Below, one piece after another: positions 1 to 31,151 of a stretch of DNA of 31,151 bases. The notes beneath the pieces were generated by a model. That model made no database searches. It saw only the letters and a program-made list of their open reading frames with translations, and was not told where the DNA came from. This DNA is from a virus. How positions within the stretch are numbered: the first letter of the stretch is position 1; each line of letters opens with the position of its first letter. Location of the stretch: IMG/VR virus record IMGVR_UViG_3300009703_001293, positions 1 to 31,151 of that record. One strand, given 5' to 3'. The position numbers were made by a program, and so were the translations under genes.

Positions 1-807
1 AACGTGTTCATTAACAGTCGGTGCTCCATCATATTGAAATTTGAAAGGCTTTCCGTCTCCGTACATTTCTCTAATTTTTGGGTCTTCCTTTGACAAGTCT
101 AAAGCGTCTACTAGAGAGCTTGACGTTAAAACGCCAAATGCTTCTTCTGTAAACGTATCAACATTAACAGCCTGATCTATTGTTTTATTTAAATTCGCAA
201 AACCACTTAGTAAGTCCTTGCGGTTTTTGAATCTTTCTACTTCCATATTAAGCTTGAGGTCTTTCATCATTTCCCCATTAGGCTTAAACGGTTTGTGAGT
301 ATCCCCTAAGTAACCTGCTCCTCCAGCCTCTGACCAAGGCATATGCTGGGTAGGCTCAGCTAACCCTACCGCAACTGGTACGGCAGGGTCAACAGGGCCA
401 AGTATCTTAGAGGCACACGCTCCGATGGCAGGATAGCTAGTGCCTGAAATCATATCCTTACGACTCCAGCCAGTGACACATTGGTAGCCATCATGTGAGC
501 CATCAGATCCTACTACGGAACGTATAGCTGTAAATTTATCAAACATGGATGCTATCTGTGGAAAGCACTCACCGACGTATACTCCCGCCACATTGGTCGA
601 GATCGGCTTGAACGGCCCACGAATTTCCGAAGGCGCTTCTGTTTTTATATCCCACATGTCTTGATGTGGAGGGCCACCACCCAAAAATATATTAATAACA
701 GCTTTATGAGATGTACCACCCTGCTTTTGGGCGCAGATCACCTGCGGCATTGAAAGGAGACCGAGACCCCCTACAGACAAAAAACTTCTACGTGATAAAT
801 TAAGCAT
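1..807 (-). CDS. DUF1501 family Tat-exported protein, copy A (3' end outside window)
   Basis: The ATG at 807 opens a frame that stays open for 269 codons to the window edge, so the C-terminus is missing. The N-terminus carries a twin-arginine signal, SRRSFLSVGGLG, followed by a hydrophobic stretch ending near VICAQK, so export in folded form through the Tat system is likely. The mature part begins with LGGGPPHQDMWDIK, the N-terminal signature of DUF1501, a family with an alkaline-phosphatase/sulfatase-like fold that is abundant in Planctomycetota. The catalytic activity of DUF1501 is not established. The conserved C-terminal EFGRTP/GRDHWP block would lie beyond position 1. A GAGGTG Shine-Dalgarno sits 4 nt before the start. 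It is the most divergent of three copies here and follows the cysteine-rich lipoprotein gene by 13 nt. The family call is firm; the role in a phage is unknown. Confidence 0.88.
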   Translation of the reverse strand, partial: MLNLSRRSFLSVGGLGLLSMPQVICAQKQGGTSHKAVINIFLGGGPPHQDMWDIKTEAPSEIRGPFKPISTNVAGVYVGECFPQIASMFDKFTAIRSVVGSDGSHDGYQCVTGWSRKDMISGTSYPAIGACASKILGPVDPAVPVAVGLAEPTQHMPWSEAGGAGYLGDTHKPFKPNGEMMKDLKLNMEVERFKNRKDLLSGFANLNKTIDQAVNVDTFTEEAFGVLTSSSLVDALDLSKEDPKIREMYGDGKPFKFQYDGAPTVNEHV

Positions 808-820
808 ACTGCACCTCTAA

Positions 821-988
821 TTAACTAATACAGTTGGGACACTTACATATTTCGATATCGCAGATGCAGTCAGCCTCTACGCAAGGACATTCGTTTTCAC
901 AAATACCGCAAGCCACAGGCTGTCCGTCCATACAACCAACTGTCATCAGGATACCAAAAACAAAAATAAAACTAAGTAACGTTTTCAT
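821..988 (-). CDS. Small cysteine-rich putative lipoprotein (55 aa)
   Basis: This 55-residue frame starts MKTLLSFIFVFGILMTVGC, a short basic tip and hydrophobic segment ending in a near-lipobox (TVGC), so lipid attachment at Cys19 or simple secretion is likely. The mature part is extremely cysteine-rich: 11 cysteines in 37 residues, arranged as CGIC, CPC, CIC, CKC and PNC pairs, suggesting metal binding or dense disulphides outside the cytoplasm. It lies between the basic assembly-type protein and DUF1501 copy A, and its start is served by an exceptionally strong Shine-Dalgarno. I do not recognise a family. Size, signal and RBS together support a real gene. It could be a secreted partner of the neighbouring Tat-exported proteins, but that is inference from position only. 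Confidence 0.8.
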   Translation of the reverse strand: MKTLLSFIFVFGILMTVGCMDGQPVACGICENECPCVEADCICDIEICKCPNCIS

Positions 989-991
989 CTA

Positions 992-1003
992 GATCACCTC
1001 CTT
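992..1003 (-). promoter_or_regulatory. Perfect 12-base Shine-Dalgarno for the cysteine-rich lipoprotein gene
   Basis: Read on the minus strand this is AAGGAGGTGATC, the exact complement of the last bases of bacterial 16S rRNA, placed so that GGAGG ends 8 nt before the ATG at 988. It overlaps the TAA stop of the upstream gene at 1002-1004, so termination and reinitiation may be coupled. Most other genes here have only 4 to 6 matching bases. Confidence 0.85.
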
Positions 1004-1661
1004 ACCATTTTCTACAAGACCAGTATCGCGCCTTCCAGCGAGGGCCGGGAGTAGCACACTTATGTCTTGCTCTAAAACTTTTGCGACGTTTTGGATTATC
1101 CTTTTTAATTTCCATATTAGGATCTCCAAAGTTAACTTTAACAACATTTCCTTTATCGTTCTTTACATATACAGAAAACTTCTTTGGCCCATCAGGAGTT
1201 CTGAATGGCTTGCCAAGTTTAACTTTTCTGCCTTGATATTCTGCTGCCTTCCCCTTGTACACAAGGGTCACGCCATCTTTTTTATAAACTCCTTTTCTGG
1301 CATACTCGAACACTTGGCCAGTCTTTGGGTTTTCATATTGATAAGATGACTTTGATTTCTTTTTTGGTTTCTGTGCCTTTTTCCAAGAATCTGGATCTGG
1401 TCTGTCAGGATCACCCTTCTTGGCTGGCTTATAGTCGTCGCCCTCTCGCTCTTTCTTCTTGCGAATGTTCTCCCAAAGTCCGGGCTTAGCCTCCGACACG
1501 TCCCATTCTTCTATTTCAGATTCTTCATAGTAGACTTCTTCGGCGGAGACGTAATCATCTTCTGAAGGTATATGGAAGTTGGATTCGTTTATTTCTTCCT
1601 CTGACCCATATGTGTCAAAGTAATATTTTTCATCTGCTTCTGTGATGTAATCTTTAGACAT
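1002..1661 (-). CDS. Phage protein with acidic N-terminus and basic conserved C-terminal domain, possibly structural or assembly-related
   Basis: 219 residues. The first 60 residues are acidic (many E, D and Y), followed by KPGLWENIRKKKER around residues 59-72, a lysine-rich linker, and a conserved basic C-terminal domain of about 60 residues containing NFGDPNME, RRKSFRARHKC and ARYWSCRKW. I recognise this C-terminal motif set from tailed-phage proteins, some linked to prohead or core functions; that memory is not strong enough for a firm name. An AGGGG ribosome site lies 6 nt before the ATG. The gene interrupts the run of DUF1501 copies, which argues that those copies sit in phage rather than host DNA. 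Function unknown. Confidence 0.75.
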   Translation of the reverse strand: MSKDYITEADEKYYFDTYGSEEEINESNFHIPSEDDYVSAEEVYYEESEIEEWDVSEAKPGLWENIRKKKEREGDDYKPAKKGDPDRPDPDSWKKAQKPKKKSKSSYQYENPKTGQVFEYARKGVYKKDGVTLVYKGKAAEYQGRKVKLGKPFRTPDGPKKFSVYVKNDKGNVVKVNFGDPNMEIKKDNPKRRKSFRARHKCATPGPRWKARYWSCRKW

Positions 1662-1678
1662 CTTAAACCCCTAAACTA

Positions 1679-2977
1679 TTAAATCTTGTATAACTTTGCC
1701 CCGTCTACTATTTCTATAGGTCTATCTCCGGGAGCCATTAATTCTTTGTCAGCGACTATGCCAATTCTGTTGTATATTGTTGCCGCCCAGTCTTCTACAG
1801 TTAGGGCGTTTTCTTCTGGTTCACTTGCTGTAGCGTTTGAAGAGCCGTAAATAGTACCCTTTTGTATACCACCCCCAGCCATAACAACACTAAAAACTTT
1901 CGGCCAGTGGTCACGACCAGCGTTTGCGTTGATTTTTGGTGTGCGACCAAACTCAGATGCTAGACAGACTAAGGTAGAGTCTAACAAACCTCTTTGATCC
2001 AAGTCTTCTATTAATGCTGCGAAGCCTTGATCTAACGCTGGTACTTGCCTACGGATACCATTTTCTATATTATCATGCATATCCCACCCGCCATACGTCA
2101 GTGTGACGAATCTTGTGCCAGCTTCTACTAGTCTTCTAGCCAGAAGCATCCTAGCCCCTGCGGTATTTCTTCCGTACCTGTCTCTCGTAGTCGCATCTTC
2201 TTTGTTAATGTCAAATGCGTCTCTGGCTTTTTCACTACTAATCAAGCTATAAGCACGGTCATAGAAGGAGTCTACTGCGTCTAAAGAATCTGACTTTTCC
2301 TTGTTTGCGAAATAGTCATTTACAGTAGTTAACATTTTGCGCCTACTTCCAAACCTGTTATCATTAACGCCGTTAGGCAACTTGAGATCACGCACTTGAA
2401 AGCCGTCGCTAGCTGGGTCAGCGCCCAAACTAAAACCAGAAAACGAACTGCTTAAATATCCAGTACCTGCAAATTCATTTGGTTGGTTTGGGATACAGAC
2501 ATATGGAGGAAGGTTTTGGCGAGGGCCAAACTCGTGAGAAACGACTGACCCCATTGATGGGTATTGAAGGGCTGGGCTAGGTCTATAGCCAGTAAACATA
2601 TTATGTGTGCCTCGTTCATGAGCTGCTTCTCCATGTGTCATGCTGCGAATGATTGTCATCTTATCTGTGACTTTAGCGGTCTTGGAAAGCATCTCATTTA
2701 GCCTAATCCCCGGAACTACAGTCTCAATGCTAGACATTGGCCCTCTGTATTCTAAGGGGGCAAATGGCTTTGGATCAAAGGTTTCTTGATGAGCCATTCC
2801 TCCCGGAAGGTATATGAAGATCACACTCTTAGCTGGGCCTTCTACGCTTTCGTAGAATTTTTGGTCTCCCTGTGCTTCCTGCATACGAAAGTAATCAGAA
2901 AGAGAAATTCCCAATCCTCCTAAAAATCCTACTTGCAAAAATGATCTTCGTCCTACGCTATTTCCTTTACATCTCAT
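1679..2977 (-). CDS. DUF1501 family Tat-exported protein, copy B
   Basis: A complete 432-residue DUF1501 protein. GRRSFLQVGFLGG at residues 9-21 is a twin-arginine signal. The family hallmarks follow in order: LPGGMAHQETFDPK near residues 57-70, TYGGWDMHDN in the middle, and EFGRTPKIN...GRDHWP near the C-terminus. The length is normal for the family, so it should be a full enzyme-like domain. The start ATG overlaps the stop of copy C (TAATG), indicating translational coupling. In planctomycete genomes DUF1501 genes usually pair with DUF1549/DUF1553 cytochrome-like genes; none is visible here. Substrate and activity are unknown. A sulfatase- or phosphatase-like role on surface polysaccharide is inferred from the fold only. 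Confidence 0.92.
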   Translation of the reverse strand: MRCKGNSVGRRSFLQVGFLGGLGISLSDYFRMQEAQGDQKFYESVEGPAKSVIFIYLPGGMAHQETFDPKPFAPLEYRGPMSSIETVVPGIRLNEMLSKTAKVTDKMTIIRSMTHGEAAHERGTHNMFTGYRPSPALQYPSMGSVVSHEFGPRQNLPPYVCIPNQPNEFAGTGYLSSSFSGFSLGADPASDGFQVRDLKLPNGVNDNRFGSRRKMLTTVNDYFANKEKSDSLDAVDSFYDRAYSLISSEKARDAFDINKEDATTRDRYGRNTAGARMLLARRLVEAGTRFVTLTYGGWDMHDNIENGIRRQVPALDQGFAALIEDLDQRGLLDSTLVCLASEFGRTPKINANAGRDHWPKVFSVVMAGGGIQKGTIYGSSNATASEPEENALTVEDWAATIYNRIGIVADKELMAPGDRPIEIVDGAKLYKI

Positions 2978-4230
2978 TATAATATAACCTTTGCTTCGCC
3001 TTCCAATAAATATCTTGGTCTTCCTCCGTTGTCAACACGTTGAATTCCATGATCTATTCCAAAATGATTAAACAATGTTGCTTGCAAGTCTAGTGGCCCA
3101 ACTGGATTTTCAATCGGACTATAGGATCTGTCTGACGCTCCAATGGTTCTGCCGGACTGGTATTCTCCACCAGCCATCATCATTGGAGTAATTGACGGCC
3201 AGTGGTCTCTGCCGGAATTAGCATTTATTTTAGTTCTGCCAAACTCACCAGTAACAACTAGCAAAACCTTGTCATTTAAACCACGATCCCAAATATCTTG
3301 TAAGAATCCTGATATTGCCTTGTCGATAGGAGCTACTCTTCCTTTGAGTGCTTTTGAGATGTTGCTGTGCATATCCCAGCCGCCGTAGTGTAGGGTAATA
3401 AACTTTGTTCCATGCTCCACAAGACGGCGTGCAAGCATGAGTTGCTCTCCGATATCGTTTGCTTTTTCAGATCCGTACATCGCTTTGGTTTCTTCTGTTT
3501 CTTGACCTGTAGCAAAAGCGTCTTTAGCTGATCCAAGAATAACATCATAGGCTTGTCCTTTATAAAAATCAACAGAGCCAGCGCTTTGTCCTGCTAATCT
3601 TGCTGCGTCGAGTCCTTTGAGTAGTTCTTTTCTTGTTGAGAATCTATTGAGCTCAACCCTTGGTGTGAGATTGTCTTTATTGGATGGATCAAATGGCTTA
3701 AATGCTCCACCCAACCAAGCACCTTCATCACCCTCGATTTTACCTTGCTTAACATACGTTGGAACTCCATTGTCTGGGTGATTAGCTCCGTAGACCGCAG
3801 AGACTATAGAACCAAAGGAGGGGTATTTTGCGATGGATGTGGTAGTTCTTTCTGGATTATAATGTCCAGTCATCATAAAATGTGTGCCCTGCCTATGGGA
3901 AGAGTCTTTGTGGCTAAAAGAGTTTACCACATTAAGTTTGCTTGTGTGTTTCGCTAGTTCTGACCAGTCTGCACCTAGAGTTATGTTAGTATTAGAATCG
4001 TGAATAGCGCCGTTGACTGGCTGCCATTCTGTAGGAACAGTGTCATTAGGGGCATGAAAGGTTTCAAATTGCGTTGGGCCGCCGCCAAGCCAGACCCACA
4101 CGACAGACTTGTTCTTATAAGCCTCAGACTGCTGAGCAAAGGCGTAGTCTGAAAAGCCAGCTACGCTCATTCCAGCACCAATACTACCAATTCTTAAAAA
4201 ATCTCTACGATCAAAAATAAAGTCTATCAT
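2977..4230 (-). CDS. DUF1501 family Tat-exported protein, copy C
   Basis: A complete 417-residue DUF1501 protein and the first of the three to be transcribed. The signal is DRRDFLRIGSIGAG at residues 7-20, followed by a weakly hydrophobic region ending FAQQSEA. The mature domain has WLGGGPTQFETFHAPND, then HYGGWDMHSN, then EFGRTKINANSGRDHWP. The proline of the usual EFGRTP motif is replaced by K/I, a small departure from copy B. AGGAG lies 5 nt before the ATG. It is clearly paralogous to copies A and B but well diverged, so the triplication is not a recent duplication within this genome or the copies were acquired separately. It ends in a TAATG overlap with copy B. Confidence 0.92.
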   Translation of the reverse strand: MIDFIFDRRDFLRIGSIGAGMSVAGFSDYAFAQQSEAYKNKSVVWVWLGGGPTQFETFHAPNDTVPTEWQPVNGAIHDSNTNITLGADWSELAKHTSKLNVVNSFSHKDSSHRQGTHFMMTGHYNPERTTTSIAKYPSFGSIVSAVYGANHPDNGVPTYVKQGKIEGDEGAWLGGAFKPFDPSNKDNLTPRVELNRFSTRKELLKGLDAARLAGQSAGSVDFYKGQAYDVILGSAKDAFATGQETEETKAMYGSEKANDIGEQLMLARRLVEHGTKFITLHYGGWDMHSNISKALKGRVAPIDKAISGFLQDIWDRGLNDKVLLVVTGEFGRTKINANSGRDHWPSITPMMMAGGEYQSGRTIGASDRSYSPIENPVGPLDLQATLFNHFGIDHGIQRVDNGGRPRYLLEGEAKVIL

Positions 4231-4238
4231 GAAAACTC

Positions 4239-5252
4239 CTAACCCGGCGCGTTATAATAACCTACGCTAAAACCTTCTTTAGTGCAGCTCTTCACCGTTT
4301 CTCTAATGCCATGTTCTTTAAGGTGCTCCTCTATAAATATACACATATTTTTGTCAGTGCCCGGCCAATTATTTTTGTAGAAGTGGCATAGTTTATTGCA
4401 CTTCCAGTGATTCCTAGTGTAGGACATTGGTTTTGGAGCGTGATTATTCATTATCTCTTTGAATCTAACCTCTAGCATTTTTATGAATTTCTTTCTATCC
4501 TCAGCGTCAAAGCACATAGAGAAAGGCCCGCCGTCACGAATATAAAAGATTGTCATTATAGATTGGTCGTATTCTGGAAAAAGTTTTGATATTGCATAAT
4601 TATATAGTAATAATTGGGGGTCTGAACATAACTTTTCGTATGTCTTTTCTTCCCCCGTTGCCCAGTCTTTCCTTTGTCCTGTCTTCCAGTCAACTACCTC
4701 TATGATGCCGTCTCCAACCTCAGTTACCAAGTCTATGGTTCCTTTGATTGCCAGTCTTCCTTTAAGTGTTTCTCCGTTAGGTAGGTTGTATTCATACTCA
4801 GCCCAGTCTTCCTCAATCTCAATATCAAAATGGGGTTCAGCGGCGACTATCTTTCTCTTTCTAGGATCAAACTCTCCATCGTTATAATTTAAAGCCTGCC
4901 AAGTCAACTTGTCACAGAACTTGTAGTCAGCTTTTGTATACTTATGAGTGCAGCTATTGGTATACCAATCGTAGCTCTGCTTAAGTATATCGTTTACAAA
5001 TTCGTCGCTCTTGAGTTTTTTTCTGTTAAATTTTATTTCGCCTAAAGCATCGTCTACTAACAACATCTTCTTCCCGTCCTGCTGTAGATGCTGGCAGCCA
5101 CCTAAGACCTCCATTACCTTATGCACCACAGTTCCCAACTGGGCTTTTTTTCCTGATGTTGACTGATGCCCAAGATTATAGGTAATAAAATACTGCATCT
5201 CACAGTAATCATAATTATTATAACTTGAACTTCTTATATAGGTTACTAACAT
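4239..5252 (-). CDS. PD-(D/E)XK exonuclease of the RecB/Cas4-like superfamily with probable Fe-S cluster
   Basis: 337 residues. The nuclease motifs appear in order: H44 in GTVVHKV, E139, D174 in GTIDLVTE, the D188-W-K190 catalytic triad segment in EVVDWKTG, and Q213/Y217 in QLLLYNY (the RecB-family motif). Cys17 plus Cys285, Cys289 and Cys304 give the one-plus-three cysteine arrangement of the 4Fe-4S cluster in Cas4 and AddB nucleases. The likely role is DNA end resection or processing in phage replication and recombination, acting with the UvsX and SSB encoded nearby. Its start forms a TAATG overlap with the dNMP kinase gene, preceded by GGAG. No CRISPR array or cas1/cas2 is present, so it is not called cas4. 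Confidence 0.85.
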   Translation of the reverse strand: MLVTYIRSSSYNNYDYCEMQYFITYNLGHQSTSGKKAQLGTVVHKVMEVLGGCQHLQQDGKKMLLVDDALGEIKFNRKKLKSDEFVNDILKQSYDWYTNSCTHKYTKADYKFCDKLTWQALNYNDGEFDPRKRKIVAAEPHFDIEIEEDWAEYEYNLPNGETLKGRLAIKGTIDLVTEVGDGIIEVVDWKTGQRKDWATGEEKTYEKLCSDPQLLLYNYAISKLFPEYDQSIMTIFYIRDGGPFSMCFDAEDRKKFIKMLEVRFKEIMNNHAPKPMSYTRNHWKCNKLCHFYKNNWPGTDKNMCIFIEEHLKEHGIRETVKSCTKEGFSVGYYNAPG

Positions 5253-5995
5253 TATAACTCCAATGCTTTAATTGATTTTGACACTTCGTCTACGAACTCC
5301 TGAGTTCCTCCAGATGAATTGTCTATTATTAAGTCAAAATTGTCCCAATCATATTGGTCTCTATCAAGGGCACATTCACTACTATGTGCGTCTTCCTGAA
5401 ACTGTCTTTCTAGCCTAATCACTTTGCCTCCAGCTTCTTTTATTGCGTTTACTTCATTTGGAAACCTTACATCTGGTATGATGGCTATTTGGCTGGCTTC
5501 TTGCCTTATTGTCCTAATCGCATGATTTACCCACACGTTTGTGTTCATTCTCCTCATTATGTCCGTACCAAAATATTGCAGCAATTCTCTGGCTGTCATT
5601 TTTTTACTCCTAATCTGTGTGTTGGGAGTAGGCAGGTCGCTCCAATAAACATTGGTCTCAGTATTCTTTTGCTTATCCGTTCCGTAGACCTGTCCAAACG
5701 ATAGGTCAAAAAAGTTCATGCACAGTGTTTTCAATCCATCAGCAAAACTGTATACCTTAACGTATGGCCAAAGGTGAATCTCGGCGTACTGAACAAAGCT
5801 AGAATCTTTTCTGGTAACATCCAAGACTCCTTCTTCTCTACCTTCATCGACGACTGTCTCAATAACAAGCTCACCGTATTCGCTGATAGAGAAGTCTTCG
5901 ATAGAGCCTATCTTCTTGAGAACTACACCGTTAATGAAGTTTGCCATAGTGTTTTTGCCAGACTGTTTTTTGCCTGAGATACCTATTATCTTCAT
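5252..5995 (-). CDS. Deoxynucleoside monophosphate kinase (T4 gp1-like)
   Basis: 247 residues. A P-loop, GKKQSGKNT, lies at residues 8-16. A central YFGTDIMR segment and the later IAIIPDVRFPNE segment are typical of phage deoxynucleotide monophosphate kinases. These enzymes phosphorylate dNMPs, including those from degraded host DNA, to dNDPs in the cytoplasm. The gene sits directly downstream of the primase, with an AAGGGGA site about 9 nt before the ATG, and is translationally coupled to the nuclease gene. Together with NrdAB and dUTPase it completes a dNTP-supply set. The exact base specificity cannot be read from sequence. Confidence 0.85.
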   Translation of the reverse strand: MKIIGISGKKQSGKNTMANFINGVVLKKIGSIEDFSISEYGELVIETVVDEGREEGVLDVTRKDSSFVQYAEIHLWPYVKVYSFADGLKTLCMNFFDLSFGQVYGTDKQKNTETNVYWSDLPTPNTQIRSKKMTARELLQYFGTDIMRRMNTNVWVNHAIRTIRQEASQIAIIPDVRFPNEVNAIKEAGGKVIRLERQFQEDAHSSECALDRDQYDWDNFDLIIDNSSGGTQEFVDEVSKSIKALEL

Positions 5996-5996
5996 G

Positions 5997-7010
5997 CTAA
6001 TACGTCCCCTTGACTTGAGGTAATATGAATTCTATTATTTCTTTTGTTGTCATGTCCCCAATATCCTTCCTCTTCATTCGAGGAAAAAAGATTTTGAAAA
6101 GCCTGCTGAGATCTCTTTGTATCTGCATCTTAGATTCTCTACCTGCTTGGTCGTTATCTGTAAGTATGACCAGTTTTGTAATTCCGCTATTGACTATTTT
6201 TTCTCTCTGAATCCTGCTAATAGATTTGCCAAATATGCTAACGGAGTTCATAACGCCAGCCTCAAAGAGCCTCCACACATCACCCTGCCCTTCAGTGATA
6301 AACAAACAAGATTTTTCTTTACCTATATCTATTGCTCTATGGTAGTTGTAGATGTATCTACTTTTGTTAAAACCTTTTGAGAATAGAAACTTAGGATTGA
6401 TAAAATCTTTTACCGACCTGCCGATATGTGAAACTATTTTCTCTCCACTGTAATCATGAATAGGTATGATTGCTCGATTGTACATGGACGAATCCTTCTC
6501 ATAGCAATCGCTTACCATAAATTCGTTAAGCGTTTCCTCTTTAAATCCCCTGCCCATAAAATATTTTGACGCTGAATCAAACTTGCAAACCTCGTTGTAC
6601 TCATTGTGTTTTGCGAACTTCTTCTTGTCTTCAAATATATTGACCATTCTTACAAAGTCGTTTGGTTTCTTCTCTTTTTTGACATCAATGCCCTTGTTGT
6701 CCAACTTAAGTAAGTCGCAGCACCACCTTAGAGCTTCGCTAAAGCTACACTCTGAACCATTTTTTACACTCAGCACAGCCATGATAAGCGATATTATATC
6801 TGTTCCGCAGTCTTCGTGGCAGTTTCTAGTCCAGCATCTCCAGATTTGCCTCTCCGTACACAACGACAAGGCTGTTGGATTATCACTACCCTCATGTATT
6901 GGGCAGCTTGAGTATATATTGGTTCCCTGAACCTCAAACTCCATATCTAAATTACTTAAAACAAGTTCTATATTGTCAAATAGGATATTCTTCAGTTTCT
7001 TCAAGTCCAT
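5997..7010 (-). CDS. DNA primase with zinc-binding and Toprim domains
   Basis: 337 residues. The N-terminal zinc-binding domain has CPIH at 36-39 with cysteines at 59, 64 and 68, close to the CHC2 type. A linker region of about 120 residues follows. The Toprim catalytic domain has FITEGQGD with Glu240 and the acidic motif TDNDQAG with Asp285 and Asp287. It makes RNA primers for lagging-strand synthesis. The gene is shorter than bacterial DnaG and lacks the helicase-binding C-terminal domain. Its start lies inside the 3' end of the DnaB-type helicase gene (35 nt shared), with GGAG 9 nt before the ATG, so the two replisome parts are probably made in a fixed ratio. Confidence 0.9.
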   Translation of the reverse strand: MDLKKLKNILFDNIELVLSNLDMEFEVQGTNIYSSCPIHEGSDNPTALSLCTERQIWRCWTRNCHEDCGTDIISLIMAVLSVKNGSECSFSEALRWCCDLLKLDNKGIDVKKEKKPNDFVRMVNIFEDKKKFAKHNEYNEVCKFDSASKYFMGRGFKEETLNEFMVSDCYEKDSSMYNRAIIPIHDYSGEKIVSHIGRSVKDFINPKFLFSKGFNKSRYIYNYHRAIDIGKEKSCLFITEGQGDVWRLFEAGVMNSVSIFGKSISRIQREKIVNSGITKLVILTDNDQAGRESKMQIQRDLSRLFKIFFPRMKRKDIGDMTTKEIIEFILPQVKGTY

Positions 7011-8445
7011 CGTTCAACTCTCCTAAATCCTCGTCTGATATAAGTCCCGTGTCCCCAACTGGCTGTAGCCTAAATTCATTCCTAGTTCTTAATTCAACAA
7101 GCTTAGCATATTCGCCTAGCATATTCATGTTGATATAATCTCCGTCGTCTAATCCAGCCCCATGCCTTGAGACGATTGGCACTAACTTTCTATTACCCGC
7201 TTGTGGGCCGTCCTCAGCGAGCTCCTCTGGCGACTTAAGTTTAAAGATGGAGAATGACGTACAAAGCCAGATAAGTCTGTCAGAGCCACTCACAGCGTCT
7301 GTGGACTCCTTTGTTATACCATCTCTGTTTAACTGTACAAAAGACAAACAGGGAAAGTCGTACTTGACGCATAAATTGTGCAGGGCAGTAATTTGAAATC
7401 CTAAAGCTTGGTACTCTTGGATGTTATTTGTTATTGAGTTTGAAGACATTAACTTTAAATAGTCGTAGACAACAACACAATCATTTGTTTTTCCATTTTC
7501 GTCCATCTTGACTTCTTGCATAATCCATCTTTTAATTATGTTGAGTATCTGCTCGAATGGTTTTCCAGCAACACTTACATAACTGTATGGTATTGACTCT
7601 ATGTGCTCAACGGCTTCGTATACCTTGTCGTGCTTTTCATCGTCGTCTACAAAAGAACCCGTCGCAACATCATTGATAGGAACATTGCTAAGGTTTGCTA
7701 TTATTCTATTTAAGTGATCTTCCTTTGACATCTCAGTATCTAACACTAACACTGGAACTCCTTCAGACGCAGCGTTTAAGGCCACATTGTCAGCAAAAAC
7801 ACTCTTACCAACCTTTGGTCTAGCGGAAACTAAGTCAACACACTTTCTTCTGAGACCTCCTCCTATTGCGTGGTCGTACCTTGGAAAGCCAGTCGGTACG
7901 CCAATGATGTCGCACTTGTTCTCCTTTAAGAATTCAAGGTACTCAGAGGCACCTTCGCCTATCATTTCTGGCTTTTCCCCTCCGTCATCCTCCATTAGGA
8001 AATCCATTACAGGGGCTTCAAGCAGGGATACTATTTCATCTATTGACTCGCTGCCGTTAACTGAGTCTATATCTTTGTGAATCTTAGCGGTTATCTTTTT
8101 AATCTTCTTAGCAAACTCTAGCTTTTTAAGAGTTACCGCAAATGTTATCACGTTGTCCTTGTCAACGGGAAAGTTGAATAGTGAGTTTATATACTGCAAC
8201 TCTTCGTCGTTGTTTACTGAGTCGGAAAACTTTAAGACTTCAGCGGCAGACAGGATGGAAGGTAAATCCACGTTCCTGTTATCTTCTATGACTCTCTTGA
8301 CGCACTCAAACAATATTTTATTGTTAGCATGACCAAACGACTGATTGTCAATGAGGTCTGCAATCTCAATGTAAGAGTCTACCCCATACTGAAACAAACC
8401 AGCGAGGACAGCTCTTTCTGCGCCAACATCTGTTAAATTATCCAT
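6976..8445 (-). CDS. Replicative DnaB-type helicase
   Basis: 489 residues from the ATG at 8445. A GTG at 8469 in the same frame is possible, but the ATG has AGG about 8 nt upstream and falls 4 nt after the upstream stop, so I prefer it. The N-terminal domain resembles DnaB-N (GAERAVLAGLF). The RecA-like motor domain has Walker A ARPKVGKS at about 208-215, a following DTEMS motif, and VVVYDYLKLM as the Walker B strand. It unwinds DNA at the phage fork as a hexamer. It overlaps the primase gene and follows a zinc-ribbon gene. The C-terminus is acidic and shares its last 35 nt with the primase start. Confidence 0.9.
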   Translation of the reverse strand: MDNLTDVGAERAVLAGLFQYGVDSYIEIADLIDNQSFGHANNKILFECVKRVIEDNRNVDLPSILSAAEVLKFSDSVNNDEELQYINSLFNFPVDKDNVITFAVTLKKLEFAKKIKKITAKIHKDIDSVNGSESIDEIVSLLEAPVMDFLMEDDGGEKPEMIGEGASEYLEFLKENKCDIIGVPTGFPRYDHAIGGGLRRKCVDLVSARPKVGKSVFADNVALNAASEGVPVLVLDTEMSKEDHLNRIIANLSNVPINDVATGSFVDDDEKHDKVYEAVEHIESIPYSYVSVAGKPFEQILNIIKRWIMQEVKMDENGKTNDCVVVYDYLKLMSSNSITNNIQEYQALGFQITALHNLCVKYDFPCLSFVQLNRDGITKESTDAVSGSDRLIWLCTSFSIFKLKSPEELAEDGPQAGNRKLVPIVSRHGAGLDDGDYINMNMLGEYAKLVELRTRNEFRLQPVGDTGLISDEDLGELNDGLEETEEYPI

Positions 8446-8449
8446 ATTA

Positions 8450-8806
8450 TTACCTAACGCAACTATCACATCTTACAAACTTGCCGCTAACCAAAGACGA
8501 GAGTATCTCAAACTGTTTGCCACAGACGTGACAGGTTAGCTGAATTTTTTTTGGAGCTGGTCTTTTTCTTTCGGCTCTCTCTACATCTGGAGTGGTTACA
8601 TCCTTGTGCTCTCCTGTGTCACTCCAAGTGTTTTCTCCGCCCACTACAGCCCTTCTGGATTTCCCACCAACTGAAGGCTGTTTTGAGACAGTAAAGTCCT
8701 GTCTCACATTTGTTTCTGGCTCATCGGGCTCGGAAGCTTCAGCCTCCTTCATTTTATTCTCCAGCATTTTCTGGAGCTCTTCTATGCTCAAATCTTCTGG
8801 GTTCAT
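8450..8806 (-). CDS. Zinc-ribbon phage protein of unknown function
   Basis: 118 residues. The N-terminus is an acidic helix (MNPEDLSIEELQKMLENKMKE), the middle is disordered and charged, and the C-terminus is a zinc ribbon with two cysteine pairs, CHVC and CDSC, about 20 residues apart. It lies directly before the DnaB-type helicase gene and its start overlaps the previous stop in an ATGA. The position suggests a replication accessory role, perhaps DNA or protein binding at the fork. I know no specific homologue. AGAGAGG precedes the ATG. Confidence 0.75.
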   Translation of the reverse strand: MNPEDLSIEELQKMLENKMKEAEASEPDEPETNVRQDFTVSKQPSVGGKSRRAVVGGENTWSDTGEHKDVTTPDVERAERKRPAPKKIQLTCHVCGKQFEILSSLVSGKFVRCDSCVR

Positions 8807-9273
8807 AGTCTTTTACCTCTCTCTAAAAGAATGTCAGCCTGCCTCTTTATCTCCCATACTTTACCTTCTAATGACTGCAGTCTGGCAGAGGCTATCATTT
8901 GCATCTGATGCACTTTGGTAGCATAGCTGTTATCTCTAACTACAATTTGAATCTTGGTTTCATGTTTTGTATACTGGTCAAACTGATGAGTAATTAGCAT
9001 ACGTTGAATCTCGTTGTCGCACCAGTCAACTATAACTTTATTCTTATTTATCTCATCCTGAATGTAGGTTGCATAACCATAAAGCATATACGAAGCATCG
9101 AAAAGCTCTTGAGTGGTTAGCTTGGATAGGGATTCCCTATCTAGGCTAGCGAAGTAAACGTAGTCTTCGTAGAATTGAGAAAACTTTATATTAGATAGCT
9201 GTATGTAATCTTCTATGTTATCTAAATGCGCCTTAAGTCTCTCGTCAGCCTTTAATTGAATTTCTCCACTCAT
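8803..9273 (-). CDS. Conserved hypothetical helical phage protein
   Basis: There are three consecutive ATG codons at 9279, 9276 and 9273. GGAGG abuts the first, so the third has the best spacing (6 nt) and is taken as the start, giving 156 residues. The protein is predicted mostly helical, rich in aromatic residues and glutamine, with no signal, membrane segment or recognised motif. It overlaps the endonuclease gene by 29 nt and the zinc-ribbon gene by 4 nt, so it belongs to the replication/recombination operon. A role as a recombination or helicase-loading mediator would fit the place but is not supported by motifs. Confidence 0.7.
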   Translation of the reverse strand: MSGEIQLKADERLKAHLDNIEDYIQLSNIKFSQFYEDYVYFASLDRESLSKLTTQELFDASYMLYGYATYIQDEINKNKVIVDWCDNEIQRMLITHQFDQYTKHETKIQIVVRDNSYATKVHQMQMIASARLQSLEGKVWEIKRQADILLERGKRL

Positions 9274-9664
9274 CATCATCCTCCGAATATTTCAATGCTA
9301 TTAAATCAATACTATTAAGTTTGCACCATTCGATCTTATCCTCATCACGCGCTTTGGCTAGAAGAAAATCTCTCTTGGTGTTATGGAAGAAGGGGACGTG
9401 TTCATAATGTTGTCTCCCATGCACCTCAAATGCTTTCCGTATATTTGGAATAAAAAAATCTAAATACAATACGGATTTCTTATGCGCGGAGGTGCTGCCG
9501 GGAAGTTTTACTTCTTCCAATACTCTGTAACTGTGGTAAACTTCGTTTATCAAACGTCTAGCTCTAATGTGGTGCTTAGATCTTTTTCTTGAGTCACTAG
9601 CTCTCACATCGTACTTTGCAAGGTTTAGATTATACTCAATACCGTTTAAGCCTACTACTTTCAA
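9245..9664 (-). CDS. Small PD-(D/E)XK endonuclease-like protein (Vsr/DUF559-like fold)
   Basis: 139 residues from a TTG at 9664. An upstream in-frame TTG at 9700 lies deep inside the recA-like gene and lacks a ribosome site, whereas the 9664 TTG has AAGGAG 5 nt upstream and shares TTGA with the upstream stop. The core YLDFFIPNIRKAFEVHGRQHYE holds Asp69, Glu80 and the GxQHY tail, the pattern of Vsr/DUF559-type nucleases. His82 stands where many members have Asp or Lys, so the catalytic site is a variant. It is coupled directly to the UvsX/RecA gene, which suggests DNA repair, recombination or branched-DNA cleavage. Moderately sure of the fold, unsure of the substrate. Confidence 0.7.
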   Translation of the reverse strand: MKVVGLNGIEYNLNLAKYDVRASDSRKRSKHHIRARRLINEVYHSYRVLEEVKLPGSTSAHKKSVLYLDFFIPNIRKAFEVHGRQHYEHVPFFHNTKRDFLLAKARDEDKIEWCKLNSIDLIALKYSEDDDEWRNSIKG

Positions 9665-10764
9665 AATAACTCCTTGATCTTTGAATATATAAATTCGCAA
9701 ACCTTTGGGTTCTCGTTTAAAAACTCAGTGAGGTTGTTCACCCCCTGAAATTTAAAGAACCTCTCTCTGTCTTCTTCTTTTTCACCAACCTCGTTTTCCT
9801 TGAGTAATTTTGCAACTACTGGATCTTCAGGCTCGTCTACTGCGCATTGGATAGTATACCAAGCGCCAGCTGTTTTGATTATTCTAAACTCACAAGCTAT
9901 TTGCACAACTTCTTGCACTTCATCTAGTCCAATACCATACCTAATCCAGCTTTCTGCTGTAGAGTTGGGGATGCCTCCAGCGTTTGAGGTTTTGATGTTC
10001 CAGTTGGCTATCTGTCCAACATGCGGCCCAGTTTGCGCAGGGACTTGCCATTTACCACGATGGGTGATAATCATGTTTGTTCCAGCTTGATACTGTAACA
10101 TGTTACCACAGTCAGCCATTTTTAAAGGTGAGTATCTACTACCGCTGGTGTTTGCTATGTTATGAGTTATACAGATAATAATTGTCTTGTTTTTTGTTAC
10201 TGATCCGCCAATCCTTTTGAAAAACATTGACAGCAATCTTGGCAAAGCGTTTCTTACGCCAGTTCTAACCTCACCCTGAAGTTCATCTCTGGGAACCATG
10301 TTTGACATGGAATCAACTATGATTAGGCACTCAGGCTCGTTGTTGATGTAAAACTCTATGATGTTCAGAAAGTCTTCTGCTGACAATATCCTATCGTCGG
10401 TAGATTCTACAATAAGTATTTTTTCTGGGTCTAAGCCTTTAATTCCCTCAAAGTTTTGCTTGGCAAGCCTACCTTCGGTATTTGCATATATGACTTTTTT
10501 GCCTAGCGTTTGGCACTTAGCTGCAAAGTGCAGCGCTGTAGTTGTCTTACCACTCTTGGGATCTCCAGTCATGACTACACAACTGCCCTCCCTTAAGCCG
10601 CCACCTAGCGCGATGTCTAGAGCCGGAGAAATTCCTATCACTTGCAAGTTATTGAGACTACTAAGAACCTCGCTGCCAGTTCTTACAACGTCCCCATAGT
10701 TAGAGACCACACTGCTGCTAACAACATCGTTTTCAAATTTATTTGTCTTCTTTTTTCTTGGCAT
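9661..10764 (-). CDS. RecA/UvsX-like recombinase
   Basis: 367 residues. The Walker A motif GDPKSGKTT lies at 67-75, LIIVDSMSN at about 147-155 is the Walker B region, and CITHNIANTSGSRYSP resembles the L2 DNA-binding segment of RecA. A GGGLREGS segment before the P-loop is typical of RecA/UvsX. It should form filaments on single-stranded DNA and drive strand exchange and recombination-dependent replication with the nearby nucleases and SSB. It is longer at the C-terminus than a minimal RecA core, with a charged region. The start overlaps the upstream hypothetical gene by 26 nt. Confidence 0.88.
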   Translation of the reverse strand: MPRKKKTNKFENDVVSSSVVSNYGDVVRTGSEVLSSLNNLQVIGISPALDIALGGGLREGSCVVMTGDPKSGKTTTALHFAAKCQTLGKKVIYANTEGRLAKQNFEGIKGLDPEKILIVESTDDRILSAEDFLNIIEFYINNEPECLIIVDSMSNMVPRDELQGEVRTGVRNALPRLLSMFFKRIGGSVTKNKTIIICITHNIANTSGSRYSPLKMADCGNMLQYQAGTNMIITHRGKWQVPAQTGPHVGQIANWNIKTSNAGGIPNSTAESWIRYGIGLDEVQEVVQIACEFRIIKTAGAWYTIQCAVDEPEDPVVAKLLKENEVGEKEEDRERFFKFQGVNNLTEFLNENPKVCEFIYSKIKELF

Positions 10765-11194
10765 CTAAATCCCTCAACATTTGTAAATTTTTCTTCTTAC
10801 CGAAGGAAGACCGAGACCTAGTTTTGGCATCTTCCTTTACTTCAATAATAGTCATTTCAGCATCTTCTTGCTCAATAATTTTTTGATATTTAGCAAAGAC
10901 TTGCTCTATTTTTGGATACCGAAGCGAATAAACCCTTTTTAACTCGGGTGAATTGATTGCACGCACCATAGCTCTAGTGTCATATTTTTTAGCATATCTG
11001 TTTGCTAGTATGACTTGGTGCTGATAGGTCTTCTTCCATTTGTCTGTGTTCCAGAACTTATATGCCTGAGTGCCTTTATTATCTTTCTCAGCCATTCTGG
11101 TACACATTACTTCTGCCATGTATTGAGCACATGTGCAGTACTCCCCCGTAGAGGGGGATTTGTATTTACTTTTTTCATTTCTTTCTTTTGCCAT
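10739..11194 (-). CDS. Conserved hypothetical phage protein, basic
   Basis: 151 residues, rich in lysine and arginine. The N-terminal part has STGEYCTCAQYMAEVMC with three cysteines, then helices with FWNTDKWKKTYQHQV and ANRYAKKYD; the tail is charged. I have the impression of similar proteins in marine phages but know no function. It overlaps both neighbours (20 nt upstream, 26 nt downstream), and no good ribosome site is seen within 12 nt of the ATG, so it probably depends on translational coupling. Nucleic-acid binding is plausible from charge alone. Confidence 0.65.
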   Translation of the reverse strand: MAKERNEKSKYKSPSTGEYCTCAQYMAEVMCTRMAEKDNKGTQAYKFWNTDKWKKTYQHQVILANRYAKKYDTRAMVRAINSPELKRVYSLRYPKIEQVFAKYQKIIEQEDAEMTIIEVKEDAKTRSRSSFGKKKNLQMLRDLDAKKKEDK

Positions 11195-11606
11195 GATTAT
11201 AAATTATAGCCTCTTCAAAACAATCTTCAATATTTTCTTCTGTTTTTCTTTCCTCGATGATCTCCGGTGTAAGCCACATAGACTTATATACAGTATCTCC
11301 GACAACTCTGCCGGTAGTATAGTAGTATTTTGTGTCTCCTCCCATTTGGCCCATCAGTGATCTAACTAGGTACACGCCATCAGCATTAGCTATATCGGCG
11401 TTTTCAACGTGTGACTTGAACTGAATAGACAATCCTTCTATGGATAGCTCAGAGTCTTCTATAGTATCTTTAAGCGTAAGCCATTTCTTGTGGTCTTTGA
11501 ACCATAGCTTGCGACCATCCGATAAAGAAACTGTTATCCATATGCTTCTTCTGTCTTTGTTATATTCCTTAAGCCAGTCCTCACGGCTTGTTACAAACCC
11601 TTCCAT
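11175..11606 (-). CDS. Conserved hypothetical phage protein
   Basis: 143 residues, mixed alpha/beta composition, with two segments of likely beta strands (SIWITVSLSDGRKLWF and KYYYTTGRVVGDTVYKSMWLT). No signal, membrane segment or recognised motif. AAGGA lies 7 nt before the ATG. It sits in a run of small genes between the HTH protein and the RecA-like gene, all co-directional with 0 to 20 nt between or overlapping, so it is part of the same operon. No function can be given. Confidence 0.65.
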   Translation of the reverse strand: MEGFVTSREDWLKEYNKDRRSIWITVSLSDGRKLWFKDHKKWLTLKDTIEDSELSIEGLSIQFKSHVENADIANADGVYLVRSLMGQMGGDTKYYYTTGRVVGDTVYKSMWLTPEIIEERKTEENIEDCFEEAIIYNHGKRKK

Positions 11607-11609
11607 ATT

Positions 11610-11915
11610 TTATTCCTTATGAATTGTAGTGACGCAGCTAGGTCTAGTCCTTTTCTTGGTCGATCTCTTTTCGTCTGCCGTTTGAGATGCTCCTGCCGTC
11701 ATAGTTACGATGCCATCTCTTCTTGCCATCTGAGATCCTGCAGTACCAAGAGTCTGCTTTTCCTTTGGAAACTCTGCCATAAATTTGTCAACAGCTTTTT
11801 TTACCGTCGCGATTGGACGGTCAAGCTCTTTCGCAATTTGCTTAGCCTCCAAATCTTGGCAATGCTCTTTCACATAAAACAACTCTGCTTTTCCTAATGG
11901 GCCCTTTTTAGTCAT
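11610..11915 (-). CDS. Small helix-turn-helix protein, possible transcription factor
   Basis: 101 residues. Residues about 9-45 (AELFYVKEH, then AKQIAKELDRPIATVKKAV) read as a helix-turn-helix of the type in sigma region 4 or Sir-like regulators. The C-terminal half has DGIVTMTAGASQTADEKR followed by a basic tail ending RPSCVTTIHK. A strong GAGGAG site is 8 nt before the ATG, and the gene overlaps its upstream neighbour by 8 nt. It could be a small phage transcription regulator or coactivator working with the sigma factor at 18792, but no specific family is recognised. Confidence 0.65.
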   Translation of the reverse strand: MTKKGPLGKAELFYVKEHCQDLEAKQIAKELDRPIATVKKAVDKFMAEFPKEKQTLGTAGSQMARRDGIVTMTAGASQTADEKRSTKKRTRPSCVTTIHKE

Positions 11916-12240
11916 TGATAAAACTCCTCTGTGCTCTAGTCATATATAAACCATTTCTCGTTTTGAGAAATAACATATAGTAATCAAAGGTTTCCTTTGA
12001 CACCTTTTTCATACTTGTTTCCAAATGTTTTTCCCTGTGGGAGAACTGACCTTGCGGATCGAATGGGACATTTTGATATGTCTTAATATGGTAGTATGAC
12101 CTACCGTTTTGCGTCAGTTCTTCTGCGTAGACAGATTCCTTGTCATTTATTACCGGACTTCCATTTCTGTCGTACTTTGTCTTATGCGGCACTATTTTTT
12201 CGTCCAAGCTTTTTGTCACGTTAGGATCTAAATACTTCAT
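11908..12240 (-). CDS. Conserved hypothetical phage protein
   Basis: 110 residues, polar, with KIVPHKTKYDRNGSPVINDKES and YYHIKTYQNVPFDPQGQF segments and a C-terminal helix ending YMTRAQRSFIND. No membrane or signal segment and no known motif. GAGGGG lies 6 nt before the ATG and the start shares an ATGA overlap with the zinc-ribbon gene upstream. Function unknown; it sits in the same operon as PhoH and the recombinase. Confidence 0.65.
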   Translation of the reverse strand: MKYLDPNVTKSLDEKIVPHKTKYDRNGSPVINDKESVYAEELTQNGRSYYHIKTYQNVPFDPQGQFSHREKHLETSMKKVSKETFDYYMLFLKTRNGLYMTRAQRSFIND

Positions 12241-12596
12241 TTTTTGCCCCTCATAATATAATTTGTTTTTTGTTCTGGTGACATTTTGTTTATTTGTTCT
12301 CTAGTGGCTGTGGCGTTCTTGCTATATATTGTCTCGGTCTTTTTGCGTCGGCTGTTGTTAGCCTTCTCTTCTACCTCAGACCTTTGGTAGTGACCTAGAT
12401 TTTTTTTGTTCTTATCTGCTAGCGAACCAATCGTTGTGACGTTCTCTACAAAAGCTGCCCTACCTCCAAATATAACCCTTGAAAGAGAGTGTTCCCCACA
12501 TTTATCACAAAGTGTTAAAGGCTCATCTTTTATAGATTGTAACACATCTTTAAGCTCGTGTCCACAACTTTTACAAATATAATCGTAATTAATCAT
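12237..12596 (-). CDS. FmdB-like zinc-ribbon protein
   Basis: 119 residues. The first 45 form a compact zinc ribbon, YDYICKSCGHELKD then LCDKCGEHSLSRVIFGG, matching the FmdB/CxxC putative regulatory-protein fold often found as a single copy in phages and bacteria. The rest is charged and probably flexible (NKKNLGHYQRSEVEEKANNS). GAGGAAG lies 6 nt before the ATG. It overlaps PhoH upstream by 8 nt and its own downstream neighbour by 4 nt. Role unknown; the ribbon could bind RNA, DNA or protein. Confidence 0.75.
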   Translation of the reverse strand: MINYDYICKSCGHELKDVLQSIKDEPLTLCDKCGEHSLSRVIFGGRAAFVENVTTIGSLADKNKKNLGHYQRSEVEEKANNSRRKKTETIYSKNATATREQINKMSPEQKTNYIMRGKK

Positions 12597-13266
12597 AGTA
12601 ATCTTCCTCTAGAGCCTCTAGCACTCTTCCAATTATTCCATTTCTCTGTATGTCTTCATAATAAAGCCTGCTAATACCGACTCCTTCTACACCTTCTAGT
12701 TTGTCAATGCACTCTAGTAGTCCGCTAAACTTTCTTATGTCCGTTTGTCTGATGTCTCCGTTTATTAAAACCTTTGAGTTCTCACCCATTCTCGTGATAA
12801 ACATTTTGATCTGCTCTAAAGTACAGTTTTGGGCTTCGTCTAGTATCATGTACGCCTCATGGAATGTTGCGCCCCTCATTACTTCAAGTGGCTCATATCT
12901 AATCCTACCTTCATTAAATAGTTTGCCGTAGTAATCTCTGCCCAGAAAGTGTTTTAGATTCTCTTCCATTGGCAGCAGATAAGGTTTTATTTTTTCGTCT
13001 AGCTCGCCGGGAAGTGAGCCTATGTCTTTTCCCGCACACACTAGTGGTCGGGTGACTATAATTTCTTCTACTTCTTCCTTGTAAATATGATTTGCGGCTA
13101 TGCCCGCAGCTATGTAGGACTTACCACTACCTGAAGGGCCCGTGCAAAAGACCACATCGTTATCAACAATGTCTCTTATGTACTCCTTCTGGTTCGGTGT
13201 TTTAGCTGTTATAGGTATAATCCTACGCCTATCATTCTTCTGTTGTTTACGGGATTTTTTTCTCAT
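12589..13266 (-). CDS. PhoH-like ATPase
   Basis: 225 residues. Walker A is GPSGSGKS at 43-50, and Walker B is YMILDEAQN at about 139-147, followed by TRMGENSKVLINGD, all characteristic of PhoH. The protein is the single-domain form common in marine phages, without an N-terminal PIN or KH domain. PhoH is a predicted RNA-associated ATPase/helicase; its role in phages is not settled, and phosphate control cannot be inferred here. AAGGA lies 6 nt before the ATG. It follows the dUTPase gene by 16 nt. Confidence 0.9.
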   Translation of the reverse strand: MRKKSRKQQKNDRRRIIPITAKTPNQKEYIRDIVDNDVVFCTGPSGSGKSYIAAGIAANHIYKEEVEEIIVTRPLVCAGKDIGSLPGELDEKIKPYLLPMEENLKHFLGRDYYGKLFNEGRIRYEPLEVMRGATFHEAYMILDEAQNCTLEQIKMFITRMGENSKVLINGDIRQTDIRKFSGLLECIDKLEGVEGVGISRLYYEDIQRNGIIGRVLEALEEDYYD

Positions 13267-13282
13267 TTATAATCCTTTTTGA

Positions 13283-13708
13283 TTATCTGCCAGTGCTACC
13301 AAAACCTCCTACGCTTCTATCCGTCTCTCCTAACTCTTGCACCTCGTTTAGCTCGTAGTGAGGTGCCTCCTGTATAATTAACTGTGCAATACGATCACCT
13401 TTCTTGATGTCATACGTTACCGCAGAAGTGTTATGCAAACACACCTTGACTTCTCCAGTGTAGCCGCAGTCAATAACGCCTGCGTGCCTGTGTATGCCTT
13501 TCACCCCTAGCGAAGATCTATCCCAGATTAAGCCTACGTAGCCTTTTGGAATTTCTATAGCTATGCCAGTGTTAATTAAAGCATTGTAGCCCTTTGGAAT
13601 AGCTACGTCGTTTACGCTGTAAAGATCATACCCAGCGTCTGTAGTGTTAGACTTTGTTGGCGTATAGACGCCACCATATAATTTTTTAAAATTTATCTTG
13701 CGATCCAT
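13283..13708 (-). CDS. dut: dUTPase (deoxyuridine 5'-triphosphate nucleotidohydrolase)
   Basis: 141 residues, the normal length for the trimeric all-beta dUTPase. The motifs are visible in order: DAGYDLYS (I), DRSSLG (II), GVIDCGYTGEV (III, with the catalytic Asp), GDRIAQLII (IV) and RSVGGFGSTGR (V, the C-terminal arm). It converts dUTP to dUMP and pyrophosphate, keeping uracil out of phage DNA and feeding thymidylate synthesis. AAGGA lies 6 nt before the ATG. It is placed 9 nt after nrdB in a nucleotide-metabolism block. Confidence 0.95.
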   Translation of the reverse strand: MDRKINFKKLYGGVYTPTKSNTTDAGYDLYSVNDVAIPKGYNALINTGIAIEIPKGYVGLIWDRSSLGVKGIHRHAGVIDCGYTGEVKVCLHNTSAVTYDIKKGDRIAQLIIQEAPHYELNEVQELGETDRSVGGFGSTGR

Positions 13709-13717
13709 ATTAGTTCC

Positions 13718-14797
13718 TTAAAGTTTCAATCCTCCGAAGTCCATATCCTCAAGATCGTTGGTACTTGCTCCAATCTTATAGGATGTGATTTCATGTTCCT
13801 GTGGTGCTACCTGAACGCCTTCGCTATTTATCCAAGGTTCTGTCCAGCCAGCGATTGGGTTTTTAAGACCAGAGTCGTATGGCAATTTGATTGCTTTCCT
13901 GCGAGTCATACAAAGCCAGTCTATATATTTGTGTAAAACTCTTTCGTTTAATCCTATAATAGACCCGTCCTTAAAGAGATAAGATGCCCATTTCTTTTCT
14001 TCAGATGCGGCACTTTCAAACATCTTAATAGCATCTTCTTCACATTCTTTAGCCGTCTGTACGAATCCTTCTGACTTTTCATCTCTTAAGATTTTAAGGA
14101 TCTGCTGCGTGTTGTGCAGATGTATAGCCTCGTCTCTCTTGATTAGCTTTACAATATCTGCGTTGCCAACCATCTTTTTGTTTTCGGCAAACGCAAACGC
14201 GCAAATAAAGGAGACGTAAAAGCGAACAGCTTCTAATATATTAATACTGATTAGCGTTAGATAGATCTGTTTTTTAACGTCGTCAATCTTCTTACTGTTA
14301 CTAAGTTTTTTTAGTTTGTCGTATTCTTTTACCGCCACATTAGCCCTAGCGACTATCTCTTTATCTGTGAGGCAGGAGTCTAGAACTTCGCTAGGATTTG
14401 GGTAAACATTCTTAATGATGTAAGTGTAGCTGTAGCTATGTATCTGCTCAAAAAATTGCCACACATTTAAACAGGCTTCTAACTCTGGATTAGATACATA
14501 TTCCTGAATAGTCGGAACACCCCTGCATATAACAGAGTCCATCATAGTTTGGTACTTTAGATTAGAAGTAAATATGAACTTCTCGTTTTCAGACATAACA
14601 GAGTTGTCTTTGAAGTCGTTTCTGTCTTTCTTAAGCTCAATCTCCTCTGGCCTCCAGAAAAACTCAAGCTGCTTCTTATACAGGTCAAAGAATACTGGGT
14701 ATTTAAATTTGTCATACCTCTGCAGGGACAAATCCTCACCTAAAAATAGAGGTTGCTTCAGAGTGTCAACATTCATTTTATTCAAAACGCTTTTCAT
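13718..14797 (-). CDS. nrdB: Ribonucleotide reductase class Ia, beta subunit
   Basis: 359 residues. The di-iron ligands can be placed by comparison with E. coli NrdB: Asp87 (MMDSV), Glu117 and His120 (FFEQIHSYSY), Glu189, Glu223 and His226 (RDEAIH). The radical tyrosine is Tyr124, four residues after His120. It is therefore a complete radical-generating subunit. The start forms a TAATG overlap with nrdA. The C-terminal tail (LEDMDFGGLKL) should dock on the alpha subunit. No glutaredoxin or thioredoxin gene is seen in the window, so the reductant probably comes from the host or from elsewhere in the genome. Confidence 0.95.
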   Translation of the reverse strand: MKSVLNKMNVDTLKQPLFLGEDLSLQRYDKFKYPVFFDLYKKQLEFFWRPEEIELKKDRNDFKDNSVMSENEKFIFTSNLKYQTMMDSVICRGVPTIQEYVSNPELEACLNVWQFFEQIHSYSYTYIIKNVYPNPSEVLDSCLTDKEIVARANVAVKEYDKLKKLSNSKKIDDVKKQIYLTLISINILEAVRFYVSFICAFAFAENKKMVGNADIVKLIKRDEAIHLHNTQQILKILRDEKSEGFVQTAKECEEDAIKMFESAASEEKKWASYLFKDGSIIGLNERVLHKYIDWLCMTRRKAIKLPYDSGLKNPIAGWTEPWINSEGVQVAPQEHEITSYKIGASTNDLEDMDFGGLKL

Positions 14798-17034
14798 TAT
14801 ATTGCGCAGGCTCCACCTTCACATACTGGTTCTTGTTCTAGTTTACCATCTCCGTCAGGCGTGTTACAATAATACAAGTTTTTTACGCCGTATTTGTAGG
14901 AGATAACGTTATCCTTGATTATATTACTAAGAGGTATCGAACCATCTTCGTAATGCTCGTAGTTGTAGTACAGGTTTGCGCTGATGCTCATATCAACAAA
15001 CTTCTGCAGCACAGCTACGATTTTTATTATAGCATTGTTATCTTGCATGTCAAATGCTAATGTGTAATATTTCCTACCTTTATGATAGTTCGGTACGACT
15101 TGTTTTAGCACACCGTTTTTTGCTTTTTTGTATGAAAGCAGTTTACGCACTGGCTCTATACCATTTGTGCTATTCTGTATAACTGAGCTGGACTCACACG
15201 GCATAATGGCAGATACTGTTGAATGTCTCAGTCCAAACTCTTTAATTCTAGCTCTAAGCCCTTCCCAGTCCATTGAATATTTAGGTTTAACAATCTCGTC
15301 TACAGTTTTTTTATACCAGTCTATTGGTAATTTACCGTTTGAGTATTTAGTTTCTGAAAACTTTTCGCAAGGGCCAAGCTCTTCAGCTAACTTGCAGGAA
15401 GTATTGAGAAGATGCCACTGTATCTTTTCCATTGTGTCGTGAATAAGTTTAGGAGCTGCCTTGTCGTCGTAACCCATCTTGTTTTTCGCCAGAAATCCAG
15501 CCAAGTTTGTTATCCCAATGCCGAGTGATCTTCTATTCTTAGTGAAGTTTTCTCCCGCTTTAACTGGGTAGTCTTGATAATCTATGACAGACTCTAGAGA
15601 TTCTACTGCATTTCTACAGGCTGTCTCAATGTCTTTATCTGAGTTCAGCTCACACAGGTTTATCGCAGACAGTATACAGATCCCTATCTCTCCGTCTTCG
15701 TCTCCTATATCACTAATTGGCTTTGTGGGATGTATGATTTCTTGACAAAGATTACTCATGTATACAGGCACGTCCCAAGAGCCGTGCTGGTTACATGTGT
15801 CAATGTTCATCGAGTAAATCCTACCAGTCTCAAGTCTTTCACGCGCAAAAACTTCGGCTAATTTTCTAGCGCTAACTTTTTTCTTCATGGTGATGCTTCT
15901 TGAGTTTTCGTACTTTACGTATAGCTCCTCAAACTTCTTGTTGTTGCCAAAAGATTCGTATAAGCCAGTAGCTTCGTGTGGACTAAATAATGTTATATCT
16001 TCGTTCTTGATTAGTCTATCGTAAAACAACTTGCAAAACTGAATTGAATAGTCTAGCTTTCTAACTCTATTATCGTCAGTGCCAGCGTTATTCTTTAGAA
16101 CTAAAACATCTTCAATTTCGTAGTGCCAAAAGGGTATATGGACGGTTGCCGAACCTCCTCTTAATCCATTTTGGGATGTTGCTTTAACAGATGACTCAAA
16201 AATCTTTAGGTAGGGAATGAGTCCGGTGTGAATAACTTCTCCACCTCTAATTGGAGAGTTGATAGGTCTAATCCTTCCTGCGTTAAGTCCAATTCCAGCC
16301 CTTCTAGCAGTATACTTTCCTACGGCATGTACGCTTGAAAAGATTCCGTCTAGGTCATCGTCCACGTCCACAAGAACGCATGAAGCGAACTGCTTAATAG
16401 TTGATCTAACGCCAGCCATGATTGGAGTAGGTAGATTGACTTTAAAAGTGGAATAAGCATCATACGCCTCCTTAACTCTAGCGATTTTATTTTTGTGATT
16501 GCCAAACAGACACAGTGCTATCATCATGTAAGCTATCTGCGGTGTTTCGTATATCTTGCCCGTTACTCTGTTTTTAATAAGATACTTGTCTACTAACTGC
16601 TGCAATCCAGAGTATGTAAACATGTCGTCTCTGTCGTGCTTGATATATTTTTCTAAACCTTCTACTTCTTCTTTACTCCAGTTGTCTATCATCTCATTGT
16701 CATAGATGCCGTTGTCACACATTATGCAGATGTGGTCATGCAAGTTTGGAGGAGTGCAAGATTTCCACACAACCTTGCGTAGGCTCATATTCAGCAGTCT
16801 AGCTGCTACATATTGATAGTTTGGCGCTGCCTCAGAAATTAGGTCGCTTGCGCTCTTAATTAGAATTTGATGTATTTCTTCTGTGGATATACCATCTCTC
16901 ATTGAGAGATTCATATTCATTTCTATGTCGGATTCGGATACTCCATTAATATCTCTAGTAGCCCATTCAACAACTTTATGTATTTTTTCAACGTCATAAT
17001 CGGCGGATTCGCCACTTCTTTTAACTACTTTCAT
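14797..17034 (-). CDS. nrdA: Ribonucleotide reductase class Ia, alpha subunit
   Basis: 745 residues. An N-terminal ATP-cone (KVVKRSGESADYDVEKIHKV) occupies about 1-90, so allosteric dATP control is likely kept. Catalytic residues align with E. coli NrdA: Cys219, Asn428, Cys430 and Glu432 in NLCQEI, Cys453 in GICILSAIN, Tyr721/Tyr722 for radical transfer, and the C-terminal shuttle pair Cys738 and Cys743 in VCEGGACAI. It reduces NDPs to dNDPs. AAGGAAG lies about 4 nt before the ATG. It is the first gene after the terminator at 17065-17118, so a promoter may lie close upstream or transcription may read through; I see no clear consensus. Confidence 0.96.
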   Translation of the reverse strand: MKVVKRSGESADYDVEKIHKVVEWATRDINGVSESDIEMNMNLSMRDGISTEEIHQILIKSASDLISEAAPNYQYVAARLLNMSLRKVVWKSCTPPNLHDHICIMCDNGIYDNEMIDNWSKEEVEGLEKYIKHDRDDMFTYSGLQQLVDKYLIKNRVTGKIYETPQIAYMMIALCLFGNHKNKIARVKEAYDAYSTFKVNLPTPIMAGVRSTIKQFASCVLVDVDDDLDGIFSSVHAVGKYTARRAGIGLNAGRIRPINSPIRGGEVIHTGLIPYLKIFESSVKATSQNGLRGGSATVHIPFWHYEIEDVLVLKNNAGTDDNRVRKLDYSIQFCKLFYDRLIKNEDITLFSPHEATGLYESFGNNKKFEELYVKYENSRSITMKKKVSARKLAEVFARERLETGRIYSMNIDTCNQHGSWDVPVYMSNLCQEIIHPTKPISDIGDEDGEIGICILSAINLCELNSDKDIETACRNAVESLESVIDYQDYPVKAGENFTKNRRSLGIGITNLAGFLAKNKMGYDDKAAPKLIHDTMEKIQWHLLNTSCKLAEELGPCEKFSETKYSNGKLPIDWYKKTVDEIVKPKYSMDWEGLRARIKEFGLRHSTVSAIMPCESSSVIQNSTNGIEPVRKLLSYKKAKNGVLKQVVPNYHKGRKYYTLAFDMQDNNAIIKIVAVLQKFVDMSISANLYYNYEHYEDGSIPLSNIIKDNVISYKYGVKNLYYCNTPDGDGKLEQEPVCEGGACAI

Positions 17035-17064
17035 GAATACTTCCTTGATGCTTATCTTGATTGC

Positions 17065-17118
17065 AAAAAAAAGGGGAGATGCAAGGGCGCGAATAGGCTA
17101 ACCCTTATAACATCTCCC
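17065..17118 (-). terminator. Rho-independent terminator after the holin-like gene
   Basis: On the minus strand a GGGAGATG / CATCTCCC stem encloses an inner AAGGG / CCCTT pairing and is followed by a run of eight T (the A-run at 17065-17072). It lies in the 103-nt gap between the holin-like gene and nrdA and ends the PAS-holin unit. Confidence 0.85.
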
Positions 17119-17137
17119 TCTTTACTTTTTTAAAAAT

Positions 17138-17356
17138 TTATTCGCTGTCTTGGTCTTGGTTATTTTTTGCCCACTGAGTGGCTGTTCCAAGCAGCAGGGT
17201 GGCAATAGGTACAACCAAAGCTGTAGTGCTACCCCAATCAACGTTGGCAACTTGCGTGCCAAGATAAGTCAAGCCAGCGGCCAACGAAACGAACACTGTG
17301 TTCAGGCCGAGCTTCTTCAAATCCGCTCCGTTAAGTGAATATTTTTTAGAACCCAT
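17138..17356 (-). CDS. Small two-helix membrane protein, holin-like
   Basis: 72 residues with two predicted membrane segments (TVFVSLAAGLTYLG near 20-33 and TALVVPIATLLLGTATQ near 44-60), a basic N-terminus and an acidic C-terminal tail (NNQDQDSE). This layout is that of small class II holins, which permeabilise the inner membrane at lysis. The name rests on topology, size and isolation, since no endolysin gene lies in the window. AAGG lies 8 nt before the ATG. It follows the PAS gene by 16 nt and is followed by a strong terminator. Confidence 0.6.
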   Translation of the reverse strand: MGSKKYSLNGADLKKLGLNTVFVSLAAGLTYLGTQVANVDWGSTTALVVPIATLLLGTATQWAKNNQDQDSE

Positions 17357-17372
17357 GATACTAACCTTCTTT

Positions 17373-17939
17373 CTAGCTAATGCTAATTAAAAAGCCTCCC
17401 TGCTCATTGTCATTTAACCTATAAGGATATCCAGTCATCCTTATGTCCTGTCCATCGGAGGTCTTTACTTCTTTACTAAATTTCCTGTTCATTTCTAAGC
17501 AGGAATTAAACTCTTGCAAGAATTCCTCTCGTTCATCTTCGTGAATATAAGTAAGCCAATCAAAGCCCTTTATATCCGTAAGTGATTGTCCGGTCATTTG
17601 GTAGAACGGTTCATTTGTCCAAACCAGCCTGCCCTTCTTATCAGTTTCAAACAGAGCTGTGTTGCTATAGTGCAAAGACGCTTTAGTTCTTTGTTCTATA
17701 ATTTTTTGCCTGTTTTCTATTCTTCCACATGTGTCGTTGAGAGATACAACTGCATCCTTCAGACTGCTTCCACCGTTACATGTAATTTCTTTTTCTATGT
17801 TTTCAATAGAATGCACAACTTCGTCGTGCTTTTCTAAAAACTTCATAGCGGGTCTTAATACCTTCATCCATACGCCAGCTAAAAAACTAGCCAAAGTTCC
17901 TACCATCGTTACTAATAGTGTTATGTCTTCGGCTCCCAC
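17373..17939 (-). CDS. Membrane-anchored coiled-coil protein with C-terminal PAS domain
   Basis: 188 residues from the GTG at 17939, which has GGAG 7 nt upstream. A TTG further up lies inside the preceding terminator and is rejected. Residues about 5-27 form a membrane helix (ITLLVTMVGTLASFLAGVW), 28-85 a coiled-coil-like stalk, and about 87-188 a PAS domain with ALFETDKKGRLVWTNEPFY, FDWLTYIHEDERE and a closing GGFLISIS strand. PAS domains sense ligands, redox state or light, or mediate dimerisation. There is no kinase, cyclase or DNA-binding domain, so the output must be through interaction. The immediate downstream holin-like gene makes lysis timing a reasonable guess, but only a guess. Confidence 0.8.
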   Translation of the reverse strand: MGAEDITLLVTMVGTLASFLAGVWMKVLRPAMKFLEKHDEVVHSIENIEKEITCNGGSSLKDAVVSLNDTCGRIENRQKIIEQRTKASLHYSNTALFETDKKGRLVWTNEPFYQMTGQSLTDIKGFDWLTYIHEDEREEFLQEFNSCLEMNRKFSKEVKTSDGQDIRMTGYPYRLNDNEQGGFLISIS

Positions 17940-17973
17940 TTTATTTCTCCATTGTTCGGTGTGATGTAGAGAG

Positions 17974-18005
17974 AAAAGCCCCCAAAGCAAAAGTGCTAAG
18001 GGGGC
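17974..18005 (-). terminator. Rho-independent terminator after the probable virion protein gene
   Basis: On the minus strand GCCCCC-TT-AGCA-CTTT-TGCT-TT-GGGGGC forms a strong hairpin followed by TTTTCTC. It starts 14 nt after the stop at 18019 and separates the virion-type gene from the PAS-holin unit. Confidence 0.9.
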
Positions 18006-18018
18006 ATTTTAAAGCGGT

Positions 18019-18699
18019 TTAGCTTTCGTAGGTGTCTCTAGGCTTGTAAGTATTTGAGGTTGGGTTTTTACCACCAGCCATAAATCTTAAACCACCACCA
18101 TAAGAACGTCCAACTCTTTGCTCTTCACTCTTAGTAGCGCTGTTAGCAAGAGAATCGCCTGAAGCTGAGTTGAAAGTAAGAGAATCGCCAGCGTTTGAAC
18201 CTTTAGTTCTTGCTGGATTGATGTTCGTAGAAGGCGCAGCCAATACGTCGATCTCTGGGCTACTACCATTGCGTCTGGTTGTTACCATTTCCGCAATGCC
18301 ATCTCTACCGTCAATACCTGCAAAGTCAGAGCCTTGGCTTTGTAGAACTGTGTTGGAAGCACCATTAATTGTGGTGGACACACCTCTAATAATAAACTGA
18401 GGATCTGAAGCTGTACGGCTTGCAGGACTAGGATTGAAAGCCAGAGTACCAGATGATAGCTGACCACCACGAGCAGTTCCAATACCAGTATTGTCTTTAG
18501 TGGCTCCGTCTGCAGTTGCATTGTTAAACGCAATCTTGGAACCATATTCGTCATCAGTGCTTACTGAGAAGTCTGATCTGACAAGACCTGAACTGATTGG
18601 ACTGTCTGCTGTGTCTACTGTACCAGCGGCGAAAACTGCTCCACCGTTGTTTTTCTTTGTCTGTCCGGTGTAATCGCCGGAAGCGGCTTGTACTGCCAT
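18019..18699 (-). CDS. Low-complexity, probable abundant virion protein
   Basis: 226 residues, very rich in Ser, Thr, Gly, Ala, Asn and Asp, without cysteine, hydrophobic helices or a signal. The sequence reads as many short segments (for example TADSPISSGLVRSDFSVSTDDEYG and GKNPTSNTYKPRDTYES), like phage head-decoration or neck/tail-associated proteins. A strong GAAGGAG site lies about 7 nt before the ATG, a promoter-like site at 18783-18812 precedes it, and a strong terminator follows. It is thus a single-gene, probably high-expression unit. I recognise no family; the structural role is inferred from composition and from the expression signals. Confidence 0.7.
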   Translation of the reverse strand: MAVQAASGDYTGQTKKNNGGAVFAAGTVDTADSPISSGLVRSDFSVSTDDEYGSKIAFNNATADGATKDNTGIGTARGGQLSSGTLAFNPSPASRTASDPQFIIRGVSTTINGASNTVLQSQGSDFAGIDGRDGIAEMVTTRRNGSSPEIDVLAAPSTNINPARTKGSNAGDSLTFNSASGDSLANSATKSEEQRVGRSYGGGLRFMAGGKNPTSNTYKPRDTYES

Positions 18700-18782
18700 A
18701 ATTTTTCTCCTTCAAGAAATAAAACAAAATATTAAAAAACTATTGGTTCCGCTTCCGTTATAAATCCTAAATGTCCTAACTA

Positions 18783-18812
18783 ATTATACACTTATGAAAG
18801 CTTCCTGCGCAA
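18783..18812 (-). promoter_or_regulatory. Possible sigma-70-type promoter for the 18019-18699 gene
   Basis: The minus strand has TTGCGC, 18 nt, then a perfect TATAAT at 18783-18788, inside and just after the end of the sigma-factor gene. The -35 shares the TTGCG of the promoter at 25552-25580. The 92-nt gap to the next ATG supports a separate start of transcription. Confidence 0.45.
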
Positions 18813-19277
18813 CACTTTTGCGGAATTTTTCAACTTTCTTCTCACAGTTTCTCTGTTCTTACCTCGCTTGTCTGAGATTTCTTTAATAGTGTGTCCTTTT
18901 GATCTATCCATCAACAGATCTGAGTCTGGGCACGATGAGATTACATCTAGAAGATCCAGCTCTTTAACTCTGGAACGATTGATCTCTTTTGGCGTAGGTC
19001 GTTCCACAGTTCTGGAACCAGACTTACTGCTTACGTCTTTAGACTTAAACTTAACCTCTCTTATACATTCTATTCTGACCCCGTTGAAGAGGTAGGTTGT
19101 AAATTTAGCAGCTTTATTCTTCTTGTGGTTGCATATTGACTTCCACAGAGCGTTTAGCTTGCATGTATATATTTCGTCTTCGTCTAATTGGCTATGAAAT
19201 GTACTAGCCGCCTTATTCATTATGTTCTTGATGTCTTGGTCTTTCAATGCTTTTTCAATTTTTTCGTCAATAGTCAT
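18792..19277 (-). CDS. Phage sigma-70-family RNA polymerase sigma factor
   Basis: 161 residues. Residues about 35-75 (EIYTCKLNALWKSI, then KFTTYLFNGVRIECIREV) match sigma region 2, which binds the core enzyme and opens the -10 element; the KFTTYL/NGVR pattern resembles T4 gp55-type late sigma factors. Residues about 118-160 (HTIKEISDKRGKNRETVRRKL) form a helix-turn-helix like region 4, which gp55 itself lacks. A basic linker (KSGSRTVERPTPKEINRSR) joins them. It should direct the host polymerase to phage promoters. AGGAG lies 5 nt before the ATG. The probable virion gene follows directly. Confidence 0.78.
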   Translation of the reverse strand: MTIDEKIEKALKDQDIKNIMNKAASTFHSQLDEDEIYTCKLNALWKSICNHKKNKAAKFTTYLFNGVRIECIREVKFKSKDVSSKSGSRTVERPTPKEINRSRVKELDLLDVISSCPDSDLLMDRSKGHTIKEISDKRGKNRETVRRKLKNSAKVLRRKLS

Positions 19278-19279
19278 AT

Positions 19280-19705
19280 TTACTCCTGTAAAAAATCTTC
19301 AATTTCTTTCCTCACATCTTTAAATTCAAACATCTTTCCAACGCCTAAGAAAAACCTGTATCTACTACAGACTCTTAAAACTTCTACGCCTTCTGTTTTG
19401 TTTAACACTTTAAAAACTGAGGGTGTTATGTCAAAATTAGTATGTCCTACCCAACAATCGAAGTTGGCTAGCATAGAAATGTCACTAATCATTTCTTCTG
19501 TAATTGTCACTGCTGGTTGCTGACTTAGCATTGCTTGCATTTCTTGTATATATTTTTCTTCTTCGTCTAGATCTTCATAGCTGCTTTCTGGTTGCTCAAA
19601 AGGCTGTTTGAATTCCTCTAGTAAGTTCTGCAGAAAAGGCGAGGTAACCTGACTCTCTATAACGTCTTCGTACTTCTGCCAACCTATTTTTCTACTGCTA
19701 GACAT
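19280..19705 (-). CDS. Conserved hypothetical phage protein
   Basis: 141 residues. The N-terminal half is acidic and helical (SSYEDLDEEEKYIQEMQAML). The C-terminal half is compact and aromatic, with FDCWVGHTNFDIT, VEVLRVCSRYRFFLGVGKMFEF and a terminal helix DVRKEIEDFLQ. I know no function. GGGAG lies 6 nt before the ATG; the gene ends 2 nt before the sigma-factor start, so the two are probably coupled and may be functionally linked. Confidence 0.65.
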   Translation of the reverse strand: MSSSRKIGWQKYEDVIESQVTSPFLQNLLEEFKQPFEQPESSYEDLDEEEKYIQEMQAMLSQQPAVTITEEMISDISMLANFDCWVGHTNFDITPSVFKVLNKTEGVEVLRVCSRYRFFLGVGKMFEFKDVRKEIEDFLQE

Positions 19706-19715
19706 CGTTATCTCC

Positions 19716-20102
19716 CTACATCATATCTGAAGGTTTAATCATTGGCTCCTCTTCATTGCTTTCCTCGTCCTCACTTACTATTTCCTCTTCTGTTGTTCTA
19801 TTCGCAACTCTCAGCATTGCCAGCTTGGTTGCTATACCTATGAACTTTTCCGGAACCCCGTTTTCTTCAAGTCCATCCCTAACTAATTCTAGGGTGACAT
19901 TCATCGCTTGTCCACTGTCTAAGACACAAAGCATGTCTGCTAGACTTTCTATTGTTTGGTCAAGATAATCTTTAATATGTATGTCTATCTTCGGGTTTTT
20001 TTCGCCCTCTTCTATGTAGTAAGTTATTGCTACTACAGAGTTATCTTCTACAGTCTTTGTGGATTCGATCTCTTGAGGTATTTTTTTAAAAAATTTAAAC
20101 AT
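19716..20102 (-). CDS. Conserved hypothetical acidic phage protein
   Basis: 128 residues. A basic N-terminus (MFKFFKKIPQE) is followed by an alpha/beta core with VVAITYYIEEG, LADMLCVLDSGQAMNVTLELVRDGLEENG and FIGIATKLAML, and a strongly acidic tail (EEEIVSEDEESNEEEP). No recognised domain. It overlaps the GT4 gene upstream by 8 nt, with GGAAG 6 nt before the ATG. Function unknown. Confidence 0.65.
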   Translation of the reverse strand: MFKFFKKIPQEIESTKTVEDNSVVAITYYIEEGEKNPKIDIHIKDYLDQTIESLADMLCVLDSGQAMNVTLELVRDGLEENGVPEKFIGIATKLAMLRVANRTTEEEIVSEDEESNEEEPMIKPSDMM

Positions 20103-21159
20103 TGACGACTTCCATTATTTTCTTAGCGGAGTTTTTCCAAGAGAACGCCTTTGCTGTCTCAACCCCGTTTGGATTATCCGTTATCTTTTCTTCATAAATC
20201 TTCTTCATGAGAGACGATAACATGTCTATTTCTTTATGAGTTATCTTTGCCCAGTTTCCAGAGGAGCCAGTAAAAAACTTATTATCACTTGCTACCTCTA
20301 CATCTTCTATCGGAATCAAAAACGAGTTTTCTTTAGTGCAAAATTCAGTATGAGCTGAATAATCAGTAGTAATTACTGGCTTGTTACACGCCATCATTTC
20401 TAACAGCTCTAAATTCCAGCCTTCAGCTCTAGCTGGAAAGACTCCACAAGTAGCTTTAGCCATAATATTATACACTTCCTGCTGTGTGTCAACCCTATTG
20501 ATAATCTTTATCTTATCCCCTAATTTTGAGCCTAAATACAGATCTCGCCAAGCTTTTTCCTCTTCTTCTGTATTAAAAGGGTTTTCGCACATCATCCATA
20601 GCTCAACGTTGTCAGATTGGTTGAACGCCTTGTTAAATGATTCTACAATGAAATCGTGACCTTTTCTTTTTTCCCACTTACCACAGTTAAAGAATATTGT
20701 ACCATCATTATCTCCATTGTCAACTGATTTCTCGAATATTTTCTTATCTACACCTAGTGGTATCACATGTACATTCTCTTCACTTATGTTGATATTGCTG
20801 AGTATCACCTGCTTTGCCCAGTTAGAGCAGACAAGTATTTTGTCTAGGCTATTAAGATGATGTACCTCTGCATCGTTAAATTTATCCAGCTCAAAGATAG
20901 GAAATCCTATCCTAGCTCCACGACCAACCCACTGAGACATGTCGTGCTGATGCCAAATTCTAATGCAGTCTCCATCAAAGTTTGGAACTCTAGCGTTGGA
21001 CATCATATCTATAATCCTAGATTGGTCGTTAGCACTTGTTACTTGAGGTTGACCGATAGGGAACAGGGAAACTTTAACAAGATTGTCTAGCTCCTTGCAT
21101 ATGTTCAAACCTGCTATTCCATAGCCTAACTGGTTTATTGGTGATATAATATTTAACAT
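20095..21159 (-). CDS. GT4-family (GT-B fold) glycosyltransferase
   Basis: 354 residues from the ATG at 21159, which has AAGGAAGG upstream; a TTG at 21174 overlaps that ribosome site and is rejected. The N-terminal domain begins NIISPINQLGYGIAGLN, with the glycine-rich acceptor-side loop. The C-terminal donor domain has FFNCGKWEKRKGHDF and the E-x7-E motif in AEGWNLELLEMMAC (Glu246 and Glu254), followed by KPVITTDYSAHTEF. It should transfer a sugar from a nucleotide-sugar donor with retention. The donor is unknown; GDP-mannose is plausible because mannose-activation genes are present. Leader element E1 lies in the 63-nt gap upstream. Confidence 0.9.
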   Translation of the reverse strand: MLNIISPINQLGYGIAGLNICKELDNLVKVSLFPIGQPQVTSANDQSRIIDMMSNARVPNFDGDCIRIWHQHDMSQWVGRGARIGFPIFELDKFNDAEVHHLNSLDKILVCSNWAKQVILSNINISEENVHVIPLGVDKKIFEKSVDNGDNDGTIFFNCGKWEKRKGHDFIVESFNKAFNQSDNVELWMMCENPFNTEEEEKAWRDLYLGSKLGDKIKIINRVDTQQEVYNIMAKATCGVFPARAEGWNLELLEMMACNKPVITTDYSAHTEFCTKENSFLIPIEDVEVASDNKFFTGSSGNWAKITHKEIDMLSSLMKKIYEEKITDNPNGVETAKAFSWKNSAKKIMEVVNV

Positions 21160-21222
21160 AAATCCTTCCTTCAACTGGCCAGCAGCAAAATCCTTGACTC
21201 GCGTAGTTTTGCGAGGACAGAG
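21160..21222 (-). promoter_or_regulatory. Intercistronic leader element E1
   Basis: The 63-nt gap holds a CTCGC / GCGAG hairpin with an AAAAC-containing loop, then GCGAGTCAAGGA, a TTTTGCTGCTG spacer, GCCAGTT and the ribosome site. An alternative GCAAAA / TTTTGC stem would place GTCA in a loop able to pair with TGGC downstream, that is, an H-type pseudoknot. Very similar elements precede the genes at 25589 and, more weakly, 28586. Confidence 0.55.
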
Positions 21223-22113
21223 CTACTGTATTTCTAACGAATATTCTGTTGGTGAATAAAGAGCTATCATACTGGGGTTCAAAAAAATCTTATGACCATC
21301 GTCCCGCATTAGCTTATGGATGTAAGAGTGTTCATTATTAACAGTTCCGTCTTCGTTTTCAGACGCGCCGTATCTATAATTGAGTAACTGTGGCTTATAA
21401 ATTCCTATGCCGTTAAAGTTTGAAAAGACTTCAACTGGCTCCTCGCCCCTGTCAAATTCGTACATGTTGACAACTTCGCTAAACAAAGGATTTTCGTTTC
21501 CGTGATCCCTGTAAGCCCAAGTGTCAAAGAATAATCTTTGGTAGGCTCCATAGATTTTATCTTGCCCTTTGTCTACCTCCACATGTCTATAAATAATTCC
21601 ATTGCCGGTCATCGCAGACCATTCAATATCTTGATAAGAGAGACTGTGCAGTATTCCGTCATAAGACCAGCCTCCATCTAAATCTATGTCTATGCAAATG
21701 ATGTAATCATATTTCTGCATATCTATGTGATCTAAACATTTGTTTCTTAGCGAACCCAAATACTCTGCCCTAGCAACATCTCTGGTTCTTTCAAATGCTT
21801 CCTGACCGTCTTCAAACTGTATCAGCTCTAGCCAGTCTTTCTCGTCTGCGTATTTTTTAATTAATTCAGATGTGTTGTCAGTTGAGTCATTTTCAAGTAG
21901 TAAGACATCGCAGTTCTTAAACAGGGAGGCTGTATGCTCAAGTCTAGCAATGCTGTGATGTATAATTGGCTCGATGTTTCTGCATATGCCAGTAATCATT
22001 ACAGATGAACTTCTGGCAACCTCAAAACCTTTTACTATTCTTGAGTAATATTTTTGAGGCTCATAAGGTGGGTATAAGGACTCTGGAAATCTTTTATAAA
22101 GGTAGCTTTTCAT
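21223..22113 (-). CDS. CAP59-like glycosyltransferase (GT-A-like fold)
   Basis: 296 residues. VMITGICRNIEPIIHHSI near 38-55, LLLENDSTDNTSELI near 71-85 and IICIDIDLDGG near 138-148 (acidic metal-binding DxD/DxDxD) give the layout of cryptococcal CAP59-type mannosyltransferases. RNKCLDHI just before the acidic motif is also typical. It probably transfers a sugar, possibly mannose, to a glycan or protein in the cytoplasm. GAGG lies 8 nt before the ATG and the gene overlaps the fusion gene upstream by 4 nt, so both belong to the same glycan module. Acceptor and donor cannot be read from sequence. Confidence 0.8.
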   Translation of the reverse strand: MKSYLYKRFPESLYPPYEPQKYYSRIVKGFEVARSSSVMITGICRNIEPIIHHSIARLEHTASLFKNCDVLLLENDSTDNTSELIKKYADEKDWLELIQFEDGQEAFERTRDVARAEYLGSLRNKCLDHIDMQKYDYIICIDIDLDGGWSYDGILHSLSYQDIEWSAMTGNGIIYRHVEVDKGQDKIYGAYQRLFFDTWAYRDHGNENPLFSEVVNMYEFDRGEEPVEVFSNFNGIGIYKPQLLNYRYGASENEDGTVNNEHSYIHKLMRDDGHKIFLNPSMIALYSPTEYSLEIQ

Positions 22114-23531
22114 TTTAGTAGCCTCATGTTGAACACATCTAGCACTGGCCTTTTCGACAGCCTGTTAATTTCTAACGCCTGCATTGCATCACTCTCAATG
22201 AATAGTCTTGCCCCTCTATCTTCCATGTACTTCAGAGCTTTCCAAGTTCCGAACCCTATTTGCTCTCTCTCTTCTCTGGTTTCTGCTGGCATCATGCACA
22301 ATTCCCCGTATTGCACGCCGTTCCTCTTTAACCATTGTACGGTTTGTTTTCTGTATCGCTCAAGTCTAGCTGTGACTATTTTTCTTACTTTGAACTTAGG
22401 TAGATAGAGTGGCTTTGCGTTAGCCAAGAACTCTGCATATCTTTTTTCGTCTGAATCCTCACATGGGCAATCTTCGCATATTACACCATCCATATCAAAT
22501 AAGAAATGCTCTGACACGATGTCTCTACCCACATTCCATTCAAAGGTGTGAAAGAACGTGTAAAATATTTCCTTGTATGTATCAAGAGCTTTGCTCTGGT
22601 CTTTACTGCAATATAAAGCACCAAATTTAATATCTTTAGAAACTAACTTCCTTGCGTTTTTGATTGTTGTTCCACTCCAAGATGTGTCATCAACAACTAA
22701 TATCCTATTCTTATTTTTAGCACTATGGTTTATTGGTCTTGAGTGTTTTAATCTAAAGAAGTCTTCAGTCCCGCTGACTAAATTTTCAAATGGCACATAG
22801 GGGATATTAAGATAGTGTGCTATTACACCCCCGATGAAAACTCCCGACCTCGGAAGCCCTGACACATGTGTAATACCTCTTAAATCTTCGCACCAATCTT
22901 TTATGTCTCTTACTGAGTCTGCATAAGATTTGAATACAACAGAGTCATCACTCAGTATATCGTCTGTGTCGTTGACGCTAAACAAAGCCTCGTATGTGCC
23001 TTCGCCTGTCACCATGTCAAGGTTGTCTGTAGAAGATGCGACCAAGTGTTTAAATTTACTTAGCTTAACAATAGAGAAGACATTATTCTTTGTCTCGTCC
23101 ATATATGGTCTTCCGACAACATAGATGTTATCAGAAATTTCAGATAGCTTGTTGAGAGTAGAAACCAATTCTCTCGCAGATGTAAAATGTTGCAACGAGA
23201 AGAAGCAGAAGATAATATCAATCTTCTCTGTTATTTCATCTAGGTCTTTGATAAAGTTCACGCCATTTACAAAATCATGATCTCTCATCTGTAAACATCT
23301 GTCTACGACATTTGGTAGATCGTATGCGTATACTTTTTTAGCTACAGATTTGAAGTATGGTAGGTTTCTACCAACCCCACACCCAAAGTCTAGCACTGAG
23401 TCAAAAGACCTGTTCACAAGAGTTGGTTTAGACACTGGTAGTGTTTCTAAGCTACCATGACCTGAGCAAAACAGGTTTATGTATGTAGCGTCATTTTTAA
23501 CTCTCTTTGCGATTTCATTCCAATTAACCAC
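22110..23531 (-). CDS. Three-domain fusion: SAM methyltransferase, phosphoribosyltransferase, HAD phosphatase
   Basis: 473 residues from the GTG at 23531 (GGAG 7 nt upstream; a TTG one codon earlier is also possible). Residues about 44-140 are a class I SAM-dependent methyltransferase: VLDFGCGVGRN is motif I and FCFFSLQHF a later strand. Residues about 205-330 are a type I phosphoribosyltransferase, with the PRPP loop ILVVDDTSWSGTT at 278-290. Residues about 343-474 are a HAD-type hydrolase, with FDMDGVI as motif I, VTAR as motif II and FIESDA near the end. No internal stop or frameshift is seen, so it appears to be one polypeptide. It may modify a sugar, nucleotide or glycan in concert with the adjacent glycosyltransferases; the substrate is unknown. 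Confidence 0.85.
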   Translation of the reverse strand: MVNWNEIAKRVKNDATYINLFCSGHGSLETLPVSKPTLVNRSFDSVLDFGCGVGRNLPYFKSVAKKVYAYDLPNVVDRCLQMRDHDFVNGVNFIKDLDEITEKIDIIFCFFSLQHFTSARELVSTLNKLSEISDNIYVVGRPYMDETKNNVFSIVKLSKFKHLVASSTDNLDMVTGEGTYEALFSVNDTDDILSDDSVVFKSYADSVRDIKDWCEDLRGITHVSGLPRSGVFIGGVIAHYLNIPYVPFENLVSGTEDFFRLKHSRPINHSAKNKNRILVVDDTSWSGTTIKNARKLVSKDIKFGALYCSKDQSKALDTYKEIFYTFFHTFEWNVGRDIVSEHFLFDMDGVICEDCPCEDSDEKRYAEFLANAKPLYLPKFKVRKIVTARLERYRKQTVQWLKRNGVQYGELCMMPAETREEREQIGFGTWKALKYMEDRGARLFIESDAMQALEINRLSKRPVLDVFNMRLLK

Positions 23532-23976
23532 CAATTTGCTCCAAAATAAATTGTTCTACAGATGTAATATCTTTTTTATTTAAATAATTAGACACGATAC
23601 TTGCAGCATCTCTCTTTGACCAACCCAAAGACATTAAAGCCTGAATACAATCATCATATAGATGGTGCTGTTTCGCACTCGGCTTCCTAACCTTTTTAGG
23701 TTTAGGTGCAGGTTGAATGACTGGTGGAGGTACAACTATAACTTCCTCTTCTGGTTCTGATTGGAACCAAGCGAAGGCTCCTGCGTCACCTGTCTCTTCG
23801 TAAGCGGCAAACGCCATAGCGTCGTTGTCAAATGACTCTTCATGTTCTTCGTAGTATACATATTCTACCTTCTTTGAGAATAGAGGTCTAATCATCAAAG
23901 TGTAAAGAATGGCACAAAACAATACTATGCCTGCCATCTCTGCTATCGCATTTTCAAATTCTGTTGCTGGAACCAT
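23524..23976 (-). CDS. Single-span membrane protein with C-terminal UBA/RuvA-III-like helical domain
   Basis: 150 residues. Residues about 14-33 (MAGIVLFCAILYTLMIRPLF) form one membrane helix. An acidic cytoplasmic linker and a proline-rich segment (VVPPPVIQPAPKPKK) follow. The last 45 residues (DDCIQALMSLGWSKRDAASIVSNYL) resemble the three-helix UBA/RuvA domain III fold, which binds partner proteins. The protein could tether a DNA-processing or glycan enzyme to the membrane. There is no clear ribosome site before the ATG at 23976. It overlaps the fusion gene by 8 nt, so the two may act together. Function unknown. Confidence 0.65.
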   Translation of the reverse strand: MVPATEFENAIAEMAGIVLFCAILYTLMIRPLFSKKVEYVYYEEHEESFDNDAMAFAAYEETGDAGAFAWFQSEPEEEVIVVPPPVIQPAPKPKKVRKPSAKQHHLYDDCIQALMSLGWSKRDAASIVSNYLNKKDITSVEQFILEQIGG

Positions 23977-23977
23977 G

Positions 23978-24187
23978 TTAATTCATTCTGCATTTTGGGC
24001 TTTGTCTGTTTGGGTCTGCTAAGCCACTGTCTAGTCTATTGGCAAAGGTAACGTATTTTCCACGATCATCTTCGCACACGACCTTGCCATCCTCAAGTTC
24101 TTCAACAACCATCTCGGCGTGAGAGCCAAACCAGCTTTTGGTTGTTATGTTTGTTCCTGTTACATGTCGTCTTGTTGTTTTAGCCAT
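23978..24187 (-). CDS. Small hypothetical phage protein
   Basis: 69 residues from the ATG at 24187, which has GAGG about 9 nt upstream; an earlier TTG at 24214 lies against the terminator T-run and is rejected. Composition suggests a small beta-barrel (SWFGSHAEMVVEELEDGKVVCEDDRGKYVTF). The tail DPNRQSPKCRMN is polar. No recognised family. It begins right after a terminator, so read-through or an unseen promoter must express it. Confidence 0.6.
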   Translation of the reverse strand: MAKTTRRHVTGTNITTKSWFGSHAEMVVEELEDGKVVCEDDRGKYVTFANRLDSGLADPNRQSPKCRMN

Positions 24188-24212
24188 ATCAATATTCCTC
24201 AAATTAAATTTC

Positions 24213-24242
24213 AAAAAAAGTAGCCCATTTAAGGCTGGGCTA
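24213..24242 (-). terminator. Rho-independent terminator after the SSB gene
   Basis: On the minus strand TAGCCCA / TGGGCTA forms a perfect 7-bp stem with an 8-nt loop, followed by ACTTTTTTT. It begins 14 nt after the SSB stop codon. Confidence 0.85.
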
Positions 24243-24255
24243 GACCTGTTTGAGA

Positions 24256-24612
24256 CTAGAACGGCGCTTCCGCAGGGGTGCTAGAAGCAACATCTGTTGC
24301 ACCCTTCTTTTGGGGGCCGAGTGAAATCTCGTCTGCCATCACGCAGACTGAGTTTCTCGGGTTTCCATTCTTATCCTCATACTCATCCACCTTCACCTTA
24401 CCCTGAACGGATACTAACCGTCCTTTGACTAGGTGTTCTGTTAGGCTTTCGGCCATCTTGCCAAAGCACAGAACATTAAGGAAAAGAGTGTCATCATTTC
24501 TCCTATCGTTTACTGCTAGGCGGAACTTCGACATAGAGGTTCCCTTTTTTGTGGTGGTCTGTTCAGCGTTTGCTGTAAGGCGACCACACCCTACCCATAA
24601 ATTAACATTCAT
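24256..24612 (-). CDS. ssb: Single-stranded DNA-binding protein
   Basis: 118 residues. The bacterial-type OB fold is clear: VNLWVGCGRLTANAE, KFRLAVNDRR, LFLNVLCFGKMAESL and LVSVQGKVKVDEYEDKNG. The tail is short and ends EAPF; the PF tip of bacterial SSB is kept, but the acidic run that normally precedes it is almost gone, so partner binding may be altered. It protects single-stranded DNA during phage replication. GGAG lies 10 nt before the ATG. It is followed by a terminator, so it ends a transcription unit. Confidence 0.9.
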   Translation of the reverse strand: MNVNLWVGCGRLTANAEQTTTKKGTSMSKFRLAVNDRRNDDTLFLNVLCFGKMAESLTEHLVKGRLVSVQGKVKVDEYEDKNGNPRNSVCVMADEISLGPQKKGATDVASSTPAEAPF

Positions 24613-24616
24613 ACTA

Positions 24617-24943
24617 TTAGATCTCCAATGCTGATCGAATTCTTCCTCGTACTACTTGACTATGACCACGATTTGAGTGGTTAGTCGATGCTTGATAAAG
24701 GTTCTCGGTGAAAGTCTTTGTAAGACCTAGAGCTTTCCCAGCGCGCAAAGTTTCACGCTTGTTAGAGCCATAAGTCCCAAGTCCGTTTCGATGTGCAACC
24801 GCTGTTACTGGGTTGAATCTAACGCCCTTAGCCTTTCCTCTCCTACCTTGTCCAATGATCTGGTTTGAGCCATCTACCCCAAAGCCGTAGCTCTGTGGAA
24901 GGTCTGACAACTGATCATAAAATTCGCCTTGATTACTTACCAT
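24617..24943 (-). CDS. Small hypothetical phage protein, Gly/Asn/Arg-rich
   Basis: 108 residues, rich in Gly, Asn, Ser and Arg (SYGFGVDGSNQIIGQGRRGKAKGVRF, then HRNGLGTYGSNKRETLR). No hydrophobic segment. Basic overall, so nucleic-acid binding is possible. AGGAGG lies 7 nt before the ATG, the best site in this stretch. It directly precedes SSB with a 4-nt gap. No recognised family. Confidence 0.6.
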   Translation of the reverse strand: MVSNQGEFYDQLSDLPQSYGFGVDGSNQIIGQGRRGKAKGVRFNPVTAVAHRNGLGTYGSNKRETLRAGKALGLTKTFTENLYQASTNHSNRGHSQVVRGRIRSALEI

Positions 24944-24954
24944 TACTAATCCTC

Positions 24955-25143
24955 CTATTGATCTGTGGCTACTTCACCACTTTCAACATTATTAACAGAC
25001 TCAAGCTCTGCAACACCCTGTTGCAAATAGTCACTCAGCATCTGTATGTCTTTGTCTATCTGTTCTTTCTGACCCTCAAGGTCTTGAATTTGTTGCTGCA
25101 CGTTCCTCAAGTGCGCTTCGGCCATCTCTTGTATCTTAGCCAT
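24955..25143 (-). CDS. Small coiled-coil protein
   Basis: 62 residues: a single amphipathic helix rich in Gln, Glu and Leu (LRNVQQQIQDLEGQKEQIDKDIQMLSDYL), then an acidic tail. It is a typical small coiled-coil, perhaps a chaperone or adaptor. AGGAG lies 8 nt before the ATG. It is the first gene downstream of the structured RNA at 25172-25545, so that RNA could alternatively be its 5' leader. No family recognised. Confidence 0.6.
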   Translation of the reverse strand: MAKIQEMAEAHLRNVQQQIQDLEGQKEQIDKDIQMLSDYLQQGVAELESVNNVESGEVATDQ

Positions 25144-25171
25144 ATTGTAAACTCCTATTTGTTTAAAAAAA

Positions 25172-25545
25172 TATACTCTTCACAGGTTTTCGGGTCATAG
25201 TCACCCCACCTGCGGTTGTTCTTGGATAAGGGTTCCAGAATCTCTACTAAAACAAACTCTCGTTATGACCCACCAAGTTGCTCCTCAGCAGTGCTTGGTT
25301 TTTTAGTAGGTTTTCTGTACGGCAAGGATTGTGAATCCATCAGGGTCGGGACTTAAAAAGTCTTGCACGAGTTTGGTTACTCGTTGGCCTGAACCTTACA
25401 AACATTTGGTTTGATCTGGTATGTTTTTTTGGTCACTTGGTTATAGGTGAAAACCTGAGTCAATCTCTAATTGCTGGTTATCTTCGCAGATAAAACTCCG
25501 ATGCCCTTTTTCAGTCAACCAAAAACGCTAAACCGAACTTCCACA
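25172..25545 (-). ncRNA. Unidentified highly structured RNA with pseudoknot, about 370 nt
   Basis: This is the only long gap without a gene (25144-25588). It is full of local inverted repeats: 25478-25493 (GCGA tetraloop on the minus strand), 25445-25456, 25399-25413, 25367-25384, and a junction closed by 25322-25325/25363-25366 enclosing hairpins 25326-25338 and 25350-25362. A hairpin at 25273-25298 has an inner TGCT/AGCA stem. Two long-range stems, 25301-25309 with 25244-25252 (9 bp) and 25264-25271 with 25192-25199 (8 bp), interleave, which makes a pseudoknot. A promoter lies just upstream. It does not match tmRNA, RNase P RNA, 6S RNA or a group I intron core as I know them. It lies near the tRNA genes, as GOLLD and ROOL RNAs do in phages. 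The 3' end (A-run 25165-25171) is uncertain. Confidence 0.7.
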
Positions 25546-25551
25546 TACTAC

Positions 25552-25580
25552 ATTATAGCATAATAAGGCATCTGTCGCAA
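25552..25580 (-). promoter_or_regulatory. Sigma-70-type promoter for the structured RNA
   Basis: The minus strand has TTGCGA (25575-25580), exactly 17 nt, then a perfect TATAAT (25552-25557). It lies just after the stop at 25589 and points into the gene-free region, so transcription should start near 25545. Confidence 0.75.
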
Positions 25581-25588
25581 CTTATTTT

Positions 25589-26110
25589 TTATAATTTTTC
25601 CATTTTTGACAGAGGAATAATATAGTTAAGCGGAAGTCTAGCACCATACCGCTTTTTTATTTTAACTTTGTCAAACTGCTCTCTTGAAATCCTACCCAGA
25701 ACTTCTATCTCATTATTTTTTAAATTAAACCTAGTAAGCACATACAGCTCTGGCGGCTTACGTCTCTCGTACTCCTTTACAGTGATTTTCAGCTCAGGCT
25801 CACCGGCTCCCATGTATGTTATAGTTTTTACTTCGACACCTTCAAAGTCCTGCCCGTCATCCCTAACTGAATAGATGTTTTCATCTACCTTCTCTCCCGT
25901 TACAAGCGAGTAGCCAAGCTCTCCGATCACGCCCAAGAAGTGAGCCATGTATTGTTTATCGACCTTAAACTTCTCAGACATCACCCCTTTACTATCATTC
26001 ATAAATCTTTCGGTATCTTTATTTCTGAAAGAAGAATGTTTAGCATCATGCCTTTGCATAGCTAGACCAAGAGCATAGTTAAGCTGTTTTTTATTTAGTT
26101 TGAATTTCAT
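25589..26110 (-). CDS. PD-(D/E)XK nuclease-like protein
   Basis: 173 residues from the ATG at 26110 (GGAGG 7 nt upstream; a GTG nine codons earlier lies in leader element E2 and is rejected). HFLGVIGELGYSL with Glu64, then DDGQDFEGVEVKT with Asp88, Glu93 and Lys95, gives the E...D...ExK core of restriction-enzyme-like nucleases found alone in phages. The C-terminal half (KPPELYVLTRFNLKNNEIEVLGRIS) continues the alpha/beta fold. No methylase partner is present. It may degrade host DNA or process phage DNA. It is preceded by leader E2 and by the 51-residue membrane peptide gene. Confidence 0.72.
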   Translation of the reverse strand: MKFKLNKKQLNYALGLAMQRHDAKHSSFRNKDTERFMNDSKGVMSEKFKVDKQYMAHFLGVIGELGYSLVTGEKVDENIYSVRDDGQDFEGVEVKTITYMGAGEPELKITVKEYERRKPPELYVLTRFNLKNNEIEVLGRISREQFDKVKIKKRYGARLPLNYIIPLSKMEKL

Positions 26111-26181
26111 ATTAAATCCTCCAATTAACTGGCTCACCGGCTTTTCCTTGACTCGCCTGTTTTAGGCAAGACACCGCTAAG
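26111..26181 (-). promoter_or_regulatory. Intercistronic leader element E2
   Basis: This 71-nt gap carries a 7-bp hairpin, CTTGCCT / AGGCGAG with loop AAAAC, then GAGTCAAGGA, a 12-nt spacer, GCCAGTT and the GGAGG ribosome site. GCGAGTCAAGGA and GCCAGTT are identical to E1, while the hairpin arm differs from E1 in a pairing-preserving way, which favours a conserved RNA structure. Confidence 0.6.
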
Positions 26182-26337
26182 TTATTGATGTTTTTTCCAC
26201 TCGTACCATAAAAGACCAGCATTTGCAAGTCCGTAAGCAAACCACATCAACGCATGTGGATAATCGTCATCTTTAATGCACGAAACGCATGTTAGCAGAT
26301 ATAAAATACAAGTCGCTGATATTGTATAAATAGCCAT
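26182..26337 (-). CDS. Small membrane protein (51 aa)
   Basis: 51 residues. A first hydrophobic stretch (YTISATCILYLLTCVSC, residues 4-20) is separated by KDDDYPH from a second (ALMWFAYGLANAGLLWYEW). Three cysteines lie in the first. The C-terminus is basic (KKHQ). AAGGA lies 7 nt before the ATG. It lies between the tRNA genes and leader E2 and is expressed in the same direction. It looks like one of the short two-helix membrane peptides common in phage early regions; no function known. Confidence 0.65.
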   Translation of the reverse strand: MAIYTISATCILYLLTCVSCIKDDDYPHALMWFAYGLANAGLLWYEWKKHQ

Positions 26338-26360
26338 TTAGTATTCCTTACTATTTTAAG

Positions 26361-26434
26361 TAGACTTGGTAGGACTCGAACCCACGACAAAGGGATTATG
26401 AGTCCCCTGCTCTAACCAACTGAGCTACAAGTCC
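26361..26434 (-). tRNA. tRNA with CAT anticodon (Met, or Ile-CAT read after lysidine modification)
   Basis: 74 nt with all arms intact: acceptor GGACTTG / CAAGTCT (one G-U pair), D arm GCTC/GAGC, anticodon stem GGGGA / TCCCT with loop CTCATAA, T arm GTGGG-TTCGAGT-CCTAC, discriminator A. No CCA is encoded. The anticodon-arm sequence resembles tRNA-Ile2 more than initiator Met; the first pair is G-U, not the C-A mismatch of initiator tRNA. Confidence 0.93.
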
Positions 26435-26438
26435 GTAG

Positions 26439-26512
<74 letters not shown>

Positions 26513-26570
26513 ATGTAAAAAAGTTTTCGTAGGTATATATTGATAAGTACCGACGTTATCTTACTTACCA

Positions 26571-26598
26571 AGTATAACATAATTATTGTCGTTGTCAA
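26571..26598 (-). promoter_or_regulatory. Strong sigma-70-type promoter for tRNA-Asp and tRNA-CAT
   Basis: The minus strand has a perfect TTGACA (26593-26598), 16 nt, then TATACT (26571-26576), placed between tRNA-Glu and tRNA-Asp. It would start transcription about 50 nt before tRNA-Asp and could continue through the CAT tRNA, the membrane peptide and the nuclease-like gene. Confidence 0.75.
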
Positions 26599-26617
26599 GT
26601 AAAAACTTTAAAAAAAG

Positions 26618-26689
26618 TGACCTCTAGGGGAATCGAACCCCTATTGCCAGCGTGAGAAGCTGGAGTCCTAACCGTTAGACGAAGAGGCC
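26618..26689 (-). tRNA. tRNA-Glu (CTC)
   Basis: 72 nt: acceptor GGCCTCT / AGAGGTC, TTCGTC D-arm start typical of Glu, anticodon stem CCAGC / GCTGG with loop TTCTCAC (anticodon CTC), T arm AGGGG-TTCGATT-CCCCT, discriminator A. The CTC isoacceptor reads only GAG; bacteria normally use TTC. The 3' end is followed almost at once by seven T residues, which may make the tRNA its own terminator. Confidence 0.93.
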
Positions 26690-26748
26690 GAGTTGGGGTG
26701 TTAGTTCAGGATGTTTCATGCACTATCATAAAACAAAAAACCCAACTC
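26690..26748 (-). other. Long-range stem immediately 5' of tRNA-Glu
   Basis: GAGTTGGG (complement of 26741-26748) and CCCAACTC (complement of 26690-26697) form an 8-bp stem with a loop of about 43 nt, ending exactly next to the mature 5' end of tRNA-Glu. It includes the stop codon of the preceding gene. It may separate the mRNA from the tRNA precursor for RNase P. Confidence 0.45.
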
Positions 26749-26959
26749 ATTTATAAAAACCGCCCTTATCCATATTATCCAGTTTCGGCTTGAGCGTATG
26801 TTTGTAATAGAACTTAAATTGCTTGTATATAGCTTTAACCTCAGACATCGCCTCTTCTTCGGTTATCTTGCCACCCTGTTCTAAATCGCAAACAATAGAC
26901 ATATGTATATTAAAAGCCTTGAATGGATCACGATAGACATCAAAATTTATTTCATCCAT
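26747..26959 (-). CDS. Small hypothetical phage protein
   Basis: 70 residues, helical and charged (DPFKAFNIHMSIVCDLEQGGKITEEEAMSEV, then YKQFKFYYKHTLKPKL). No membrane segment. AGGA lies 7 nt before the ATG and the start overlaps the upstream gene by 8 nt. It is the last protein gene before the tRNA cluster. No recognised family. Confidence 0.6.
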   Translation of the reverse strand: MDEINFDVYRDPFKAFNIHMSIVCDLEQGGKITEEEAMSEVKAIYKQFKFYYKHTLKPKLDNMDKGGFYK

Positions 26960-27182
26960 TACAAAATCCTATTTTATTCTTTACTACCTTATCTGACTGA
27001 ACTTCTATAAAATCCTCTGAACTAAACCAATCCCTAGCTCTTGACTCCCCAGACCACCAAGCGCACTCATATTGGACTATATCCCCCTGATGCAACGCAA
27101 CAGTTATGATCTTTGCTTCTACGTCCTCCGACAGCTTGACCCAAGTGCCAGTCTTATATACTTCAAGTGTTTTCATTGCCAT
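26952..27182 (-). CDS. Small hypothetical protein, probable beta-barrel
   Basis: 76 residues. KTGTWVKLSEDVEAKIITVALHQGDIVQYECAWWSGESRARDWF reads as alternating strands, like a small SH3-like barrel of the kind common in phage accessory regions. It ends FIEVQSDKVVKNKIGF. AAGGAG lies 7 nt before the first ATG; a second in-frame ATG is two codons in. It overlaps both neighbours. Function unknown. Confidence 0.6.
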   Translation of the reverse strand: MAMKTLEVYKTGTWVKLSEDVEAKIITVALHQGDIVQYECAWWSGESRARDWFSSEDFIEVQSDKVVKNKIGFCNG

Positions 27183-27351
27183 TTTTCAACTCCTTAATAC
27201 GCTTTTTCAACCTTACAATAGTATCCTCAAGTTCTCTTTGTGTTTTCTTTTGCTGATTATATCTGAACTCCCACTTTCTTTCAGCACTTGCTAATTTTAA
27301 GTCATACTCATTCCTTACTTTCATAGAATGATAAAAATCTTCATCTGGCAT
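27163..27351 (-). CDS. Small coiled-coil protein
   Basis: 62 residues, almost entirely one charged amphipathic helix (LASAERKWEFRYNQQKKTQRELEDTIVRLKKRIKEL). AGGAG lies 7 nt before the ATG. The start shares one base with the stop of the Lar-like gene, and the end overlaps the next gene by 20 nt. No family or function recognised. Confidence 0.6.
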   Translation of the reverse strand: MPDEDFYHSMKVRNEYDLKLASAERKWEFRYNQQKKTQRELEDTIVRLKKRIKELKNGNENT

Positions 27352-27617
27352 TACTTTCTCCTATTCCATTTATTTCTAGCTTCTACCCAATCATCAGCAG
27401 AGCCACTCGCCCCACCACAATCATCACACTCATACCAGTAAAGACCTATACTTTCCAACGCTTCTGCTTGTGGCTGATCACCACAAAATGGACACGGCAA
27501 CAATGTATTTTCCGTGAACTCCACTACGTCTATGTCGTGTTCGCCACATTTGATGCACCATATTGGTTTGTTATCTACATCTACGATACGATTGCAACAT
27601 TTTATTAAATACTTCAT
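27351..27617 (-). CDS. Lar-like zinc-ribbon protein with an extra N-terminal zinc ribbon
   Basis: 88 residues. The C-terminal part, LLPCPFCGDQPQAEAL, YECDDCGGASGSADDWVEARNKWNRR, is the Lar (restriction alleviation) zinc ribbon: Cys42, Cys45, Cys64 and Cys67 and the closing WNRR. In Rac prophage Lar modulates EcoKI-type restriction-modification; many phage homologues are untested. The N-terminal 30 residues form another ribbon (Cys7/Cys8 and Cys21/Cys24) similar to that of the gene at 27728. The start lies 47 nt inside the end of the small membrane-protein gene and has only a weak GGA site, so the exact start is a little uncertain. Confidence 0.72.
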   Translation of the reverse strand: MKYLIKCCNRIVDVDNKPIWCIKCGEHDIDVVEFTENTLLPCPFCGDQPQAEALESIGLYWYECDDCGGASGSADDWVEARNKWNRRK

Positions 27618-27741
27618 CTGTTATCCAAACATATATTAAAAAGATTATAATAGAAGGTAAAGCTGGGAATTGCATAGTAAGTAGAAGAGCGAGTACAAAT
27701 ATGTCACGGATTCCGAAAATAGGTATTTTACGCCCTTCCAT
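27571..27741 (-). CDS. Small two-helix membrane protein
   Basis: 56 residues from the ATG at 27741 (GAGG 6 nt upstream). Two hydrophobic segments (FVLALLLTMQFPALP and SIIIFLIYVWIT) joined by a tight turn, with basic ends (MEGRKIP and QSYRRCR). It overlaps the cupin gene upstream by 14 nt and the Lar-like gene downstream by 47 nt. The long overlap is unusual here, but hydrophobicity and RBS support it. Possible membrane-acting peptide; function unknown. Confidence 0.55.
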   Translation of the reverse strand: MEGRKIPIFGIRDIFVLALLLTMQFPALPSIIIFLIYVWITDEVFNKMLQSYRRCR

Positions 27742-28225
27742 AGTCATCCTCAATACGGATAATATCATTTTCCTGACACTCTCCGGTCTGAACTTCTACA
27801 AAAATAAGTGGACTATCTTGTTCATTTGTTATCCTATGTACTTCAAGTTTCCCTATGTTTACTGTGTCTCCCTCCTCTAAGAGCCACTGACTAGCCCCAA
27901 CTTGTACCATACCTTTTCCTTGAATAACTTTCCACCACTCACTCCTGTACTTATGCAGTTGCAAGCTAAGTCTGCTACTAGGATTAACAGTTATCTTTTT
28001 TATTTTAACATTCGGCTCATCTAAAAGAATCTTAAAATTTCCCCACTCCCTAGTCTCTTCAATATCATCTCCAGAGTGACCTGTTTCGGGTAGCAAGTAT
28101 ACTAAGTCTTCTTTATCTACTTCTTCAAGGATGGGGGATAGCCTACCACATTGCCGACAGTGAGTGTCTTCAAATCTTTCAGATACTATATATCCACAGC
28201 ACTGATATTTATATTGCTTCATCAT
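27728..28225 (-). CDS. Zinc-ribbon protein fused to a mannose-6-phosphate isomerase type II cupin
   Basis: 165 residues. Residues 9-26 form a zinc ribbon (CC...CRQC). Residues about 60-165 match the C-terminal cupin of ManC/AlgA-type bifunctional enzymes: WGNFKILLDE, IKKITVNPSSRLSLQLHKYRSE, the later EVHRITN, and the closing NDIIRIEDDYGR. Metal-site candidates are Gln89, His91, Glu96 and His130. The usual RxEHW is REWW-like here, so one histidine is replaced by Trp. In the family this domain interconverts fructose-6-P and mannose-6-P. No guanylyltransferase domain is attached. It lies near a phosphomannomutase gene, which supports a mannose pathway. Confidence 0.8.
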   Translation of the reverse strand: MMKQYKYQCCGYIVSERFEDTHCRQCGRLSPILEEVDKEDLVYLLPETGHSGDDIEETREWGNFKILLDEPNVKIKKITVNPSSRLSLQLHKYRSEWWKVIQGKGMVQVGASQWLLEEGDTVNIGKLEVHRITNEQDSPLIFVEVQTGECQENDIIRIEDDYGRA

Positions 28226-28586
28226 TAGTTCTTTTCCTTAAATATTGAAAGAGGTCTACCCTCGCCTCTTCTTCACTCTTAAAGTAACCTATTTTTTGTT
28301 CCCAGTGATAATCATAATAGAACCAGCCTTTTGTATATTCGTAACCAACTCTATCATATCCTGCTTCATTGTTATTATCGTGTGGGTGGCCTTGAAACTT
28401 CCTCACCCTACTATCCAATCGCTCCACTTTTTCACCTTTATGATTTACCTCTATAAAGCCACACCCTTCGCACAGCACATTTGCTAACATTCCGTTATTG
28501 TAATCTTGTTCACTTATTATACCATTGAAGTCGCTTATGTCAACCCCAAAAAATTCAAAACAACAACTTTTACAGAAGTCAGCCAT
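28209..28586 (-). CDS. Zinc-ribbon hypothetical phage protein
   Basis: 125 residues. Cys5, Cys8 (FCKSCC) and Cys39, Cys42 (LCEGCG) frame a zinc ribbon around the segment FFGVDISDFNGIIS. The C-terminal half is aromatic and charged (YEYTKGWFYYDYHWEQKIGYFKSEEEARVDLFQYL). AAGGA lies 7 nt before the ATG. It shares one base with the deoxyribosyltransferase-like gene upstream. I have the impression of homologues in other marine phages but know no function. Confidence 0.65.
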   Translation of the reverse strand: MADFCKSCCFEFFGVDISDFNGIISEQDYNNGMLANVLCEGCGFIEVNHKGEKVERLDSRVRKFQGHPHDNNNEAGYDRVGYEYTKGWFYYDYHWEQKIGYFKSEEEARVDLFQYLRKRTNDEAI

Positions 28587-29131
28587 TACGTCATCCTTTT
28601 TCTATCAAAGAAGAACCACCTCTTATGATGCTCAACTTCTTCTTCACATGAATTAACATACCCCAAATACCTTATTAGGCTCTCTATATCTCCAAATATA
28701 TGCTGGTGTGGCAACATGAAGTACAACCAGTTTGGCGCACTCTTCTTCCCCTGCTGACACCATATTAATACAGGCTTCTTTTGACTGTTAGCGACAGCTA
28801 TTTCTTCATAAGTTCCACACGCATGAACATCTATATCTATGCTTGCTATTATAAAGTCCGATATATCAACACATCTAAGGTCTAAAGTTCTTATGACACC
28901 GTACTTCTTTCTTATATCGGAATAAAGCTGCTTCTCCTTTAATCTTTCTATCTCTTTTCTAGTATTTGCATCCTCGATACCAACCTCTACTGGCTTATCA
29001 CATGGATTCAAAACAACTACGCCCATGTCACTAAGTGTCGGAGTTATAGTCTGTCTCCAACCAACTCCACCATCAGGAACTCTATCCATAGCACCAGCTA
29101 AGTAAGTTCTCATACCTTTTAGTCTATTCAT
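28586..29131 (-). CDS. Nucleoside 2-deoxyribosyltransferase-like protein
   Basis: 181 residues from the ATG at 29131 (GGAGG 7 nt upstream); a GTG at 29152 overlaps that site and is rejected. MRTYLAGAMDRVPDGG near the start and ASIDIDVHACGTYEEIAVANSQKKPVLIW in the middle are the fold and active-site region of the nucleoside 2-deoxyribosyltransferase superfamily (catalytic Glu in GTYEE). Family members exchange or hydrolyse the base of deoxynucleosides or deoxynucleotides; phage members may recycle nucleotides or help make modified bases. The C-terminal 40 residues (EVEHHKRWFFFDRKR) are extra. Leader element E3 precedes it. Confidence 0.72.
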   Translation of the reverse strand: MNRLKGMRTYLAGAMDRVPDGGVGWRQTITPTLSDMGVVVLNPCDKPVEVGIEDANTRKEIERLKEKQLYSDIRKKYGVIRTLDLRCVDISDFIIASIDIDVHACGTYEEIAVANSQKKPVLIWCQQGKKSAPNWLYFMLPHQHIFGDIESLIRYLGYVNSCEEEVEHHKRWFFFDRKRMT

Positions 29132-29192
29132 CCTTTTACCTCCATCACTCACTGACCAGCAACCAAAACCTATGATCCACGCGGTTTAGCTA
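29132..29192 (-). promoter_or_regulatory. Intercistronic leader element E3 (divergent)
   Basis: The 61-nt gap holds AAACC / GGTTT with loop sequence GATCA, then TGGTC downstream that can pair with the loop (H-type pseudoknot). AGGTTTTGGTTGCTGGTCAG resembles the 3' half of E1 (AGGATTTTGCTGCTGGCCAG), but the E1/E2 hairpin and GCGAGTCAAGGA are not conserved, so membership is less sure. Confidence 0.4.
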
Positions 29193-29915
29193 TTACAAAA
29201 CCTTGCCAGATCTTCCAGCGTTTAACAAAAACTGCTCAACTTCTAAATAACCTTTAACCCAAAACGAATGAAATATATCTAACTTACTGTATATCGAGTA
29301 GTCGTTTCCACCTTCTTGGCAACTGTCGCCATAAAAGAAAACCTCACCCTCCATATCATTTAACACTTGAGACTTATCTTTCCCTTTTGGATATACATCA
29401 ATACTTATTTGACCACCAATAGCAAATTCAATATCTGGGTAATCTTGAGACAATCTCTCTACAATAGATTCCCTTTCTCGCCATTGTTGATCCCATTCTT
29501 GGTAATATTTCCTCTGCTCCAACGTGCAGTCTCTACCTATTGTAGTCATATTCACCATGCCAACGCGCTCTTCTATATTGTTTTCGGCTGTTCCGTTCCA
29601 AACACTTTTTCTTATTTCATTTTTCATCGAGATTCTTAGAGAGTCACTCATTTTCCAGTCACTCTTCTTTACTAGCTCGCCGCCCACATAAAGTTCATTT
29701 CCACATGATTGGTAACTTCCGTCAACTAATTCCCAAAGCTCTAATCCAATTTGTTCTATTGTTTTATCTTTGTCTGACCCAGTAAGTAAGAACACTTTGT
29801 TATTATCTAGCTGCGCAAGCTCTACCCAGAGAGTAAAACGCTTTCTAAATTCAGGGTTGATGCAAGCTCTCGGCTCAGTCAGTGTCCCGTCCACATCAAA
29901 TATATAATTACTCAT
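29193..29915 (-). CDS. Phosphomannomutase, HAD type (eukaryotic PMM-like)
   Basis: 240 residues from the ATG at 29915; an ATG two codons earlier abuts the GGGA site and is less likely. FDVDGTLTEPR at 6-16 (nucleophile Asp7 and acid/base Asp9), LLTGSDKDK, GMVNMTTIGRDCTLEQR in the cap, IGGQISIDVYPKGKDKSQVL, and FYGDSCQEGGND follow the order of human PMM2. The family interconverts mannose-6-P and mannose-1-P, the step before GDP-mannose. Most bacteria use a different, unrelated PMM, so this is likely a transferred gene. It pairs logically with the cupin at 27728. Strong family call; substrate preference untested. Confidence 0.88.
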   Translation of the reverse strand: MSNYIFDVDGTLTEPRACINPEFRKRFTLWVELAQLDNNKVFLLTGSDKDKTIEQIGLELWELVDGSYQSCGNELYVGGELVKKSDWKMSDSLRISMKNEIRKSVWNGTAENNIEERVGMVNMTTIGRDCTLEQRKYYQEWDQQWRERESIVERLSQDYPDIEFAIGGQISIDVYPKGKDKSQVLNDMEGEVFFYGDSCQEGGNDYSIYSKLDIFHSFWVKGYLEVEQFLLNAGRSGKVL

Positions 29916-30183
29916 AGTCATTCCCGTCTACATAAATTGGAGTAAACTCCCCGACATATGCGTTGAAGGTATTGTAGTCTAACCACTCAAGTGCCTCATC
30001 ATAATCAACCGCTAATTCTTTCGCGCACACTTCCACCATCTTAGGGACAGAATATACCACCCTTCCTGCATCACCGCCACAAGCAATGCCAATAATACAA
30101 GAATCGTAACCATTGGCAAGCAAAGAATCAGGGCAATAATCTCTGAGATAGTCCAAGAGTGCTTTCTGCTTTTCATTTTCCAT
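29908..30183 (-). CDS. Conserved hypothetical phage protein
   Basis: 91 residues. Contains CIIGIACGGDAGRVVYSVPKMVEVCAKELAVDYDEALEWLDYNTFNAYVGEFTPIYV, an alpha/beta protein of the type often found in tailed-phage early regions. AAGGG lies only 2 to 3 nt before the ATG, so translation may depend on coupling with the upstream small gene, which it overlaps by 11 nt. It overlaps PMM by 8 nt. Function unknown. Confidence 0.65.
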   Translation of the reverse strand: MENEKQKALLDYLRDYCPDSLLANGYDSCIIGIACGGDAGRVVYSVPKMVEVCAKELAVDYDEALEWLDYNTFNAYVGEFTPIYVDGNDYE

Positions 30184-30352
30184 GTCCCTTAAATCCTTTT
30201 TTCCACGTTCTTTTATCTTTATCCCACCACTTGCGATACTTCTCTACTATAGCCTTAGTCTTTTCATTTATGATTTTGATGTGTTCTCGAAACTCTTGCA
30301 GTTCCTTCTCATCAGCTTTGGGCTTGTTAAACTTTTTCTTTTTTGGTGGCAC
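30173..30352 (-). CDS. Small lysine-rich protein (59 aa)
   Basis: 59 residues from a GTG at 30352. Strongly basic and helical (PPKKKKFNKPKADEKELQEFREHIKIINEKTKAIVEKYRKWWDKDKRTWKKG). AAGG lies 12 nt before the start, a poor spacing, so the start is uncertain, and it overlaps both neighbours. Codon-like composition and position fill an otherwise empty 140 nt. It may bind nucleic acid; no family known. Confidence 0.45.
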   Translation of the reverse strand: MPPKKKKFNKPKADEKELQEFREHIKIINEKTKAIVEKYRKWWDKDKRTWKKGFKGHGK

Positions 30353-30458
30353 GGCGTTTATAAACCTTCTGTTCTTCTCTGTATAGTAAGTAAAATGCTA
30401 GTCCTGCAACGGTGAGTTCAATCCCCCACGCTGTTAGCCCTGCGTATAATGCTTCCAT
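30327..30458 (-). CDS. Small single-span membrane peptide (43 aa)
   Basis: 43 residues: MEALYAGLTAWGIELTVAGLAFYLLYRE, one membrane helix, then a very basic tail (KVYKRRATKKEKV). AAAGGAG lies 6 nt before the ATG, a strong site. The outward/inward charge bias predicts the tail in the cytoplasm. No family recognised; short membrane peptides of this kind are common in phage early regions. Confidence 0.6.
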   Translation of the reverse strand: MEALYAGLTAWGIELTVAGLAFYLLYREEQKVYKRRATKKEKV

Positions 30459-30481
30459 AAAAAACTCCTTTTATTTGTGTC

Positions 30482-30492
30482 ATTATATTATA
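30482..30492 (-). promoter_or_regulatory. Possible -10 elements upstream of the 43-residue peptide gene
   Basis: Two overlapping TATAAT sequences (30487-30492 and 30482-30487) lie in the 73-nt gap 30459-30531, preceded by a GTCC / GGAC hairpin. No good -35 is seen at 16 to 18 nt, so this is weak. AT-rich DNA can give such matches by chance. Confidence 0.3.
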
Positions 30493-30531
30493 GTCCACAA
30501 CCCATGCAGGACACATATTTATTGTTTAATT

Positions 30532-30678
30532 TTATTCTTCTCGACCCCTTTTTTCATATTCCCATATCAGGTTTGATAACATGCTTCTAGTTATTGTTTT
30601 GCCTTTTCCCGCTTCTTCATTGAGTTTTCCAGCTAACCATTTTAACATGTCATTGTCTATTGTTATGCTCCTAAGCAT
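30532..30678 (-). CDS. Small hypothetical protein (48 aa)
   Basis: 48 residues: an N-terminal segment MLRSITIDNDMLKWLAGKLNEEAG followed by a helix RSMLSNLIWEYEKRGREE. The layout, one strand followed by two helices, is loosely that of a ribbon-helix-helix DNA-binding protein, but the match is weak. GGAGG lies 8 nt before the ATG, which overlaps the end of the upstream gene by 16 nt. Function unknown. Confidence 0.5.
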   Translation of the reverse strand: MLRSITIDNDMLKWLAGKLNEEAGKGKTITRSMLSNLIWEYEKRGREE

Positions 30679-31151
30679 GTATGCTCCCTCCACCATAGTG
30701 GTTCTTCACGGTCAGTCCATACGCACTTGAAGCTACTACGTTTATCTACATTATAAAAGTGTCTGTATGCGGATACACTACATTCTTCCTTGAACTCGTC
30801 TGGCATACACTGAGGCATCTTAGTCATCTCTGCATCTGGAATGTCTGGCGTGTTATCTGCACACCACTCTATCAATGATTGACTAGCGTGTACCTTGCCG
30901 TAGCGATGCGTATATTCTTCGCACAAAGCTAGGGCGTGGATAATCATCCACTCGTAGTTCGCTGTGGTGGTACGCACCCATATGGTTGATGGGTGGTTAA
31001 GGTGAGCCTGCTTGTAGAACTTTTCTGGACGATCTGCGTCTGTAGGACAGGCGTGATGTGCTGTACATAACATCTGCGCTGACTCAAGGATCATCTTGAC
31101 TACATGCTTGTCGCACTGTGATTGTGCTGACTCTACGGGACATTCTGATAG
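30663..31151 (-). CDS. Conserved phage hypothetical protein (5' end outside window)
   Basis: The frame is open from the window edge (no stop before 31151), so the start is missing; an internal ATG at 31094 is not taken as the start because coding continues upstream (CPVESAQSQCDKHVVKM). The visible part has HVVKMILESAQMLCTAHH, HLNHPSTIWVRTTTANYEWMI and YTHRYGKVHAS, a pattern I recognise from a widespread uncharacterised family of tailed-phage proteins rich in conserved His, Trp and Arg. Several conserved His/Cys suggest metal binding. Function unknown. Confidence 0.75.
   Translation of the reverse strand, partial: LSECPVESAQSQCDKHVVKMILESAQMLCTAHHACPTDADRPEKFYKQAHLNHPSTIWVRTTTANYEWMIIHALALCEEYTHRYGKVHASQSLIEWCADNTPDIPDAEMTKMPQCMPDEFKEECSVSAYRHFYNVDKRSSFKCVWTDREEPLWWREHTCLGA

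Follow-up and report, generated by a model that had tools for sequence, protein, structure and literature searches.

A gap without genes in an uncultured virus

The DNA analyzed here (the window) comprises the 31,151 bases of one record from an uncultured virus. Between two minus-strand genes we identified a gap of 445 nt (25144-25588) in which no credible ORF was present. The upstream gene encodes a conserved 172-aa protein without a family, which had no PHROG or Pfam match and whose relatives were detected in 19 viral loci. The next gene is a 62-aa coiled-coil-like ORF with tblastn matches in about 80 related loci, in nearly all of which it lies directly upstream of the gene for single-strand DNA-binding protein (SSB). 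Rfam 15 at gathering thresholds identified three tRNAs in the window and nothing else. The features of the locus are as follows:

26360-26689, minus strand: tRNA-Met, tRNA-Asp and tRNA-Glu
25589-26107, minus strand: upstream gene, 172-aa protein (the ORF is 182 aa, 25589-26137)
25552-25580, minus strand: promoter of the RNA, TTGCGA-17-(TG.)TATAAT
25150-25545, minus strand: noncoding RNA, both ends being approximate and inferred; supported by homologues and a covariance model
25165-25171, minus strand: U-tract 3' of the RNA
24955-25143, minus strand: next gene, 62-aa coiled-coil-like ORF, which occurs with or without the RNA upstream
24256-24612, minus strand: SSB (phrog_44, E 4e-27)

The promoter scored 10/12 in a consensus scan and has a TG before the -10 element (extended -10); TATAAT was also present at the corresponding place in those family A homologues (see below) that were read. 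As the promoter takes up the first ~35 nt of the gap, the predicted transcript is ~385-400 nt long. The position of the U-tract is kept in most family A loci, judging from the alignment and the individual sequences. A sequence-only reading of this DNA had claimed a 445-nt region without genes, a promoter, two crossing long-range stems and closeness to tRNAs. All of these held: gap, promoter and stems lie where that reading had put them, both stems are perfect and interleaved, and tRNAs are close by here and in many relatives. It had named no strand; the minus strand was established in the present work.

Homologues in viral contigs

About 28 viral genomes or genome fragments have retained this RNA, which often adjoins tRNA genes. 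Relatives of the 172-aa protein and of SSB led to contigs containing the intergenic RNA at 86% to about 66% nucleotide identity, and pattern scans added L123, L129/L131, L130 and L183. These sequences form family A, which comprises 18 contigs including the window; identity of the homologues ranges from 86% down to ~53% in the core, and pairwise core identity from 0.53 to 0.96. A covariance model of the family A core (R1) matched the window, a member of its training set, with an E-value of 2e-36. R1 was built without L183 and nevertheless recovered it with 91 bits (E 1e-21).

A conserved fold with a pseudoknot

Folding of the single sequence did not reveal significant extra stability on either strand (minus strand, z = -1.52, 9 of 100 shuffles being as good; plus strand, z = -0.61), and the minimum free energy structure missed the real core. 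Comparison of homologues was far more informative. In a MAFFT alignment of 16 family A sequences, 43 pairs in 8 helices were defined, with 89.0% of cells paired as compared to 73.1% in shuffled alignments, none of which (0/500) matched the observed value. Thirty of the 43 pairs had changed on both sides, and sliding the structure by 1-3 columns reduced pairing to 27-51%. The shuffles ignore the tree, and the sequences are related. Since the arms of one long-range stem (H11) align poorly, this stem was tested without an alignment, by swapping partners between sequences: H11 arms paired with their own partner at -12.8 kcal/mol and with partners from other sequences at -6.7 kcal/mol (0 of 20000 permutations). 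Such swap tests supported H11, H12, H9 and H2. The structural elements, all on the minus strand, are listed below:

25457-25498, minus strand: H2, hairpin domain whose outer pairs are 25498-25495/25460-25457; -4.8 kcal/mol with the own partner vs -2.6 kcal/mol in the swap test, 4/20000
25399-25413, minus strand: H4, hairpin CAAAC/GTTTG (GTCCTA/TAGGAC elsewhere); 6/6 pairs changed on both sides
25398-25391 with 25235-25228, minus strand: H12, long-range stem that closes the core; 6/8 pairs changed on both sides, swap test 3/20000
25367-25384, minus strand: H5, hairpin ACGAG-TAACCAAA-CTCGT with a conserved loop; 98.6% of cells paired, 4/5 pairs covary
25350-25362, minus strand: H6, variable hairpin GACT..AGTC, missing from some relatives; read from alignments, not formally counted
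25326-25338, minus strand: H7, hairpin GGA-TTCACAA-TCC, followed by invariant TGCCG; 98.2% paired, 3/4 pairs covary
25309-25301 with 25252-25244, minus strand: H11, long-range stem of 9 bp; swap test and covariation
25272-25299, minus strand: H8, hairpin with the motif AAGC..T-stem-GNNG-stem-AAC; 97.9-100% paired
25271-25264 with 25199-25192, minus strand: H9, pseudoknot stem of 8 bp that crosses H11 and H12; 4/20000 (14 sequences)
25255-25264, minus strand: H10, hairpin AAC-GAGA-GTT (GNRA loop in most); 3/3 pairs changed on both sides, 73% paired (MAFFT alignment)

Comparison thus shows a core in which H12 encloses H5, H6, H7 and H11, H11 in turn encloses H8 and H10, and H9 ties the loop of H11 to the 3' end. 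H9 is a pseudoknot because only its 5' strand is enclosed by H11 and H12, and the 3' strand lies beyond the two. Its variants within family A include GGGUCAU/AUGACCC, GGGUCAAA/UUUGACCC, GGGUGAAA/UUUCACCC and GAGUCAU/AUGACUC.

A diverged family with the same core topology

Two contigs, L062 and L063, gave no good sequence match to family A, yet had in the same place an RNA that combined H11 and H9 stems, the latter ACCUGUGAAG/CUUCACAGGU, with the H8 motif. A motif scan and an R1 search of whole contigs enlarged this group to ten contigs, designated family B, in which the RNA has diverged and the core topology is that of family A: H12, H5, H11, H8 and H9 are kept in the same order and nesting. 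In the family B alignment, 94.1% of cells were paired vs 80.1% in shuffles (0/500), and 17 of 37 pairs had changed on both sides, including 4/6 pairs of H11. The pseudoknot stem covaries in this family as well (ACCUACGAAG/CUUCGUAGGU and others). The architecture of the class (H12 around H5 and H11; H11 around H8 and the 5' strand of H9) is present in both families. The sequence-only reading had proposed a search for homologues in viral metagenomes and a covariation test of the stems now called H11 and H9; homologues were found and both stems covary.

Paired columns also bear on the strand. G-U cells outnumbered A-C cells in family A (35 vs 6) and in family B (15 vs 7). The promoter, the flanking genes and this excess place the RNA on the minus strand. 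An alternative is that the gap only appears structured and in fact works at the level of DNA, for instance as an origin or packaging site; it is noncoding and near replication genes. This explanation can be all but dismissed, because an RNA made from one strand, unlike a DNA duplex, should show an excess of G-U over A-C, and also because a promoter occurs at the matching place and the element moves between contexts. We conclude that the gap encodes a conserved, pseudoknotted RNA of a single strand, which is present in two related families of viral contigs and is unmatched in Rfam 15.

L121 and L132 might represent a third group (family C). By eye, both have H8 inside an H11-like stem, and the H8 motif is common to families A, B and C. 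An H9-like match of 8 bp was found by automatic search in L132 only; that of L121 (about 5-6 bp) is weak and was read by eye. The motif sites are at 9615-9638 (minus strand) in L121 and 10743-10766 (plus strand) in L132, with GGAAAACGGA in common on the 3' side, and an HNH-like ORF follows the RNA candidate in L121.

Outside these contigs, blastn with five members detected no homologue in cultured phages, L166 matched cultured phages only at tRNA-Leu and unrelated sequence, and R1 had no match in Mosig EXVC030M or SynMITS9220M01. In GTDB genomes, a first pattern gave 0 matches and the H8 motif 21, about the chance level by our estimate, none of them with a convincing H9 stem. Eight contigs from the first pattern scan were unsupported by nhmmer, and L181, L182, L184 and L185-L189, from later scans, looked like coding sequence or chance matches; all were rejected. 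H8-like hairpins accompanied by a terminator and by a flanking stem that covaries were observed in Bacteroidales MAGs (L138, L147, L149, L150, L157), near contig ends and close to transposase-like sequence. They probably belong to a multi-copy element; no pseudoknot was found at these loci, and their relation to the RNA is unclear. Isolate contig 2910170622 carries two identical H8-like hairpins (L128 and L133), each inside a GATGCC/GGCATC stem and within a 2-kb exact repeat.

Two mutually exclusive pairings

Four short strands of the core can pair in two exclusive ways, a-c plus b-d or a-b plus c-d, where a is the GACCC before H7, b and d are the H9 strands and c is the GGGGU before d:

25201-25347, minus strand: strands a (GACCC, 25347-25343) and c (GGTGGGGTGA, 25210-25201), which together with those of H9 allow two alternative pairings

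Own pairs beat swapped pairs for all four combinations (a-c, 191 of 20000 permutations; a-b, 22; c-d, 55; b-d, 4), and the same permutation test found own pairs no better than swapped ones for a-d and b-c. All four strands have changed together in L183, and all four differ in L123/L130. Segments were chosen manually, the sequences are related to each other, and the four results draw on common strands, which makes these results non-independent. That the core may switch between two states is no more than a suggestion at this point.

Genomic setting and transcription

The RNA lies upstream of the operon of the 62-aa gene and SSB in most loci of family A and also in L062/L063. Elsewhere the setting differs. 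For example, the RNA of L129/L131 is found in a tRNA-rich region and is followed by another gene, that of L167 is downstream of tRNAs, and those of L165, L166 and L179 are downstream of tRNAs and a permuted tmRNA. Differing downstream genes were found in L129/L131, L126, L134, L136, L165 and L166. In several relatives, a promoter separates the RNA from the next gene (12/12 in L010 and L062; 11/12 in L013, together with an intrinsic terminator of 7 bp and T-rich sequence after it), and the RNA can therefore be its own transcription unit. On the other hand, many family A loci, including the window, have no second promoter between the RNA and the 62-aa gene, and in the window, L123 and L130 the RNA ends at most a few tens of bases upstream of the ribosome-binding site; a leader role and transcription reading through thus remain possible.

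The corresponding alternative is that the RNA, as 5' UTR of the 62-aa/SSB operon, serves as a cis-regulatory leader or attenuator whose alternative pairings control read-through or translation. It is favored by this proximity, by the order kept with the operon in most family A loci and by the preservation of both exclusive pairings. However, the second promoters, the terminator of L013, the inconstant downstream gene, and a size and fold beyond those of usual leaders make it unlikely. The data support, in the absence of any transcript evidence, independent transcription of an RNA whose gene context varies and is often within or next to tRNA/tmRNA islands.

Such islands raise the possibility of a degenerate or derived phage tmRNA or RNase P RNA, which would have a similar length; related phages often carry a permuted tmRNA in the same neighborhood. 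Neither ARAGORN nor Rfam detected a tmRNA in the window, and no RNase P model matched. Moreover, the RNA and a tmRNA coexist in L062/L063, L165, L166, L179 and the contig of L064, and hence the RNA is not a tmRNA. This candidate identity was refuted, and the rival as a whole is virtually ruled out.

Permuted tmRNAs were observed in L062 (2174-2488), L063, L068, L071, L083, L087, L096, L165, L166 and L179, usually beside tRNAs, with predicted tags such as ADESLALAA, GVENYAMAA and VEENFALAA. In L129 (5863-5936, minus strand), a plastid-ycf2 5' UTR model scored barely above its cut-off on the strand opposite a tRNA, clearly an artefact of that model.

Comparison with known RNA classes

Covariance models of Rfam 15 gave nothing meaningful in the gap at E-values up to 10, and only chance matches in homologues at a lax threshold (E up to 5); no Rfam family matched A, B or C. 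The sequence-only reading, which had suggested a possible new class, had proposed this very search, and its outcome supports the suggestion. As each of the proposed tests that could be run came out in its favor, the interpretation is supported. The open-access PMC literature contained no description of the RNA that we could find; an unpublished or paywalled account is not excluded.

The closest parallels are GOLLD and ROOL. GOLLD is large, pseudoknotted, encoded by phages or prophages, often near tRNA islands, and of unknown function (PMC12286853). Like GOLLD, the RNA described here is phage-encoded, pseudoknotted and near tRNA genes (26360-26689 in the window), but GOLLD exceeds 800 nt in many members and forms an RNA-only nanocage, whereas our RNA occupies about 385 nt of a 445-nt gap and there is no evidence of a cage. 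ROOL is likewise phage-encoded and near tRNA islands, has multiple pseudoknots and is of unknown function (PMC12286853); its solved member is about 660 nt, as compared to about 385 nt, and the RNA here, although also found in phages near tRNAs, has one well supported pseudoknot stem (H9), which crosses two stems. The GOLLD covariance model matched neither the window (E up to 10) nor the homologues (E up to 5), and the ROOL model matched neither set. By every test that was run the RNA appears unrelated to the two, in a comparable setting, as far as can be inferred from sequence alone.

Other known RNAs differ more. Permuted tmRNA (RF04321) shares the same phages and RNA islands with our RNA, but is a separate gene; tmRNA has a tRNA-like domain and a tag reading frame, neither of which was found here. 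OLE is a large, elaborately folded bacterial RNA (PMC12286853), similar in these respects but different in genomic setting. The C and D RNAs of T4 are stable phage RNAs of unknown role that lie beside tRNAs, and are much shorter. RNase P RNA, group I introns, OLE and known ribozymes gave no Rfam covariance-model match. The order of the crossing stems resembles that of a group I intron. Group I introns have conserved P7 and J8/7 sequences, which were not seen here, and this candidate was rejected in the absence of a model match. A related proposal is a ribozyme whose doubly crossed core cleaves or processes itself or the adjoining tRNA transcripts. The pseudoknotted core, its many invariant unpaired bases and its place beside tRNAs are consistent with this idea. 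However, no Rfam ribozyme matched, no flanking cleavage signature was seen and no biochemical data exist, and we regard it as very unlikely.

A probable new class of phage RNA

Since neither the GOLLD nor the ROOL covariance model matches, a new class remains the best reading. The RNA most likely represents a class of structured RNA encoded by phages that has not been described before, is stable, has its own promoter and acts in trans during infection, although neither transcript nor function has been tested. In the proposed scheme, the promoter would yield a stable RNA of about 385 nt, and the folded RNA would act in trans during infection, alone or with a protein. The setting may point to translation or host-takeover functions, as suspected for GOLLD and ROOL. 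Several points weigh against this reading: in family A the RNA is strongly syntenic with the SSB operon, neither a protein partner nor a biochemical function suggests itself, and transcript data are lacking. As a class the RNA looks new; its workings may yet resemble those of GOLLD and ROOL.

A bolder reading, which is merely possible, is a new superfamily of phage RNAs with a four-strand switch core, in which GACCC(a)-GGGGU(c) and GGGUC(b)-GACCC(d) exchange with a-b and c-d, and which might act in trans in tRNA/tmRNA islands, possibly self-assembling or related to translation. New classes of large structured RNA are rare, and the known phage examples, GOLLD and ROOL, build RNA-only cages of unknown use. 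With fewer than 400 nt and a well supported fold, the present RNA is small enough for probing, cryo-EM and genetics, and its recurrence in large phages with tRNAs and tmRNA offers a direct way into what structured RNAs do for phages.

Other genes of the window

We also noted several genes elsewhere in the window. Together with glycosyltransferases, CAP59-like ones among them, a eukaryotic-type phosphomannomutase (29193-29921, minus strand) and a mannose-6-phosphate isomerase C-terminal domain (27728-28225, minus strand) make up a sugar-nucleotide set in a phage. The ribonucleotide reductase (14797-17034, minus strand) is closest to those of Pelagibacter phage Mosig and cyanophages (56% identity), and the SSB is of bacterial type. 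Another example involved an unusual fusion: a 474-aa protein (22110-23534, minus strand) in which a methyltransferase domain is followed by weak phosphoribosyltransferase and polynucleotide-kinase matches.
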